Assembly: GCA_024102635.1 (NCBI GenBank)
Contig: JAGFJO010000122.1
Coordinates: 1 to 64,000 of the forward strand
Length of the DNA stretch: 64,000 bases
Direction of reading: 5' to 3'
Origin: Deltaproteobacteria bacterium
Lineage (GTDB): Bacteria; Bdellovibrionota_C; UBA2361; JAGFJO01
A model generated the notes under the pieces. That model saw only the letters and a program-made list of their open reading frames with translations, did not search any database and had not been told where the DNA came from. A program made the translations under genes and the position numbers. This document shows, piece by piece, positions 1 through 64,000 of this stretch. Numbering within the stretch: the first letter of the stretch is position 1; every line of letters starts with the position of its first letter.

Positions 1-26
1 TGTCAAGTGTCAGGTGATCCTTTACA
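1..26. repeat. Left terminal inverted repeat of the IS element
   Basis: The 26 bp begin TGTCAAGTGTCAGG and match the reverse complement of 1264-1289 except at positions 4, 5 and 9. Confidence 0.85.
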
Positions 27-93
27 CTTTTTTAAGTTAAGATTTTGAGAATTTCGGGGTGTTTTGCTGAGGTGCAGGGGTACCCCCTGCACC

Positions 94-1221
94 TCAGAGT
101 GCGAAACTTTCGCCGCTTCTAAGGTTAATTTCCCTTATGAGGGTCTTTCTATAGGAGGCGGCGAGGCAGCCATCGATCTCGTCGAGCTTTACATACTCTC
201 CGACTAGAGCCTGACAGACGAAAAGTCTTTGTCCACGAAAGCAGATCATTCCATGAGAGTCTACTTTCGCCACAGCTGATCCGGCAGCGTACTCCACGGC
301 ATGCGGCTTGGTGCGGTAGGCACGCGCGCTAGGTTTGTAAAATTCTGCTGGAGTCCTCATTCGAAGAGACTCGTGCGGGCGAATATGGTTATAGGTGTAT
401 AGAATACGTGGAAGAATCTTCCTCCACTCCTGAAACTTTCTAGGCGTTCCTTTGTGCCGTACTGCGTGAGCAAGCGTTCGATGGAAACGTTCAAGTTTGC
501 CCTGCGTCTGTGGGTGGCTAATTCCGCTGAAGAGCAGCTTTATGTCCTGCTTCATCAGCCATACCGCCAGCTTGGTTAGTCCATGCTGATTTGACATGTT
601 GTACCAAGGTACACCGTGATCCATCAAAATAGCGTCCGGAAGCCCGTATTTACTGAATATTCGTGCAAGTGCTACTTGAACTTCCGCCGTTTGTTTCGTC
701 TTCACCGGGGAAGCTTCAAGGGCATAACGGCTGCAATCATCGAGCATTGTAAGCGGTTCGCACTTGGCTGCGCCGCGTCCCATCGGACCCTTAAAATCCA
801 TCTGCCATAGTTCATTGGGATTCTCACGCGCAAACCTTTGAAGTGCCGGCTTATGACGATCTTCAATCACCAGCAAGCCATTCCGCTTAATAATCCGGTT
901 GGCTGTGGTCACTGTCACCGCCACACCACGATGACCCAGTAAAACTGCTATCTTGCGACCTCCCCATCCAAATTTCCTACGCAGATCGCAAACAAGGCGC
1001 TCCTTCTTATGTTCTATCTTATTAGGGCTATAGTGCGGACGGTGGCTCCTGTCTCTTAAAGAGATTACTCTGCCGCTCTCCTGAAAGCGCCGAAGCCATA
1101 GGTAGCCGGTAGGACGGCTCACGCCAAATTCACGGCAAAGTCTACTAATACCCTCCCCGGAAAGCGCACGCCTCACAAATTCCAGTCGAAGTTCCACTCG
1201 TCCTCGTACCTGCCATGGCAT
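94..1221 (-). CDS. IS481-type DDE transposase
   Basis: This gene encodes the transposase that cuts and joins the ends of the surrounding insertion sequence. The N-terminal third is a helix-turn-helix region (around GISRLCREFGVSRPTGYLWLR) for end recognition. An rve integrase core follows, with the expected acidic triad: Asp in QMDFKGPM, Asp in LMDHGVPW and Glu in GKLERFHRTL. A TTG codon at 1248 would add nine residues. I prefer the ATG at 1221 because MPWQV is a typical IS481 transposase N-terminus and a purine-rich ribosome site (gacgagag) directly precedes it. No frameshift or internal stop is present, so the protein is probably functional. No passenger gene is carried. Confidence 0.92.
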   Translation of the reverse strand: MPWQVRGRVELRLEFVRRALSGEGISRLCREFGVSRPTGYLWLRRFQESGRVISLRDRSHRPHYSPNKIEHKKERLVCDLRRKFGWGGRKIAVLLGHRGVAVTVTTANRIIKRNGLLVIEDRHKPALQRFARENPNELWQMDFKGPMGRGAAKCEPLTMLDDCSRYALEASPVKTKQTAEVQVALARIFSKYGLPDAILMDHGVPWYNMSNQHGLTKLAVWLMKQDIKLLFSGISHPQTQGKLERFHRTLAHAVRHKGTPRKFQEWRKILPRILYTYNHIRPHESLRMRTPAEFYKPSARAYRTKPHAVEYAAGSAVAKVDSHGMICFRGQRLFVCQALVGEYVKLDEIDGCLAASYRKTLIREINLRSGESFAL

Positions 1222-1263
1222 CTCTCGTCCCGTCCAAAAATGGGACAATCATGCCACCCAACC

Positions 1264-1289
1264 TGTAAAGGATCACCTGAGACTGTACA
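1264..1289. repeat. Right terminal inverted repeat of the IS element
   Basis: The reverse complement begins TGTACAGTCTCAGG and pairs with the left end at 23 of 26 positions. The segment lies 42 bp upstream of the preferred transposase start. Confidence 0.85.
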
Positions 1290-1639
1290 TTAGAAGTCGG
1301 CGCTCCACTTATCGAAATGCTACACGGAGCGCCGCCGTCTTACGCGGCTTAGTCGAATGCCCGGGATCGTATTTCCGGACGTTCTTCGTTCTAGTTATTC
1401 TGCTTCCTCCGCGTCCTCTTTTCCCCCGTGTTAAAAATTACTGCTTGCACAATTAAGAAACTTCCGAAAGGCTGCCTATCGGTTTACTAGCAATAGTTCT
1501 GGCTCGCCACCTTCTTATTCATTTAACGCAGAGGACACGGAGGAACACGGAGGGAAAAGCAATCTAAGCCGCGGGGGCGATCGGCTGCTCCACTTCATAT
1601 TACTACCTATCGCCAGAGTCTTGATCTATACTTTCACAA
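1290..1639. other. Non-coding spacer with an inverted repeat and dispersed-repeat-like arms
   Basis: I see no gene here. Just outside the IS lies a perfect 8-bp inverted repeat (GGCGCTCC at 1299-1306, GGAGCGCC at 1326-1333) around a 19-nt loop. Two longer imperfect arms follow at about 1401-1430 and 1528-1560, listed separately. The region before the downstream start at 1640 has no obvious ribosome site. Confidence 0.5.
1401..1566. repeat. Imperfect inverted pair of GAGGACRCGGAGG arms
   Basis: The arm at 1401-1430, read on the minus strand, contains GAGGACGCGGAGGAA. The arm at 1528-1560, read on the plus strand, contains GAGGACACGGAGGAA followed by a second ACGGAGG and then GGGAAAAGC. They resemble the GCAGAGGACACGGAGG type of dispersed intergenic repeat found in many genomes. 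Only this pair is visible in the window, so dispersal is unproven. Confidence 0.4.
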
Positions 1640-2884
1640 ATGCAGATACTAGCCATCTTCTTAATTCTTTACTCCCTATACTTCTTCGTCAACTTGTATC
1701 TTGACTTCCTCAACCTGAAGCACATCGATCGCCATCGACTTGAGGTTCCATCTTACTTCAAAGAGCATTTCGATAAAGAGACTTACGCTAAGTCTATTAG
1801 CTATACCCGCACACGAGGGCGCTTTGGAATCATCGCCGACATGTACTCGGCTGTGCTGACTCTTGCTGTAGTGCTGACGGGATTTTTGGGGCTCCTCGAA
1901 GAATGGACGGCTTTGCTTGATTTTTCTCTGCGATGGCATGGAGTGGCTTATGTCATGGGGCTCTCGCTCCTTTTCACGCTTGCAGAGCTTCCGCTTAGTG
2001 TCTACCGCACATTTGTTATAGAGGAGCGTTTTGGCTTTAATAAAACCACCCCCAAAATCTGGTGCGTGGATCTATTAAAAGGGCTTCTTTTGCAAGTCAT
2101 CATCATGGCGCCGCTTTTGTGGGCGCTATTCTGGTTCATTGACACCTCAGGAGGCCTTTGGTGGCTTTATGCTTTCGTTATGATTGCAGTTGTGCAACTT
2201 ACCCTACAGTATATCTTTCCGGTGCTAATTGCGCCGCTGTTTAATAAATTCACTCCGCTTCCGGACGGCGGCCTCAAAGACAAAATCCTGACTCTTTCGG
2301 ATCGGCTCTCCTTCAACGTTAGTGGAATATTCGTGATGGACGGCAGCAAACGCACCGCGCATGCTAACGCATATTTTACCGGCTTTGGGAGAAACAAACG
2401 GATCGTTTTGTATGACACCTTAATTAACATGCTTTCTGAGGATCAGGTGGTTGCTGTACTTGCTCATGAGATCGGACATGAGAAAAAGCGTCATGTGCTC
2501 AAAATGACCTTTCTATCTCTGGCGTTTCTGCTTTTAGGGCTGTGGATCTTAAGCCTGCTACTTCCTTATCAGCCACTCTATTCTGCGTTCGGCTTTAGTT
2601 CTCCCTCCGCTCACGCTGGCCTGGTTATATTCTCTCTCTTTGCGGGCCCGCTTGGATTTTTCATTTCGCCGCTTAGCGCCATCCTTTCGCGGCGCCATGA
2701 GTATGAGGCTGATGAGTTTGCGGTAAAAGCAGTTAGTTCAAACCAAGATCTTTCCAGAGCGCTGCTCACTCTTTCTAAAAAGTCCCTGTCGAACCTGACA
2801 CCACACCCAGTCTACAGCTTCTTTCACTATTCGCACCCTACTTTGCTTGAAAGACTGCAAGCTATGGAAGCGATTAAAGCCTAG
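1640..2884 (+). CDS. Ste24-type M48 zinc metalloprotease (CAAX protease 1 family)
   Basis: This is an integral-membrane zinc endopeptidase of 414 residues, about the normal length for the family. Several hydrophobic helices fill the N-terminal half. The active site is HEIGH at residues 276-280, and the third zinc ligand lies in the downstream EYEAD motif; both are typical of M48. Eukaryotic Ste24 trims prenylated CAAX proteins, while bacterial relatives are thought to act in membrane-protein quality control. The substrate here is unknown. The gene converges on PEP carboxylase, and the two stop codons share the palindrome CTAG at 2881-2884. The family call is firm; the function is inferred from the family. 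Confidence 0.9.
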   Translation: MQILAIFLILYSLYFFVNLYLDFLNLKHIDRHRLEVPSYFKEHFDKETYAKSISYTRTRGRFGIIADMYSAVLTLAVVLTGFLGLLEEWTALLDFSLRWHGVAYVMGLSLLFTLAELPLSVYRTFVIEERFGFNKTTPKIWCVDLLKGLLLQVIIMAPLLWALFWFIDTSGGLWWLYAFVMIAVVQLTLQYIFPVLIAPLFNKFTPLPDGGLKDKILTLSDRLSFNVSGIFVMDGSKRTAHANAYFTGFGRNKRIVLYDTLINMLSEDQVVAVLAHEIGHEKKRHVLKMTFLSLAFLLLGLWILSLLLPYQPLYSAFGFSSPSAHAGLVIFSLFAGPLGFFISPLSAILSRRHEYEADEFAVKAVSSNQDLSRALLTLSKKSLSNLTPHPVYSFFHYSHPTLLERLQAMEAIKA

Positions 2885-5577
2885 CCTGTGGTCTGTAGCG
2901 CCGCGGCGATAGTGTTTATTGATTCAAGAATGTATTTCTCGAGCAGTGCCCTCTCCGGCTTATCCTTAGTTCTGTGATACTCCTCGATTAATAGCCGCTG
3001 AATGATATGTACGGCGTCGAGGTGCCGGTTTCTGAGGATGATGAGGTTCCTTATTAGCGCGCGGCTTTCAAGTAAGGTCTGTGCTCCCTTTATCGAAAGC
3101 ACTCCCTCAAGTGCGCGGGCATGCTCATCGAGAATCATCTCTGTAATATTCGGTGATGAATCCTTGGCGTATCTTTTTTCGATAAGTATTCGGGCGCGCG
3201 CTAACTCCAATTCTAGGCTGTCAATTATCACCTTAAAAAAAGGCTCCCGGCTATAGTCACTTCTTAGCGCCTGTATGTCCGCATCTTTCAGGGCCGCTCC
3301 GACTCCGTACCAGCTGGGAGCCATGAAGCGCGACTGGTTCCAGGCAAATCCCCACGGAATTGCGCGCAACCCCTCGAAGCTCACCTGGCTGGTACTTCTA
3401 GATACGGGACGTGAGGCGATCGGCAGCTTGCTGATAAATTCAACCGGCGTGCTCTTAACGTACCACTGCCAAAAATCCGGGTGATCAATAAGAGCGCGGT
3501 AAGTTTGCAACGACTTCTGAGAAAGGGATTTTAGAAGTTCGTTCGCTTGAGGTTCTAACTTCTGCACAGGCTTTGAACCCTCGGTCAACATGGCATTTAT
3601 TATCTGCTCGAGATGGCGGTGGGCCAAAGCGGGGAGCCCGTAACGGAAGGAGATTACCTCTCCTTGCTCAGTGAATCTTATGTATCCCCTGCTTTGCGTG
3701 CCTGATGAGAGGCGGATGGCGTGCACGCTTCGGCCTCCGCCGCGCGCTATGGTGCCGCCGCGCCCATGGAAAAGTCCTACACGCACGCCAAACTTTTCTG
3801 CTGCGTATACCAGTTTAAGGCAGGCCTTTTGAAGCAGCAGGGTCGATATTAGAAAACCGCCATCCTTGTTGCTGTCGGAGTACCCCAGCATGATCTCCTG
3901 AAAATCCCCTAAGGAACTAAGGTGTTCACGGTATACATCATTGCTGAGCATCTCCTCCAAAAGCGGCTTACTGTTCTCAAGGTCCGATATTGTTTCAAAT
4001 AGCGGCACAATGTTGAGGTCGCTCTCCCATCTGTCACCGTTCTTACGCCTTAAGCCCGTCTCCTTCATAAGCAGCAATACTTCCAGTAAGTCGCTGCACG
4101 AATGCGTCATACTAATGATATACGACTGGAGTGCCTCCGGATCGGACTCTTTCTCGCGCCGAATCAGGCGGAAAAGACCTAGCGTCTCTTGCGCTGCCGG
4201 GCTCAACTCCGAGTCGTCAAAAAGCAGCGGACGAGCAGAACTCAGCTCCTTCGCACATAACGCCACTCTTTGCTCTTCGTTAAGACCTTTGTAGTTCGAG
4301 CACACCTCGGCTTTGCGAAAGATCTCATCTATCACCTCTTCATGAACGGCGCTGTGCTGCCGTATATCAAGAGCCGCAAAGTGGAAACCAAACACGCGCG
4401 CTCTGCAAAGGCAGCGAAACAGCGTGCTTCCCTCTTCGGCGATCTTGCCGTAGCCGGCGTCTCTCAATGCCTGAGCCAGTATTTCTAGGTCGTCTATCAA
4501 ATCGGCGGAGCGATAGAAGCTTTTGTCCTGAAGGGCTCCCTCCATCTTCATATCGATGAGATCAAGTTTCAGCCTAAAAGGCTCATTCTTTAAGAATGGC
4601 GGAGGCTCTTGATTTCCAAGCCGCTCCAAATCTCTCGCGATGGATGCCAGCAGATCGCGCGAGACCGTCACCTTCTGCATCGAGATGCTGATGTCCCGTC
4701 TTAAGCGCCGTAATTCGCTGCGATGAAGGATCATTACCTGTTCCCGCTGCAATTTAAGAGTCGCCTCCGTAACAGCAGTGGTAACGTACGGATTGCCGTC
4801 GCGATCACCTCCGATCCAGGACCGGAACTTAATTACTTCATGGCGGTGAATCGAGCTTTGCAGCTCCGCAGGACAGGAATAGTAGAGGTCTAGATAAAGA
4901 TCAGGCACGATCTGCCACATAGTCCCGGCCAGATAGTGCAACGCAAACCTTACCTCTTGCAAAGGATCGGGCTTGGCCTCGCGCAGCGCCGAGGTCGCTG
5001 CAAGCAGCATCACCGAACGCACCACCTTACTTTTATAATTAAGGCTTTCCCGTTCGGTGAGTCCGGGAGTTCTGAAAGAGGATAGATTTTTGGCTATCTC
5101 GTCTAGCTTATAGAGTACTGTGAGCCGCCTTGCTTCAGTAGGATGAGCTGTGATTGTGGGCACTACGGTCAAATTCGCGAGTCTGTTATTTAGCTCTTCG
5201 GCAGAAAGAGCCGCTGACAACGCATGTACCGACTGACCAATAGTATGCTTTTTTGTCCCGTCCTTTTCGCGCTCGCGGTTAATTCGGCAGATATGTAGCT
5301 TCTCTGCAGCGTTAAAGAGGTGAAACAGAAGACTGTAACAAGAGATCAGTTCACTCATCTCAAGCGGCGAAAGCTTAGTTAAAATCTCTTCAATCTGCTT
5401 TAGCCCCTCTTCCGGCGCCGTGAAATTTTGCTCGGAGATTAGCGCTATATTATCAATAAGTGCTATAAACCTTTGCCCCGCTCTTCTTTCAATCGTGCTC
5501 AGAGCCGCCTCGAGCAGCAACGAAAAATCGTCCTCCAGCGCAGGAGGCAACTCAACATTTCGAAAGAATCGCTGCAT
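2881..5577 (-). CDS. ppc: Phosphoenolpyruvate carboxylase
   Basis: The enzyme carboxylates PEP with bicarbonate to give oxaloacetate and phosphate, refilling the citric acid cycle from the cytosol. At 898 residues it has normal bacterial length. The catalytic blocks are all present: TAHPTEARR (about residue 144), GGDRDGNPY (about 254), LGYSDSNKDGG, and the glycine-rich FHGRGGTIARGGG loop (about 605). The C-terminus ends QTTG, close to the conserved NTG end of the family. The ATG at 5577 has a GAAGG ribosome site six bases upstream. A glutamine-synthetase-like gene lies 124 bp upstream on the same strand, so the two may be co-transcribed. The 3' end overlaps the stop of the protease gene. Confidence 0.97.
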   Translation of the reverse strand: MQRFFRNVELPPALEDDFSLLLEAALSTIERRAGQRFIALIDNIALISEQNFTAPEEGLKQIEEILTKLSPLEMSELISCYSLLFHLFNAAEKLHICRINREREKDGTKKHTIGQSVHALSAALSAEELNNRLANLTVVPTITAHPTEARRLTVLYKLDEIAKNLSSFRTPGLTERESLNYKSKVVRSVMLLAATSALREAKPDPLQEVRFALHYLAGTMWQIVPDLYLDLYYSCPAELQSSIHRHEVIKFRSWIGGDRDGNPYVTTAVTEATLKLQREQVMILHRSELRRLRRDISISMQKVTVSRDLLASIARDLERLGNQEPPPFLKNEPFRLKLDLIDMKMEGALQDKSFYRSADLIDDLEILAQALRDAGYGKIAEEGSTLFRCLCRARVFGFHFAALDIRQHSAVHEEVIDEIFRKAEVCSNYKGLNEEQRVALCAKELSSARPLLFDDSELSPAAQETLGLFRLIRREKESDPEALQSYIISMTHSCSDLLEVLLLMKETGLRRKNGDRWESDLNIVPLFETISDLENSKPLLEEMLSNDVYREHLSSLGDFQEIMLGYSDSNKDGGFLISTLLLQKACLKLVYAAEKFGVRVGLFHGRGGTIARGGGRSVHAIRLSSGTQSRGYIRFTEQGEVISFRYGLPALAHRHLEQIINAMLTEGSKPVQKLEPQANELLKSLSQKSLQTYRALIDHPDFWQWYVKSTPVEFISKLPIASRPVSRSTSQVSFEGLRAIPWGFAWNQSRFMAPSWYGVGAALKDADIQALRSDYSREPFFKVIIDSLELELARARILIEKRYAKDSSPNITEMILDEHARALEGVLSIKGAQTLLESRALIRNLIILRNRHLDAVHIIQRLLIEEYHRTKDKPERALLEKYILESINTIAAALQTTG

Positions 5578-5701
5578 ATATACCTTCAGTTATGCGGCCC
5601 GATCGCCAGCCAAGGCCAGGATGCCACCCGCACACGCAGGGAGCAAGTGGATCCATATCAAGTTGGGATGACCCCGGTTATAAGACGCAGAACGAAAAGA
5701 A

Positions 5702-7126
5702 TCAGGGGGAGAGGTAGGGAGTGCGGTCATGATGCTGCCCGCGGGGAAGATTCGGCTTATGGTCCAGGCCGTTTATCTCCTGCTGCCTAAGACCGCGCGC
5801 AGTAATTATCTCGGCTCGGGAAGGAGTCAAAAAACCATCTCCCCTCTTCTGAGCGCTCTTAAGATATGTTGCGGCTGTTCCGGCCCTAGGGGGCAGTTTG
5901 AATCGCTGCTCATATAGCCCCTCTTCACTTTTGATGGCGACCTTGTGTCCCTGCAACTCCGCAGCTCTATCGCCGGCCCAGTTCTCAACTCCCTTGTATA
6001 GTATGTACATGAGAGTTTCCGTAACATCGAAGGGCGCCATGAGCTGGTCACGGTATGCGCGCTTGTTCGGGTGACCAATGCACCCCACATCCGCGGCCCT
6101 CAATTCGATACGCAGTGCCCCTTCGTCAGGTGTGCCGCCTGGATCCTCGACTCTAAATGTCTCCCGCCCTTCTCCTCTGAACATAGCCGATCCCATATGA
6201 AAACGGGCCTTACGGGGACTGAAGCCAATAAAACTCGTTCCGACAAAGTGGCGGTCAGAGAACCGTTCATAGGCATCGTCGGTAGGTGCGAGGATGTAGA
6301 TATAGTCTTTCAGCACCTCATTCATTGCGTGAGCTATGTGCAGCGCAAGCTGGCTAGGTTCAGCGGGATTTCGCTGTCTGCGGCCCCGTTCGTTCGAAAA
6401 AGCATCGCGCTGCATTAGATTAATAGTTTCACCGCCTCTGCCTGCTGCAAGCGATATATGAAAGTGCAGGCTGGACGATGACATATCATGAAGCGAGGTT
6501 ATAATCTCTGCACGCTTCAATCCGTAGTCTGGAGCCCGGTCGATAATTCGTTGCCCAATAGTGGAGAGCCAAACCCCGAGCCCGTAGGGGTTCCGCGGAG
6601 GAGATACGATCTCATGCTGAAAGAGCGCGATACGGGAGATGGTCGATTCCATCCCATCGAGCGAGAAACACCGCTCAGTCGCAATTTGGGTATTGTAAGC
6701 CGGCTCCTGCTTCACCCGCACACGGTGCTCTAGGCGAAGTTTCGTCCTAAAAGCCGCATCCAAGCTAGGAAGCTGCGCAGCTCTCGGCATGAAGCTGTCG
6801 TCCTTGGCAAGCCGCGCTTCGAAAATCGCCCCTAGATCATCAGCATCATTTGCTCTTGCAAGCTGCCTGAGCCGGTTACTGAAGCTCTGCTCACCTGCGA
6901 TATTATAGAATTCAAGCTCAGGTCCGATACGGACTTTAATTGGTGAATCAGTGGCCCCGTAATGCATTAAGAGTTCATTCATTCTCTCTTCAAGCTCGTG
7001 CATCCGGTTGAGTCTATCGGCAATATAGCGAGCGGTACTCTCCTCCAGCTCCAAGCCCTTGAACTCAGTGACGCCGGAGAAATAATTGACGACATGCTTG
7101 TAAGAAAACTTCTTGGATTTCGGCAT
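5702..7126 (-). CDS. Divergent glutamine-synthetase-like protein
   Basis: The 474-residue protein appears to have a glutamine synthetase catalytic fold. Evidence in order: IGPELEFY (67-74) matches the first metal-binding Glu-x-Glu block, LHFHISL (220-226) the ammonia/metal HxHxSL block, and GALRIELRAADVGC (336-349) the RIELRxxDxxC block near the C-terminal part of the active site. The N-terminal portion before the first Glu pair is only about 66 residues, roughly half that of GlnA, so the beta-grasp domain is shortened or rebuilt. The C-terminus is arginine-rich. It may ligate ammonia or an amine to a carboxylate other than glutamate, or to glutamate itself; the sequence does not decide. It lies just upstream of ppc, so a link to anaplerosis and nitrogen is possible but inferred. 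Confidence 0.62.
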   Translation of the reverse strand: MPKSKKFSYKHVVNYFSGVTEFKGLELEESTARYIADRLNRMHELEERMNELLMHYGATDSPIKVRIGPELEFYNIAGEQSFSNRLRQLARANDADDLGAIFEARLAKDDSFMPRAAQLPSLDAAFRTKLRLEHRVRVKQEPAYNTQIATERCFSLDGMESTISRIALFQHEIVSPPRNPYGLGVWLSTIGQRIIDRAPDYGLKRAEIITSLHDMSSSSLHFHISLAAGRGGETINLMQRDAFSNERGRRQRNPAEPSQLALHIAHAMNEVLKDYIYILAPTDDAYERFSDRHFVGTSFIGFSPRKARFHMGSAMFRGEGRETFRVEDPGGTPDEGALRIELRAADVGCIGHPNKRAYRDQLMAPFDVTETLMYILYKGVENWAGDRAAELQGHKVAIKSEEGLYEQRFKLPPRAGTAATYLKSAQKRGDGFLTPSRAEIITARGLRQQEINGLDHKPNLPRGQHHDRTPYLSP

Positions 7127-7385
7127 ATTACTTACTGCTGGAGCTCAAGAATGGCCAGTCAGAATTCTCTCGCTTAAGAGCAGCCTAGTCAAATCATGGC
7201 ACTCTCAATATTGATACTGATCTTGGCTAGTTAAATAATTGCCCTCAAACACTTCACTTTCTCACACTCGCCAGATTCAATTTCAATGATCTTCCCTCTT
7301 CAATTTGGTAGCTTGCAGCAACGGAGGAGGCTGCCGCCGGCGCCGCTGCTGACGCGAAATAAAGCTCGAAGAGAACAAGGCAGAA

Positions 7386-8945
7386 CTAGGAATTATAAAT
7401 ATAATTTATAAATCTTAGCGACCAGGGAAGTGTCGCGATAAAATCATGCACCGGTACGTCTTTCAAATCAGGCTCACGAAAAAGCGCCTGTTTTGGGGAG
7501 CGGTAGACAAGTTCGAGCTTGCCGTGACGAACAAAATCCTTAAGAGAGATTTCGTCTTGCGGAACGATGACGAAATACTCTTGGCCGTGGTTCCTCAGAT
7601 AACTAAGTATTGAGCCGTGGGAGACGCTTGGCTCATTTACCGCCCGCCCTCCGGAATAAAAATCCGCCGAGTAGGGCATGCTGCCAAGATACACAATCCT
7701 TGCGTCCTTATCTGTGTCTAGAAAGCGAACCGTATCAGAAAGAAACTCTTGAGAACGCTTCATTCCGACAATAGGCAATATAAAGTGCGAAGCTACAAAA
7801 AACGCCAGAGGAACCACTAATGACATCCTCTGCCATACCGGGGCGATTCTCCATTGAGAAGCTGGGCCCGCCTCCAACCTCGATAGTAGGTGCCCGCAAA
7901 GCAGTGCCCATGCGGGCATAACGGGAAGCACATAAGGAAACATCACACCCCGCGTAAACGAGAACGCAAGGGGTAATGCTAAGGCCCAGGTCAAAACAAA
8001 CGCGAACTCTGGCCTCAGAAAAGAAACTTTGCTAAAGCTGCGGCGGTTAATATACGCTTGCCAAAGCAATACAAGCGTCCAAGGTAGAAATCCGATAGCT
8101 AAGAAGACCCAGATCATGCCATAGGCTTCTGAATGAGCAGTGCCGTAAAGGCTCTTCCAGCCGGGCTGAAAGAAGCGATTAAAATGCTCTCCAATAAGGT
8201 AATAGTCGAGGAAGCCGGGGGACCTTCGATCGGCCATTATATGCCAGGGAACCGAGACAGCGATTGCCACCAACAACTGCGCCCCGATATAAAAAGCGCA
8301 TTTTAGCCGCTCACGCAAGGACGGCTGTATTAGTGCAAAGCTTAGAATCGGGGGCAAAACGATCATGAACGCTATAAGCCCCTTCGACAATATCGCAGAT
8401 GCAAGAGCAAGCGGAAGAATAGCTGAGCATAGCAATCTTATGTATCTCTCTTCAGCGCGGTACGAGAGATAAAATGTTGCCAGGGCTAAAGTAGTAAAAA
8501 AACTAATTGCCGTGTCGGTGAGAGCGAGGCCCGAGAGCGAGTAAAAGAGGCCCGAGGTAAGAAGTATGATCGCGGTAAGGTACGCCGCCGACTTCCCTGC
8601 CCCTGCTTTAAGGGCCAGCAAAAACACTACCAGCACGGTGAGAAGATTGAAGATTGTACTTGGCAGACGAACTGCAAATTCAGTGGCTCCAAATAGTTCG
8701 ATGGATAGGGAAGCGGCCCAGAAATACATCGGCGGCTTGCCCCAAAATGGCTCCCCTGCCTCAAAGTGAGGAACAAGGTAGTCGTTTGTCTCGGCCATTT
8801 CCCGCGATATTTCAGCGTAGCGCCCTTCTGATGGGTCGATTAGCGGGAAGTCGTCCAGCGCTAGAATCCTTATTGCACAAATTGCAAGCAATAGCGCGAA
8901 GGGTAAAAGCACTGCAATCTTTGAAGCCGATCTAATAGATGCCAT
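7386..8945 (-). CDS. ArnT/PMT-type membrane glycosyltransferase (GT39/GT83-like)
   Basis: This 519-residue polytopic protein has about ten hydrophobic helices and a periplasmic-type C-terminal region. The first loop carries the family hallmark: acidic residues around DPSEGRYAEISREM, then FWGKPPMYFW. Such enzymes transfer a sugar from a polyprenyl-phosphate carrier to lipid A, protein or another acceptor on the outer face of the inner membrane. Acceptor and donor cannot be read from sequence. It starts with ATG after a GTGAG ribosome site and stands 440 bp from the glutamine-synthetase-like gene start-to-stop block, probably as its own unit. The 259 bp between its stop and the next gene hold nothing recognisable. 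Confidence 0.85.
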   Translation of the reverse strand: MASIRSASKIAVLLPFALLLAICAIRILALDDFPLIDPSEGRYAEISREMAETNDYLVPHFEAGEPFWGKPPMYFWAASLSIELFGATEFAVRLPSTIFNLLTVLVVFLLALKAGAGKSAAYLTAIILLTSGLFYSLSGLALTDTAISFFTTLALATFYLSYRAEERYIRLLCSAILPLALASAILSKGLIAFMIVLPPILSFALIQPSLRERLKCAFYIGAQLLVAIAVSVPWHIMADRRSPGFLDYYLIGEHFNRFFQPGWKSLYGTAHSEAYGMIWVFLAIGFLPWTLVLLWQAYINRRSFSKVSFLRPEFAFVLTWALALPLAFSFTRGVMFPYVLPVMPAWALLCGHLLSRLEAGPASQWRIAPVWQRMSLVVPLAFFVASHFILPIVGMKRSQEFLSDTVRFLDTDKDARIVYLGSMPYSADFYSGGRAVNEPSVSHGSILSYLRNHGQEYFVIVPQDEISLKDFVRHGKLELVYRSPKQALFREPDLKDVPVHDFIATLPWSLRFINYIYNS

Positions 8946-9164
8946 CTCACTAGCTTATCAGCTGCGGAGTGTTTGCGCTAAGGGGGTCGTACCGAACGGC
9001 TACGATGGCTTAGGAACGAATTAATACCGCGAATATGTTGAGTTTCTGCAAGGTGCCTCTCCCGAGAATCATTTTACAATTTAGTTACGATTGCAGGTTT
9101 TGCTCTGAGTTAACGCTTGTTAATATTGATCGGCTTATTATTGTTTAATTGAGACGGAGGTGAA

Positions 9165-9932
9165 ATGCGCAGGTTAGATAAAGTTTTGCTCAAAGGTTTG
9201 GTGACTGCATCGATACTTCTAATAGCTCCATTCGAAGCCGCTCTTGCTCAGACACTCCCCGAAGGTCTGAAGTTCAAAAGGGTCAAAAAAAATTCAAGCT
9301 CTCTTACACTGAAAAACTGCAACCTTGCAGGAAGCATTAAGAAGTTCCAAGTGACTAACAAGGGTAAGAAAATTCAACCGGCGAAAGGAAATAGGGATGC
9401 TTATACATTCCCCCAACGATTCTCCTTTTTCGCTTGCGCCACACAGGACAACGTCACCTCACTGTACGCGAAAAAAGGAACGAACGGTGCGGTCAGCCAG
9501 TTTACCTTCACCACTGATGACTTTCCTGAGAACGAGAATGATGGAATATCGTCAGTCTGTCCAAACGGCACACGCGGCATCGGATTTGGTGTGCTGTATA
9601 AGCCTGCCGCGGACGCCTCGGATGCGCGACAAGGCAAGCCTGTTGTACTCTTACAAGGATCTAATAAGAACCGCGCATCAGCGCTAAGAATATACGCTTC
9701 AAACGGCACAGAGGTATGCCGCTTCTCGTTCAAAGCCTCCTCTATACCTGGGGTTAATGGCGGAGCAGATCACTATTTCTCCGGCTGGAGCGGCGGATGC
9801 GGCAAGACCGGCTCGCAGATATCTACTGCAGCCAGGGCTGCCTCTGGAAATTCGAGCATCTACATTGAATGGAAGGGAGGTCAGTGCCTGGGGCCGGTTA
9901 ATCCCACTTCCCGCGTGGGTGGCATTGGGTAG
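9165..9932 (+). CDS. Secreted protein of unknown function with LYKPA-type domain
   Basis: This is a 255-residue exported protein. The N-terminus (MRRLDKVLLKG, then a hydrophobic stretch ending ALAQ) is a clear signal peptide. The mature part is basic and has several cysteines that could form disulfides. Near residues 145-190 is the block GVLYKPAADAS, then GKPVVLL and ASNGTEVCRF, which resembles GNLYKPASDET / GNLVVLL / ANGEIAQL in the lipoprotein at 33064. I do not recognise the family. A strong ribosome site (GGAGGTG) precedes the ATG. It is followed by a hairpin (9949-9988) and then the ion channel gene. Function unknown; probably periplasmic or extracellular. Confidence 0.8.
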   Translation: MRRLDKVLLKGLVTASILLIAPFEAALAQTLPEGLKFKRVKKNSSSLTLKNCNLAGSIKKFQVTNKGKKIQPAKGNRDAYTFPQRFSFFACATQDNVTSLYAKKGTNGAVSQFTFTTDDFPENENDGISSVCPNGTRGIGFGVLYKPAADASDARQGKPVVLLQGSNKNRASALRIYASNGTEVCRFSFKASSIPGVNGGADHYFSGWSGGCGKTGSQISTAARAASGNSSIYIEWKGGQCLGPVNPTSRVGGIG

Positions 9933-9948
9933 CCTAACCAGCTCAAGT

Positions 9949-9988
9949 CGCCTTGGGGTGCAACTGCAATGAGTGTGGCCTCAAGGCG
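9949..9988 (+). other. Hairpin between the secreted-protein and channel genes
   Basis: CGCCTTGGGG at 9949-9958 pairs with CCTCAAGGCG at 9979-9988 at nine of ten positions around a 20-nt loop. No T-tract follows, so it is not a standard intrinsic terminator. It could be an RNA-stability or partial-termination element. Confidence 0.35.
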
Positions 9989-10053
9989 TAGCTAAACTTG
10001 CGGCTATCCTGACAGCGCGTCTCTCAAAATTTAGGGGTGCCTAATAGTATAAA

Positions 10054-10887
10054 ATGCCTGAAATTATAGGCATGCATACCTCTGAAAACAGCCTTTGGAA
10101 AACTATCGCCACTTCGAAACTATTTGAAAGTTCCATCATCGCATTAATCATTCTTAATGCGGTGATGATGGCGCTTGAGACCTCGCCTGCCGTGATGGAG
10201 CACGCCGGCGATTTTCTTCATATTGCGAACTGGGTTATTCAAACGATATTTATTGTCGAGATCGGAATTAGACTGCTCTCATACCAGCCAAAAGTGGGCC
10301 GCTTCTTTCGAGACGGCTGGAATCTATACGACTTTACGATAGTGGCACTTTCTACACTTCCGCTCACCGGCGCCTTCATCAATGTCGCGCGGCTTGCCCG
10401 CGTGCTCCGTATAACCAGGCTGATATCGTATTCTCCGGAGCTAAAACTGATTGTTAGCGCGATGCTGAAGTCCATCCCCTCTATGGGTCATGTGATAGTT
10501 TTACTTCTTTTGTTGCTCTATGTGTATGCTGTTATAGGCTTTCATTTTTTCTCAGCCATAGATCCTCAGAACTGGGGATCGCTGATGCAGGCGTTTTTGA
10601 CCCTTTTTCAGGTTCTAACGCTTGAGAATTGGCCTGACATTCAGTCGGCCGTCGCAGAAAATACCCCGCTTACCTACCTATACTTTATGAGCTTCATTGT
10701 GGTAGCAGTCTTTGTAATTATGAATCTTTTTATCGCGGTCGTTATAAACAACTTAGAAGCGGTTAAGTCAGAGGAGCTTATTAAGGCAGCCGAGCAGCAC
10801 TCCAAAGAGGAGATTTCGGGAGTCATCGAGCAGATACATCAAAAGCTCGATGAATTAGAGGCTCTTATAAAAATATCCAAGTCTTAA
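10054..10887 (+). CDS. NaChBac-type voltage-gated cation channel
   Basis: This is a six-helix ion-channel subunit of 277 residues that would assemble as a tetramer in the inner membrane. Helix S4 (about residues 110-122) has four arginines at three-residue spacing (ARLARVLRITR), the voltage sensor. The pore loop reads FQVLTLENWPD; TLExW is the signature of bacterial sodium channels. The C-terminus after S6 is a charged helix (HQKLDELEALIK), matching the tetrameric coiled coil of the family. The filter differs from TLESWSM by Asn after Glu and Asp two residues after Trp, a position that promotes calcium permeation in engineered NavAb. The ion selected is therefore open. The ribosome site is weak. 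Confidence 0.9.
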   Translation: MPEIIGMHTSENSLWKTIATSKLFESSIIALIILNAVMMALETSPAVMEHAGDFLHIANWVIQTIFIVEIGIRLLSYQPKVGRFFRDGWNLYDFTIVALSTLPLTGAFINVARLARVLRITRLISYSPELKLIVSAMLKSIPSMGHVIVLLLLLLYVYAVIGFHFFSAIDPQNWGSLMQAFLTLFQVLTLENWPDIQSAVAENTPLTYLYFMSFIVVAVFVIMNLFIAVVINNLEAVKSEELIKAAEQHSKEEISGVIEQIHQKLDELEALIKISKS

Positions 10888-10919
10888 TCCGGCTCCTTCC
10901 TTTCCGAATAACGCCATCA

Positions 10920-11933
10920 CTACCGTATTAGGTGGGCCGCATTCGGGACTCCGGTTCCCCCGCCAAGCGGCGGGGAGACGTTGTCTGCAACGAGCTTGAA
11001 GACAGCGCACCAGGTTCTGCCTTTGCCGCAGCTACTAAGAGTTCCAATATAGTCGGTTAGTATAAAGCCTAGGATTTGTACATTACTGTTGCCGTTTTTA
11101 AAGTTTGTTACTTTCGGCATGTAAAGGTTTTTATTTAGGCCCTTTGCAAGTAGTTCATCAAATATTTGATCTATCGGCCCGCCAAAACCAGTGCCTTGGG
11201 ACACCGACTGGCCGACCTGGGCAGCTTCATCACAAACGGCTTGCAACATTGCCTCCTCGAAATTTCTTCCGCTTGACATATTGTCATCTTTCCCGATTCC
11301 CCCTATATCAAGCTTCCCCCAGTTTCCAGGAGCGCCTTTCTCTCCATACATTGTAAAGGTCTCCCCCTCCGACACCCCGTCAAGCGGGCTTCCCGGCTGG
11401 CCGCTCGCCTCGATTCCGAAGGGCCGTACACAGGTCTTACTGTTAGGAAAGACGGCCATTGCAACAGATTCCGCCGGAGTATTAAGCTCCGAGATTCCGA
11501 GCAGCTTGGCAAAGATGCTCGGCGTGCGCCTTAAAGTACGCATTCTGATTGCGTTGGCTTCGCCGTTCTGACAATTGGCGCACAGCGGGTTTGAAGCACC
11601 ACACGGGGTAAAGATCTTATTGGGGTTTACGGTGCCGCACTCCACCGAGCTTACCTCGGATAGCTGCGCTTCATTTGCGGCAGCTAATACGTTAGCCTCC
11701 TGGAAGACAAGAGTGTCCTGCATCTGCTGCACTCGCCATACCGCCGCTAAGGCCCCCGCATCAGCTGCAATCTGCATCTGGCGCTTTTGTACCCATGAGT
11801 AGCCGAGATCAAAGACCAAGGCTCCCACCGCCATTAAGATAGCTAAGAGGAAGGCGCACATTGCAAATACCACTCCCCTCTCCGAGCGGCCCTTACCTAG
11901 TGCGGCTCTTATACTTGCTATAAGATACTTCAT
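10920..11933 (-). CDS. tadG: TadG-like pilus assembly protein
   Basis: This is the last gene of the Tad operon, 337 residues. After a short basic segment (GKGRSERG) comes a single hydrophobic helix, then DLGYSWVQKRQMQIAADAGALAA, the N-terminal pattern of the TadG/DUF2134 group (described here by its parts DLGYSWV and AADAGALAA). The rest is a cysteine-containing extracytoplasmic domain. TadG proteins are minor components thought to bridge the pilus base and periplasm. A GAGAGG ribosome site precedes the ATG, 15 bp after tadE. The C-terminal region lacks an obvious von Willebrand domain, unlike longer TadG proteins. Confidence 0.8.
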   Translation of the reverse strand: MKYLIASIRAALGKGRSERGVVFAMCAFLLAILMAVGALVFDLGYSWVQKRQMQIAADAGALAAVWRVQQMQDTLVFQEANVLAAANEAQLSEVSSVECGTVNPNKIFTPCGASNPLCANCQNGEANAIRMRTLRRTPSIFAKLLGISELNTPAESVAMAVFPNSKTCVRPFGIEASGQPGSPLDGVSEGETFTMYGEKGAPGNWGKLDIGGIGKDDNMSSGRNFEEAMLQAVCDEAAQVGQSVSQGTGFGGPIDQIFDELLAKGLNKNLYMPKVTNFKNGNSNVQILGFILTDYIGTLSSCGKGRTWCAVFKLVADNVSPPLGGGTGVPNAAHLIR

Positions 11934-11948
11934 GATGACCTCTCTATT

Positions 11949-12341
11949 TTATGGGCATGCTCCATTGCATTTTCCAATAGCACTCGAGACGATATCCAGA
12001 TTTCCTCCGACACTTCCTGGGACTATCTGCGGCATCAAAAGGGGAAGCGTGTAAGTTAGATTAAGCCGCTTGGTGTCATTTATCGGGCCGGCAGAGACTG
12101 CAACCTGAAGCTTTGCGTCGTCGAGCATGGCCGTGGCGGCAGCTCGGGCAGCTGCTACAATTTCCCCATCGGTAGGCGGCGGATTACTAAGGCTCACAAC
12201 TCGGGCGCCTGTTGCAGCTGCGGCCCTTAAATTCGCCTCGGTGGTAAAAATTAAGGCGAACTGGACCAAGCCGAACAGAACGAACACCAAAATAGGAAGC
12301 ACTATGGCCGCCTCTACAAGAGTGGCCCCTCTCTGCCTCAT
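11949..12341 (-). CDS. tadE: TadE-like minor pseudopilin
   Basis: A 130-residue protein with the TadE N-terminus: RQRG, then ATLVEAAIVLPILVF. The Gly before ATLVE and the Glu at the fifth position after it fit prepilin-type processing and pilin packing. A small periplasmic domain follows. TadE is a minor pseudopilin that helps Flp pilus biogenesis. The strong ribosome site GGGAGGGAG and the small gaps to cpaB and tadG show co-transcription. No dedicated prepilin peptidase is encoded here, so processing must rely on one elsewhere. Confidence 0.85.
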   Translation of the reverse strand: MRQRGATLVEAAIVLPILVFVLFGLVQFALIFTTEANLRAAAATGARVVSLSNPPPTDGEIVAAARAAATAMLDDAKLQVAVSAGPINDTKRLNLTYTLPLLMPQIVPGSVGGNLDIVSSAIGKCNGACP

Positions 12342-12374
12342 CGCTATCTCCCTCCCAAAAGATGCTGCGCGCTG

Positions 12375-13274
12375 CTATTGCGTAACGCGCTGAGTTGCTC
12401 CTTGCCAGAGCTTACCTTCGTTATCAATGCGAAATTTTTTCCCGGCGTATGACACCCAGCCGACCATGTTGTTATCCGTATCAGAGCGAGTCGAGCGCAG
12501 CAGTTTATCGACGCTCATGGCTGACCCGTCCGGGTTTATCATTTCATCTCCTGCGCCTCTTAAAACAAGACTGAGAGAGCCGGAAGCTTTGGCAAGCTGG
12601 ATTCGATTAGCATCGTCAGCGGTAACTGCCAATGTCACATGGCTCGGTATGGGAGCGTCTGAGTCCGCTATTGCTTGCGCATCTGTAGAGCGTTCAGCTG
12701 ACAGCACTTCGACATTCTCTACAATAGTATTCACGGTCGCCTTGCCGCGGTAATTGCTGGTCCATAGCACGTCCACCCGTACCCCCGGGCGCACCCATCC
12801 CTCTACTCCGCTCTCCGCATTAACAGAGATCGTCATTCCTCGATACCCATGAGGAATGCGCTCTGTGACCTCGTTAGCCGGCGGCGCAAAGGTGAGGTAG
12901 TCCTTAAGCAGCGGCGCCTTTGCAGCAATCACCGATGAAGAGAAGGCTCCTTCGATGTCCTTAAAATCTTTTACTACTAGCGTTTCCATCCCATTAACGG
13001 GCCGAACTTCGATTGCAAACATATCACTCTTCAGCCGCTTACCAGGAGCGATTCGCTCCTTTGGAACCAGCACCTCGGCAGTGACCTCGGTCTTAGGCCC
13101 TTCGGTAATAATTACTTCCTTGGTAATCACTTCCTTGGTGTGAGAACCAAAAAGCTCCGGGGTTCTTAAAACATAGACAAAAAGCAGCGCGCAAAGAGCT
13201 ATCCATCCTATAATAATCGCCGTCCGCGCTTCCAGTTTAAAGCTTCCACCTTTGGTTTTATGAACGTAAGACAT
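12375..13274 (-). CDS. cpaB: CpaB/RcpC pilus assembly protein with SAF domain
   Basis: This 299-residue protein has one N-terminal transmembrane helix (about residues 17-37) and a periplasmic body. The SAF domain is visible as VLVPKERIAPGKRLKSDMF (about 68-86), followed by PHGYRGMTISVNAESGVEGW and a VRVDVLWT strand, the CpaB/RcpC arrangement. The protein is thought to sit with the outer-membrane secretin and stabilise it, yet no secretin gene (cpaC) is adjacent, where one normally follows. The start is ATG with GGAGGGAA upstream. The operon position between cpaE and tadE supports the call. Confidence 0.85.
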   Translation of the reverse strand: MSYVHKTKGGSFKLEARTAIIIGWIALCALLFVYVLRTPELFGSHTKEVITKEVIITEGPKTEVTAEVLVPKERIAPGKRLKSDMFAIEVRPVNGMETLVVKDFKDIEGAFSSSVIAAKAPLLKDYLTFAPPANEVTERIPHGYRGMTISVNAESGVEGWVRPGVRVDVLWTSNYRGKATVNTIVENVEVLSAERSTDAQAIADSDAPIPSHVTLAVTADDANRIQLAKASGSLSLVLRGAGDEMINPDGSAMSVDKLLRSTRSDTDNNMVGWVSYAGKKFRIDNEGKLWQGATQRVTQ

Positions 13275-13306
13275 AGTTCCCTCCCTTTAAAAATTTTACG
13301 GAGCGC

Positions 13307-14566
13307 TTATCGGCCTGCACCATTTACGGCTGCCGCTTCCACGACCTCGCGGCGTGAGCGGCTGAAAAGGTCCAGCCACGATCTGCGGGCGTCAATGTCA
13401 ACCGCCACTCGACGGCTGATAAGGCCCGCCCCTACAGCAATTTCAACTAATGACCGTTTCGTGCTTTTTTGCCCGGACTCGAAAAGAGTATTCCCAGTGC
13501 CCGGCCATGTCTCCGCAGCCGGATCGGCAGGATATCCTTCCTCAATCCAGCAGGTTTCAGGAATCGCCACGGTTTGGTTTATAACCGAGAGGATCTCACG
13601 GCGGCGCATCACGGACGAGGAACAGATAATTTTCAAAGTCTCAATCTTATTCTTTATAAGAGGATATATAGTTTTTAGAAACGAGGCCGTGCCCGAGAGG
13701 CCGAGTAGGGAGTCATCAATCAGCAAAATAATCGAGTCCGAACTTCTTAGTAGAGCCCCTGTTCCGCACCCCATCCGGCCCGCCATATCCACCAGCACGC
13801 AATCATGCGTAACGCGCATCAGATCAGAGAGGTGCTGCATCAGAGCCACATGATCTGGGTTGCCCATAAAATCCATCCCCGCAGTCAAATCTGCCGGGGG
13901 AGGCAGCAAGGATAGCCGGTCAGTTAAAGGAATCATTGCCTGCCTAAGAGTCTCTCGCGTAAGCGGAGCTGACCCTTTTATCCAGCCGCTGACCATTTGC
14001 TCTTGTGGACCGCTAGCCTGCAACGCTCTACTGAGATCGCGGGACTCAATATCCATGTCGCACAGCAGAGTCCGCCTTCCATGTTCACTGCAGATCTTGC
14101 CCAGAGCTGCCGCCAAAGTCGTAGCGCCTACACCCCCTTTAGCCTGGATAATCGAAACAATGCGGCCTTCGGTCATTCGCCCATTTGTACGGTAGTGCTC
14201 GTGAATCGCCACCAGTTCCTGCAATAGATCGAGCGGTGACGAGCTGTCGGGTATTACCTTTCTAACTTTGGCGTTATGGGCGGCTCTAAAGGTGCCGCTC
14301 GAATATGATCCGCTGCTTATAAAAGCAATCATATGAATGTCTGGGTTAGTGGACTTTGCGCTCCTTGCAAGCTCGGGAAGATCTCCCTCTACCCCTGGCC
14401 CAAATACCAGCACGTCGCTTTCATCCAATTTCGAGGCATAGTCCTGTTCCGATGCCAAAGCCACAACCAGGTCCAGCATGTCGCGATCGGCCGGATCGAA
14501 GTTCTCGATCACGCGCGCTATCCGCGTCTGCCCTTCCGCGCTTCTATCAACGACTAATATCTTCAT
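13307..14566 (-). CDS. cpaE: CpaE/TadZ-like ParA-family ATPase
   Basis: The protein positions and regulates the pilus machine at the inner membrane. Residues 1 to about 125 form a receiver-like domain (MKILVVDRSAEGQ onward) without a convincing phosphorylation site. A MinD/ParA-type ATPase follows, with deviant Walker A KGGVGATTLA, then CDMDIESRD, and VDMAGRMG as the Walker B region. GGVGATT, rather than GGVGKTT, is common in CpaE proteins. A TTG at 14581 would add five residues directly after the tadC stop. The ATG at 14566 is preferred because GGGGGA stands ten bases upstream and the sequence MKILVVD is a natural receiver start. Length is normal (419 residues). Confidence 0.85.
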   Translation of the reverse strand: MKILVVDRSAEGQTRIARVIENFDPADRDMLDLVVALASEQDYASKLDESDVLVFGPGVEGDLPELARSAKSTNPDIHMIAFISSGSYSSGTFRAAHNAKVRKVIPDSSSPLDLLQELVAIHEHYRTNGRMTEGRIVSIIQAKGGVGATTLAAALGKICSEHGRRTLLCDMDIESRDLSRALQASGPQEQMVSGWIKGSAPLTRETLRQAMIPLTDRLSLLPPPADLTAGMDFMGNPDHVALMQHLSDLMRVTHDCVLVDMAGRMGCGTGALLRSSDSIILLIDDSLLGLSGTASFLKTIYPLIKNKIETLKIICSSSVMRRREILSVINQTVAIPETCWIEEGYPADPAAETWPGTGNTLFESGQKSTKRSLVEIAVGAGLISRRVAVDIDARRSWLDLFSRSRREVVEAAAVNGAGR

Positions 14567-14581
14567 CCTGTAATCCCCCAA

Positions 14582-15487
14582 CTATGTAACTTTAAGCACC
14601 TGCATTCCAATGCCGATCAGCAGCAAACTTAAAAAAGCTAAGAACACCATCCCAACAGGACCGGTCGCTTCAAGCTCAAGTCTTCTGATTTTTGCTTCAA
14701 TCTTTGTCTCGCGCTGTCCAGCTACCGCATTTGCCAATTCTTGGAGCTGTCGTGTGATCTCCCCTCCGTGACGCGACACCTGGCCGAGCGACATGAAAGC
14801 GTGCTTCAGCTCTGTGTGCCCCGAAAGGCGCCCTACCTCTGTAAGCGCCTCTTCGAGCGGAATACCCGAGCGGGCAAGATTCTGAGAGTGGCGCATTAGC
14901 TCCGTCACCGGGTTGTGAGTGTCACGTTCGTCAGCCATAGAGACCACCCTTTGTATACACGGTCCGACATCGAGGGAGCTACTTACCCCGATTACGATCT
15001 GCTCGATCACAAGCGGCAAGTAGAACATAATATCTTCACTACGAGCCGCAATACGCCTCGTAATCCAGGTTCTTGGAAGCTGCATTCCGAGCAAGAATCC
15101 GAGACCGGCCCCCACTAGCCCCAAATCGGCGCCGAAAGATGCAAGCGCGAAAAAACCGCAAAAGGTGCCGGCGACAGGCGTAGCATAGGAGATCATAGAA
15201 AAATATCGTTTTCCCATGTCGGAGAACATGCCTGCCTGAAAAAATCGATCTTGCGCTTCTAATTGTCTTTGGGCGGAAAGGCCCAGCTTACTTCTAATCT
15301 TAGCTCGCTCTAATTCCTTGCCGCTGACGTCTTGTTTTAACCGTTGCTGGTACTCCAATGCGGACACAGCTTCATCCACCCCGGCCAGCCGTTTGAATGC
15401 CGCAATTCGGGCAGGTGCAAAGCAGTAGTTGAGAAGCAAACTGCCTCCCGCGATGGCTGCTAAAAATGCGATAGCCAATGCCCCCAT
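14582..15487 (-). CDS. tadC: TadC-like inner-membrane platform protein (type II secretion F family)
   Basis: 301 residues with hydrophobic helices at the N-terminus, centre (GTFCGFFALASFGADLG) and C-terminus (VFLAFLSLLLIGIG). A T2SSF domain spans about residues 150-290. With TadB it forms the platform at the inner membrane on which the CpaF ATPase acts. The gene begins four bases after tadB and its stop lies just upstream of cpaE, so translation is probably coupled. The ribosome site is weak, in keeping with coupling. Confidence 0.85.
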   Translation of the reverse strand: MGALAIAFLAAIAGGSLLLNYCFAPARIAAFKRLAGVDEAVSALEYQQRLKQDVSGKELERAKIRSKLGLSAQRQLEAQDRFFQAGMFSDMGKRYFSMISYATPVAGTFCGFFALASFGADLGLVGAGLGFLLGMQLPRTWITRRIAARSEDIMFYLPLVIEQIVIGVSSSLDVGPCIQRVVSMADERDTHNPVTELMRHSQNLARSGIPLEEALTEVGRLSGHTELKHAFMSLGQVSRHGGEITRQLQELANAVAGQRETKIEAKIRRLELEATGPVGMVFLAFLSLLLIGIGMQVLKVT

Positions 15488-15491
15488 AACG

Positions 15492-16463
15492 TCAAATCTT
15501 AAGTTTCGTAATCTGCCTAGACCAAATAAAGCTCACTACGATCAGCACAATCGCCGCCTGCCATACCTGCCAACCGATCTCGGAATTAATCGCTTCGGTC
15601 ACAAGCGCAGGATAGGTGTAATAAATGTATAGCTCCATAAAAGTAAGAATGCCGAGAATCAGCCAGATCGACGCACGCTGCATACTAACGGCCGCAGTTG
15701 CCGAGCGCCTGAAATACTGCCGCTTTCTAACCTGCTGCGACAAACGCTCCAAAGTATTAGCTAAGTTCCCGCCGACCCTGCGGCTAAGCAGCAGCGCCTG
15801 GACGAACAGTTCAATTTCGGGATGATATATATCCTCGCCGAACGCGCCTATCGACCTGTCTTCGGGCACTCCGAGGCGCATCCGCTCGATCATAAGCTGC
15901 ACCTCTTCTCGCACCAAAGATTTTGCATCGAGCCCTTTGGCAGCGGCTTCAATTGCCCCTACTGAGGTCATGCCCGTCTTTAGCAGTCCCACAACCGACA
16001 TGAGAAACTGGGGATAGTCGAAGTCGAATCGTCGAAAGCGGCGCTCGACGCAGAAATTCAGAATCGCCGAGAGGCATAGCGGGCCGAGAAAAAACGCAAG
16101 CACTGCTGTCAGGATACTTGTATGCGGCCGTACCACGAGAAAAATTGCTAAACCCGCTGCCGCTTGCAACGCCCGGAACGGTAACGCCGAGAAAACGGTC
16201 CAGCGCGCGAAGCGCAGCCTCTTTTCAAGAGTGAGCTGAGAGCTCCAGCTTTTTTTATAGCGGCGCTCTGCAGCGCTTTTAAAAACTTCCGCTCGCGCGC
16301 GTTCAGCTGTAGAACCAGGCTCAAAAAGCGATTCCGTTATTCCGATTAAATTTCTTACCTCCCGGCTACGGCGAGTCGGGAACAAAAACGATAAAACACC
16401 CGGCACCGTAACGACCATAAGCGGAACGATCAGCAACACTGATAACAGCGCCATGGCCCACAT
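15492..16463 (-). CDS. tadB: TadB-like inner-membrane platform protein
   Basis: 323 residues. One N-terminal helix, a pair of central helices (LQAAAGLAIFLVV and LTAVLAFFLGPLCLS) and a C-terminal pair bracket a T2SSF domain with the typical SRRVGGNLANTLERLSQQVR segment. It is the partner of TadC in the Tad platform. The gene lies two bases after cpaF with its own ribosome site (GAGGAGAAACTAGAG). Gene order cpaF-tadB-tadC is the conserved core of Tad systems, which makes the naming secure. Confidence 0.87.
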   Translation of the reverse strand: MWAMALLSVLLIVPLMVVTVPGVLSFLFPTRRSREVRNLIGITESLFEPGSTAERARAEVFKSAAERRYKKSWSSQLTLEKRLRFARWTVFSALPFRALQAAAGLAIFLVVRPHTSILTAVLAFFLGPLCLSAILNFCVERRFRRFDFDYPQFLMSVVGLLKTGMTSVGAIEAAAKGLDAKSLVREEVQLMIERMRLGVPEDRSIGAFGEDIYHPEIELFVQALLLSRRVGGNLANTLERLSQQVRKRQYFRRSATAAVSMQRASIWLILGILTFMELYIYYTYPALVTEAINSEIGWQVWQAAIVLIVVSFIWSRQITKLKI

Positions 16464-16465
16464 CT

Positions 16466-17995
16466 CTAGTTTCTCCTCTGAGAGCTAAAGGTGCTGAGCT
16501 TTCTCTCTTCGCATGTAAGTTCCTGTGGAAGGTCGCCGAGATGGATGCCATGCTTAAGAAGGACCTCCTGGAATAAACTGCTCCACGACTCCACCTTCCA
16601 GACAGGCCGCCCGGCTTCAAAGTCATAGCGAAAGATAGGCCGCACTTGAACATTACCTTCGGAAAAGTTGCCCACTTCAAGCACCTCTCCAATTCGCGGA
16701 ATTCCGGAGCCTTTCTCCCGGAACATCCACACCACGACATCCAGCGCCAAAGCTATCTGCTGCCGTATGATCTCGATCGATACCGATTTTTGAGCCCGTC
16801 CAAGCAGAGACTCAAGTCTTGTGAGAGTTTCTTTGGCGTTGCGAGCATGTATGGTTGAAAGCCCCACGTGGCCGGTTTGAGCGCTTTCAAGGAAAGCTTC
16901 TGCGGCTAGAGGAGTTCGCATCTCTCCCAGAACTACCCTAGTAGGTGTCATACGGAGAGTTGTCTTGATGTGCTCCTGCAGTGTGATCTCTCCGATTCCT
17001 TCCGAATTAGGAGGCCTAGATACCAGTGCCCGGCAGAACGGATGGTTGAAGTTTAGCTCAGGAGTATCTTCCACCGTGACAATTGATTCACTCGAGCCAA
17101 ACACAGATCCTAAGCAGCGCACGAGAGTAGTCTTACCGGTGCCCGTCTCGCCCGAAACCATCATTGTTAGAGCGCCGCTGCGTACTATGGCGGAGAGATA
17201 GTCGATTATCCGGGCCGGAGCGAGCTGGTAGGCGACCAGGTTGTCAAGGCTGGCCTCCCTAAAGCGCGGGATACGGACTGTAAGGAGAGGTCCGCGTGTG
17301 GCGCAGGCGCTTTCATGAACGGCGCACACTCTGATTCCGTCTGGAAATGAGGCATCTACGGTATGCTGCTGAGTGCTAAGTGATTTACCAAGCGTAAGAA
17401 GCAGCCGATCAACAAAAGCCGAATAGGCCTGCTGATTCGGCCACATAAGGCCGGTGAATTCGCTGACCTTGCCGCGCTGCAGGACCACAGTTCTGTAGTC
17501 ATAAACGTGAATATCGGTTACGTCTTGGTTGTCGATAAGCGGCTGAAGCACTCCCCAACCTTCCAAATCCTTTTGAAGATGAATAATTACATGGGCGCGC
17601 TCAATATCGGGCAGCGAGCTTGCGTTCTTTTTAAGTACTTTGTCTACTGCACTTGCAATGCGAGACTCAGCAACCCCCGCTCCCCAAACAATTCCATCCT
17701 CTCGCTGAAACTCATGGCCTATCTCACGCCTTGCTTCTCTCAATACCTGGCTTGCTACAAAGGAAAGGCCGCCCGCTGCATGTCCCTGGTGAAATTGACC
17801 ATGGTTGGACGGGCTTTGAGTGTGCCGAGAAGTACGGCTCTGGTCGGCAGATTGTGAGGAATCGGGTTTATTTGAACTATAAGTCCTCTTTGAGCCGGTG
17901 GTAAGAAAGCTAAGAATGTTGTTGTCCCCGTCCTGAGGATCGGGGGCCGCCCCGCCGTCTTGGGACGCTACAACTTTGTCTGCAGACCGGCTCAT
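16466..17995 (-). CDS. cpaF: CpaF/TadA-type secretion ATPase
   Basis: This is the cytoplasmic hexameric ATPase that powers Flp pilus assembly, and the first gene of the operon. The first 80 residues are low-complexity (Ser, Gln, Asp rich). The N-terminal CpaF domain follows, then Walker A GETGTGKTT (about residues 279-287), an Asp-box VEDTPELNF and Walker B-type VVLGEMRTPLAAEAF, with HVGLSTIHARNAKETL downstream. All key residues are present. Length (509) slightly exceeds the usual 420-480 because of the N-terminal tail. The 281 bp upstream to the divergent trehalase would hold both promoters; I cannot identify boxes with confidence. Confidence 0.93.
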   Translation of the reverse strand: MSRSADKVVASQDGGAAPDPQDGDNNILSFLTTGSKRTYSSNKPDSSQSADQSRTSRHTQSPSNHGQFHQGHAAGGLSFVASQVLREARREIGHEFQREDGIVWGAGVAESRIASAVDKVLKKNASSLPDIERAHVIIHLQKDLEGWGVLQPLIDNQDVTDIHVYDYRTVVLQRGKVSEFTGLMWPNQQAYSAFVDRLLLTLGKSLSTQQHTVDASFPDGIRVCAVHESACATRGPLLTVRIPRFREASLDNLVAYQLAPARIIDYLSAIVRSGALTMMVSGETGTGKTTLVRCLGSVFGSSESIVTVEDTPELNFNHPFCRALVSRPPNSEGIGEITLQEHIKTTLRMTPTRVVLGEMRTPLAAEAFLESAQTGHVGLSTIHARNAKETLTRLESLLGRAQKSVSIEIIRQQIALALDVVVWMFREKGSGIPRIGEVLEVGNFSEGNVQVRPIFRYDFEAGRPVWKVESWSSLFQEVLLKHGIHLGDLPQELTCEERKLSTFSSQRRN

Positions 17996-18276
17996 ATCAG
18001 ATCCTTTATTAATGTCTGACTCTAGTGGCGCCGCATTCTAACGCACATCGGTTTCTAAATTAAGTACTTGTTGAAAAAAAGTATAAGTTACCGGCACAAC
18101 TACCATTCGGCAGAACTGCCGCATTTATAGCTTATTAGATCGTTCTAGTATTTTATTGCGGCTTGGTTCAATAACCGCGCGACGCATCCCATCTCTAAAA
18201 GCGTATTAGCCCTTTTAAGCTACTTTACTGCTTAATTTATGAATAATTAAATTGAGCCAACACTTCAGGAGCGGTT

Positions 18277-20163
18277 TTGTCATTTTTAGCATTAGGACCA
18301 GAAAGTCGAATTCTGAGGTCTCCCGAGAAAGATTTTGCTTCAGGGGACTTTTACTCTGCCGCATTGGATCCCAACGCATACCAAAATATCGACTACATCG
18401 TTCCGGACGGGGAAGCATTAAAAAGAAGCTTATTTGATAGCAATGCTGCAGCGGGCGCGCACAAAATTCTTGAAGGCTATCATAAACTGCGAGGCGACCT
18501 GTCCGCCCAACTGTCTTACCTTATCCGGGAAGTATACTGGGACCGGCTGGTAAGAAGAATCGATGAACACGGATTGCAGGAGATCTTCACCGACAGCAAG
18601 GCGGAAGGGAGCAATCGAATCGTGTATGTGCCGCACGACGACGCACTCGCCCTGCGCTACTTCTCGGAGGTGGCTGAGCGCCGCAAGGACCTCAATTTTA
18701 CGGTAGAGGTACTGCCGAAAAATATTACGCCGGAGTTCGTTCGTTCACTGAACGAGCGGGCAGGCATACTCAGTCTCGGAGTCCAACAGGCACAGGACGG
18801 ATCTCTTGAAGCGCGCGCGTTCGTTGTGCCGGGAGGACGTTTCAATGAGATGTACGGCTGGGATAGCTATTTCACGGCTCTCGGATTAATCGAAGACGGC
18901 AGAACTGAACTCGTAAAGTCGATGACGGACAACTTTATTTATCAGATTGAGCATTACGGTAAGGTGTTAAACGCCAATAGGAGCTATTATCTGACCCGCT
19001 CGCAACCCCCGGTTTTCGTACCTATGGCAGAAGCAGCACTAGAGGCGATGGATCGAGGAGGATTATGGCAGTCGGATCAGCAGCGCAAGGAGTGGATAAC
19101 GGCCGTCTGCCGCGCTGCCATCAAGGAGTATCGCGAGGTTTGGACGGCGCCAGACCACATCACACCCGAGACGTCACTATCACATTACTGGTGCCGGGGA
19201 ATCGGATTTTGCCCGGAAGTAGAGAAGGGACATTACGAAGTAATAGTGAAATGGCACGCATTAAAAGTGGGCATGAGCATCGAGGACTATATAGAGGCTT
19301 TTAATAACGGCACCATAGAAAACAAAGAGCTTGAGCAGTTTATCAAGCACGACCGAGCCATGCGCGAGTCTGGCCACGACACCTCTTACCGCATGCTGGG
19401 CAAGGCGGCATCGCTCAACACGGTCGAGCTCAATTCGCTTCTGTTCAGAGCTGAAACGGAATTAGCAAGGCTTTTGTCGAACGAATTGAATGGATCACTG
19501 GAGCTTGAAGATGGGAGCATTATAACCGCCGGGGAACTGAGCCGAAGAGCTGGAGTGAGAAAAATTCAGTTTGATCGCTTCCTATGGGATGATCGCGATG
19601 GGATGTTTTTTGACTGGGATCCGGAAGAGAGCAGACGTACCGGCTATGTGACAGCTTCGAGCTTTTTTGCTCTTGCTTGCGGCGTAGCATCCCAGGAGCA
19701 AGCCGACCGTTTTATTCCCGCGGCTTTGTCAAAATTGGAGTGCATCGGCGGAATTACAGCCTCCGATGAGGCATCTCGCGGGCCGATTACGAAAGACCGG
19801 CCTTTAAGGCAGTGGGACTATCCGTTCTCCTGGGCACCTCACATCATGACCGCATGCGAAGGACTGGCGCGCTACGGCCATGAAAAGGACGCTGAGAGAT
19901 TGGCTTACAAGTGGCTGTACATGCTGACCAAAGAAGCTGTCATACACAAGGGCGCGATTGTCGAGCGATATGACGGCGCCAATTCCACGGTTTTCGAAGG
20001 AGCAGAGTATGGCGCACAGGGCCTACAAGGCCCGATTGATCGCGGCGCCGGCTTCGCTTGGAGCAACGCATCTTTTCAATGCCTGAAACGGTATCTTTCT
20101 GAAGAAAAGCTACAAGCTCTTTCAAATATGATCGCGCCTCAAGAGCTCTTTGCGAAAAACTAG
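18277..20163 (+). CDS. Alpha,alpha-trehalase (GH37), neutral-trehalase type
   Basis: This enzyme hydrolyses trehalose to two glucoses. Both GH37 signatures are present: PGGRFNEMYGWDSYF (about 185-199) and QWDYPFSWAP (about 512-521). By alignment with the family, the catalytic acid is Asp368 in ESGHDTSYR and the base Glu563 in VERYDG. The ESGHDTSYR form resembles yeast neutral trehalase rather than periplasmic TreA. No signal peptide is visible, so it is probably cytoplasmic. The start is TTG with AGGAG five bases upstream; no ATG in frame would keep the N-terminal region. It converges on mgtE with seven bases between. Trehalose is a compatible solute, so a role in recovery from osmotic stress is plausible. 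Confidence 0.93.
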   Translation: MSFLALGPESRILRSPEKDFASGDFYSAALDPNAYQNIDYIVPDGEALKRSLFDSNAAAGAHKILEGYHKLRGDLSAQLSYLIREVYWDRLVRRIDEHGLQEIFTDSKAEGSNRIVYVPHDDALALRYFSEVAERRKDLNFTVEVLPKNITPEFVRSLNERAGILSLGVQQAQDGSLEARAFVVPGGRFNEMYGWDSYFTALGLIEDGRTELVKSMTDNFIYQIEHYGKVLNANRSYYLTRSQPPVFVPMAEAALEAMDRGGLWQSDQQRKEWITAVCRAAIKEYREVWTAPDHITPETSLSHYWCRGIGFCPEVEKGHYEVIVKWHALKVGMSIEDYIEAFNNGTIENKELEQFIKHDRAMRESGHDTSYRMLGKAASLNTVELNSLLFRAETELARLLSNELNGSLELEDGSIITAGELSRRAGVRKIQFDRFLWDDRDGMFFDWDPEESRRTGYVTASSFFALACGVASQEQADRFIPAALSKLECIGGITASDEASRGPITKDRPLRQWDYPFSWAPHIMTACEGLARYGHEKDAERLAYKWLYMLTKEAVIHKGAIVERYDGANSTVFEGAEYGAQGLQGPIDRGAGFAWSNASFQCLKRYLSEEKLQALSNMIAPQELFAKN

Positions 20164-20170
20164 CGCTAAA

Positions 20171-21448
20171 TTAAATCAGCACCCAAGTGGCTAATCCCAA
20201 CAGCATTCCCATGCTCGCTACATCGGTTGCTGTGGTGAGAAATATGCTTGAAGCCGTCGCCGGGTCTGCTCCCATTCTCTTCAAGACAAGAGGAACAATG
20301 GTACCCGAAACGCCGCTTATAAGGCAGCTGCCGATCATTGCAATAACAACAATCACGCTCAGTAAAAGGGCATCAGGGTTCCCTTGTGACTTCGCAAGGA
20401 AATACATTCCTACTCCCGCTGAAAGCCCGACAAGAGCACCGTTCAAAAAGCCCAGCAGAGCTTCTTTAATAAGATTCTTTTTTGCATCGCTGCCGCCCTT
20501 GATCTCACCGAGAGTGAGCCCTCTCAGTGTTACTGCAAGGGCCTGACAGCCTGTATTGCCGGACTGGCCCGCCAGCACCGGAAGGAACGCTGCCAGTATC
20601 ACCATTTTGTCGATCGTGTCCTGAAAGATGCTCACCACCGCTCCCGCCACGAAAGCCGTCAGAAGATTAAGCTGCAGCCATGGATGACGGTAAAGGAAGC
20701 TTCGCCACCATGGAGTGCTAGTGTGCTCCTCACGGTCGACACCTACCATAGTTCCAGCCTGAGCGGTTATTTCGAAAGCCTGGCTCTCAAACAGTCTGAA
20801 GCCTCGCACCAGCCCTTTTATACGGCCCTCGCCGTCACACACCGGATAGACCGGATAATGTCTTAGAACGACATCCTTCATGACATCCATCACATCCTGT
20901 TCAGGCAGCAGATAAAATGGATCTCGCAGCATTATCTCTTCCAGCTTATGACTGCCCTCCGCAAACAGTAGATCTCTCATCACCACCACACCCACCAATC
21001 GCTGGCCCTGGTCGACTGCGTAAGCATAAGTTACAAATTCGCTGCGAACGATCTCACGCAGGGCAGACTTGACTGCATCAACGGCCATATCCGCCGGGAA
21101 AACAGCAACAGGGGCATCCATTAGCCGCCCCACTGATCCTTCCGGATAAGATTGATTAATCTCCCATTGCCGGCGCACATGTTCCGGTATTCCGCTGAGC
21201 ACCAGTTCCAATTGATCGGTGGGAATCTGAGATATGATCTCGTGAGCAACTGTAGGACTCATTGCCCTTAGAACCAGCACCCGCGTGCCAGGGTCCATTC
21301 CTAAAAGACGCTCGGCAGCCAAGCCGCTATACAGCACCGAGAGGTCTTGGATGGCTTTCTGCACCTCCAAAGGACTTAGAATGTCCTCTCTCATAGAGGG
21401 TACTTTTCTTGATTGAAGGGTGTCAGGTGAAACGGTCGCCTGCTCCAT
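20171..21448 (-). CDS. mgtE: MgtE-type magnesium transporter/channel
   Basis: 425 residues with the MgtE layout: an N-terminal helical domain (about 28-130), two CBS domains (about 135-255) and five membrane helices after about 280. The pore-region signature PVLAGQSGNTGCQALA is present; most homologues have GGNAGNQ there. The CBS and N domains sense cytosolic Mg2+ and close the pore when it is high. I searched the upstream 200 bp for an M-box leader and found none that I could support. The first 20 residues before MREDILSP are extra and may not be translated; an internal start is possible. Confidence 0.92.
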   Translation of the reverse strand: MEQATVSPDTLQSRKVPSMREDILSPLEVQKAIQDLSVLYSGLAAERLLGMDPGTRVLVLRAMSPTVAHEIISQIPTDQLELVLSGIPEHVRRQWEINQSYPEGSVGRLMDAPVAVFPADMAVDAVKSALREIVRSEFVTYAYAVDQGQRLVGVVVMRDLLFAEGSHKLEEIMLRDPFYLLPEQDVMDVMKDVVLRHYPVYPVCDGEGRIKGLVRGFRLFESQAFEITAQAGTMVGVDREEHTSTPWWRSFLYRHPWLQLNLLTAFVAGAVVSIFQDTIDKMVILAAFLPVLAGQSGNTGCQALAVTLRGLTLGEIKGGSDAKKNLIKEALLGFLNGALVGLSAGVGMYFLAKSQGNPDALLLSVIVVIAMIGSCLISGVSGTIVPLVLKRMGADPATASSIFLTTATDVASMGMLLGLATWVLI

Positions 21449-21770
21449 ACATCGAAGCTCCTAAGAAGCAAATTTGAGAGAAAATTACAGCCTCTTGTGA
21501 CCATTAACAAGCTATCGCTGACGGGAAAAAGAAACTTTTACACCTTTTATATCAAAGCCCAAGGGAGGTGTCTTTACGAGCCGCCCGTGGACCCAGCCTG
21601 ATAAAGTGATCGAAGTCATTAGCATCCGGCCAACGAGGGGATAACCTGAAAAGAGCCATCAACACTTACTCGAGGGGAGACCGTGAGAAATGCATCGCAA
21701 ATCGGACGAATGACATGGGCCATCGCTGAGGGCTACATACCGGGATGGAGTAACGGTCCAGAACCCGCGA

Positions 21771-22031
21771 TGCGGAACGGTCTTAGGAGCCTACCTATTG
21801 AGCAAGTTAGGCTGGGCGACTTTGCCGTCGGGAGTAACGATGCGGCATCTACTGGGAGCAGGGATGCTGGCAGGTATCGGATTTACAGTTTCTCTCTTCA
21901 TCACCAATCTCGCGATTCACAATGCGGATCTCAATGAAATGGCGAAGATTGGAATTCTCAGCGGATCAATACTTTCGGGAATAATGGGATGCACAGTCCT
22001 ACTACTCTGGCCGGGAACAAAGAGGCGCTAG
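21771..22031 (+). pseudogene. Remnant of Na+/H+ antiporter NhaA (C-terminal end)
   Basis: The frame reads GTVLGAYLLSKLGWATLPSG and then MRHLLGAGMLAGIGFTVSLF, followed by KIGILSGSILSGIMG and a stop. This is the C-terminal two-helix end of NhaA, whose usual form is LARLPEGVTWRHLLG and LLAGIGFTMSLFIA. A full gene would need about 900 bp more upstream, but in all three frames before 21771 I see no further NhaA sequence and the mgtE start is only 320 bp away. It is therefore a truncated leftover, probably not expressed as a working transporter. A short peptide from the TTG at 21798 cannot be excluded. Confidence 0.75.
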
Positions 22032-22055
22032 TTTTTGGCTACAAGGTTAATTGGT

Positions 22056-22436
22056 TCATTCACCGCGCCGGCGCGCAAGCTCTGCGCGGCAGCTCTCCTG
22101 TAGCGCTTTAAATTCCTTGCTTATATTTTCCCACACTCCCGACGTTTCAAGGAACCGCTTTAGCTCTTCAGGAGATAAGTCCATCAGATTTGGATGTTCA
22201 GTCTCGAAGCGGAAGGAGATTAGGTCGCTTATCTTAACTATCGCAGTCTCATCCATCAGCGCCTGAATACTGCATACCTCCATAAGCGCAGAGCGATCAG
22301 CTACGAACTCCTCGAGCCTCGAATCAGCAGCCTGAGAATCAAAAGGATTTGCAATATTAGGACCCAGAAGCCTCCACTTTATAGAGGAGTTGTTAGCCGA
22401 CAACCATTTAATGCCTGGTGATTCTTGGGAAGTCAT
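22056..22436 (-). CDS. Hypothetical protein, 126 residues
   Basis: I do not recognise a family. The protein is soluble-looking and mildly acidic, with a helical C-terminal half (SPEELKRFLETSG, ISKEFKALQESCRAELARR). It has no signal peptide or membrane helix. The ATG is preceded by a long purine run (GAGAGAGAAAGAG) that would serve as a ribosome site, and the amino-acid composition is protein-like, so I believe it is real. Its stop lies 24 bp from the end of the nhaA remnant on the other strand. Confidence 0.55.
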   Translation of the reverse strand: MTSQESPGIKWLSANNSSIKWRLLGPNIANPFDSQAADSRLEEFVADRSALMEVCSIQALMDETAIVKISDLISFRFETEHPNLMDLSPEELKRFLETSGVWENISKEFKALQESCRAELARRRGE

Positions 22437-22610
22437 CTCTCTTTCTCTCTCAGTTGAAATGAAATAAAGGAAAACCTACCTCTAGTATCGGCAGCAATTG
22501 CTACCCCGACAATAGAAATTCAGAGGGTGGACTCCGGAACCCTACTAACCTCATTGAAACGCTCGATAAGACTCAATATAAAGCCTCATACAAAACCTCT
22601 TTCCGCCGCA

Positions 22611-23756
22611 TTAACCCCCAGTCCGAGATAACCTAAGCACACTTCCGCTCGACTGGTCGGTAAGGAGGTAGAGAGAGCCATCGGGTGCCTGCTCGACATC
22701 CCGGACTCGCACCTTCAACGAAAGACGTTCAGCTTCCTTTGCAGAGCCTCCATCCACTGTAACTCTTATTAAGGCCCTGCTACTTAGCCCTCCGATAAGC
22801 GCCGAGCCGCGCCATTCGGGGAACATGCTGCCGGTGTAAAAGACCATTCCGGAAGGTGAGATAACCGGTGTCCAGTGCTTAGCCGCATCGGCAAATTCAG
22901 GCCGTGTCGGTGGGTCGGGAATATCCTTTCCATCGTAGTGCTCTCCCCAGCTCACTATCGGCCAACCGTAATTCGCTCCCTCTTTAATTAAATTCAGCTC
23001 ATCACCCCCCTTGGGGCCCATCTCTGCTATCCATAGATGCCCGGTGCCGGGGTCAAAAGCTGCAGCTTCAATGTTGCGATGGCCGTAGCTCCATATCTCG
23101 CTCTTCGCGTTTTTGTTCTTGGTAAAAGGGTTGCCGGTCGCCGCTTTTCCCTCTCTCGTAATTCTCACTATTGTTCCGAGATGGTTTGAGAGATCTTGCG
23201 CCGGCTCAAATTTGAATCTTTCGCCCGTAGTAAGATAAATATTCTTATCGGAATCAAACACTATGCGGCCGCCAAAGTGATTCGGTCCGCTCACCTTGGG
23301 TAGCTGACGGAATATAACCCTAAAATTTTCAATCTTCTTGTTATGGAAGCGTCCACGCCCGATCGCTGTCGAAGCCCCTTCGCCGCCCGGCTCGGAAAAA
23401 GAGAGATACACAAACGAGTTCTCATCGAAGTCGGGATCTAACGCTACGTCTAAGAGCCCCCCTTGTCCCCTACTAAGCACACTGGGAACTCCGTCTAGCG
23501 GAGCCGAAAGCTCTCCGCTTTTGGCGAGGATCCTTAACCTGCCGGCTCTCTCCGTCACCAGCAGCTCTCCTGAAGGTAGAAACGCCATGCCCCAGGGGTG
23601 CTCCAGCTTTCCAGCCAAGGCGTCAATGCGAACTGTACCAGCCGAACTATCCACCTCCTTCGGGGTCTGCGCAAAAGCGCAAGGAACGACAAGAAGAGAA
23701 AGTGACGCTGGGAAAGCTCTTTTTAAAAGCGCCAACACGGTCCTTATTTTAGACAT
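22611..23756 (-). CDS. PQQ-dependent soluble aldose/sorbosone dehydrogenase family protein
   Basis: 381 residues with a signal peptide ending around CAFAQ, so periplasmic. The mature protein is a six-bladed beta-propeller of the glucose/sorbosone dehydrogenase type: HPWGMAFLPSGELLVTER in the first blade, then RGQGGLLDVALDPDF, GPNHFGGRIVFD, SYGHRNIEAAAFDP and WIAEMGPKGGDELN, all characteristic of YliI-like enzymes. These oxidise aldose sugars with PQQ and pass electrons to the respiratory chain. Whether PQQ is made by this organism is not visible. A very strong ribosome site (GAGGAGG) precedes the ATG. It is transcribed away from the TonB receptor. Confidence 0.88.
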   Translation of the reverse strand: MSKIRTVLALLKRAFPASLSLLVVPCAFAQTPKEVDSSAGTVRIDALAGKLEHPWGMAFLPSGELLVTERAGRLRILAKSGELSAPLDGVPSVLSRGQGGLLDVALDPDFDENSFVYLSFSEPGGEGASTAIGRGRFHNKKIENFRVIFRQLPKVSGPNHFGGRIVFDSDKNIYLTTGERFKFEPAQDLSNHLGTIVRITREGKAATGNPFTKNKNAKSEIWSYGHRNIEAAAFDPGTGHLWIAEMGPKGGDELNLIKEGANYGWPIVSWGEHYDGKDIPDPPTRPEFADAAKHWTPVISPSGMVFYTGSMFPEWRGSALIGGLSSRALIRVTVDGGSAKEAERLSLKVRVRDVEQAPDGSLYLLTDQSSGSVLRLSRTGG

Positions 23757-23947
23757 GAAATCCTCCTCAAAAGTTACGGCAGCTGCGCAGCGCTTGATGG
23801 CAGCTGATACATCTCAAGCAAACGAATATAACCGATTTCAATCATAGCCCTAAGATAATAGAACTCATAAAGGGGTAGTCTCTGCTATGTATGCGGTGAT
23901 AACGATCATTAACTGCCTGTTAAAGCCGAGATATCGCTTAACGCTTG

Positions 23948-26062
23948 ATGAGGCCCGAATACATAATACGCGCCCTCCGGCCGATTAGCCGGCAATGGGC
24001 ATACGTCTCCGTTTTAATCCTGTTCAATACAGGACTTTGTCACCCTGCCTACTCATCGCCGGAGACCGGCGAACCGACCAGGATATACATAAGAGGAGCC
24101 AACCCTGACTATCAAGCCCTGGGATACTCCCCTCTCGGCCAGCAGCACGAAATCTCCGAGAAGGAGATCAATAACACAGGCGCTTACGCCACGGATATTC
24201 TCCTCAAGCAGCTCCCCAGCTTTTCGCTTTTCCGCCGCTCGCCGAGCACCGCGGGCCATCCAACGACTCAAGGGGTTTCTCTGCGAGGCACGGGGGCAAG
24301 CGGCGCGAGCAGAACCCTTGTCCTGCTCGACGGGGTACCGATTAACGATCCTTTCGGCGGCTGGGTTAACTGGTCAAGGGTACCGGCAGAGGCATTGATA
24401 AGGGTTAGGGTGCAGGAGAACTGGGGCAGCCCGCATTTCAGTATGCTAGGGCTTGGAAGCGTTATTGAACTTCAAACAGCCGAACCTCTCCTGCCCGAGC
24501 AGGAACTAAGCGCTCGCCTCGGTACCCAAGAGACCGCGTTAGCCACTCTTAAAGCGTCAATTCCCACCGGAAGGAGCGGAACCTCACTCTTCGCCCAGGG
24601 CTTTACTACTGCAGGATACAAAGTAGTGTCGGCCCCACAAAGGGGTCCTATTGACACCGATGCGAATTCACAGAATCTAAATGTAATCGGCAAGCACATA
24701 CGGTACTTCGGCAGCTCGTCACTGTACGTTACAGGAAGCGGGTTCTCCGAGGACCGCAGTAACGGCACCCCGCTGACCGAAAATGACGGCAGCACCTTTC
24801 AGTTTTCCACCGGAGGACGTAGCAAAAACTTAGGCGGAGATTTAAGTTTCGATCTTTTTGGGGCAGCTTCGGACTTTTCGAGCACCTTTTCTTCTCAAGC
24901 CGAGGATCGTATTAGCGAGACACCGGCGGTGGATCAATTCGATGTTCCGGGCCGTCAGCTGGGCGCGCAATTTGATTGGTCCATAAAAGAGAGCTCAAAA
25001 CTTTATTTCGAGGGTGGAGGCGATCTGCTGCTCCGCACGGGCGAATCGCATGAGTTATTTAGGTTCAGCGAGGGAGCGTTTCAGATGAGAAGAGATGCTG
25101 AGGCAAAGCAGAGCGCAGTAGGCGCTTACCTTTTTAGCCGTTACCTTGCGGCTGACGATTTCACGCTTGATCTATTCTTCAGAATCAATGGCTATAGAAG
25201 CTACGACCTTGCTCTGGAAGAAAGAGAACTAACATCAAACGAAACAGTGAATGGTTTTGAGAGCGATGGAGCATTCAAAACACTGTCTGAACCGCGAGTA
25301 CAACTTTCATACAGATTTGACCAGCAGCTTAGTGCGCGCGCTGCCGTTACCCGCTCCTATCGCATTCCGACAATCAATGAATTAGTGCGCCCTTTTCGTG
25401 TCCGAAACGACATCACCGCCGCGAACAGAGATCTAAGCGAAGAGAGCTTGACAGGGATAGACCTGGAGTTAACGTATGACTCGGCTCCTTTCACTATCTC
25501 CGTTACCCCCTATATCAGCCGCATTGAAGATGTTATTTCAAACGTCACGGTAGCGGAAGGGCCAGGCCTAGTTGAACCGTGCGGTTTTGTGCCGATGGGT
25601 GGAACCTGTAGGCAACGCCGCAACATTGAAAGAGCTGTCACAGGCGGCGCGCAGGCCGAACTTCAGCTCGAGCTCGACAAGAACCACTCTCTTCGCGCCG
25701 AGTATCTATTCACGCAAAGCAGCATCGACTCTCAGAACATTGAAGTTGATGGGAACGAGCTTCCTCAGCTGCCGCGCCATGTGGCTGCGCTGACCGCCGC
25801 AAAAGTTACTGCCACCTATACCGCCTCTCTGCAGGCGCGTTATACCGGTACGCAATATGAAAACGATACGAATACTATTCTTCTAGAACCGTACATAACG
25901 CTGGACGCATATATCGCGCTTCCCCTTACCCCGGACTGGGAAGTATTCATTCGAGGCGAGAATCTTACCGGGAACCGCTACGAGGTAGGAAAAAGCCAAG
26001 ATGGGGTCACCACCGTGGGGCCTCAGGCCTCGCTTGTTGCCGGAGTGCGCGTGAGACTATAA
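23948..26062 (+). CDS. TonB-dependent outer-membrane receptor
   Basis: About 704 residues. A signal peptide ends near HPAYS. The plug domain is clear: QLPSFSLFRR, GVSLRGTGASGASRTLVLLDG and VPINDPFGGWVNW. A 22-strand-type barrel follows, ending in the aromatic/hydrophobic pattern expected for outer-membrane proteins (RVRL). The plug resembles vitamin B12/siderophore-type receptors, but the ligand cannot be named. No canonical TonB box is obvious before the plug. A TTG at 23945 directly precedes the ATG at 23948, and I chose the ATG. A DUF3592 protein gene begins eight bases after the stop. No Fur box is evident by eye, though AACGATCATT occurs about 45 bp upstream. Confidence 0.93.
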   Translation: MRPEYIIRALRPISRQWAYVSVLILFNTGLCHPAYSSPETGEPTRIYIRGANPDYQALGYSPLGQQHEISEKEINNTGAYATDILLKQLPSFSLFRRSPSTAGHPTTQGVSLRGTGASGASRTLVLLDGVPINDPFGGWVNWSRVPAEALIRVRVQENWGSPHFSMLGLGSVIELQTAEPLLPEQELSARLGTQETALATLKASIPTGRSGTSLFAQGFTTAGYKVVSAPQRGPIDTDANSQNLNVIGKHIRYFGSSSLYVTGSGFSEDRSNGTPLTENDGSTFQFSTGGRSKNLGGDLSFDLFGAASDFSSTFSSQAEDRISETPAVDQFDVPGRQLGAQFDWSIKESSKLYFEGGGDLLLRTGESHELFRFSEGAFQMRRDAEAKQSAVGAYLFSRYLAADDFTLDLFFRINGYRSYDLALEERELTSNETVNGFESDGAFKTLSEPRVQLSYRFDQQLSARAAVTRSYRIPTINELVRPFRVRNDITAANRDLSEESLTGIDLELTYDSAPFTISVTPYISRIEDVISNVTVAEGPGLVEPCGFVPMGGTCRQRRNIERAVTGGAQAELQLELDKNHSLRAEYLFTQSSIDSQNIEVDGNELPQLPRHVAALTAAKVTATYTASLQARYTGTQYENDTNTILLEPYITLDAYIALPLTPDWEVFIRGENLTGNRYEVGKSQDGVTTVGPQASLVAGVRVRL

Positions 26063-26069
26063 GTCGCTA

Positions 26070-27017
26070 ATGCCTTCATCTAATATTTTGGCTGGCGGCC
26101 TTGGGCGGGCGAATGATATTTACTCTTTATCTATGAGTTACCAGCCGGTACCTGGTTCTTACGGCTCCCGAGACGTCCCGCTTCTTGCGCGGCTGCTCAC
26201 CCTTGTGGGAGGTACCTTATCGCAGATCGGTTGGGCATTTGCGGGCATCGGAATGCTGTTTGCCTGGGTATTCGTTGGGAATGCGGATATCGCCAGCTAC
26301 ACAAAGTTCAATGGAGCTCTTGAGAGGGTTACCGGTACTATAGAGCGCATAGAGAAGACTTCGTTTTCGGAGGGCGGCTCGAAGGGGCGCGCTTCAAAAC
26401 CGGTCTCTGCAGTTCACTACCGTTTTACGCAGGGTGGAGATAGCTATAATGGCGTCTCTTACACCCTATCGTCCGACCATACGCCGGGCGACACAGTGAA
26501 TGTCGAGTTCCCAGCGGGAGAACCCACAACCTCGCGGGTAGTTGGAATGAGATCCGCTCCCTTCGGCGCAGCAGCGCTTATGGTTATTATTTTTCCGCTG
26601 ATAGGATTTATCATGGCAGGTTTTGGGGTTCTGCGCGGCTTAAAGGTGCAGCGGCTCTTACGGGACGGTCAGCTCACAAGCGCCAAGCTCAAATCGAAGA
26701 GACCGACTAATATGACGGTTAATAAAAGACGGGTATTTAGATTGGAGTTCGAATTTGACGGGCGTGATGGGCGCCGGCATACTCTAACAGCGCGTAGCCA
26801 TACACCTGAAATATTCGAGGACGAGCAGACAGAGTTCGTAGTGTATGATCCCCATAATCCGGACTATGCCGTAATGCGAGATTCAATTCCCGGGGGAGTA
26901 AATATCTCCGAGAGCGGCCGGGTTATCATCAAGTCCTGGGCCTTTCTTCAACTCATAATTCCGAGCATCTCAATAGCCGGTAATCTTATGGCGGCGCACT
27001 ATAGCGGGGTGTTTTAG
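26070..27017 (+). CDS. DUF3592 membrane protein
   Basis: 315 residues with hydrophobic helices near residues 40-70, 170-195 and at the C-terminus. Two extramembrane beta domains separate them (ALERVTGTIERIEKT to SRVVGMRS, and AKLKSKRPTNM to NPDYAVMRD). The halves look alike: each has a strand pattern ending in a Pro-x-x-x motif, as expected of DUF3592 repeats. Function unknown; some members sit with transporters or surface structures. It starts eight bases after the TonB receptor, so co-transcription is likely. The start is uncertain: ATG at 26070 has no ribosome site, and ATG at 26136 (MSYQPVPG) is an alternative. Confidence 0.7.
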   Translation: MPSSNILAGGLGRANDIYSLSMSYQPVPGSYGSRDVPLLARLLTLVGGTLSQIGWAFAGIGMLFAWVFVGNADIASYTKFNGALERVTGTIERIEKTSFSEGGSKGRASKPVSAVHYRFTQGGDSYNGVSYTLSSDHTPGDTVNVEFPAGEPTTSRVVGMRSAPFGAAALMVIIFPLIGFIMAGFGVLRGLKVQRLLRDGQLTSAKLKSKRPTNMTVNKRRVFRLEFEFDGRDGRRHTLTARSHTPEIFEDEQTEFVVYDPHNPDYAVMRDSIPGGVNISESGRVIIKSWAFLQLIIPSISIAGNLMAAHYSGVF

Positions 27018-27378
27018 ACAACCCATTTGTGATCCTGCAAAACACCTCATCTGCATTAGTCTAAATTGGATCGGTCTCTGCGCTGAAACACTCCCCTGCT
27101 TGACCGCAGGCCTTATAAGTCCGGGCGTGAGCTGGATCCCTCAAAGAGTGCCGCAGAAGAGATCGGGCTTGATAAAGAGAGAGTTGGAGAAGTGGTTGTC
27201 GAAAAGAAGCCGTAATCAGCAAATTCACCTTGATCTTCAGCCTTTACGTCATCTGCTATCACTGCGGAATACCTCGCGTTTATTGCGCACCCAAACCTCA
27301 ACTTAGAGCCGTTTTTCTCCGAAAAATAGATGATCCCATGACAAGGTACTAACTTACCGGATCTTCTATTAGGAAGCA
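27018..27378. other. Spacer upstream of the subtilase gene
   Basis: I see no supportable gene. A perfect inverted repeat (GGTGTTTT at 27008-27015, AAAACACC at 27039-27046) spans the end of the preceding gene. A minus-strand open frame of 105 codons covers 27113-27430 but overlaps the subtilase signal peptide and resembles nothing; I leave it out. Confidence 0.4.
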
Positions 27379-28992
27379 GTGAATAGAGGTTTTCTTCGAT
27401 ATCTCTCCTTAATTGCGCTTGGGTACTCAATCAACGGAGGTGCCCTGCAAGCGCAGCCCGCAATTACCCGAGACTCGGAAGTTCGTGTGACAGGAGTAAT
27501 GACGCCTACGTACGATCCGGAGCAGCTTGGCATTCAGCTTGTCCAGTCTGATGCATTAGTACAAGCTGCGGCAGCACGGGCGAAGTATGGATATTCGGGA
27601 AGCGGCTACGCCGTAGCGATTATTGACACAGGGGTAGACTATACGCACAGCGCTCTCGGCGGCGGCTGGGGAAATAGAGTAATTGCCGGATATGATTTTG
27701 TGAACAATGACGGCGATCCGATGGATGACAATGGACACGGAACGCATGCCGCCGGAATTGCAGCCGGGAACAATGCAACATACAAGGGGATCGCTCCCGA
27801 TGCGAATATCATCGCGCTTAAGGTTTTGAATTCTGCCGGATCAGGCACATACGGCGCGGTTGAAGATGCTTTGCAATGGGTAATTGCCAATCGTGAAACC
27901 TACAACATCGTAAGTATCAATATGTCGCTTGGCAGCGGAAACTACTCGACTCTCCCGTCGAACACTCTTGAAGATGAATTCACGGCACTTGTAGATGCGG
28001 GAGTGATTATATGTGTTTCCTCCGGTAATAGCTTTTACTCTTACAGCAGCGCGCCCGGTATCGCCTATCCGGCCGTGAGCAACAAAGTGATCTCCGTAGG
28101 AGCCGTTTGGGACGCAAATGTGGGAGGCGTTACATGGGGAGACGGGGCAAAGGATTTCACTACGAATGTTCAGAGAGTCACCAGCTTTACCCAGCGCAAC
28201 GCAAACCTGAGCATAGCCGCGCCCGGCGCTATGGTTACTGCGGCCTATTTGGGAGGCGGCTTCAGTACACTTGCCGGTACCTCAATGGCAGCTCCGATGG
28301 TGGCAGGTTCGGCTGTGCTGATGCATCAGGCACTAAACGATCGTGGACGCCCCGATCTAGCAAATCAAGCAAGAATTCTGCAATTTTTCATCGATAACGG
28401 AACTGCGATAAATGACGGCGACGACGAGGATGACAACGTAACCAATACAGGGTTCTCCTTTAAAAGTCTGGATCTCGAGGCGGCAATGGATGACTTGAAT
28501 GCGACCGCTCCCGCTGTAAATCCAACTTCCACTCCGACTCCGACTAGTACCCCGACCTTCACTCCAACATTCACTTCCACGCCCACGCCGACAACCGTTC
28601 CAACCACTCCGCCGCCTGCTGCCACGCCAACTCCCACACCTACGCCGCAACAGACGGTGAACACTCCGCAAGAGGTTTCAGAGCTTTTAGAGGACATAAG
28701 GGACGCAATCGATCAACTACGCGGCCGGCTTAACGGCTCGGAAAGCGCTGTTATAGCCATTCTTCAGGCGCTGCATGCAATACTGAGCCACAGCCTAGAT
28801 TTAGGGCTTAGCGCGCCGCCGCAGCTCACAGTACGACTTATAAGAATCGAAAGGACTTCCGACAAACTGGTAAGACTCGGTCAGATCGAAACCAAGAACA
28901 AAGCTAGGAAAAAGAAAATACAGCTTCAGATTAAACAGCGAAAAAGCACATTAAAGAGGCTTATTAAAGGCACTCAGAACAGCATAAACTAA
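27379..28992 (+). CDS. Secreted subtilisin-like serine protease (S8) with Thr/Pro linker
   Basis: 537 residues. The signal peptide ends around LQAQ. The S8 catalytic triad is complete: Asp83 in IIDTGVDYT, His120 in NGHGTHAAG and Ser302 in GTSMAAP, with the oxyanion Asn in SSGNS. After the catalytic domain comes a linker of about 55 residues built of TPTPT-like units (about 378-432). A helical, Lys-rich C-terminal region (VSELLEDIRDAIDQL to the end) follows; it has no sorting signal that I recognise. It is probably released or held at the surface and degrades proteins. The GTG start has AGGA four bases upstream. A short propeptide is all that fits between the signal and catalytic domain. Confidence 0.93.
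   Translation: MNRGFLRYLSLIALGYSINGGALQAQPAITRDSEVRVTGVMTPTYDPEQLGIQLVQSDALVQAAAARAKYGYSGSGYAVAIIDTGVDYTHSALGGGWGNRVIAGYDFVNNDGDPMDDNGHGTHAAGIAAGNNATYKGIAPDANIIALKVLNSAGSGTYGAVEDALQWVIANRETYNIVSINMSLGSGNYSTLPSNTLEDEFTALVDAGVIICVSSGNSFYSYSSAPGIAYPAVSNKVISVGAVWDANVGGVTWGDGAKDFTTNVQRVTSFTQRNANLSIAAPGAMVTAAYLGGGFSTLAGTSMAAPMVAGSAVLMHQALNDRGRPDLANQARILQFFIDNGTAINDGDDEDDNVTNTGFSFKSLDLEAAMDDLNATAPAVNPTSTPTPTSTPTFTPTFTSTPTPTTVPTTPPPAATPTPTPTPQQTVNTPQEVSELLEDIRDAIDQLRGRLNGSESAVIAILQALHAILSHSLDLGLSAPPQLTVRLIRIERTSDKLVRLGQIETKNKARKKKIQLQIKQRKSTLKRLIKGTQNSIN
28515..28660 (+). repeat. Degenerate Thr/Pro codon repeat in the subtilase gene
   Basis: The DNA is a run of ACT/ACG/ACC-CCN units encoding the TPTPT linker. 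Codons vary, so the repeat is conserved as protein rather than as recent DNA slippage. Confidence 0.7.
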
Positions 28993-29028
28993 CTCTTTTC
29001 CTTCGCCGGCGCCCGATAGCCTAAATAT

Positions 29029-29049
29029 AATTCCCTCAGTGGAATTTTT
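29029..29049 (+). terminator. Possible weak intrinsic terminator after the subtilase gene
   Basis: AATTCC at 29029-29034 pairs with GGAATT at 29041-29046 around CTCAGT, and the 3' arm runs directly into a short T stretch. The stem is short and AT-rich, so this is tentative. It lies between the convergent subtilase and ACT-domain genes. Confidence 0.3.
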
Positions 29050-29079
29050 ACCCACGATTGAGCAGATGAACTGCGCTAA

Positions 29080-29496
29080 TTAGGGCTTAGGGGTGCTAAG
29101 GCCGAGAATCTGCGCGACATGCTCGCTCTCTTCATCGGGCGCCCAGATGTAACAACCGAAATCGTCTTCGACAGCAATTGCGTCAACAGCTTTCAGGTTT
29201 ATCTTCTCTTTTGATATCTTATTCAGAATGTCCACCAATGCGCCGGTTTTGTCCGCCCCTTCAAGATGGAAACAGATCCCCTCGGTCATATTCCATTGTT
29301 GCCGCTGCGCGAGCTCTTTAAAGTCCTGTGGATGCCTTGGGACTACTACTATCTCCGCCCCCTCACTGCCGGTGCCGAAGCCCCAGATTCCGGAACAGTC
29401 AACGCCAGCCGACATAAGCGAAGCCGTTATTGACGACAACTCGCCCGGACGGTTATGGCCCTGAATGGAGAAGTATCTCTCTTTTCTAATTCTCAT
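29080..29496 (-). CDS. Double ACT-domain protein
   Basis: 138 residues consisting of two ACT-type ligand-binding domains and little else. The first starts YFSIQGHNRPGELSSITASL, with the Gly-Glu and following helix typical of ACT; the second starts CFHLEGADKTGALVDILNKI. ACT pairs bind amino acids and control enzymes, so this is probably a small regulatory protein, but the ligand and target are unknown. The ATG has an AGGA site upstream. It is divergent from the tandem HAD gene across 161 bp, which must contain both promoters. Confidence 0.82.
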   Translation of the reverse strand: MRIRKERYFSIQGHNRPGELSSITASLMSAGVDCSGIWGFGTGSEGAEIVVVPRHPQDFKELAQRQQWNMTEGICFHLEGADKTGALVDILNKISKEKINLKAVDAIAVEDDFGCYIWAPDEESEHVAQILGLSTPKP

Positions 29497-29657
29497 TACA
29501 AAATCCTAACTGGAAATGGTGGTAACCATTGAGCTTATAGCTCGTATTAACCGGCAAATAAAGCAACCCTACTACAACAAATTTAGAATCATGTTATTTT
29601 TTGATTGACTTTCAACTTTAAAAGGCGAAACTGCTCGACAGATTTAGGCAGTTTTCA

Positions 29658-32282
29658 ATGGCGAGCGGACCTACCCCCGATTCCTCTGAAATGGAGAAGA
29701 TTCTTGGCGCGCGCAACGGCGTGGCACGCGGCGAGGTCAGATTAATAGAAGAGAAAGTAAGAGATCTACTAACCTCCGGCGCCAGGGCGCTAAAACATCT
29801 CGACAATCCGGTGCTCAAGGCGGAGTTTGCGGTTCTGGTTCTAGACAAGATCGCTCAGCAGCTCGGCGACAAGATTCCGCCGCAGGCGTTCGCCAAGTTA
29901 TGGGGCACCGAGAAATTTCGTGACGGAGTGGCTGAACCGGTGCTTGCGTTCAAGGAGGCCTTCTCGCTGCATGCCGAAGTGCTGCAAGGTTTTCGGGAAA
30001 CCGAACCCGAGTTTGCGTTTCAATATCTTCTATATAAGGGCCTCTTCTTCGGCCGCCTTCCGCTTCTAACCAGTGATCTAAAAGACACACTTTCCACCTT
30101 TGTACATTCCAAAAGATACGACACACTCACGCCTAAGGAAAAGCGTGATGCCGCGGGGTTTCGTGGGGTACGCGAAGCGATCGAAACGGCGCTTAAATTG
30201 GGTCCCGTATTCATCGTGACAGGAGACACTCATGACACCGTTGTGGAACAATTTCTACTTCCAAACGAGTGGATCGTGAAGGATGGGGAGCTGCTTCGCC
30301 CTACGTCGGCATCTAAGCAGAACCTTGTCTGGCTGCCTCGTACCGGGATGGAGATGGTTTGCTATGACGGTGAGCATAGAGCGTTCGTTCGAAAGCCGAT
30401 GGTTGAAGGCATTAAGTCCGAAGAGTTGCCTGTACTGCGGGAGCTGCTAGAGACAACCTTCCATGAACTTGAAATCGCAGAGCACTTCGCCGATCCGCAG
30501 CGCCGGTATGCGTATAAGCCGAGCAAAAAACCGGGGAGTATCGAGGAACGTCCCGGAGAGGAAGGGGATAAGGATTATTCAATAGCATTCTTTCCCGCCG
30601 GAGTGCTCGAAACAGCCGCACGCGAAGAATTCAAAAAGGACCCAAAGAATGCAGCGTTGCTTGAAGTGGCGGTTTGCCACCTAAATGGCGAACTCGCTAC
30701 CCTCGGCTTGGAACATATCATAGTAAAACGCGGCGGCCTATCGACGATTGACCTTGTAACCTCCGACAAAGGGGTGGCGCTTGAACTTATAAAGCGTGAT
30801 TTTGCTAAGAATAATGAGCTATTGGTTTTCATCGGAGACCGCATCGCCCTCCACGGAAATGACGTCGAAGCGATCTCCGTTGCAGATGTTTCAATTCAGG
30901 TGGGGATTGAGTGGGACTCGCATCTTTTCCCTCCCGGCAACCGCATGTTGCTCCGTTCAAAGCGCCTTGCATCTGAGGGAGGGTCTGCTGAATTTATTTC
31001 GGCGCTTTCGCGCGTCAGGCGGCTTGGATTGACAGAGCTGCTTGCTCCCCCGCCAGTCGAAGCCACCGCAACGCAGCCGAGCCAGACTGCACTGATTGAA
31101 GCCTCTTTGCCTGTCTCGCTGGAACGTGAAAAGGGGCTTTTTGAGAACGCTGTCCGGCTTGCGGATCAACTACTCACTGCGTCACAAGATGAAAGAGCCG
31201 CCATTGGCGCCGAGTTAAAGACCTCGTTGGAAAGGCTCGACTCCAGCCATCCAGCTCTCCAGGAAAGCGCCTTCGCCCAGCTAGAGATCCTTCTTTTGAA
31301 ACGAGCGGTAAAGGGGGAAGTTCCGGTAATCGCCACCGACATCAAAGATACCCTCGCCCATTTCGACTGCCGTGGATTCGAATGGTTCCCCGAAGTGAGA
31401 GAAACATTTGGAGAGGCGTTGCGAGACGGAAAGACCTTTTTGCTGACGGGAGATAGCCTTCATAATCTTCGCGACCGATTCCTATTGCCTGCAGGAATTA
31501 TTGATCGCAGTGACTCGCACTTTAGATCTGAGTTTCCCGGAATTCATAATCTCTATTTGGTCACACGCACCGGGTTGGACCTAGTGAACTTCAATTTCTC
31601 AAAAGGTGAACTTGAAAGGTTCCCTCTTATCTCCGGTATAGCACAGCGCGATGTGGCCGCGATCACTGATCTGCTGCACAGGACCACCGAGGAATATCTG
31701 TGCGCCCGAATATTTGAGGAGTTTAGGCACGAGGCCGACCGCCCACCCGGATACATTGACATTCGAGGACAGGAGTATGGAAAGGATGCCGTGTCCTTTT
31801 CGTTCTTTCCTGCCGGCGTATTACTAAAGGAAGAGCGTGAAAAGTTCCGCAAGGAGATGATGGGGAACCACGTGTACCGCGCTATGATAGGATTCATCCG
31901 TCAGGAGCTATACGATCTGGGTCTTGAACAAGTCCTCGCTCAGCACGGCGGGATCTCAACCATAGACCTTACTACTACCACTAAAGGAACTGCCCTAGCT
32001 CAGCTGCGGAGAGACCTATTAGGTCCGAGGGAGTATTTTATTTACGTAGGCGACACAGTCACACAGAGCGGGAACGACGGCAGCACCATCGGAGTGGCGG
32101 ATATAACAGTGCAGGTGGGGACCGAGCAAGACACTTCGCTCTCGCCCCCTCCCGGGCACTTTCACATACATGCGCCGCTCAATGCTAATAATGGAGGAAC
32201 CGCCGCCGCAATTAATCTTGCTACAAGAGCCCGCAAAATCGCCTTGATGAACATATGGAACGGAACCTCTCTTCCTCAGTAA
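29658..32282 (+). CDS. Tandem HAD-superfamily protein with altered motif I
   Basis: 874 residues made of two homologous halves, each a HAD fold of the cap-IIB type. First half: motif I SDLKDTL (nucleophile Asp140), motif II VTGD (Thr188), motif III DKGVALELIKRD (Lys371), motif IV FIGDRIALHGNDVEA. Second half: TDIKDTL (Asp561), LTGD (Thr597), TKGTALAQLRRD (Lys776), YVGDTVTQSGNDGST. Both share the block FFPAGVL before motif III. The usual motif I is DxDGT; here both halves read DxKDT, so the general acid/base Asp at +2 is Lys. The family is phosphatase or phosphoglycomutase-like, but this substitution leaves the reaction open. No signal peptide. A P-loop NTPase gene overlaps its 3' end by 28 bp. 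Confidence 0.78.
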   Translation: MASGPTPDSSEMEKILGARNGVARGEVRLIEEKVRDLLTSGARALKHLDNPVLKAEFAVLVLDKIAQQLGDKIPPQAFAKLWGTEKFRDGVAEPVLAFKEAFSLHAEVLQGFRETEPEFAFQYLLYKGLFFGRLPLLTSDLKDTLSTFVHSKRYDTLTPKEKRDAAGFRGVREAIETALKLGPVFIVTGDTHDTVVEQFLLPNEWIVKDGELLRPTSASKQNLVWLPRTGMEMVCYDGEHRAFVRKPMVEGIKSEELPVLRELLETTFHELEIAEHFADPQRRYAYKPSKKPGSIEERPGEEGDKDYSIAFFPAGVLETAAREEFKKDPKNAALLEVAVCHLNGELATLGLEHIIVKRGGLSTIDLVTSDKGVALELIKRDFAKNNELLVFIGDRIALHGNDVEAISVADVSIQVGIEWDSHLFPPGNRMLLRSKRLASEGGSAEFISALSRVRRLGLTELLAPPPVEATATQPSQTALIEASLPVSLEREKGLFENAVRLADQLLTASQDERAAIGAELKTSLERLDSSHPALQESAFAQLEILLLKRAVKGEVPVIATDIKDTLAHFDCRGFEWFPEVRETFGEALRDGKTFLLTGDSLHNLRDRFLLPAGIIDRSDSHFRSEFPGIHNLYLVTRTGLDLVNFNFSKGELERFPLISGIAQRDVAAITDLLHRTTEEYLCARIFEEFRHEADRPPGYIDIRGQEYGKDAVSFSFFPAGVLLKEEREKFRKEMMGNHVYRAMIGFIRQELYDLGLEQVLAQHGGISTIDLTTTTKGTALAQLRRDLLGPREYFIYVGDTVTQSGNDGSTIGVADITVQVGTEQDTSLSPPPGHFHIHAPLNANNGGTAAAINLATRARKIALMNIWNGTSLPQ

Positions 32283-32974
32283 ATAATTCCGGCCCTGACA
32301 TACAAGGCGATCTGCTACGGCAGGAGCCTCTTCCATATCTGGAGAGGCTCTCACTAAGGCCTTGGGAAGGCGCCAATGCTTTAATGCGTCTTTCTGTACC
32401 GCCCCGCCTAATGCCTGGATATTGCCCGGTCATTACGAACTGGGTCGTCCTGACAGGTGCGACCTGCGCTGGAAAAACAACCACCATAAAGGCCCTTGAA
32501 GCAGCGGGATTCAATGTGGTTCATGAGGTAGCGCGTTCATTTGTAGAGCAAGAGATTAAGCAAGGGCGCTCCGTGCGGGAGATTCGAGCTGATGATCATT
32601 GGTATCGGCAAAAAGTATTCTCTCTCACTCTTGAAGAGGAACTTAACCTAATGCCGCGCGCCTCTGAGCTTATATTCTTTGATCGTTCTGCCGCAGATAG
32701 CTTAGCTTTCCACCGCGGCTCAGGTTACGACCCGCATGAGATTCTGCAGCAGCTCCAGCCCTACCGCTACGCCCATATCTTCCATCTTAACCCCCTGCCG
32801 TTTGTTTCCGACGGCTTAAGAACTGCAAATGAGCCGAGGCGGCAGTTTCTAGATGCAGCAATGGAGCGCGATTACCGGGCACTCGGCTATCAACCCATCC
32901 GCGTTCCGTACCTGACAGTGCAGCAAAGAATAGATTTTATTCTCGAAAGAGCCGGCTACAATCACATTCACTAA
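32255..32974 (+). CDS. P-loop NTPase of the AAA_28/predicted-kinase type
   Basis: 239 residues. The P-loop is VVLTGATCAGKTTTIKALE (about 66-84). Next comes FNVVHEVARSFVEQE, then LIFFDRSAADSLAFHR, the Walker B/DRS pattern of AAA_28 proteins and related small-molecule kinases. An Arg-rich segment (ANEPRRQFLDAAMERDYRAL) may be the lid. It probably phosphorylates a small molecule, or is a nucleotide-dependent switch; substrate unknown. The ATG at 32255 lies inside the end of the HAD gene (28-bp overlap), arguing for one operon. Later in-frame ATGs at 32384 and 32411 would also keep the P-loop, so the first 40-50 residues are uncertain. Confidence 0.75.
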   Translation: MERNLSSSVNNSGPDIQGDLLRQEPLPYLERLSLRPWEGANALMRLSVPPRLMPGYCPVITNWVVLTGATCAGKTTTIKALEAAGFNVVHEVARSFVEQEIKQGRSVREIRADDHWYRQKVFSLTLEEELNLMPRASELIFFDRSAADSLAFHRGSGYDPHEILQQLQPYRYAHIFHLNPLPFVSDGLRTANEPRRQFLDAAMERDYRALGYQPIRVPYLTVQQRIDFILERAGYNHIH

Positions 32975-33063
32975 AAACACCGTCCCGCACAAGGCAAGAT
33001 AAAACTTTGCAATTAGAAACATTACAGGTTGCAGCCTTTGCTAGTCCCTCTTACAATATAAAG

Positions 33064-33567
33064 ATGCAAAGGTTTTTTCGTTCCAAACTTAAGCCCGTCC
33101 TATTCATATTAACAGTATCGACGTTATTTGCAGCATGCGGTGGTGGAGGCGGCGGGGACGGGTCGACATCTGAGCCGGAGGGAGGTGATTTCCTTACCGG
33201 TAATCCAATCGTTTCGACTCAGTTCTTTGGGGAGAGCGGAAACCTCTATAAACCTGCATCAGATGAGACCTCATCGGGGCAAGGCAATTTGGTTGTTCTA
33301 CTTTCCAGCCAATTTACTACCCAATTCGACAGCTGCGAGATGCGAAAGGCAAATGGAGAGATCGCGCAGCTTATATGCATTAATGACCAGCCGTGGACTC
33401 ATGTTCCATTTAGCTGCTTTAGTAACGGGGGCAGGCAAACTTGGCGCGCTAATTTCAGATGCAATGAAGCGGCAGAGGTCAGAGTTGTGTGCCGAGACTT
33501 AAATCAAGAGGTAACCTTCACCGTTCCAGATGCTGCGCTAGGGCACGTCTGTACACGCTTTGGTTAA
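33064..33567 (+). CDS. Lipoprotein with LYKPA-type domain
   Basis: 167 residues from the ATG at 33064. A TTG at 33007 would add a non-signal-like leader and is rejected. The N-terminus MQRFFRSKLKPVLFIL with lipobox LFAAC marks a lipoprotein, and a Gly-rich spacer (GGGGGGDG) follows the cysteine. The mature domain contains GNLYKPASDET, GNLVVLL and ANGEIAQL, resembling the secreted protein at 9165, plus six cysteines in the C-terminal 80 residues, probably disulfide bonded. I do not recognise the family. It is probably anchored to the outer or inner membrane facing the periplasm. It lies 89 bp after the NTPase and may or may not be co-transcribed. Confidence 0.8.
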   Translation: MQRFFRSKLKPVLFILTVSTLFAACGGGGGGDGSTSEPEGGDFLTGNPIVSTQFFGESGNLYKPASDETSSGQGNLVVLLSSQFTTQFDSCEMRKANGEIAQLICINDQPWTHVPFSCFSNGGRQTWRANFRCNEAAEVRVVCRDLNQEVTFTVPDAALGHVCTRFG

Positions 33568-33683
33568 GCTCTTTTATTAATCGGTGGGGAATGGATATAA
33601 GCCAAATTTTCTAATTGTGCTGCCTTAAAACCTCCACTTACTATCGCCCGCTTCTTCGTGATCAAACAAGAATATGGGCCGAT

Positions 33684-33712
33684 TTGTATATCCCCCTAAT
33701 AACCCGTACAAT
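33684..33712 (+). promoter_or_regulatory. Possible sigma-70 promoter for the csrA-like gene
   Basis: TTGTAT at 33684-33689 and TACAAT at 33707-33712 are separated by 17 bp. The -10 box matches at five of six positions, the -35 at only three. A start near 33719 would put the hairpin at 33747-33798 in the 5' leader. Confidence 0.35.
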
Positions 33713-33746
33713 CTGATAGCTCGATAGCGGAAGTTATGGTTTTTAA

Positions 33747-33798
33747 GTGGCGGGATTCCCGGCTCCTTCGATTTGGAAGGCTCCCGGAGTCCCGCCAC
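33747..33798 (+). promoter_or_regulatory. 52-nt near-perfect hairpin in the csrA-like leader
   Basis: Two 23-nt arms (33747-33769 and 33776-33798) pair at 20 of 23 positions, including one wobble, around the loop GATTTG. No T-tract follows on either strand, so it is not an intrinsic terminator. A second smaller stem (CTCAATTC with GAATTTGAG) follows near 33803-33826. The position suggests leader control or mRNA stabilisation of the downstream regulator gene. A GGA lies at the top of the stem, but I cannot claim a CsrA site. Confidence 0.6.
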
Positions 33799-33870
33799 GA
33801 AACTCAATTCAACGTAGAATTTGAGGGTAGTGGCAAAGTTCTGAGAGGCACGGCCTCAAAGGAGTGAGCC

Positions 33871-34155
33871 ATGTTGGCTTTAGCGCGCACGGAGGGTACG
33901 AAGGTCGTCATCTTGATCGGCGGCCTGAAGATTGAAGTGCAGGTGACCAAGATCAAGGGTTCCCAGGTCCAGCTCGGTTTCAGCGGCATCAAGGAGGTCA
34001 AGTTCCACCGCGAGGAGGTGCTTGACGAGATCCGGAGGGATAATCCTGAGGATCTTCTCATCACCAACGCCGAGTATCTTAAGATCACCAGTCAGGTGAT
34101 CCGTGGCCTGAAACCTCAGCGGCGCCGCAAGAAGTCCTCCCGGCAGAAGTCATAG
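33871..34155 (+). CDS. csrA: CsrA-family RNA-binding regulator, extended form
   Basis: 94 residues. The CsrA core is residues 1 to about 56: MLALARTEG at the start (Leu4 and Arg6 kept), VTKIKGSQVQLGF in the middle and FHREEVLDEI with the key Arg at the end. CsrA dimers bind GGA motifs in leaders and change translation or stability. About 35 extra residues follow, ending in a basic tail (LKPQRRRKKSSRQKS) not found in short CsrA proteins. Codons are strongly biased to C/G endings (AAG, GTC, CTC, ATC) compared with neighbours, suggesting very high expression. The ribosome site AAAGGAG lies seven bases upstream. A hairpin leader and a strong terminator make it a single-gene unit. Confidence 0.85.
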   Translation: MLALARTEGTKVVILIGGLKIEVQVTKIKGSQVQLGFSGIKEVKFHREEVLDEIRRDNPEDLLITNAEYLKITSQVIRGLKPQRRRKKSSRQKS

Positions 34156-34179
34156 CAATCGACTTCAGCAAGCTTTTGT

Positions 34180-34235
34180 GGGCGGGACGGAGCACCATTG
34201 GTCTCCGTCCCGCCCAGCTTTATTTGAGGATTTTT
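34180..34235 (+). terminator. Strong intrinsic terminator after the csrA-like gene
   Basis: GGGCGGGACGGAG (34180-34192) pairs perfectly over 13 bp with CTCCGTCCCGCCC (34203-34215) around a 10-nt loop. A T-rich stretch with TTTATTT and TTTTTATT follows. It separates csrA from the convergent gene at 34255. Confidence 0.75.
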
Positions 34236-34254
34236 ATTCCGCTTCGAGCTTAGC

Positions 34255-34737
34255 TTAACTAGCCTGATCGCTATCTTCGATAAAGGAGGTTACCCACCAA
34301 CCCTGGTCATCGTGCTCTAAAGTAGCTCGCTGGCGTTTCTCGACAGCATTCCTGCATATGACAGCGGCCTGCTTTGCAGGAAGGCGGCATGAAGTTTGAG
34401 TTGCTTCTATGGAGACGCTCTTTCCCCCGTTTTCAGAAACTTCCGAGTGCACAGTATACTTTGCCCATTTAAGCTCACCCGCTATCTCCTTAATCGAAAA
34501 GGTGCGTGCAGTTTGCCCAAAAACCTTAAGCGCTGGAGCCTTGAACTCAAGCTGCCGTTTTCGCACATATCTAAGCGCCGCCCCATCAGCCAGATTCTCG
34601 GCTTCTGAAAACTCTTCGCGGGCTATGGCGTCGGCAAACGCTTGATACGTCTTAACAGCTTCCGATGGCGGAGCCATGAATTTCTGGTAACCAAACCACC
34701 CACTAACCCCCAAAATAAGCAAAGCTATATATCTCAC
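34255..34737 (-). CDS. Hypothetical membrane-anchored protein, 160 residues
   Basis: An N-terminal hydrophobic segment (RYIALLILGVSGWFGY) anchors or exports it. The rest is a periplasmic-type domain of mixed helix and strand: PSEAVKTYQAFADAIAREEF then AENLADGAALRYV, reminiscent of NTF2-like or DUF4878-type lipid-facing domains, but I cannot name it. Two cysteines (CRLPAKQAAVIC) could pair. The GTG start has AAGGAG six bases upstream, which settles the start. It is convergent with csrA across the terminator. Confidence 0.75.
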   Translation of the reverse strand: MRYIALLILGVSGWFGYQKFMAPPSEAVKTYQAFADAIAREEFSEAENLADGAALRYVRKRQLEFKAPALKVFGQTARTFSIKEIAGELKWAKYTVHSEVSENGGKSVSIEATQTSCRLPAKQAAVICRNAVEKRQRATLEHDDQGWWVTSFIEDSDQAS

Positions 34738-35149
34738 AAGCGGCTCCTTCTTACGTCTCTACCTTTTAAGACAAAGGCAGATAACTATATCCATATGAGC
34801 TGTCGGCCTGGTGGCTGCTATGCTTTAGTGTGCCTGCTCAATACGCCCTTTAATATCAGCTCGTTAGATTTCTTAGGAGATCCTGGCATCCCATCTCAAA
34901 TTAAACAGTCCTTCTTGATAAAGTATTTGAGACTAAGGTGATGGCCGATTGGCAGTGATGTCAGCCGACTTCCCTCTTATTAGAATAAAGGATCTATTCG
35001 TAAAAACGGCTGCATTGCGCTTTCATTTCAAAAACTTAGAGCTACTGATGAACTTTACGCAAAAACGGGGAACTCACACGGAACATCAATGGGGCCATAA
35101 CAACAGTACTTGAGATGAGGAGTTAAGCAGGTTTTCCCCGGGGGTTGCA
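34738..35149 (+). other. Spacer between divergent genes
   Basis: I see no supportable gene. The longest open frames on the plus strand lack ribosome sites and protein-like composition. A 51-codon frame runs from the ATG near 34959 to a stop near 35113, and I give it little weight. The region must hold promoters for the gene on either side. Confidence 0.35.
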
Positions 35150-36541
35150 ATGTTCCACAGAGGCCTTTCTAAAAGCTATTTATCTCTATTCTTTACCGCG
35201 CTTCTTTTGGCACTTCCATCCAAGGCGTTTAGCCAAGGCGCCTGCGGTGTCCCAGCTGACGCAGAGATCTTTTTAATGCTCGACTTTACTGGGAGCAGCA
35301 GCGAGATAGAGGTAACAGCCGAGAAAGATGCTGTCCGCAATCTACTTGATTACTATGAAACTGCATCGACCAAGCCGCGTATGGCTCTAGGCCGGTTCAA
35401 TACATCGGCAAGTGTCGAAGTCGAGCTTACCACCGAGTATTCTCTAATCCGGCAGCAGCTAGATATACTTCCTAAAGCAGGCAGCGGATCTACCCGGATT
35501 GCAACGGGACTCAGTGCCGCACGAGATCATTTGGTGTCCAACGGCACCTCATTTAAGCCGAAATATATCATGCTCTTTTCAGACGGCCAGACCGGCGGTG
35601 TTACCGACACAAAAAAAATGGCTGCCCTTATTAAATCGGAAGGAACTTACATCTTTGCGATCCACTACCCTGTACCCAAAGATCCTACACGAGAAGCTCC
35701 TGGGGCAGACTTAATGAAGTTTATTGCGTCATCGCCCGAAATAGACTTTTACCGCTCAGTCACGGACGACCTATCAGCCGCTGTCCAAGCCCTCAGCCAT
35801 AACATCGTATGCGAGGATGGAAACCCATGTACAAGCAATATCTGTGATCTCTCAACAGCTACATGCAAGTCCTCCGAGCCGGATAGTGATGGGGATGGGG
35901 TACTAGATTGCTCAGATATCTGCCCTAATCAGGATGACAAGGTTGTCGACAAAGCTACTTTGAAAGACAAGGATGGAGATGGGGCTATAGATTGTCAGGA
36001 TTCGTGCCCGACTGATTTCAACAAAGTATCGCCCGGATTATGCGGATGCGGCGCGGCTGATGAGGACGCTAATCAGGATGGCTATATTGATTGCCTTGGT
36101 TGCGCACCTGTTGATACGACAGCAATGAAAGTGAGCATGAAGAAAGGCCTTACCGAACAACGGAAGAGCATTCGAAAGATGGCTCTTAAGATATCTAAAT
36201 CCGAAGATCGCAAATCGGTCAAACTAGCTAAGAAATCACTTAAGGCCTCCGAAGCTTTATTCAAGGAGGCTACCAAACTCGCAAAAGCTCTACCAAACTC
36301 TGAGATAAAGTGCGCAAGCCGGTACTGCACCACTTCGCAGACCCACCGCCCGGCCTTGGATCGCCTGCGGCAGATTTCAACTCTGCTTCAGCAGCATGTG
36401 AACTACCTTAACAGCATATCTGTCAAAGCGAAGGTTAAGATCCCCAAAAAGCTTATTGCCAAGACCTATACGGTAGTGAACTCAGCGAACCTGATGGTCC
36501 GGCAGTTTCCGCCCGGACCGCCACAGTGCATGCAGCGGTAA
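35150..36541 (+). CDS. Secreted VWA-domain protein with calcium-binding type-3 repeats
   Basis: 463 residues. A signal peptide ends near AFSQG. The von Willebrand A domain (about 36-225) begins FLMLDFTGSSSE: the metal-binding motif is DxTxS, with Thr in place of the first Ser. A cysteine-rich segment and thrombospondin-type-3-like repeats follow (about 243-320): DSDGDGVLDC, DKDGDGAIDC and DANQDGYIDC, each a likely Ca2+ site. The C-terminal 140 residues are helical and Lys-rich. Such proteins usually mediate adhesion or protein contacts outside the cell. Gram-negative surface anchoring is not evident. It stands alone between long spacers. Confidence 0.87.
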   Translation: MFHRGLSKSYLSLFFTALLLALPSKAFSQGACGVPADAEIFLMLDFTGSSSEIEVTAEKDAVRNLLDYYETASTKPRMALGRFNTSASVEVELTTEYSLIRQQLDILPKAGSGSTRIATGLSAARDHLVSNGTSFKPKYIMLFSDGQTGGVTDTKKMAALIKSEGTYIFAIHYPVPKDPTREAPGADLMKFIASSPEIDFYRSVTDDLSAAVQALSHNIVCEDGNPCTSNICDLSTATCKSSEPDSDGDGVLDCSDICPNQDDKVVDKATLKDKDGDGAIDCQDSCPTDFNKVSPGLCGCGAADEDANQDGYIDCLGCAPVDTTAMKVSMKKGLTEQRKSIRKMALKISKSEDRKSVKLAKKSLKASEALFKEATKLAKALPNSEIKCASRYCTTSQTHRPALDRLRQISTLLQQHVNYLNSISVKAKVKIPKKLIAKTYTVVNSANLMVRQFPPGPPQCMQR

Positions 36542-36692
36542 TCGTCCATGGTCATGGCACTGCCCATGCTCCGCTTACTGCGCACTTGGAAGTCAGCACT
36601 CTACAATCTCCCTTGATGAAGATCATATTCTCCGCTGACATCCTTAGGGCACTATAAATTTTTTTGCAAGAGATCCATTTTAGGAGAAGAGT

Positions 36693-37562
36693 ATGCTCAG
36701 TAAAGCCAGCATCAAAAGCCACCCACTGCACCCTATGCTGGTGGGATTTCCGATCGCTTTCTTCGTGGCGGCCCCGATCTTCGACATTATTGGCATCACC
36801 ACCCAAGAATATTTTTGGTGGCGCAGCGCCGCGGTTCTCAACATTGCGGGGGTAATAGCTGCACTCGTGGCCGCAGCGCCTGGCATGATCGACTATCTAA
36901 CCATCGTTCCCCCGCGCAGTTCAGCTAAAAAGCGGGCTACCTATCATATGATTGTAAACGTAACGGCAACAGTTCTTTTTCTTGTTGCGTGGTTTCTACG
37001 CCCCTCTCCCGAACTTGGACCGCCTGGCACCGGGATAGTAGCACTCCAACTCGCCGGGATCGTCCTCGTTACTATGGGCGGCTGGATGGGAGCGACCCTG
37101 GTTTACCGCAATCAGATTGGGGTTGACCACCGCTATGCCGACGCCGGCAAGTGGGATGAGATTCACGCCGGCACCGTAAACGGCATTATCGACCTGGGAA
37201 AGATTCCGGATATGAGAATCAATCAGATGAAGCTCGTGGTTTCGGAAGGGCGCCGCTTTGTCCTCGCTAAGACGGAGGAGGGCTTTACAGCCTTCGATGA
37301 CCGCTGCACGCATAAAGGCGGACCACTCTCGGACGGGGTTTTAACCTGCGGTACGGTATCGTGTCCTTGGCACGGCTCTCAGTTTGACGTTGCCAGTGGG
37401 GAAGTAAGTGCCGGCCCAGCTAAGAAGTCAATAAGTGTATATCGTGTGATTGAAGAGAATGGCCGGCTAATCCTTTTCGTTACTTCTGAGGGTGAGGAGA
37501 AGTGGCTTGGCTCTGGAAGACCTTTCCATGCTCACGATGCCCCGCGGCCGGCGGCCTACTAG
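36693..37562 (+). CDS. DUF2231 membrane domain fused to a Rieske [2Fe-2S] domain
   Basis: 289 residues. Residues 1 to about 150 form a four-helix DUF2231 membrane domain with its KSHPLHPMLVGFPIA opening, a motif rich in His and Pro. Residues about 175-275 are a Rieske ferredoxin with both cluster motifs intact: CTH (205-207) and CPWH (224-227), Cys and His in each. The Rieske part would carry one electron on the cytoplasmic or periplasmic side of the membrane. The partner may be a haem or a soluble dehydrogenase; none is adjacent. The ATG is preceded by TAGGAGAAGAG. Its domain fusion is known in some bacteria, but the physiological role is not. Confidence 0.9.
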   Translation: MLSKASIKSHPLHPMLVGFPIAFFVAAPIFDIIGITTQEYFWWRSAAVLNIAGVIAALVAAAPGMIDYLTIVPPRSSAKKRATYHMIVNVTATVLFLVAWFLRPSPELGPPGTGIVALQLAGIVLVTMGGWMGATLVYRNQIGVDHRYADAGKWDEIHAGTVNGIIDLGKIPDMRINQMKLVVSEGRRFVLAKTEEGFTAFDDRCTHKGGPLSDGVLTCGTVSCPWHGSQFDVASGEVSAGPAKKSISVYRVIEENGRLILFVTSEGEEKWLGSGRPFHAHDAPRPAAY

Positions 37563-37660
37563 GGTTAGTCGGCCCTACCTAGCGTACTTAGCTCTCCTTG
37601 TGGATATAGCAGCGCAGCGGGAACCTGCATTATTCCTGAAGATCGGCTATTATTCCATTC

Positions 37661-39310
37661 ATGTTGAACCCTTCGAACAGCTGGTATGGCCCGCTCAAGC
37701 ATGGAGCGAGTGAATCTGGGAACGCGGCGTTGCAGCTGCGCCTCCCACAGACCCCGCTACTTGAGGCATTTGCATCTTACCTTATCGCAAAAGTCGATAA
37801 AGGGGAGATGGGTCTCGACAGCGCAAAAAATTATGCGCGTGTGGTGCGAAGATTTATAGACGGAGTTGATGCGTCTTCCGAGGAAGCGGCAGCACTGGAT
37901 AAACACCTGCTGGGGAAGCCCGATCAGCTAATCGACCGGCACTTGACCCGACTAAAGGAGAGCGGCGCTTCACCGCAGAACTACAACGCAACCCGATCAG
38001 TCCTTTTTCAGTTCTATGCCTGGGCGAATAGATGCAACTGGAGCAATTTCGACCTAGCCGAGGTCGGCTATCTCGCTGCCCAGCTGAGCGAGTTTCCGAT
38101 GCCCTCAGTGATGATTGAATGGAGCAAATATTTGAAGAGCACGGAAAGCAGCACGAAAATGGCCAATCAACTGACTCTGCTTGTGCGCCCATTCATCAAG
38201 TTTGTGGCTCAGTCCATTTATCCGCCAGATGGTAAAGAGATGAACTTAAAGGGAGAATGGACGGCACTACGAAATATTCAGCGCCGTGCAGATGTGCAGC
38301 ACCCCGCTGCCCGGCCCGCCAGTTCAGATCAAATCAATACGGAGCCGAGGACCGTTACCGGCCAAATACTTCTGAATGGAGCACTTTGGAGTGCGCGGTA
38401 TTTGGAGCACCTGAAGACGGATGGAGCGAGCGGCGACAAAATGAAGCGTTCCGCCTACGCCATGCGAAAGTTCTATCAGTGGAGCAATCAGGAGAGGATC
38501 TCGGCGGTTAATCCGGGTGATATTGTGAACCCTGGCGCAGCGGCCTCCAAAAACGCTGCGCCGCGCCTCAAAAGTTCTCCGAGAGATGGTGCCGCCAAAT
38601 CTACAAGCACCACCCCTCGAGCCGTGCTTGCTGAGAGAGGACAATCCGGGTCCCTGAATACAGAAACGGTAGAAGATCATGGATCTAAAAGTACGCTGCG
38701 TTCCTTGGCGCAGGCAGAGAGAAAAAACCATCTGCTGCTCGACCGGACCATTACAGAGCTTTTACGTGACGGGCGGCTCACCCTCTCTGAACTTCGTTCG
38801 CTCAGACACTCTAGCGTATCGATTGATACCTTGAGCATAAAGCTTCCCGAGCGCATAGTGCCACTTGAAAGCGAAAATAATGCTCTACTTCTCTATCTTC
38901 GATTAATAGAGAGATTTGCGGCTGGTCCCGAGTCGGCAAGAGACTCTCGGCTGTTTGAGGGCATCTTTACGGAGGAAGCATATAAGGCCACAGACAAGAA
39001 TGCGGCGGCATTTATTGCGTTGCGGGACCAGATTCTATCGGACCTGCTGACCGTCGGGCAATTATCATTCAAAGATGCATGCACAGTGCCCTTCCCGGCA
39101 GTTAGTATAAAAGGGGGAACGATCTCACTACTTCTTCAAGAACGAAAGATAGAAATTAGCGAAACCGCGGCAATAAAGAGATTCAATTCATACATGCAAC
39201 TCGGCAGGATATATCTTCCTAACTCACCATTTAGCACCGCTATTAATCCGGTTACCTTTCTCCTGACGATTGACAGTGAGCCCCTGTGCGAGATTGAGTG
39301 GGACGGGTAA
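37661..39310 (+). CDS. Degenerate multi-module tyrosine-recombinase-like protein
   Basis: 549 residues of no clear known function. The N-terminus (about 30-130) resembles the SAM-like core-binding domain of Xer recombinases: LLEAFASYL, SAKNYARVVRRFID, ASPQNYNATRSVLFQFYAWA. Similar helices recur near 160-190 and 240-285 (MKRSAYAMRKFYQWSN). From about 360 and again from about 455, segments look like the start of a recombinase catalytic domain: ELLRDGRLTLSELRSL, then RIVPL; and DLLTVGQLSFKDA. In both, the position of the first catalytic Arg is Thr or Ser, and I see no HxxR or Tyr nucleophile. It is thus probably inactive as a recombinase and may be a DNA-binding or structural derivative. Ser/Ala-rich linker near 295-340. 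Confidence 0.6.
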   Translation: MLNPSNSWYGPLKHGASESGNAALQLRLPQTPLLEAFASYLIAKVDKGEMGLDSAKNYARVVRRFIDGVDASSEEAAALDKHLLGKPDQLIDRHLTRLKESGASPQNYNATRSVLFQFYAWANRCNWSNFDLAEVGYLAAQLSEFPMPSVMIEWSKYLKSTESSTKMANQLTLLVRPFIKFVAQSIYPPDGKEMNLKGEWTALRNIQRRADVQHPAARPASSDQINTEPRTVTGQILLNGALWSARYLEHLKTDGASGDKMKRSAYAMRKFYQWSNQERISAVNPGDIVNPGAAASKNAAPRLKSSPRDGAAKSTSTTPRAVLAERGQSGSLNTETVEDHGSKSTLRSLAQAERKNHLLLDRTITELLRDGRLTLSELRSLRHSSVSIDTLSIKLPERIVPLESENNALLLYLRLIERFAAGPESARDSRLFEGIFTEEAYKATDKNAAAFIALRDQILSDLLTVGQLSFKDACTVPFPAVSIKGGTISLLLQERKIEISETAAIKRFNSYMQLGRIYLPNSPFSTAINPVTFLLTIDSEPLCEIEWDG

Positions 39311-39468
39311 TGCGCCGGCAAGCAGTAAAGCTAGAGCCATTCTCGAAAAGAAATTCGCATACCTGAAATGCGGATCGCTTCTATATGCCCTATTGTCCCC
39401 CGGCAAATGTATCACCGTTAGAATAAAGGCCGGCTTCTCAAGCGGAAATCTATTCCAAGAAACCCAAA

Positions 39469-40422
39469 TTAGATTGCCTCCGCCATTCGGGCTGAGTCGG
39501 CGATTAAACTAAGAAGGATCTCACTCACCAAATACTGAAACCTTTTATCCACTTTGGCGACGATGTATTTCTCGACTAATTCCTGTGAATCAAGACGCGA
39601 TCCTCCCAATTTGGCGGCATAGTGCCTATACATTGGGCCGCATATTCCGGCGAAAAGTTCATCAACGGAGAAGCGTGCCTTCTCCAGGGCCGACAGGGCC
39701 TCCTCGCGCGGTATCGATATCGCATGGGAGATTCCGTCTATGTCCATAGACAGGTTCATGACAAGCAGCGCAAATTCCTTGGCGCATACCCGTTCAGGCA
39801 AAAGAGCTAAAAATTTGGCAAATGGGAAAGGCGATTCGGCAGCTGCGCGGCACTCTTGCTCTGCGCTAGATAGTAAAAAGCGAAGCTGCGCAGAGTACGG
39901 CAGGGGTAAAGAATTCCATGCGACCTTGGGAGCGGAAGTTATTGACGCTTCGGCCGGGCGTTGACTAATTTGCGGAGCAGCCGCCGGTGCCTGAACTTCA
40001 GCGGCTTTTCTGGCTTCATTCGGAAGCACTGTAATCTTGCCCCCGATGATTAGCTTTCTCTGAGGCTGCCGCGGCGTCAGACTCTCTTGTTTTGCCAACT
40101 CTGGCATCGTCCTCGGCGGTACTGTACTCGGAGATACGGCGGTAGGGGCCCCCGAAGCAGGAGCGCCAGCCAGGCTCTCATTTGCGGCCCGCTCTCCCTT
40201 TTCCGCCGCACGAGGCTGGTTCCTTGTAGAGCTCCTTAGGGTGGCTGATGTGCCTTTCGGGCGCCGAGTAGTCGCCGTCTTGGCGGCTTTTACCGGGGCG
40301 GACTTCCTCGATTTACTCCTGCCAGTTTTGGTTCCGGAAGGTTTTGCAGGGCCTCTCTCTCTCGAACTTGCCCGTCTTGAATTTGCCTGCTTCAGTCTCT
40401 TTGCTTTTATCTTTTTTGCCAT
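39469..40422 (-). CDS. Hypothetical protein with long basic N-terminal tail
   Basis: 317 residues. The first ~110 residues are rich in Lys, Arg, Ser, Ala, Pro and Thr (KSRKSAPVKAAKTATTRRPK) like histone-H1 or nucleoid-associated tails. After a linker (about 120-170), a compact helical domain follows (residues 170-317: YSAQLRFLLSSAEQE, FLALLPERVCAKEFALLVM, REEALSALEKARFSVDEL). I do not recognise that domain. The tail suggests nucleic-acid binding; this is inference. It is convergent with the recombinase-like gene, 158 bp apart. No signal peptide. Confidence 0.7.
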   Translation of the reverse strand: MAKKIKAKRLKQANSRRASSRERGPAKPSGTKTGRSKSRKSAPVKAAKTATTRRPKGTSATLRSSTRNQPRAAEKGERAANESLAGAPASGAPTAVSPSTVPPRTMPELAKQESLTPRQPQRKLIIGGKITVLPNEARKAAEVQAPAAAPQISQRPAEASITSAPKVAWNSLPLPYSAQLRFLLSSAEQECRAAAESPFPFAKFLALLPERVCAKEFALLVMNLSMDIDGISHAISIPREEALSALEKARFSVDELFAGICGPMYRHYAAKLGGSRLDSQELVEKYIVAKVDKRFQYLVSEILLSLIADSARMAEAI

Positions 40423-40508
40423 TGAATCACTACTTACAACTCGACCTACAATAACACAATGATCTTGGCGGTGGAATCCGTGGAACCGCGAAAGTCAGCT
40501 CTACATTC

Positions 40509-40955
40509 TTAAAGCGCGGGACTCTCCTTGGCAAGTAGCTCCGATAATATTCCCAGCATCATTAGCCACCCCTCTCGTGCGCGGTCATAATATTCCGCCC
40601 AGTCAGGATGGAGCTCATGTGTAAGATTGACCTTGCAGCCTGATGAATTAGGCTCAATATCTACTATAACTCGCGAGTTATCCGACATCCCTTTAACGCC
40701 CCACTCGAATTCCAATCTACGCGGGCGGTCAAGAATCAAGTATCTTCCCACATGATCAATGACGGTATTCTGCCGGTTAACCAAGAAAGAGAACTGCCCG
40801 CCCACCTTCGGATCAATCTCGATGCTTACAACCTGCTCGTCACGCACCTTCGGCCCGAACATCCACTGCCCAATAAGCAAAGGATCAAGCCACGCATCAT
40901 AAACACGTTCGGCCGCAACCGGGAACGAATGGGATACGGTGGCCTCTAGTACCAT
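40509..40955 (-). CDS. SRPBCC/AHSA1-family protein
   Basis: 148 residues of the START-like Hsp90-activator-homologue group. The fold markers are FPVAAERVYDAWLDP at the N-terminus, then the strand with IDPKVGGQFSF, PRRLEFEWGV, and the terminal helix EGWLMMLGILSELL. These proteins bind hydrophobic ligands in a cavity; many are stress-related and of unknown ligand. It is a lone gene with the next gene on the same strand starting 73 bp away on the other side of its ATG. Confidence 0.83.
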   Translation of the reverse strand: MVLEATVSHSFPVAAERVYDAWLDPLLIGQWMFGPKVRDEQVVSIEIDPKVGGQFSFLVNRQNTVIDHVGRYLILDRPRRLEFEWGVKGMSDNSRVIVDIEPNSSGCKVNLTHELHPDWAEYYDRAREGWLMMLGILSELLAKESPAL

Positions 40956-41028
40956 TACACTATCTTAATTCTTATGACTTACTTTCGCATTCCCATGACT
41001 GCCCTTCAATAGGTCGAATATGGAAAGA

Positions 41029-41289
41029 TCAGCCGAGTGGCCCAACTATAAGAGCCAGAGGAATCAGCAGTATAAGCCCCATTAGCATATGTTGTGAATT
41101 CAGAGCGGATCCCGCTGAGCGGGCAGCTCTTCTTAGCTCGACGGTAGCAGCAACGGTAGAAAGCAAGGTCACCAGCAACGCCGCGATTCCCCGGTTTACA
41201 CATCCGAAGGTCTCTTTAGGAGTAAAGTAGAGAATCACCAGTATAATGCTTGGAATCAATGCTAGGCCACATTGCTGGAATTTATTCAT
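41029..41289 (-). CDS. Small membrane protein, 86 residues
   Basis: Three hydrophobic segments: ALIPSIILVILYF, GIAALLVTLLSTVAATV and LMGLILLIPLALIVG, with a charged loop between the second and third (ELRRAARSAG). I do not recognise the family. The ATG is preceded by GGAGG at 11 bases. It is divergent from the DUF2157 gene across 173 bp. Composition supports a real gene. Confidence 0.62.
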   Translation of the reverse strand: MNKFQQCGLALIPSIILVILYFTPKETFGCVNRGIAALLVTLLSTVAATVELRRAARSAGSALNSQHMLMGLILLIPLALIVGPLG

Positions 41290-41462
41290 AAAAAGTTATT
41301 CCTCCAGACCGTCAATATTTTGCATCGGCTTATGCTACCTGCCTCTTTAGCCTCCTGAATCACTGTCTCTTTTATGCTTCGTTAATGGCCCTATATTTCC
41401 AGTAGCTTGCGGCCGAGGCCTAAGATATAAAGATCTGGTATTTCACCATCAGGCGGTTCCTA

Positions 41463-42386
41463 ATGAAAGTTACCCTTGACCTATCCCAGCTGCTGGCAGA
41501 TGGAGAGATCTCCGCAGCTGAATATGAGAAGCTGCTAAAGCTATCTTCAGCTACGACCGGATCGCTGGCGTTCAACATTCTGATCGCTTTCGGAGTGGTA
41601 GCAGTAAGCGGAGGGCTACTTGCTCTCTTCCCGACACCTCAAACTTCGCTATTTCTCGGGATCGCGATCTGCCTGCTGGGTCTTACCCTGGGGATTATCT
41701 CTCCTGAGCGTTGGAACATTCTGTCAAACATATCTACCCTGATTGGCGCCCTTCTTTTCGCCGGCGGAGTACTTGCACTAGCCGAGGGATCAATAGAATC
41801 ATTTTTTATGGTCGCGGCTATATTTATTATCGGCGGCATATCGGCTAAAAGCGGCCTTCTTATTTCTCTCGCCGTTTTAGCCCTCTCATCAACAGTGGGA
41901 GCAAGAACCGGTTATTTTCATGCAAGTTATTTCCTTGGCATCAAGGAGCCCGGTCTCACCCTAGTAATCTTTTCCGCCTTGGCGGTTGCAACATATCTGG
42001 GCTCAAAAAGTCTGAAGCCTGCTTACGAGCGGCTGGCTCTAATAGCATCACGCACCTGTGTCCTGCTGGTAAATTTCGCTTTTTGGATCGGCTCTCTCTG
42101 GGGAGACCGCGGTGACAAAGGAGCGATCCTCATTTCAGATACCTCTTTCTCAGTCGGCTGGGCAGCCGCCCTTCTTCTTGCGGGAGTTTGGGGAGCGTAT
42201 AGCAATCGGCGCTGGATGGTTAATACTGCCGCTGTATTCGGCTCAATACACTTTTACACACAGTGGTTCGAGAGCTTAGGCGCCTCGCCGTTGGCGATCA
42301 TGCTAGCCGGCGTGATAGCAATCGCCGGCGCTTTGGGATTAAGAAAACTTAACAGTCAACTTCGAGTTGCAGCAGGAGGAGTATGA
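41463..42386 (+). CDS. DUF2157-type polytopic membrane protein
   Basis: 307 residues. An N-terminal soluble part, LLADGEISAAEYEKLLKLSS, is the short helix pair that opens DUF2157 proteins. About eight to nine transmembrane helices follow. Function unknown; the family is common and linked to envelope physiology only by inference. The stop overlaps the next gene's start by four bases (ATGA at 42383-42386), a sign of translational coupling. The region upstream has no strong ribosome site (GGTTCCTA). Confidence 0.72.
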   Translation: MKVTLDLSQLLADGEISAAEYEKLLKLSSATTGSLAFNILIAFGVVAVSGGLLALFPTPQTSLFLGIAICLLGLTLGIISPERWNILSNISTLIGALLFAGGVLALAEGSIESFFMVAAIFIIGGISAKSGLLISLAVLALSSTVGARTGYFHASYFLGIKEPGLTLVIFSALAVATYLGSKSLKPAYERLALIASRTCVLLVNFAFWIGSLWGDRGDKGAILISDTSFSVGWAAALLLAGVWGAYSNRRWMVNTAAVFGSIHFYTQWFESLGASPLAIMLAGVIAIAGALGLRKLNSQLRVAAGGV

Positions 42387-42925
42387 AAATCTTAGTAGTC
42401 TCTGTAATTGTTGGGCTGGCAGCTTTCTCGGCTGTTCCATGTAGCGCCGAGATCAAGAAAGACAACGCCGAATGGAAGGACTCAGTTCGCAGTAAAGCTG
42501 AAGAGATGCAGCGCGCATTCCTGACAGGAGATCTAGAGTCCTTTATCAAATATACATACCCGCCGGTGATCGAAAAGATGGGGGGTAAAGAGAAACTTTT
42601 AACAGCTATGCATCAAAGCCTGCGCGAAATGAAACTGCGCGGCATCACCCTTAGCTCAGTTGTCGCCTCTCCGCCTGCCGAGGTTCATGCCGGGGGCGAC
42701 AAGCTTTTCGCCCTTGTTCCCGTCTCCATTGAGCTTAAGGTTAAGAGCGAAACTGTGACTCATCATGGATATAACCTCGGTATCTCCGATGATGGCGGCA
42801 CCAACTGGACGTTTGTCGATACAGTCAGAGCCCGTTCGCCTGATTTCCGTCAGATGCTCCCCGACCTTCCGGAAAGCTTGACTATTCCGATCGCTCCCCC
42901 GTCCACTAACTCCGGGCTGGAGTGA
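42383..42925 (+). CDS. Secreted hypothetical protein, 180 residues
   Basis: A signal peptide (MKILVVSVIVGLAAFSAVP, cleaved near CSA) leads into a soluble domain: KAEEMQRAFLTGDLESFIKY, a helix typical of NTF2/DUF4440-like folds, then strands with KLFALVPVSIELKV and GTNWTFVDTVRA. I would guess an NTF2-like periplasmic protein, without a known ligand. It is coupled to the DUF2157 gene by a four-base overlap. An AT-rich 9-bp hairpin (AAATAGCCA with TGGCTATTT, 42955-42976) lies after its stop and may help to end transcription. Confidence 0.72.
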   Translation: MKILVVSVIVGLAAFSAVPCSAEIKKDNAEWKDSVRSKAEEMQRAFLTGDLESFIKYTYPPVIEKMGGKEKLLTAMHQSLREMKLRGITLSSVVASPPAEVHAGGDKLFALVPVSIELKVKSETVTHHGYNLGISDDGGTNWTFVDTVRARSPDFRQMLPDLPESLTIPIAPPSTNSGLE

Positions 42926-43049
42926 TTCATGCCGATCTATGGGGCCTTTCCCCAAAATAGCCATCCATGGCTATTTCGAGGATTGCTTCAAGCTTCACGC
43001 GCCGCATCGCTGAAGGAACTTACGCTCGAACGAACTAAAAGGAGAAGTT

Positions 43050-43748
43050 ATGGGAACACGGACTAAAGATATTACTCAACGCGATCAGAAACCATTAACT
43101 ATTGTGCATCCCGAGGTGGACACTTACCAACATAAACTTCTGTCGCGCCACGATGAGCCGGTACTCGCTGAAATGGAAGAGTTTGCCTCCGCCCGTAACT
43201 TTCCGATCGTGGGGCGGATAGTTGGCTCCTTTTTGGAGGTGATGGCTCTTTCAATAAGAGCCAGAACTGTTTTTGAGTTCGGAAGTGGATTCGGCTACTC
43301 AGCCTATTGGTTCAGCAGAGCGGTAGGCCCGCAAGGAACGGTGATATGTACCGACGGTGACGGCGGCAATACGGAGCAGGCTCGGCAGTTTCTCGCAAAA
43401 ACCGGCCGTATAGATAGAGTCCAGTTTCACACCGGGTGGGCGCAGGAGATCTTCAAAACAACTACTGAGCTGTTCGACGTCATCTACAACGACGTCGACA
43501 AGGATGCCTATCCAGAGGTGTGGACTTTGTCTAAAGACCGCATTAGGCCAGGGGGTCTATATATCGCCGACAACGTTCTATGGGGCGGCCGAGTTGCGTT
43601 GCCTGAACCGGGAGATGAGGTTTTCCCGGGTTGGACAGAGGCGATTAAAGAACATAACTACCTTATTTCAATTGATCCGGAGTTTGATAGCTTTATTAAC
43701 CCTTCGCGGGACGGCGTCATAGTCGCTCGAAGAAGGTTGGATTTATAG
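43050..43748 (+). CDS. SAM-dependent O-methyltransferase (catechol/caffeoyl-CoA OMT family)
   Basis: 232 residues. The AdoMet-binding loop is VFEFGSGFGYSAYWFSRA (about 72-89), with the acidic ribose-binding turn CTDGDG. The metal-binding region reads FDVIYNDVDKDAYPE, as in COMT/CCoAOMT proteins that use a divalent cation to bind a catechol. IADNVLWGGRV follows, another hallmark of the group. It would methylate a hydroxyl on an aromatic substrate in the cytosol. The first 25 residues differ from typical members. AAAAGGAGAAG precedes the ATG. Confidence 0.88.
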   Translation: MGTRTKDITQRDQKPLTIVHPEVDTYQHKLLSRHDEPVLAEMEEFASARNFPIVGRIVGSFLEVMALSIRARTVFEFGSGFGYSAYWFSRAVGPQGTVICTDGDGGNTEQARQFLAKTGRIDRVQFHTGWAQEIFKTTTELFDVIYNDVDKDAYPEVWTLSKDRIRPGGLYIADNVLWGGRVALPEPGDEVFPGWTEAIKEHNYLISIDPEFDSFINPSRDGVIVARRRLDL

Positions 43749-43825
43749 CTTAATAATAACCGATTTACTGGGCGTGCTTACCTGATGTTTAACTCCATCC
43801 CTCTTTTTGATAGCTTCGAGTCCGA

Positions 43826-45013
43826 ATGAGGGAATTTTCGTTATTTGAAGGGGACCCGCTTAGCCGCTTTTTTCTGCTATTTGGAATACGCAGTAGAGGC
43901 GTCTCGGCCTTTGCGGGCCGTTTTCTATTCCTCCTGATTGTCACTTTTCTTCCTACGGCCTTTTTCTGCCTGTGGAGCGGCTTTGGCCCCGGAAAGCCCC
44001 GTGCACTTAATTTTTTTGCAGACGCCGCTGCCTTAAGCCAGGCTTTTCTAGGTTATCCGATGTTCATAATTGCAGAGATGGTTATTGGAATTAAGACAAG
44101 AACAACGGCAAAGCACTTCTCGGAAAGTGGCTTAGTGCAGCCCGCTGATCTGGGAGAATTGGATAATATACATGAAAAGATCGCCCAAATAAGGCATAGG
44201 CTGGCCCCTGACTTGGTTTGCCTCTTCCTTGCCTTCGCCTGCTCAGGTCTGTGGCTCTGGGAAGAGGTTCATAATTCATATGACACTTGGCATGCGCTGG
44301 GCGCACCTGGAGTACAGAGCCCCACCCTTGCTGGCTGGTGGGTCGCGCTTGTCGGAATTCCTATCTTCAATTATTGGTGGCTCCGTTGGATATGGAAGGT
44401 ATCGATCTGGTGCTACTACCTGCGCCGGGTATCAAAATTGGATCTGCGTTTGATTGCATCCCACCCCGACATGACCGGCGGCCTGGGTTTCTTAAGCTCC
44501 ACCCAAGGAAGTTTTGCCATTCTTGTTTTTGCCTTCGGCATTGGAATTATAGCCCCCCTTATCGGTTACAAAGTCGATATAGAAAATGCTTCGCTGATGA
44601 GCTTCTCGGTCGGCGGGCCGTTAGTTGCCTTCGTTATCGGGGCTCCCTTATTTTTTACCCTGCCGCTGCTCTTTTTTACGAAACGGCTATCAAGGGTGAA
44701 AAAGCGGGCGGAAGATGCATACCAAGATCGCGCTACCGAAGCGGCGCTTTACTTCGAGAAGAGCTGGCTCACCGCATGTTCAGGCGACGACTGCTCCAAC
44801 CTGCTTGGAAGCAATCTCTCCGCAATGAACAACTTGAACCAGGCATATAATCACATCAAATTAATGAGGGTCGTGCCGTTTGATACTAGGTCCTTTTCGC
44901 AATTGACGGCATCAACCTTTGGCTCTCTATTACCACTGCTTCCTAAGTTTTTTGATATTCCTGAGCCTGTCTCTCAGATAATTGAGGCGTTAAAACCGCT
45001 TTTTGGAAAGTAG
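43826..45013 (+). CDS. Polytopic membrane protein of unknown family
   Basis: 395 residues. Six to eight hydrophobic segments, including FLLIVTFLPTAFFCLWSG, GYPMFIIAEMVIGI, LVCLFLAFACSGLWLW and FAILVFAFGIGIIAPLIGY. A charged C-terminal tail (RLSRVKKRAEDAYQD and on) lies in the cytosol. I cannot name a family or function. The ATG lies 77 bp after the methyltransferase. The small minus-strand gene at 45034 and a spacer follow its stop. Confidence 0.7.
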   Translation: MREFSLFEGDPLSRFFLLFGIRSRGVSAFAGRFLFLLIVTFLPTAFFCLWSGFGPGKPRALNFFADAAALSQAFLGYPMFIIAEMVIGIKTRTTAKHFSESGLVQPADLGELDNIHEKIAQIRHRLAPDLVCLFLAFACSGLWLWEEVHNSYDTWHALGAPGVQSPTLAGWWVALVGIPIFNYWWLRWIWKVSIWCYYLRRVSKLDLRLIASHPDMTGGLGFLSSTQGSFAILVFAFGIGIIAPLIGYKVDIENASLMSFSVGGPLVAFVIGAPLFFTLPLLFFTKRLSRVKKRAEDAYQDRATEAALYFEKSWLTACSGDDCSNLLGSNLSAMNNLNQAYNHIKLMRVVPFDTRSFSQLTASTFGSLLPLLPKFFDIPEPVSQIIEALKPLFGK

Positions 45014-45033
45014 CCCTTCGACCTGCTTCTGTG

Positions 45034-45156
45034 TCAGCCGGTGTTAACAAGATTCAAAAAAGCACTGATCACTGTCAGCGCGGCGGTGAACAAGTAAATC
45101 ATATACTGCTGGCGATCACAGTATCTTGAAGCACGCTTACGGAAAGCGCCGCTCAT
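45034..45156 (-). CDS. Possible small membrane protein, 40 residues
   Basis: A 41-codon frame gives MSGAFRKRASRYCDRQQ followed by a hydrophobic helix YMIYLFTAALTVISAFLNL and a short end. A basic N-terminus, one transmembrane helix and a compact length resemble real small membrane proteins. There is no good ribosome site before the ATG (…AAAATCCGG), so it may be chance. The rest of the spacer 45014-45251 shows no other gene. Confidence 0.35.
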   Translation of the reverse strand: MSGAFRKRASRYCDRQQYMIYLFTAALTVISAFLNLVNTG

Positions 45157-45251
45157 CCGGATTTTTAAGGCGGCCAGCTCTCACAGCACCAAGGAGACTG
45201 GCGAAGTGATTTTCATGTCGGAGTGGCCTGGAGCCGGAAGGTTTATAAATT

Positions 45252-46346
45252 ATGAGAATTGCTCAGATCGCTCCTTTGCACGAGAGTGTGCCCCCCTCCC
45301 GATATGGCGGCACAGAGCGGGTCGTTTCATACCTGACAGAAGAGTTGGTGCGGTTAGGCCACGATGTTACTTTATTTGCGACTGCCGATTCGGTCACTTC
45401 GGCCCGCCTTTATCCAATCTGTCCCAGAGCGCTTCGAACCGACGCGGAGTGCATAGATCCCCTGGCTCACCACGTATACATGGCCGAGCTAGCTGCCCGC
45501 CACTCGGATAGATTCGATATCATCCATTCACACATTGATTACCTAGCCTTCATGCTCTTCCGCCGTTTGCCGATTGCTACTGTTACCACCTTACATGGCA
45601 GGCTCGACATCCCTGACAGCTACGCCGTATATAACGAGTTCGGTGAGCTGCCGCTTGTTTCCATCTCCGACAGCCAGCGAGATCCCGTTCCCGCCCTTAA
45701 TTGGATCAATACTGTGCACCACGGACTTCCTCGCGACTCCTTTTCGTTTTCACCGTCCCCTGAAAACTATGTGGCCTTTGTAGGCCGCATCTCGCCGGAG
45801 AAGCGGCTCGACCGTGCCATCAAGATAGCGTGTGCTGCCGGTGTTCCGCTTGTAATAGGCGCAAAAGTTGATAGGTCAGACCAGCAATACTTCGAAGATA
45901 AGATCGAGCCACTGCTCGGTCATCCTCTAGTGAGGTATCTAGGCGAACTCTCCGAGACGGAGAAAACTAAGCTACTTAGCGGCGCAAAGGCGCTTCTTTT
46001 CCCCATCGATTGGCCCGAGCCTTTTGGGCTTGTGATGATAGAGGCGATGGCGTGCGGAACGCCTATTATCGCTTGGGCCGAGGGGTCTGTGCCTGAAGTT
46101 GTGAAGCACGGCATAAGTGGATTTATCGTCAACTCAGTTGAAGAAGGTGTCCAAGCTCTTACCTCCATCGACAAAATTGACCGTAAATCATGCCGGATGG
46201 AGTTCGAGAGGGGTTTCACTTCCGTACGGATGGCGAAGGACTACGTTGATGTGTACGAGCAAATTATCCAGTCCTTCGCTGCGGAAATGAGTCATCCGGC
46301 TGCAGAGCTATATGCCTTCGCAAAAACATCAGGTCAGCGCCCATGA
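45252..46346 (+). CDS. Glycosyltransferase family 4
   Basis: 364 residues with a GT-B fold. N-terminal: IAQIAPLHESVPPSRYGGTERVVSYL, the usual acceptor-side domain opening (Gly-Gly-x-Glu/Arg loop). C-terminal: FVGRISPEKRLDRAI then PFGLVMIEAMACG, with the two glutamates of the GT4 E-x7-E motif. It transfers a sugar from a nucleotide donor with retention. A debranching-like enzyme overlaps its end by four bases, so the pair probably makes or remodels an alpha-glucan or a related oligosaccharide. GGAAGG lies ten bases upstream. Confidence 0.88.
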   Translation: MRIAQIAPLHESVPPSRYGGTERVVSYLTEELVRLGHDVTLFATADSVTSARLYPICPRALRTDAECIDPLAHHVYMAELAARHSDRFDIIHSHIDYLAFMLFRRLPIATVTTLHGRLDIPDSYAVYNEFGELPLVSISDSQRDPVPALNWINTVHHGLPRDSFSFSPSPENYVAFVGRISPEKRLDRAIKIACAAGVPLVIGAKVDRSDQQYFEDKIEPLLGHPLVRYLGELSETEKTKLLSGAKALLFPIDWPEPFGLVMIEAMACGTPIIAWAEGSVPEVVKHGISGFIVNSVEEGVQALTSIDKIDRKSCRMEFERGFTSVRMAKDYVDVYEQIIQSFAAEMSHPAAELYAFAKTSGQRP

Positions 46347-48553
46347 CGGACATAATCGAAGTAATGGGTAAGCATTACATCCTAGCCACGAGCGCACTGG
46401 CGGACGAAGAGGACCGCATACTTAAGCAGGATGATACCTTTGCGGTCTTTAACCGCTGGGGGGATATCGAGCCTATAGGGCTGTGTGAAGAAGGGATCTT
46501 CCACCAGGGCACCCGCTTCCTCTCGAAACTAGGACTTAGAATCGGCGAGAATGAGAGGCCCATGCTGCTTGGTTCGGGCACAAAGGCCAATAACGCTGTG
46601 CTGCTAGTCGATCTGACAAACTCCGATCAGGAATTTGACCAAGCAACTTTCATCCCGCGTGGCTCACTCCATATGCAGCGGCAAAAAATAATCTGGCAAG
46701 GCGCCATGTATGAGAAGCTCTCAATCTCGAATTTTCACAACGAGCGCGCTAAGTTCACCTTGTCGTTGGCCTGGGATGCGGACTTTGCGGATATCTTTGA
46801 AGTGCGGGGCCATCGCCGTAAAAAAAGGGGCGCGCGGCTGCAAAATATGATCGGAAACCGCTCCGCAATTCTAAGTTATAAGGGCCTCGATAATGTCGTA
46901 AGACGAACTCGGATAGACCTTTTCCCGCAACCGCTTCGCCTTGACGACGAAATGGCTTATTTCGAGATAAATCTCGAACCGGGTCAGCGCGATGAAATAT
47001 TGATAACCGTTACCTGCACACTTGATGAGCAAAAACGATATACGCCCGGTTTTGCCGAAGCGCTACACCAACGCGAGTCGTCCTTGGACCTTAGACAGGG
47101 CGGATGGTCGGAGCTCGTGTCATCTAACGCACAATTCGATTCGTGGCTCAACCGCTCGAGAGCGGACCTGCTTATGCTTACTACCAACACAGAACATGGC
47201 CCCTATCCTTTTGCCGGGATCCCATGGTACTGCACCCCTTTTGGCCGCGACGGCTTAATTACCGCCTTTCAGACGCTATGGGTCGCCCCCGACATTACAC
47301 GCGGGGTGCTTTCATTCCTTGCAGCGACGCAAGCATCGGAAACTGACGATGAAAACGATGCCGCCCCCGGTAAGATCCTGCATGAAGCGAGAACTGGAGA
47401 GCTTGCCGATCTGCGGGAGATTCCGTTCAAGCGATATTACGGTTCGGTAGACTCAACTCCCTTGTTCGTGGTTCTGGCCGGAGCGTATTATGACCGTACC
47501 GCCGACTCCGGATTTGTGCGGGAGATCTGGCCGCACATCCTTAGGGCACTGGAATGGATAGAAGTTTCAGGAGATGCTGATAAGGACGGTTTTATTGAGT
47601 ATCAATGCACATCTTCTCAAGGGTTGTCGAATCAAGGATGGAAGGATTCCAGTGACTCGATCTTCCATGCAGACGGCAGCATGGCGTGCGGTGCTATTGC
47701 GCTAGGCGAAGTCCAAGGATACGTGTATCAGGCCTACCTTGCGGCTGCAAAGCTGGCGTGCGTGCAGGGAGAGATCGACTTGCAGCGGCAGTACAGTAAC
47801 CGGGCCGACCGTCTGAAGCGGAGTTTCGACGATGCTTTTTGGATACCGGAAATGGGCTGCTACGCAATCGCACTTGATGGAGAGAAAGCACAGTGTAAAG
47901 TGCGGACTTCAAATATGGGACATGCCCTTTTCTCAGGGATTGCAGACCAGCAACGAGCAGAGGCAGTTGCGGCTAACCTTTTAACGCGCTCGTTTTTCTC
48001 GGGCTGGGGCATCCGTACTCTTGCCTCGGGGGAGCCACGCTACAACCCGATCTCATATCATAACGGATCGATTTGGCCACATGACAATTCCATGATTGCT
48101 TTGGGATTTGCTCGCTACGGCTTCAAACAAGCAGCCAACCTGCTGCTTGCCTCCTTCTTCGATGTAGCGCAGTTCTCCTTAGGGTTCAGGCTCCCCGAAT
48201 TGTTTTGCGGTGTCGAGCGGCAGCCTGGAGTTGGCCCAACCCACTACCCGGTTGCTTGCCAGCCACAAGCGTGGGCCTCGGGTGCAGTGTTTCTCATGCT
48301 TCAGGCGTGCTTGGGCCTCAAAATCGACGCTCCAAACCGGACGGTCGAGTTCGATAACCCGACCCTGCCCTCTGTTCTGGACCACATTGAGATCTATAAT
48401 CTAAAAGTGTCTGATGGCACAGTGGATCTATTTGTTCATCGCCATATGCAGGATGCTGCCGTTAACGTCCGGGAAAAGCGAGGAGAGCTGGATATTGTAG
48501 TAAAAAAATCGAAGACCGTGTCACTTACCGAACTGCCGGTGAGATTCCTTTAA
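46343..48553 (+). CDS. Glycogen-debranching-type amylo-alpha-1,6-glucosidase family protein
   Basis: 736 residues. The N-terminal ~200 residues form a beta domain (RWGDIEPIGLCEEGIFHQGTR) of the GDE_N_bis type. The rest is an (alpha/alpha)6 catalytic domain: PWYCTPFGRDGLITAFQTLW, then DSSDSIFHADGS and YHNGSIWPHDNSMIALGFARYG, the pattern seen in such debranching enzymes. It would cleave alpha-1,6-linked branches in a glucan, though bacterial homologues may act on other oligosaccharides. It is translationally coupled to the GT4 gene (ATGA overlap at 46343). Its stop is six bases from the convergent gene at 48560. Confidence 0.85.
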   Translation: MTDIIEVMGKHYILATSALADEEDRILKQDDTFAVFNRWGDIEPIGLCEEGIFHQGTRFLSKLGLRIGENERPMLLGSGTKANNAVLLVDLTNSDQEFDQATFIPRGSLHMQRQKIIWQGAMYEKLSISNFHNERAKFTLSLAWDADFADIFEVRGHRRKKRGARLQNMIGNRSAILSYKGLDNVVRRTRIDLFPQPLRLDDEMAYFEINLEPGQRDEILITVTCTLDEQKRYTPGFAEALHQRESSLDLRQGGWSELVSSNAQFDSWLNRSRADLLMLTTNTEHGPYPFAGIPWYCTPFGRDGLITAFQTLWVAPDITRGVLSFLAATQASETDDENDAAPGKILHEARTGELADLREIPFKRYYGSVDSTPLFVVLAGAYYDRTADSGFVREIWPHILRALEWIEVSGDADKDGFIEYQCTSSQGLSNQGWKDSSDSIFHADGSMACGAIALGEVQGYVYQAYLAAAKLACVQGEIDLQRQYSNRADRLKRSFDDAFWIPEMGCYAIALDGEKAQCKVRTSNMGHALFSGIADQQRAEAVAANLLTRSFFSGWGIRTLASGEPRYNPISYHNGSIWPHDNSMIALGFARYGFKQAANLLLASFFDVAQFSLGFRLPELFCGVERQPGVGPTHYPVACQPQAWASGAVFLMLQACLGLKIDAPNRTVEFDNPTLPSVLDHIEIYNLKVSDGTVDLFVHRHMQDAAVNVREKRGELDIVVKKSKTVSLTELPVRFL

Positions 48554-48559
48554 GAGCGG

Positions 48560-48892
48560 TTACTCAAAACTGTCAACTTTTCTCACGGAAGCCACGCCAT
48601 AGAGCGCCGCAATGCGGACGAATGTGCGAAAATCGATTGCGGCTCGGATACCATCCTGCGTTACTTCCGGGGCCGATGCGCCGGAGGGAAGCAGCTCTCT
48701 CAACTGAAGGTTAAAGTTCTCCTTATTCCGGTCATCCACTAACTTGATATGTACCGGCATCAGCTCCCCACTCTGGAGCCGGCCAAATTGCCTCAATGTT
48801 TCAGCGTCCGCGACGAGCGGCATGCGCGCAGCGCCGAACAACCCGCCCGAAAGCCCACCATCCGCTTTATTCTGCCTTGAGAAGTTAGTCAT
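48560..48892 (-). CDS. Hypothetical protein, 110 residues
   Basis: I do not recognise it. It has a Gly-rich segment (ADGGLSGGLFGAARM), then a mixed alpha/beta body (VHIKLVDDRNKENFNLQL, GIRAAIDFRTFVRIAALYG). No signal or membrane segment. The ATG has a GCGAGAGATT purine run upstream. Its stop lies six bases from that of the debranching gene. Probably a real small gene but unsupported by homology. Confidence 0.5.
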   Translation of the reverse strand: MTNFSRQNKADGGLSGGLFGAARMPLVADAETLRQFGRLQSGELMPVHIKLVDDRNKENFNLQLRELLPSGASAPEVTQDGIRAAIDFRTFVRIAALYGVASVRKVDSFE

Positions 48893-49309
48893 AATCTCTC
48901 GCTTTCATAATTCTACAAGATAACCAGGCGTAAGGAAGCTGCTGTCTTATGGTCCTGCTATCACTGAATATAATCCTAGTTACTATCCGCTTTGTTATGC
49001 CGATCCCACACATTATTATCTTAAAGAGAAGTGCCGCTCCTTTTAATTCTGGCGCTTGGTAGCAGATAGCAGACATTCTTATCTTCAATTCTCGAGAGCC
49101 GGGGATGCACAATCCCTCCAAACCCGTGGATAAAGAGACTCTGGAACGCGGCGCTGCGTGAGAAGATCAGATCTCACTTTGACAAAAGGGGCATGCATGA
49201 CTGAAGCCGGATAACGCCATAACTTCTGCTACCAAGTGCCCCCCTGCCCCGAGCGAATGGAATGAGTCGAGGGGCCGCCCTCACTAACCTGAACACTCCA
49301 ACCCCTGAA
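48893..49309. other. Spacer without recognised gene
   Basis: I see no supportable gene, tRNA or repeat. A 78-codon minus-strand frame (48885-49121) overlaps the preceding gene's start and has an implausible, Ile/Arg/Cys-rich sequence. The region holds the promoter for the gene at 48560 and the 3' flank of the FkbM gene. Confidence 0.35.
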
Positions 49310-50491
49310 CTAAACAACATCGATTTTCGGCTCTACTAATCTCTCCGAACGCGCTGCCGTCGGTCGTTTCTCGCCATAGACATTGCAGCGCACCCAAGGA
49401 CGCGGGTCGTTGGGCCGAGTAAAAACGTTGAATCCATGCTGCCGCAAGAAGTGCATTACAAGGGAGATTGTTCTCATCAGCTCTCCATCTCCACGGTCAG
49501 CGCGGAAGTCATGACAGCAGATGCAGGCGTGCCTTACATTAGCTATCGACCTTTCCATCCCGCGGATAGCAGCACGCTCTGCGCCCTCGATGTTCATCAG
49601 CAGCAAATCAACTTTCTCAATGCCTTGCTGACGTACTAATGAATCAAATGTTACTCCCTTAACAGCTATGGAGCCGCGGTCGCGCACAATTGAATTACTC
49701 AGTGATGACCTTCCATCCTCGATATACTCGATTCCATCGCGGTCGCTGACGGCAAACTGATGCCGTTCGACGTTCTTAAGCTTATTCAGCTCGCAGCAAG
49801 CAGTTAGAGCACTGAAGGTCTTGGGATGTGCCTCTATTGCCACGACCTTTCCGCTTGCTGCGACTCTCCGTGCGGCGCACAAAACATCAAGCCCGGTCCC
49901 CGCACCTATACTTACAACTGTGTCCCCCGGTTTAGGCGCGTAGCGCCAAAAAAGGTCAGACTCGGTCTCTTTTATCGCATTTTCGGGAGTAGGCCCCCAC
50001 TGCAATTTCGTGAAGGTCAAAAACAGCTCTCCCTGCTTTACAAACCAGCTCTCCAGATGCCGCCCGATCTCAATTCTTTGTTCTGCAGGCACATTGCGGT
50101 CCCGAAAATTGACCCAGGCCCGGGCAAGCATTAGCCCAGCCCCTCGCAGCCCAGTCCTGTCAAGACTCTCAAGCAGAATGCGGCCAGGACTTTTAATCAC
50201 GGCCGCAAGGGCGTTAGGCGGCCGGTAGCTGTTTGCATCCGCCAAAACACTCTTTCCAGTATGAGAAAGCAATCCATTTGAAGAAATTGTTTCACCGCCA
50301 TACGGTGAATGACCATTTGGCAGCACTCCGTTAAGCTGATTCGCCTGAGCCCTGGAAGTCTGTAGCAGTGCGCCGTCTCGATCCGCTTCTGCAGAAGGCA
50401 AAGAACGGTGCATGCTAACCTGGGATGGTACTTGCTGCGAAGCTTGTATCTGCTCAGGGCGGCGCGAGGTATTCTTTCTTGATTCGAACAT
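49310..50491 (-). CDS. FkbM-family SAM-dependent methyltransferase
   Basis: 393 residues. The first ~90 are low-complexity (Gln, Ser, Gly, Asn) and probably disordered. The methyltransferase domain begins around 165: GDTVVSIGAGTGLDVLCAA (AdoMet loop), VVAIEAHPKTFSALTACCE and the FkbM hallmark VDLLLMNIEGAERAAIRGME, Glu in NIEGAE. FkbM enzymes methylate hydroxyls of sugars, polyketides or polysaccharide ends. It lies close to a receiver protein and the cyclic glucan synthase on the same strand, so methylation of an envelope glycan is one possibility, but not shown. The spacer to the receiver gene is 167 bp. Confidence 0.85.
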   Translation of the reverse strand: MFESRKNTSRRPEQIQASQQVPSQVSMHRSLPSAEADRDGALLQTSRAQANQLNGVLPNGHSPYGGETISSNGLLSHTGKSVLADANSYRPPNALAAVIKSPGRILLESLDRTGLRGAGLMLARAWVNFRDRNVPAEQRIEIGRHLESWFVKQGELFLTFTKLQWGPTPENAIKETESDLFWRYAPKPGDTVVSIGAGTGLDVLCAARRVAASGKVVAIEAHPKTFSALTACCELNKLKNVERHQFAVSDRDGIEYIEDGRSSLSNSIVRDRGSIAVKGVTFDSLVRQQGIEKVDLLLMNIEGAERAAIRGMERSIANVRHACICCHDFRADRGDGELMRTISLVMHFLRQHGFNVFTRPNDPRPWVRCNVYGEKRPTAARSERLVEPKIDVV

Positions 50492-50658
50492 AAATAAAAC
50501 CGGCTGAACCCAAATGACCGCACCCTACAGATAAGAATACCATTGATTTCGGTTTTACTCACCTCCGATAAGGTGAATACTGCAAAAATGAGGCTCGGAC
50601 AGCGCGATGGCACCGTTTGTGTGATAGAGCAACCGTTCGAAGCGGTTGCGGCGATGGA

Positions 50659-51084
50659 CTAATGCGCCTGCTCCGCTGAAGGCTCCATAAGAACCCGCTC
50701 GACCAGATTCAATAGCTCGGACTTGTGAAATGGTTTCGAGAGCGTAGGCACGGAACGAATTTTCTCGGTCACGAGGTTAATTTCATGCGGCGCAGTGGCG
50801 GTGATAGCAATCAGTGGAATTTCCGGGAATGAAACCTGAAACTCCTGGATAGTTTGAATACCCACTTCGTAAGAGTATGGGTAGTGCTTCATGTCGCTTT
50901 CTAAACTAAAGGGCATATGAAGATCACATACTATTAGGTCGGGCAGCGTGTCCTCTTTTTCAAGGCATTCAAAGGCCTCTTTAGGGCATGCCGCGCTCAC
51001 AACATCAAAATTACAATCGAAAAAAATTGACGCTACCGTTTCACGGTAGTCCTGGCTGTCATCTATGATAAGAACGCTTCTCAC
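50659..51084 (-). CDS. Single-domain response regulator (receiver only)
   Basis: 141 residues, a CheY-type receiver with no output domain. The acidic pair is at Asp8/Asp9 (LIIDDS), the phosphorylation site is Asp54 in VCDLHMP, the Thr at IAITATAP and the Lys in TLSKPFHK. After Asp54 the loop is about ten residues longer than usual (HMPFSLESDMKHYPYSYEVG). It is probably a phospho-shuttle or acts by protein contact. No histidine kinase is adjacent. The GTG start has no good ribosome site. It lies 190 bp downstream of the cyclic glucan synthase. Confidence 0.85.
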   Translation of the reverse strand: MRSVLIIDDSQDYRETVASIFFDCNFDVVSAACPKEAFECLEKEDTLPDLIVCDLHMPFSLESDMKHYPYSYEVGIQTIQEFQVSFPEIPLIAITATAPHEINLVTEKIRSVPTLSKPFHKSELLNLVERVLMEPSAEQAH

Positions 51085-51274
51085 ACTGGATAAGTCGTGA
51101 CGGCGGGGGATTTACTTAAGGTAAATTAATAGCCGCGGATTATCACGGGAAAACCTGGACTGAAGTGGGAATTTTTTTCCTAATCAGCCACTTCCAGCAC
51201 TTTCCTAAGACCCTTTTCGGGCTAGCGGCACAACTGCCTTGTTTGGACAAGCGGCGCACGCCCTTGGGTAGTAA

Positions 51275-54200
51275 CTATCCCATCACTACCTGAACACGTG
51301 CGTCTAGCCGGCCTGCGAGAGCGCCAAGCTCGATTTTTCCGCACTCGATTCTCCTTCCGTCAAGCAGCAGTTCCTTGACGCCCCTCTCAACACCTGCCGG
51401 ATTCTCCACCTTTATGGTGAATTTAATGCCGCGCAAAACAGCATCTATCTTATACTCTCTCCATGACTTCGGAATGCACGGATCGATGATCAGCTGCTCA
51501 TCAATGAGCTTGAGACCGAGAATGTAATGCAAGCCCGCTTGATACATCCACCCGGCGGAGCCTGAATACCAGCTCCAGCCCGCTCGCCCTTCATGCGGAG
51601 GCGCCGCATAAACGTCCCCGCAAAATACGTAAGGCTCGCCCTTATAAACTTCCACCCCGCTCTCACTATTGGTGTGATTTATAGGATTAATGAGGTTAAA
51701 AAGATGATGAGCTTTGCCGCCATAGCCGAGAAGCGCACTAGCAATTATCGTCCATGAAGCCGCGTGAGTGTACTGGCCTCCGTTCTCGCGAATTCCGGGA
51801 AGGTAGCCCTTTATATAACCGGGATGAAGAGAGCCTTTATTGAAGGGCGGATCCAGCAGCTTAATCAACCCGTGCTCCTCATCAACCAACTTCTCGTATA
51901 CCGCACCCATGGCCTGCACAGCACGTTCTGGTTCCGCGCTGTGACTTATGACACCCCAACTCTGAGAAAGCGAATCGATACTGCATTCATCATTCTGCTT
52001 GGAGCCCAGCGGCGTACCGTCGTCAAAATATGCGCGCCGGTACCATTCTCCATCCCAAGCATGTTCTTCAATAGTAGCACTGAGACGCTCAATTTCGCCG
52101 CGAAACTTTGCGCTCGATTCAGCGTCATCACGCTTTTCTGTCAATGGGGCAAAGAGCTTTAGCACCTCAATAAGAAACCATCCAAGCCACACACTCTCAC
52201 CCTTGCCGCCCTTCCCGACTTCATTCATCCCGTCATTCCAATCTCCACCGCCCATCAGCGGCAATCCGTGACTACCGAAGTTAAAGGCTCGCTGAATGGC
52301 GAGCAGGCAATGCTTATATAGCGGCTCTGTAGTATTAGCCTGCTGCGGCACCATGTAAGTCTCCATCTCATGCTCTGCAAGCAAAGAGCCGGTAATAAAT
52401 CCGATCTGTTCATCAAGAATTCCGATATCCCCTGTCGCCTGAATGTAGCGAGCAGTAACGTAAGGCAGCCAGAGGTAGTTATCTGTAATTCTCGTTCTTA
52501 TTCCTTTGCCGCTAGGTGGATGCCACCAATGCTGCACGTCTCCTTCCGGGAACTGCCTGGATGCGTGCAGCAGAATCTGTTTGCGTACGAGTTCAGGGCG
52601 AATGAGCAACACCGAAAGCACGTCCTGCAGCTGATCACGAAACCCGTATGCTCCGCCACTTTGATAAAAGCCCGTGCGCGCAAACAGCCGGCATACTATA
52701 CTTTGATAGATCAGCCATCCATTCAGCATAATGTCCAGGCTTCGGTCCGGGGTGTGAACGGAGATCTTGGAAGTTAAGGAAGCTATTTCGCTTGTCGCTT
52801 CCACCATATCAACAGTATAGCTCTGAGAGTCTACCCCGCCCGAAATTACTTCCCGCACAGCATCTAATGAATCCGCGGCGGCCATATAGAAAAGCAGCTC
52901 CTTCTTTTCTTGCGGTCTCAAACTAATCACGCACTTTATTACTCCGCAGCTGTCGAATCCGCCGCCTATATGTTTTTCAAGCGCAGCGCGTTCGAGTCCG
53001 GCAGGAATTGAAAGATCTCGGTTGCGGCCCACGAACTCTCTGCGGCTGGCGGTGTAGGTTAAAATCTCCTGATTGCTGCCGATGGCGCAGATCCGTCCGG
53101 GAAAATCCATATTGTAAAAATTCTGCGCGTATAGAAAATTATGCTTGGCATCAAAAGAAGATACCAAAAATCGAGTTGTCTCCTCGCGCTGCACCCCCAG
53201 CACCCAGTCGGCATAAAAATACAGCTCTAAAATTTTGGGAAGGCGGGTGGTGTTCTCGACCACCAATTGGAACCACTTCAACTTCCGGCTGGCCGCCATT
53301 GCTACCGTCAAACTGCTATGGATTCCCTCTATCTCGGTCTCGAAAACGCTCTTCCCTAGGTGATGATCCACCTGATAAACCGCTCCCGAATTAACCGGCC
53401 GCGGCGTCGGGCACCAATACTTGCCGCTCTCCTGGTCTTTTATATATATCACCTCCGATAAAGGGTCGCTTATAGGGTCGTTACTCCAAGCTGTAAGCCG
53501 CATCTCTCGCGAGTTCTCGGCCCAACTGTAACCCCCTCCGCTCTCTGTGACCAAGAATCCGGCCTCCGGATTAGCCACGACATTGCTCCACGGCATCGGG
53601 GGAAACTTCTCACCATCTACGAACGTGCGGTAAGCTTTACCATCCTCAATAAAACCGCCAAAGCCATTGAAAAACTCGCACTTAGCGGCTCCCTTGAGGA
53701 GCTGGCGGGAGTTTATTGTGTTGAGCTCATTCTCCGGCATCTGCAGCGGCTTCTCGATTAGCTCCTCGAATCTTAGCTGCGAAGCCAGGCTGCCCTTCGA
53801 TCCGCTAAGCACCACCCTGGAGACAACCTGCAGCAACTCATGCTCCTGCTGAGATACCTGCTGCGAGGTGCGCAGAAAAACTCCTCCGTTTTTATCCATC
53901 AAATATCCCGAGAAGCTGGAACGGATCATAAACTCCAGCTCCTCCTGAAGGTTCTGCAAATATCCTCCCGGATATTCATTTAGAATAACCAGATCGAATA
54001 TTAACCCTCGAATTCTAAGATAGTGATGCGCGGCCAGTAGTTCCTGCACCACTTTGCCTTGCTCCGGCTCCGTTATCCTCAAGAGAACTATTGGGAGATC
54101 CCCGGAGATGCCCAGCCGCCAAAGTGCCGATTGCACAAGCCTATTGTGAATAATCAGTTCGGGCTGACTTCTAAATTTCTGTACGTTGAATAGAAAGATA

Positions 54201-57200
54201 TTTGCAAGCCTTTGGAAAACCTGCGACTGCCGAGCGGCTATGCGCTCGTTTCTCAGTTCCACGCTACTCTGGCTCCATGCCATCTCAAACGCGCGTGAAA
54301 TTTGATGAATCTGTTTGTAGCGGTGCGCAACCGACAGCAGCGCCTCTTTATCGCGAGCCGCGCCGGTTATGAAACTGACCGTTTCGGCGTGCCCCGGCTC
54401 GAGCTCGATAACTGTTCTTATCGAAAACACAGGATCAAGCACATAGCCGATTGTTCCGATAAGCTTCTTTCCGGGCTGCATGGCCGCGGGCTCGTGAATC
54501 GTCCTGGCGCGCCCGATGAATTCCGCTCTTGATGTCTCGTACTGAAGCTTCCGCCATACCGTGCGCATGGTTATCATGTGCATCAGATAAATCGGCGGCT
54601 CGTGAAGGGAGCGAGGCCTCCTCGAAAACAGTAAACAGTCCAGGTCCTCGACGAACTGACTCTCAATAAACATTTTAGAGAATGCCGGATGCGCCGCATC
54701 TGCGCGAGCACTGTTAAGGACCACTTCGGCAAAACTGGTAATTTCAAGAATACGCCGGCGCCCCGAAAGATTGGTAAAGGACAGCTTGCGTATCTCGACA
54801 TTATCCTCGGGCGACACAGTCACTTCGCAATGTGTGAATATGTCGTGGTCTTTGCGCTTGAATTCAATCTTGTCCGGCGAATAAATAACCTCGTAGACTT
54901 CCGGCTCGGCCCTAGTAGGCTGATAAGTGACTGACCACTGCTGCCCGCTTTCCAAATCCCTTACGAAGAAGTACGTACCCTGATCGTTTATGATGCTGTC
55001 TTCGCGCCAACGTGTAAGCATTACGTCGCGCTCGAACAAGCTATAGCCGCTTCCCGCATTATCGATCATCAATGCATAGTGAACGTTTGAGAGCAGATGG
55101 CTGACCGGAATGGTGGTATGAGGCGTAAAGATAGTGTGACTAAGCTCGACTGTCTCTTCCTGCTCCTCACGGGCGCTCGAGAATAGCTGATCACTTGGAG
55201 AGACGGTGATCGGTAGTCTATCCGGGAATCTCTCATGAAGCAGCAGCTCGGTCGCCTTGACCTGCGGATCCGAGTGGAACCTCTCCTGCATGATATTGCC
55301 GTTCAATAGGTTATTGAGCATCACCACTATCATTCCCTGATGATGCGCTAGATGTGACTGAACTACATGGCTGACTTCATTATTGCTAAGACGGCTGGGA
55401 GTGTAATCAACCGCTTCATAAAATCCGTATTCTCCTCGAGCACCTTCCTGCTCAAGCACGCGCAAATTCTGCATTCCTTCGGCAAAGGCTATCGGCAAAG
55501 CCAGCACAGTCGAATAAGGTGAAATCACCAGATCATCTTCCAGCCCCCGTTTCAATCCCAGACCAGGCACGCCGAAGGCGTGGTACTGGTAAGTTTTCTC
55601 GAAATCGACTCCACTGTAACCGGACTCCGATATGCCCCATGGAAGTCCGCGTCTCTGGGTATACAAGATCTGTGTACGCACAGCCGCCTTGTAGCTCTCA
55701 TCGAGAAGTGTGCCTTTGAAGCTCTTCATAACAAGCAGCGGCATTAGGTACTCGAACATCGTCCCGCTCCACGAGAGCAAAGCCTTCCCTCCCAATGCGT
55801 CAGTTAGCGGCCTTCCAAGCGAGAACCAATGATGCTGCGGCACCTGCCCCAGCGCTATGGCGGCGAAGCTGCCAAGGCGCGCTTCCGACGCCAACAAATC
55901 GTAGTAGCTGTGGTCCCGTCTGGCATTGTCCACGTCATAGCCAATCGGAAAAACGTCCCGGTCGTGGTCATAAAGGAAGCGGAAATCCATCGTGTCGATG
56001 ATATTGCTGCAGTCGGAAATTAGGGAGCGCAGCTTGGAGGTCACATTTTCTATTGCGGCGGTAGCCTGCTCAATCGAATAGCGAAGGTTCTCCGCGAAGG
56101 CTGGTTCAAGGGCAGCGCTGTGACCGATCTCGGTCAGCATGCGGCCCGACAAATCACACAAGGACTTCAGATCCTTAAGCGACGGGCGCTGCCGATTCAT
56201 CAGCTCTTGTACACTTCGCGCCGTATCGCCGGCGCCCTCGGACGCGTTTTCAGCATGAAGCAGCAACTGCGAGATCAGTCCGATATCCGGAAGAGTAGAC
56301 GCCATACCGGAAAGGTCCGCGGCATATAGCATGCTCTGTTTGATGTGCTCTCCATATTTAGCCGAGACGGGATCGATGGAGCGCAGCAGGTCATTTAACG
56401 GCTTCCACGCCCGGTACAATTGCGCAGCGCTTAAATCGGCGGAGGTCAGGTTTCTTAGCGCTTCCTCAATTCGGCCGGCGATATCAGGCGTAAAAGATTC
56501 CTTGAATACCAATGCCTGATTTAAAAGTTTATTTAGATGGCGAATCTGGCGGTCGGAGAAAATACTCTTCTGCAGAAACTCGTGATAGGCCGCCCGGCAA
56601 GCCATCAGATGTCCCAACATGTTGCCGCTATCTACCATCGAGATGTAACGCGGATTAAGCGGTGCGAGAGTGTGGACGTTGTACCAGTTAAGAAAGTGTC
56701 CGTGAAACCGATCGAGCTTTTTGAGAGAGGCAAAAGCCTTTTCAGTCAGGTCAACTGCATTTGGCAGTGCCATATATCCCAAGTCATAGGCCGAGATTAC
56801 CGATAGCAGTGAAAGACTAATATTAGTAACGGATGTGCGATCGACAACGTGACGATGCGGAACGAATTGAACATTGTCGGGAGCGAGGTAATTATTCTCC
56901 TCGGTCATTAAATCGCGGAAGTATCTCCAGCTTGCAAATGCCAAATCATTCAGATAGACATGCTCCTCCGCCTTAATCTCGAAGCCGACCGATGGGAGCG
57001 GGTCGCTTAGCCACTTAGCCATTATCGGCGAAAAGAGCCAGAGTGCTACCAGAGGCGCCGCAACCTTCAATCCGGCCGTTCCAGCTAGAGCTGCCAGGGC
57101 CAGCACTACTCCGGTAACCATGACGCCGCTGCGCATCTCTTTGAAGTTGGCGGCCAAAGTGTTCCCCAGCCGTATATCGGAGTGATAGGCGGTCTCCCAC

Positions 57201-60091
57201 TCAAGCATATTTCTGCGGCTCACAAAGAGCCGCCAAAGTGTGATCGAGATCGCATCAAGCATCAAGGCGGCTTGGTGGGGGAGGAATGAAATGGTAAAAA
57301 GCGCCTGCTTGGACATATTCATTATGTCCCTCCCTACCCCTTTAACATGTCCTTCCATGGAGAGATTTCTCGGTGGAATGAGAAATGCTTGCGCAAGGTT
57401 GGCATACACCGGAAAGGCCACTACCACTGCGAGCAGCATTAGCAGATACAAAGATGGCTCGCCAAAGATAAAAAGATTTAAAACGAATAGCCCCATAAGG
57501 CTCGGCGCCAGTAAGCTGCGTCGCAGATTGTCAATCAGCTTCCAGCGAGCAAGACTGGAAAGAGGAGTGCGATAGGATTTCCTTTGTCCATTGGGGACGC
57601 GGTGAAAAATCCATGGCAGAAGCTGCCAGTCGCCCCGAACCCAGCGGTGCTGGCGGCGCGCGTGCACGTGATACTTGGAGGGAAAATCATCGAATAGCTC
57701 GATGTCCGTCGCCAGCGCCACCTTGGCAAAAAGACCCTCAAAAAGGTCGTGGCTTAAAATCGCGTTCTCCGGCACCCTCTCGGCGAGTGCGCTTTCGAAA
57801 GCGCGCACATGGTAGATGCCTTTACCAACAAACGAGCCCTCGCGAAAAAGATCTTGATACACTTCCGAAACCGTTTGAGTGTAGGGGTCAAGTCCCGCGT
57901 GCCCCGAAAATATCCGGGCGAATCGCGAGGAGTTTGCGCTGACAAGTGTAATTCCGACCCTAGGCTGTATAACTGAGTACCCCTCCAGCACCGGGTGCTC
58001 CGCAAGACCTTCATTGGCCCGGTTGAGCATTGGAGCGTTCAATGGATGGGCGATAACTCCTACTAAACTTCGCGCAGAGCCGCGAGGAAGCTGAGAGTCA
58101 TTGTCGAGTGTAATCACGTATTCAACATTGCGAAGCAGTTCCCGCTCCCTGGCCTTCAAGTAAAAACTAGTCTCTCCTTTGTTTAGAAGCAGCCTGTTGA
58201 ATTCCTCTATCTTTCCGCGCTTTCTCTCCCATCCCATAAATTTACGCTGTGACTCATTCCACTGCCTGCGGCGGAAAAGAATGAAGAACTTATCGGAACC
58301 ATGCCTGCGCCTAAGCTCCTCGATCATCGCTTCAGCATGTTCCTGGATGATCTTATCGGAAGGCATTTGAGCCTGATCGGCATCGGAAAAATCGGCTAGT
58401 ATTCCGAAGATCAATTGCTTATCGTCATTGGCCAGATATCGTACTTCCAAACTCTCTACCGCTTTGGTAACGCTGACACGATCTGTGAAGAGGGCCTGCA
58501 CAGCCACTACGGTTCTGTGGCCCGCAGGTATGCCCTTTGAAAAATCGAGTTTGGGAAGAAAATCCGGCGCTACAAGTCTAGTTACCAGCCATTGCACCAA
58601 ATTAATGGCAAGATCACTTGCAGGAACGGCGAACAGCAGGCCAACAGCAATAGCAGCCAAGCGGCTGGCACCGCTCTCCAAGCTGTACGCGACTGCGTGA
58701 AAAACGGCGAGCGAAGTAAGCACAACCACTGCCAACCCGTAAAAGAGGAAGGCATTTCTATGCAACCATCTCCCTGCCCTAACGGTGAACTTAGGAGTTA
58801 CACCTAATGAGCTCTCTAGGTCCTGGACGCCCGGCCCTATGAGATAGAAACCGATATGTGTGCGCTTCAACAAAAACAGCGGCTCTATCGAATCATCGCG
58901 CAGAAGCTGCTCGTGCCGCGTCTTTGCAAGCGAGACAACTGCATTCGCTACATCGATTTCCGGTATGTTAGAGCGCTTTGCTATACGTTCCACCACATGG
59001 CGGTACCGGTCGCGAGTTTTGAAATCGCATTTATGATGCAGACCGGATGGATCCCGCTTAAGGACCTGCTCTACCGAACTGACTGACTCAAACCACTCCT
59101 TCCAGTCTATTAAACTGATGGCCCGTAGAGAGTTTACTGTATTACCTATCGAAACTTGATCTGCCGCCAATAAATACTGCTCATTGCGGTGCATCTCTTC
59201 CGGATCGAGCCCCTCCTCCCGAAGACGCTCTTCCAGCCATTGCAAGGCCAGGTAGGCTCTGCGTCCCATCTCCCTAAGCCGCCCTATAATATGGGACGAT
59301 CCACGGAAAAGAAGTTCTGGCCGGCCAGCTATGCTCGTGGTTAAAGCCTGCAACACTTGCGTCGCGGTTCTCGAATCGTCGCCGATAATTTCGTCAATCA
59401 ACAATCCGGCCGCTTTGCGCTCCTCCTTAGCGGCCGACATGCGGGCCACTATGGTGCCGAGATTCTCGATCAGCGCGAACCGTAGCATGATCGGCACGGC
59501 CCAGATCTCACCCATGGTAAGCACGGCGTGAGATTGATAGCCCCTCACAAACGACGTCAAAAGATCGAGGTTCACCACCGAATCGCTTTGAATCAGCAGT
59601 TCGAGCGCCAAATGATAGACGCGTGGATTGCCGGCGTACTTGCCGTTCACCAGTTTCGGCAGCGAGCGGTCATAGCCTCGCGGGAAATGCCTCTTGATGT
59701 CTGTAATCTGTTGTAGGACAAGATGGTAATTGTCCAGCAGCCATTCAGCGCCCGGGGTTAGGACTTCATTATCCTTCGCTGCCTCCTGGAGCGAATTGTG
59801 GGCATCTTCGAGCTGGACGCAATGCTCCCTGAAGCGGCTATAAAGCAACCTACTACCACGTCCCAAAATCTTCGATTCATGCTGTTCCGCAAGTCTCTTA
59901 GCATGCTCAAAGAGCGCGTCACGGGTCAGGACCTGCGAACGGGATAGCTGCTCGCGCTGCTTCTCGATGACTTCACCTTTCTTCTCCAGCAGCAACGGCC
60001 ACCTGAACACCCCGGTCAAAATGCGCCACGCCGGACGCAGCTCCCTTAAGAAAAGCTTTTTCCTAACCCTATAGACCCTTAACCAGCTCAT
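51275..60091 (-). CDS. Cyclic beta-1,2-glucan synthase (NdvB/ChvB type)
   Basis: 2938 residues, the longest gene here; it makes cyclic beta-1,2-glucan and exports or modifies it at the inner membrane. Order: an N-terminal region of about 400 residues, membrane helices near 430-500, then a GT84 glycosyltransferase with ITLDNDSQLPRG (about 664) and RRQHRWVRGDWQLLPW (about 817). More membrane helices lie near 885-1010, followed by a glycoamylase-like region. The C-terminal GH94 phosphorylase-type domain has GGGDWNDGMNEVG (about 2617). Length is close to ChvB/NdvB proteins. The glucan stabilises the periplasm under low osmolarity. The ATG is in an A/T-rich 5' flank, 82 bp from the kup stop. Confidence 0.93.
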   Translation of the reverse strand: MSWLRVYRVRKKLFLRELRPAWRILTGVFRWPLLLEKKGEVIEKQREQLSRSQVLTRDALFEHAKRLAEQHESKILGRGSRLLYSRFREHCVQLEDAHNSLQEAAKDNEVLTPGAEWLLDNYHLVLQQITDIKRHFPRGYDRSLPKLVNGKYAGNPRVYHLALELLIQSDSVVNLDLLTSFVRGYQSHAVLTMGEIWAVPIMLRFALIENLGTIVARMSAAKEERKAAGLLIDEIIGDDSRTATQVLQALTTSIAGRPELLFRGSSHIIGRLREMGRRAYLALQWLEERLREEGLDPEEMHRNEQYLLAADQVSIGNTVNSLRAISLIDWKEWFESVSSVEQVLKRDPSGLHHKCDFKTRDRYRHVVERIAKRSNIPEIDVANAVVSLAKTRHEQLLRDDSIEPLFLLKRTHIGFYLIGPGVQDLESSLGVTPKFTVRAGRWLHRNAFLFYGLAVVVLTSLAVFHAVAYSLESGASRLAAIAVGLLFAVPASDLAINLVQWLVTRLVAPDFLPKLDFSKGIPAGHRTVVAVQALFTDRVSVTKAVESLEVRYLANDDKQLIFGILADFSDADQAQMPSDKIIQEHAEAMIEELRRRHGSDKFFILFRRRQWNESQRKFMGWERKRGKIEEFNRLLLNKGETSFYLKARERELLRNVEYVITLDNDSQLPRGSARSLVGVIAHPLNAPMLNRANEGLAEHPVLEGYSVIQPRVGITLVSANSSRFARIFSGHAGLDPYTQTVSEVYQDLFREGSFVGKGIYHVRAFESALAERVPENAILSHDLFEGLFAKVALATDIELFDDFPSKYHVHARRQHRWVRGDWQLLPWIFHRVPNGQRKSYRTPLSSLARWKLIDNLRRSLLAPSLMGLFVLNLFIFGEPSLYLLMLLAVVVAFPVYANLAQAFLIPPRNLSMEGHVKGVGRDIMNMSKQALFTISFLPHQAALMLDAISITLWRLFVSRRNMLEWETAYHSDIRLGNTLAANFKEMRSGVMVTGVVLALAALAGTAGLKVAAPLVALWLFSPIMAKWLSDPLPSVGFEIKAEEHVYLNDLAFASWRYFRDLMTEENNYLAPDNVQFVPHRHVVDRTSVTNISLSLLSVISAYDLGYMALPNAVDLTEKAFASLKKLDRFHGHFLNWYNVHTLAPLNPRYISMVDSGNMLGHLMACRAAYHEFLQKSIFSDRQIRHLNKLLNQALVFKESFTPDIAGRIEEALRNLTSADLSAAQLYRAWKPLNDLLRSIDPVSAKYGEHIKQSMLYAADLSGMASTLPDIGLISQLLLHAENASEGAGDTARSVQELMNRQRPSLKDLKSLCDLSGRMLTEIGHSAALEPAFAENLRYSIEQATAAIENVTSKLRSLISDCSNIIDTMDFRFLYDHDRDVFPIGYDVDNARRDHSYYDLLASEARLGSFAAIALGQVPQHHWFSLGRPLTDALGGKALLSWSGTMFEYLMPLLVMKSFKGTLLDESYKAAVRTQILYTQRRGLPWGISESGYSGVDFEKTYQYHAFGVPGLGLKRGLEDDLVISPYSTVLALPIAFAEGMQNLRVLEQEGARGEYGFYEAVDYTPSRLSNNEVSHVVQSHLAHHQGMIVVMLNNLLNGNIMQERFHSDPQVKATELLLHERFPDRLPITVSPSDQLFSSAREEQEETVELSHTIFTPHTTIPVSHLLSNVHYALMIDNAGSGYSLFERDVMLTRWREDSIINDQGTYFFVRDLESGQQWSVTYQPTRAEPEVYEVIYSPDKIEFKRKDHDIFTHCEVTVSPEDNVEIRKLSFTNLSGRRRILEITSFAEVVLNSARADAAHPAFSKMFIESQFVEDLDCLLFSRRPRSLHEPPIYLMHMITMRTVWRKLQYETSRAEFIGRARTIHEPAAMQPGKKLIGTIGYVLDPVFSIRTVIELEPGHAETVSFITGAARDKEALLSVAHRYKQIHQISRAFEMAWSQSSVELRNERIAARQSQVFQRLANIFLFNVQKFRSQPELIIHNRLVQSALWRLGISGDLPIVLLRITEPEQGKVVQELLAAHHYLRIRGLIFDLVILNEYPGGYLQNLQEELEFMIRSSFSGYLMDKNGGVFLRTSQQVSQQEHELLQVVSRVVLSGSKGSLASQLRFEELIEKPLQMPENELNTINSRQLLKGAAKCEFFNGFGGFIEDGKAYRTFVDGEKFPPMPWSNVVANPEAGFLVTESGGGYSWAENSREMRLTAWSNDPISDPLSEVIYIKDQESGKYWCPTPRPVNSGAVYQVDHHLGKSVFETEIEGIHSSLTVAMAASRKLKWFQLVVENTTRLPKILELYFYADWVLGVQREETTRFLVSSFDAKHNFLYAQNFYNMDFPGRICAIGSNQEILTYTASRREFVGRNRDLSIPAGLERAALEKHIGGGFDSCGVIKCVISLRPQEKKELLFYMAAADSLDAVREVISGGVDSQSYTVDMVEATSEIASLTSKISVHTPDRSLDIMLNGWLIYQSIVCRLFARTGFYQSGGAYGFRDQLQDVLSVLLIRPELVRKQILLHASRQFPEGDVQHWWHPPSGKGIRTRITDNYLWLPYVTARYIQATGDIGILDEQIGFITGSLLAEHEMETYMVPQQANTTEPLYKHCLLAIQRAFNFGSHGLPLMGGGDWNDGMNEVGKGGKGESVWLGWFLIEVLKLFAPLTEKRDDAESSAKFRGEIERLSATIEEHAWDGEWYRRAYFDDGTPLGSKQNDECSIDSLSQSWGVISHSAEPERAVQAMGAVYEKLVDEEHGLIKLLDPPFNKGSLHPGYIKGYLPGIRENGGQYTHAASWTIIASALLGYGGKAHHLFNLINPINHTNSESGVEVYKGEPYVFCGDVYAAPPHEGRAGWSWYSGSAGWMYQAGLHYILGLKLIDEQLIIDPCIPKSWREYKIDAVLRGIKFTIKVENPAGVERGVKELLLDGRRIECGKIELGALAGRLDARVQVVMG

Positions 60092-60173
60092 TGTGTGAGA
60101 TGTTATAATGGTAAAGCACTACTCCGCAACTAACTGAATTCATTAAATTTCAGGAAATAAAGGGCGGTCGGGC

Positions 60174-62063
60174 TCAAATTTGCAATTGCAGGCCGATTTC
60201 AACCACGTGTTCCCTGGGAATTCTGAAGTAATTGGTGATGGGCTGGGCATTTCTAGTAAGGAAAGCAAAAAGATGCTCGCGCCAAAGAGCCATCTCCGCC
60301 CTGGCCTTAGTAGCCAGCAAGGTCTCGCGCCCCACGAAAAAAGTTACCTGGCTTAGATCTTCAAGTCTTCCCTCATAATTTGCATCGAGGAGCGCCGCGA
60401 AAAGATCCGGCTGTTCCATGAAGCCGAACCTTACAGTCATTATCTCAAAACCTCCTGCCAGCTTCCTCACGTCGATCCGCCCGGCTTCGGTGACGTACGG
60501 CTCTTCTTCAAATAAAACACTCAATAATATCACTCTTTCGTGCAGCACCTTATTATGCCGCACATTATGCATTAGCGCCGGATTAACCAGCTCGTTGTTT
60601 CGGCACATGAAGACAGCGGTTCCGGGAATCCGCATCGGAGGTGAAATCATGATGGACTTCACAAAAGACTCCAGGGGCACAAGGATCTCGTTAAATCGCC
60701 GGTTTAGAATTTCACGTCCGCGGCGCCAGGTAGTAAAAACAACCATCATGATCGTAGCAATAACCAGCGGCACCCAGCCGCCTTCGAATATCTTCAAAAT
60801 ATTGGCGGTGAAAAAAAGTAGATCGATAATCAGGAACACCCCTATGATTGGAACAGCGGCGTATACTGACCACTTCCAGAGCCTGCGGGTCACGAAATAA
60901 ACAAGGAAACTGGTGATCACCATGGTAGCGGATACTGCAATGCCGTATGCCGCTGCGAGCGCGCTGGACGATCCAAACTCAAGCACCAGCCACACGGTAA
61001 GCACTAGAAGCATCCAGTTTACCGCTCCCACATAAATTTGGCCGATCTCTTTGCGAGAAGTGTGAACGGTATAGAAACGCGGCAAATAGCCTAGTTGAAC
61101 CGCCTGGCTGGTTAGCGAAAAAGTTCCTGAAATGATGGCTTGAGAGGCGATAATGGTGACTAGCGTTGCCAGGATGACCAGGGGAATGAGTGCCCATGAC
61201 GGAGCCAGCAAATAAAAGGGATTCTCTATCGCCCTAGGATTAGAAATTAGCAAAGCACCCTGGCCGAAGTAATTCAAAACAAGGCCGGGAAGCGCCACCG
61301 AAAACCAAGCTCTCCTGATAGGTAACGGCCCGAAGTGCCCCATGTCCGCATACAGGGCCTCCCCGCCCGTGACCACCAAAAATACCGCTCCCAGAATAGG
61401 AATTACCAGCCATCCCTCTTGTGCTATCAGCCGTCCTGCTGCCAGCGGATTGACGGCAGCAAGCACCTCCGGACGGTTGAAAATCTCCATCAGGCCCAGG
61501 CCGCCGATAATTATGAACCAAATTAGAATAATGGGTCCGAACACTAGTCCGATGCGCGCAGTGCCGTGCCTTTGGAAGAAGAACAAGGTGAATAATATAG
61601 CGATGGTGATAGCCACGACCCAGTCTTTGAAGAGGGGTGTAGCGATTGCCAGTCCCTCTACGGCACTCAGGACAGAGATAGCGGGAGTTATGATTCCATC
61701 GCCATAGAGAAGGGCCGTTCCAAAAAGACCAGCAAGAATAACCAGGCGGCGTTTTGCAGAGAGCCCTTTTACTCGGCGTGGGACAGCAAGAGCCATGAGA
61801 GCAAGAACTCCTCCTTCTCCATGATTATCTGCACTCAGCACCAAGACTAGATACTTGAGAGAAATAACTACTATCAGTGACCAAAAAATTAATGAGAGGA
61901 CGCCGATGATGTTTTGGGAGGTGACAGAAAGACCGTAACTCTGGACGAAACACTCACGCAGAGCATAAAGCGGGCTAGTGCCGATATCGCCGAAAACAAT
62001 TCCAAGAGCACCGATAGTAAGCCCGGCGGCATGCCAACCCCTTCGATCCTTGCTGCGATCCAT
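60174..62063 (-). CDS. kup: Kup-type potassium transporter
   Basis: 629 residues, normal length. The N-terminus carries LGIVFGDIGTSPLYALRE, the hallmark of the family, and about twelve membrane helices fill residues 10-430. Motifs GDGIITPAISVLSAVEG and ETLLFxGG-type segments support the call. A cytoplasmic C-terminal domain (about 430-629) follows. It takes up K+ with protons and is important when K+ is low or osmolarity shifts. The gene runs head-to-tail with the glucan synthase (82 bp), so joint regulation in osmotic adaptation is plausible. Upstream 165 bp hold no visible riboswitch. Confidence 0.95.
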   Translation of the reverse strand: MDRSKDRRGWHAAGLTIGALGIVFGDIGTSPLYALRECFVQSYGLSVTSQNIIGVLSLIFWSLIVVISLKYLVLVLSADNHGEGGVLALMALAVPRRVKGLSAKRRLVILAGLFGTALLYGDGIITPAISVLSAVEGLAIATPLFKDWVVAITIAILFTLFFFQRHGTARIGLVFGPIILIWFIIIGGLGLMEIFNRPEVLAAVNPLAAGRLIAQEGWLVIPILGAVFLVVTGGEALYADMGHFGPLPIRRAWFSVALPGLVLNYFGQGALLISNPRAIENPFYLLAPSWALIPLVILATLVTIIASQAIISGTFSLTSQAVQLGYLPRFYTVHTSRKEIGQIYVGAVNWMLLVLTVWLVLEFGSSSALAAAYGIAVSATMVITSFLVYFVTRRLWKWSVYAAVPIIGVFLIIDLLFFTANILKIFEGGWVPLVIATIMMVVFTTWRRGREILNRRFNEILVPLESFVKSIMISPPMRIPGTAVFMCRNNELVNPALMHNVRHNKVLHERVILLSVLFEEEPYVTEAGRIDVRKLAGGFEIMTVRFGFMEQPDLFAALLDANYEGRLEDLSQVTFFVGRETLLATKARAEMALWREHLFAFLTRNAQPITNYFRIPREHVVEIGLQLQI

Positions 62064-62228
62064 CTAAAACCTGCACCCCATTTTGGTAGGCAAATTTACT
62101 CATTTTCGCCTGAGAAGTATCAGGAGTGCAAATGAGAGTCAACCTGAGGGAAACACGTGCGCTCGTGTGCATGAGGGGCATCATACATTGATGGAGCAAC
62201 TATCGAACTGTGCGGATATCAACGTAAG

Positions 62229-63611
62229 TTAGACGGTCAGCTCCGCTCCTGCCACCCTATAAATGTCTGAAGTTAAGTAAAACTCTCTTAGAGAAGTCAG
62301 AAGGCCTTTGTCCTCCTGCCCTGCCTCTGCAGCCAAAGTGGCCTCAATCTCTCCCAGCATCTCCTTGAAAGTAGCATGCAGGTATCCGGAACTCTGAGCT
62401 TCATCCTGTTCCGTGGGTCCTTTGGTCAACTTAATCTGCCCACCGTATCGATACAGCGAATACTGTTTTAACAGCCTTTCAACAGCCTCGTCCTGGCCGC
62501 TGCCCCACTGGTAATTAGCAATATCGTGACGCAGCAACACAACACGCAAATCTCTGTTATTTATCTTTTCAAGGGCGCTGCGATCTCCCTTCCAAATGGC
62601 GCGCGCAAGCACATCAATGAGGGATATATCTAACCGGTATATATCCTGCTCAATATCGCAGTCGCTTACCGAAAAGAAATTCTTAAGCGTCACTTTGGAG
62701 AATTCTCGCAATGCTTTAGCGGCAAGTTCTTGCAGTTCCCCGCATTCGTCCCGAACGCAATCACAAAAAAAAGGGTGATTTGAGTAAGAGTACCACCGGA
62801 TACTGCCGCGGCCCTCGCCGTTACGGTAGCGATCAAGATCTATCCACAGAGCATAGCGGTGATCGCAATCCAAAAGAGTTACCGGCACTTCCACTCTCTC
62901 GGCATTCTGCCCTAGATCGTATTGAGGAACACGGCACCTGTAAACGTCACCGCTGCGCGCCCGGCCTTGAAGTGATCGCGCTTCGTATGCATCATACACA
63001 CGCACATCCAGGCCGAATCTCTCTTTAAGCAGTTTGCTCAGTTCAATAGAAAGCAACACGTCATCGCGTGCGGAGTGCGCCTGCGCTCCGCGCAGAAGAT
63101 CAAAAGCATTGCAAAGGGTTTCTAGCGAGAGCGACAATCTTGGCTCCTGCTCCCTCTTAAGCGCAGAGAGCCGCGGGAAATTTCCTCTTTCAACCGATAG
63201 TTTTTTGGCGCCAAAAAGAATATCGCGGTATACAAGCCTTCCTTTGAAATATGGATCAATGCCGTTTCTAATTAGGCTAGTCCGCAAGAAAGGCAGATCA
63301 AATCGGCTGGAATTAAATCCGATGAAGTTCACCTTTTCAGGGCGGCGCTCGATCTGCTGGGCTATAAAAAGGGCCACCTTTCGCATAGCTTCCTTTTCGC
63401 TCATCTCGGCGATACGTTGATGTTCCTGCACGTCGATGCGGTTGACCAGAACTGCCTGCGGCGATGGGAGCTGGAGGCGTGAAATTTTGATCCTCTCGGA
63501 AAATTCGTCGACTATGCGGAAGTCCTTATCGACTGCGATAAAGGAAAAGGTCAGAATTTGAGCAATCCGATGCCGATCACTCGTTTCAAGGTCGTAAAAA
63601 ATGCTTATCAT
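62229..63611 (-). CDS. Exodeoxyribonuclease I-like DEDDh exonuclease
   Basis: 460 residues, close to the 475 of E. coli ExoI. The N-terminal exonuclease domain has FYDLETSD (Asp7, Glu9) and NFIGFNSSRFDLPFLR, with the later Asp/His in QAHSARDDVLLSIEL, giving the DEDDh set. A middle region (VYRCRVPQYDLG … YALWIDLDRY) corresponds to the SH3-like part of ExoI, and a helical C-terminal part follows. It would digest single-stranded DNA 3' to 5' in recombination and mismatch repair. I call it ExoI-like rather than sbcB because identity to E. coli is low. The start is ATG at 63611. Confidence 0.82.
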   Translation of the reverse strand: MISIFYDLETSDRHRIAQILTFSFIAVDKDFRIVDEFSERIKISRLQLPSPQAVLVNRIDVQEHQRIAEMSEKEAMRKVALFIAQQIERRPEKVNFIGFNSSRFDLPFLRTSLIRNGIDPYFKGRLVYRDILFGAKKLSVERGNFPRLSALKREQEPRLSLSLETLCNAFDLLRGAQAHSARDDVLLSIELSKLLKERFGLDVRVYDAYEARSLQGRARSGDVYRCRVPQYDLGQNAERVEVPVTLLDCDHRYALWIDLDRYRNGEGRGSIRWYSYSNHPFFCDCVRDECGELQELAAKALREFSKVTLKNFFSVSDCDIEQDIYRLDISLIDVLARAIWKGDRSALEKINNRDLRVVLLRHDIANYQWGSGQDEAVERLLKQYSLYRYGGQIKLTKGPTEQDEAQSSGYLHATFKEMLGEIEATLAAEAGQEDKGLLTSLREFYLTSDIYRVAGAELTV

Positions 63612-63690
63612 ATCGCGGCAACAACGGGCATCGCACTGAGCGCTGCCCTCATGTTGACATCATCCACCCATTGCGGAGTATTGCCAACTT

Positions 63691-64000
63691 CTACGAGATT
63701 AGCCTCAGCACTTCATTTACTATGGCTTGCTGCTCTTGGGCATGGCGCTTGCCTGATCCGGTTGCCGGGGAGGCGGCCACATCTCGTCCGACATAAACGG
63801 CATCCAAGCCAAGCTTGCCCCTCAAATAAGGCTCGATGTAGCTCCATGCACCCATATTTTGCGGCTCTTCCTGCACCCATATTGCCGTCTTAATATTCAG
63901 ATCCTTAAGAGCCTTTTTAATTTCGAATTGAGGGAAAGGATAAAGCTGCTCGAAGCGTACGAGCTTGGCATTAGGCCTCTCGGCCTTCTGCAAAGCCGCC
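63691..64000 (-). CDS. sucA: 2-Oxoglutarate dehydrogenase E1 (C-terminal fragment at window edge)
   Basis: The gene continues past the right edge; about 103 C-terminal residues are seen. VRFEQLYPFPQFEIKKAL, WVQEEPQNMGAWSYI, then VYVGRDVAASPATGSG followed by KRHAQEQQAIVNEVL are diagnostic of the SucA C-terminus (thiamine-diphosphate E1 of the 2-oxoglutarate dehydrogenase complex). The apparent in-frame TTG at 63993 is an internal Leu codon, not a start. It indicates an oxidative citric acid cycle. It ends 80 bp from the start of the nuclease gene on the same strand. Confidence 0.95.
   Translation of the reverse strand, partial: AALQKAERPNAKLVRFEQLYPFPQFEIKKALKDLNIKTAIWVQEEPQNMGAWSYIEPYLRGKLGLDAVYVGRDVAASPATGSGKRHAQEQQAIVNEVLRLIS

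Follow-up and report, generated by a model that had tools for sequence, protein, structure and literature searches.

What sets HAD phosphatases apart from branches of different chemistry is the second Asp of HAD motif I, at position +2. In the window analyzed here, a stretch of 64,000 nucleotides, one gene encodes two HAD domains in tandem that both carry Lys at this position, and the question is what kind of protein results. The gene starts with ATG and is translated into 874 amino acids (aa), with a helical stretch ahead of each HAD domain and 30% identity between the two domains over 393 ungapped columns. This value is taken from an alignment of four halves, two from this protein and two from its homologue, which is used throughout. 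The features are as follows.

29658..32282, + strand: whole gene, tandem HAD-IIB protein (open reading frame (ORF); homologue of equal layout, 45% identical over 868 aa)
29658..30050, + strand: residues 1-131, N-terminal helical region before domain 1 (helices in a low-confidence full-length model; partly conserved in the homologue)
30075..30092, + strand: domain 1 motif I, DLKDTL (140-145), preceded by S, with the Lys142 codon at 30081-30083 (aligned with PMM DVDGTL)
30216..30227, + strand: domain 1 motif II, VTGD (187-190) (T188, G189 and D190 invariant in the four halves)
30549..30623, + strand: domain 1 cap arginines R298 and R322 (aligned with PMM2 R123 and R141)
30732..30773, + strand: domain 1 GGLSTIDLVTSDKG (359-372), substrate strand and motif III Lys371 (four-half and PMM alignments)
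30834..30863, + strand: domain 1 motif IV, GDRIALHGND (393-402) (spacing equal to PMM GDKTMPGGND)
31071..31313, + strand: residues 472-552, linker and helical region before domain 2 (helices in the half-2 model)
31338..31355, + strand: domain 2 motif I, DIKDTL (561-566), preceded by T, with the Lys563 codon at 31344-31346 (translation, alignments)
31443..31454, + strand: domain 2 motif II, LTGD (596-599) (four-half alignment)
31764..31838, + strand: domain 2 cap arginines R703 and R727 (aligned with PMM2 R123 and R141)
31947..31988, + strand: domain 2 GGISTIDLTTTTKG (764-777), substrate strand and motif III Lys776 (four-half and profile alignments)
32049..32078, + strand: domain 2 motif IV, GDTVTQSGND (798-807) (four-half alignment)

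The first-pass annotation had read motif I as DxKDTL in both halves (SDLKDTL with Asp140/Lys142 and TDIKDTL with Asp561/Lys563) and had placed all four HAD motifs in each. The translation confirmed the former, and motif II, motif III (K371, K776) and motif IV were located in both halves, the four motifs standing in the right order on a Rossmann-like core, as in the HAD superfamily. Alignment with PMM and ISN1 places D140/D561 at the nucleophile, K142/K563 opposite the second Asp and D143/D564 at +3; this register is anchored by the strand ahead of motif I together with Thr at +4 and Leu at +5. Lys thus occupies the acid/base position, as the annotation had assumed, and a register shift that would make the next Asp (D143/D564) the true +2 residue is ruled out by the same alignments. 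The second Asp of the phosphatase/mutase branch is replaced by Lys in all four domains.

A sequence search among 97 related genomes gave one homologue, 45% identical over 868 aa and sharing the tandem layout, on contig CAIXSY010000324.1 of the MAG uncultured delta proteobacterium isolate LJ_bin-2050 (same order, different family). Its motif I is DLKDTL in both halves. Identity between the two proteins is 51% for the first halves and 42% for the second, whereas first and second halves share 28-32%; since matching halves are more alike, the duplication predates the split of the two proteins. Beyond LJ_bin-2050, profile and pattern searches over overlapping sets of 383, 384, 336 and 342 genomes (one set without a positive control) turned up no further member, nor did viral contigs, phages and plasmids, and species-level genome contigs returned LJ_bin-2050 only. 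A weak profile match (E 0.001) was a bacterial phosphomannomutase, L011. This protein (L011:1381-2211, - strand; PF03332, 62.6 bits) belongs to a family that is rare in the genomes searched, and the ORF beside it resembles nicotinate-nucleotide adenylyltransferase. Residues 355-404 (motifs III-IV) also match weakly (E 2e-4) phrog_29277, a phage family of unknown function that is perhaps an unrecognized phage HAD.

Lys is found at +2 in 4/4 halves from two proteins and two genomes, at 28-51% identity between halves. Nine catalytic positions were picked from prior HAD knowledge (half-1 numbering: D140, K142, T144, T188, K371, G393, D394, N401, D402), and all nine are invariant in the four domains, as against 22% of the core columns (hypergeometric P 6e-7). 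Codons differ at 253 of the 388 residues identical between the two proteins, including Lys142, encoded by AAA in one protein and by AAG in the other; at fourfold sites the difference reaches 67%, which is near saturation, so this conservation is not due to shared recency. Among ordinary HAD-IIB comparators, the 30 PF08282 matches from the 97 genomes, +2 was Asp in every case. Judged by these alignments, the DxK motif is no chance event, as the homologue carries DLKDTL twice and the comparators have Asp in 30/30, and selection on Lys at +2 is well supported by the four domains in two genomes. The first-pass annotation had argued for selection rather than decay and had asked whether DxKDT is conserved in homologues. 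The former argument is borne out by the divergence of the four domains, the near-saturated synonymous sites and the nine invariant positions; as to the latter, the motif is conserved in both halves of the sole homologue found, and Lys does not vary in the four domains. Decay of the HAD domains is unlikely given the invariance of all motifs in the four domains. The proposal of a non-phosphatase or specialized activity seems reasonable as a hypothesis, though the proteins come from two genomes only and ISN1 +2 mutants, which lose IMP hydrolysis, hydrolyze pNPP faster (PMC7320144).

As to the subclass, Pfam gave only a sub-threshold Hydrolase match, and NCBIfam HAD-SF-IIB (TIGR01484) matched over the whole protein at E 2.5e-8, under its curated cut-off. 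AlphaFold2 on half 2 with the four-half alignment gave mean pLDDT 78.7 and pTM 0.75; the full-length model was of low confidence (mean pLDDT 47) and was excluded from active-site claims. The best PDB match of the half-2 fold was the IMP-specific 5'-nucleotidase ISN1 (E 4e-9, TM mostly 0.4-0.5). Behind it ranked PMM-like phosphoglucomutase and PMM, with TM by target up to 0.68, as well as trehalose-6-phosphate phosphatase, and all of these belong to class C2b. In accordance with that, the secondary structure of the half-2 model and the fold matches place an alpha/beta cap between motifs II and III. Both domains are thus predicted to be PMM/ISN1-like HADs of class C2b, a subclass absent from the first-pass annotation.

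The nearest family was eukaryotic-type phosphomannomutase (PMM) by profile, and ISN1 and PMM by predicted fold. The profile match to PMM (hhalign prob 78, E 1.7e-5) spans the cap to motif IV; there was no Pfam match to PMM PF03332 even at E<=10, and no PF03332 protein in the host genome at E<=0.1. For ISN1 (PF06437) there was no Pfam match, and hhalign gave prob 0.2; the yeast ISN1 sequence used as probe is identical to PDB 8j6h over residues 4-450. Like PMM1 and PMM2, the tandem protein is a C2b HAD with the motif IV spacing GDxxxxxGND, a GGxxSxD/GGxSTxD strand and FxPxG...ER matching SPIGR...ER. In the joint alignment, T363/T768 fall on PMM2 S179, D365/D770 on D181, R322/R727 on R141 and R298/R703 near R123, both arginines being invariant. 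R134 and R141 of PMM2 hold the outer phosphate of glucose 1,6-bisphosphate, and mutations at R123 are classed with those of the active site (PMC4263888, PMC12042452). Two of these three cap arginines are kept in the tandem protein, while the phosphate ligand R134 is replaced by Val/Lys. The PMM2-like cap arginines make a small, anionic and phosphorylated molecule the probable ligand. Unlike PMM, the protein has DxK instead of DxD, RTG for ENG, a motif III loop shorter by two residues, and a tandem layout with helical N-terminal regions. With ISN1 it shares a helical region before the HAD core, a D-N-D motif IV and N-L before the cap strand, but it differs in motif I and in being tandem, and lacks both QF after GD and the Trp that stacks on the IMP base, two positions ahead of the substrate-strand Asp, where Thr (T363/T768) was read by eye from the motifs.

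We tentatively favor, at somewhat short of an even chance, a reading in which the tandem protein serves to bind a phosphorylated ligand or carries a long-lived phosphoaspartate, with little ordinary hydrolysis. A PMM/ISN1-like domain, duplicated within one chain long ago, would have given rise to a rare two-domain C2b protein, each domain of which, judged by its residues, retains the Mg2+ and phosphate pocket together with cap arginines suited to such a ligand. Lys at +2 would substitute for the general acid/base Asp, its ammonium perhaps holding the bound phosphate or the leaving group; ordinary phosphomonoester hydrolysis would most likely be lost or strongly slowed, and the role would be that of a phospho-ligand binder or sensor, or of a domain whose phosphoaspartate turns over slowly and is long-lived. 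By analogy with the oligomers of PMM and ISN1, the two domains probably pair as a pseudo-dimer.

The closest precedent is PfISN1, in which D170, the first Asp, accepts the phosphate and the +2 residue, D172, offers its main-chain carbonyl to Mg2+ (PMC7320144). Neither D172N nor D172A hydrolyzes IMP, although D172N binds it with a Kd(app) of 4.5 µM; pNPP activity of the +2 mutants rises 15-91 times, D172N reaching 91 times wild type (PMC7320144). A pocket that has lost its +2 Asp can thus still bind ligand and act on good leaving groups but no longer turns over its natural ester, from which we infer a phospho-ligand binder with little hydrolysis. Like D172N, the tandem protein lacks the +2 Asp and keeps the nucleophile and Mg2+ site, but D172N is a laboratory mutant with Asn, not Lys.

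Counting against a binder, the retained catalytic residues suit a working enzyme equally well, the conservation comes from four domains in two genomes, and the phosphate ligand R134 of PMM2 has no counterpart. Retention of the nucleophile cannot separate binder from enzyme, since the same residue also serves as a Mg2+ ligand. An active C2b enzyme (phosphatase, nucleotidase or sugar-phosphate phosphotransferase) whose +2 Lys ammonium protonates the leaving group is possible, if doubtful. The other catalytic residues and the cap arginines are kept in four domains, it is specifically Lys and no random residue that is retained at +2, and ISN1 +2 mutants keep, and even gain, pNPPase activity (PMC7320144); a +2 substitution need not abolish phosphoryl transfer, and some may persist in the tandem protein. 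Against this, a protonated Lys beside Mg2+ and the motif III Lys would make a poor base for phosphoaspartate hydrolysis, and Lys at +2 occurred in 0/30 comparators and was not found in the literature searched. That the Lys took over an acid/base or electrophilic role, making a new HAD catalytic variant with two cooperating domains per chain, is rather unlikely. Schiff-base chemistry, in which the +2 Lys would attack a phosphonate or sugar phosphate at its carbonyl like the cap Lys of phosphonatase, is very improbable. In HADs the +2 residue reaches close to the leaving group with its side chain, and phosphonatase itself has no Asp at +2, but phosphonatase has a C1 cap that carries its Schiff-base Lys, whereas the half-2 model and fold matches gave a C2b cap, phosphonate genes were absent among the scanned neighbors and the gene context is not conserved.

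Two further readings fit the conservation less well. HAD pseudoenzymes are known, for example PcrP/PA2803, a natural, catalytically dead HAD with altered catalytic residues (PMC12632274), but a purely structural scaffold that binds no phosphate is improbable, as none of the residues serving as nucleophile, metal ligand or phosphate ligand varies among the four domains. PcrP is a C1 protein with a truncated cap and has lost essentially all motif residues (PMC12632274), while the tandem protein has lost one. That Lys at +2 merely drifted into an otherwise ordinary HAD hydrolase and is tolerated there, with no special function, is still more improbable: the motif is known from two genomes only, and the main-chain carbonyl through which ISN1 +2 touches Mg2+ (PMC7320144) can be supplied by Lys, but all four halves, which are 28-51% identical, have retained Lys. 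A natural Lys in duplicated, otherwise intact domains amounts to a clean natural experiment, which would reveal either a one-charge-reversal route from HAD to phospho-ligand receptor or a way for Lys to stand in for the acid/base, and both can be addressed in one protein with two matched sites.

The genomic surroundings gave no functional clue, as no gene context was conserved between the two loci compared. Upstream and divergent from the HAD gene lies a small ACT-like protein (29080-29496, - strand), just under the Pfam cut-off, and downstream on the same strand an AAA_28 NTPase (32255-32974, + strand; E 3.5e-31), whose ORF, read from its first ATG, overlaps the HAD ORF; a later start near 32411 looks likelier. 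A subtilase gene is also among the neighbors, and none scanned was a phosphonate gene. Near the homologue the neighbors differ and include an iron-sulphur assembly-like protein (by eye). PADLOC gave no match to the tandem HAD protein that would link it to a defense system. The host genome has one other HAD-IIB match above the cut-off (C15:8537-9157). Elsewhere in the window, a 2938-aa ORF (51275-60091, - strand) with Glycoamylase, two GH94 supersandwich and GH94 catalytic matches looks like an NdvB-like cyclic beta-1,2-glucan synthase.
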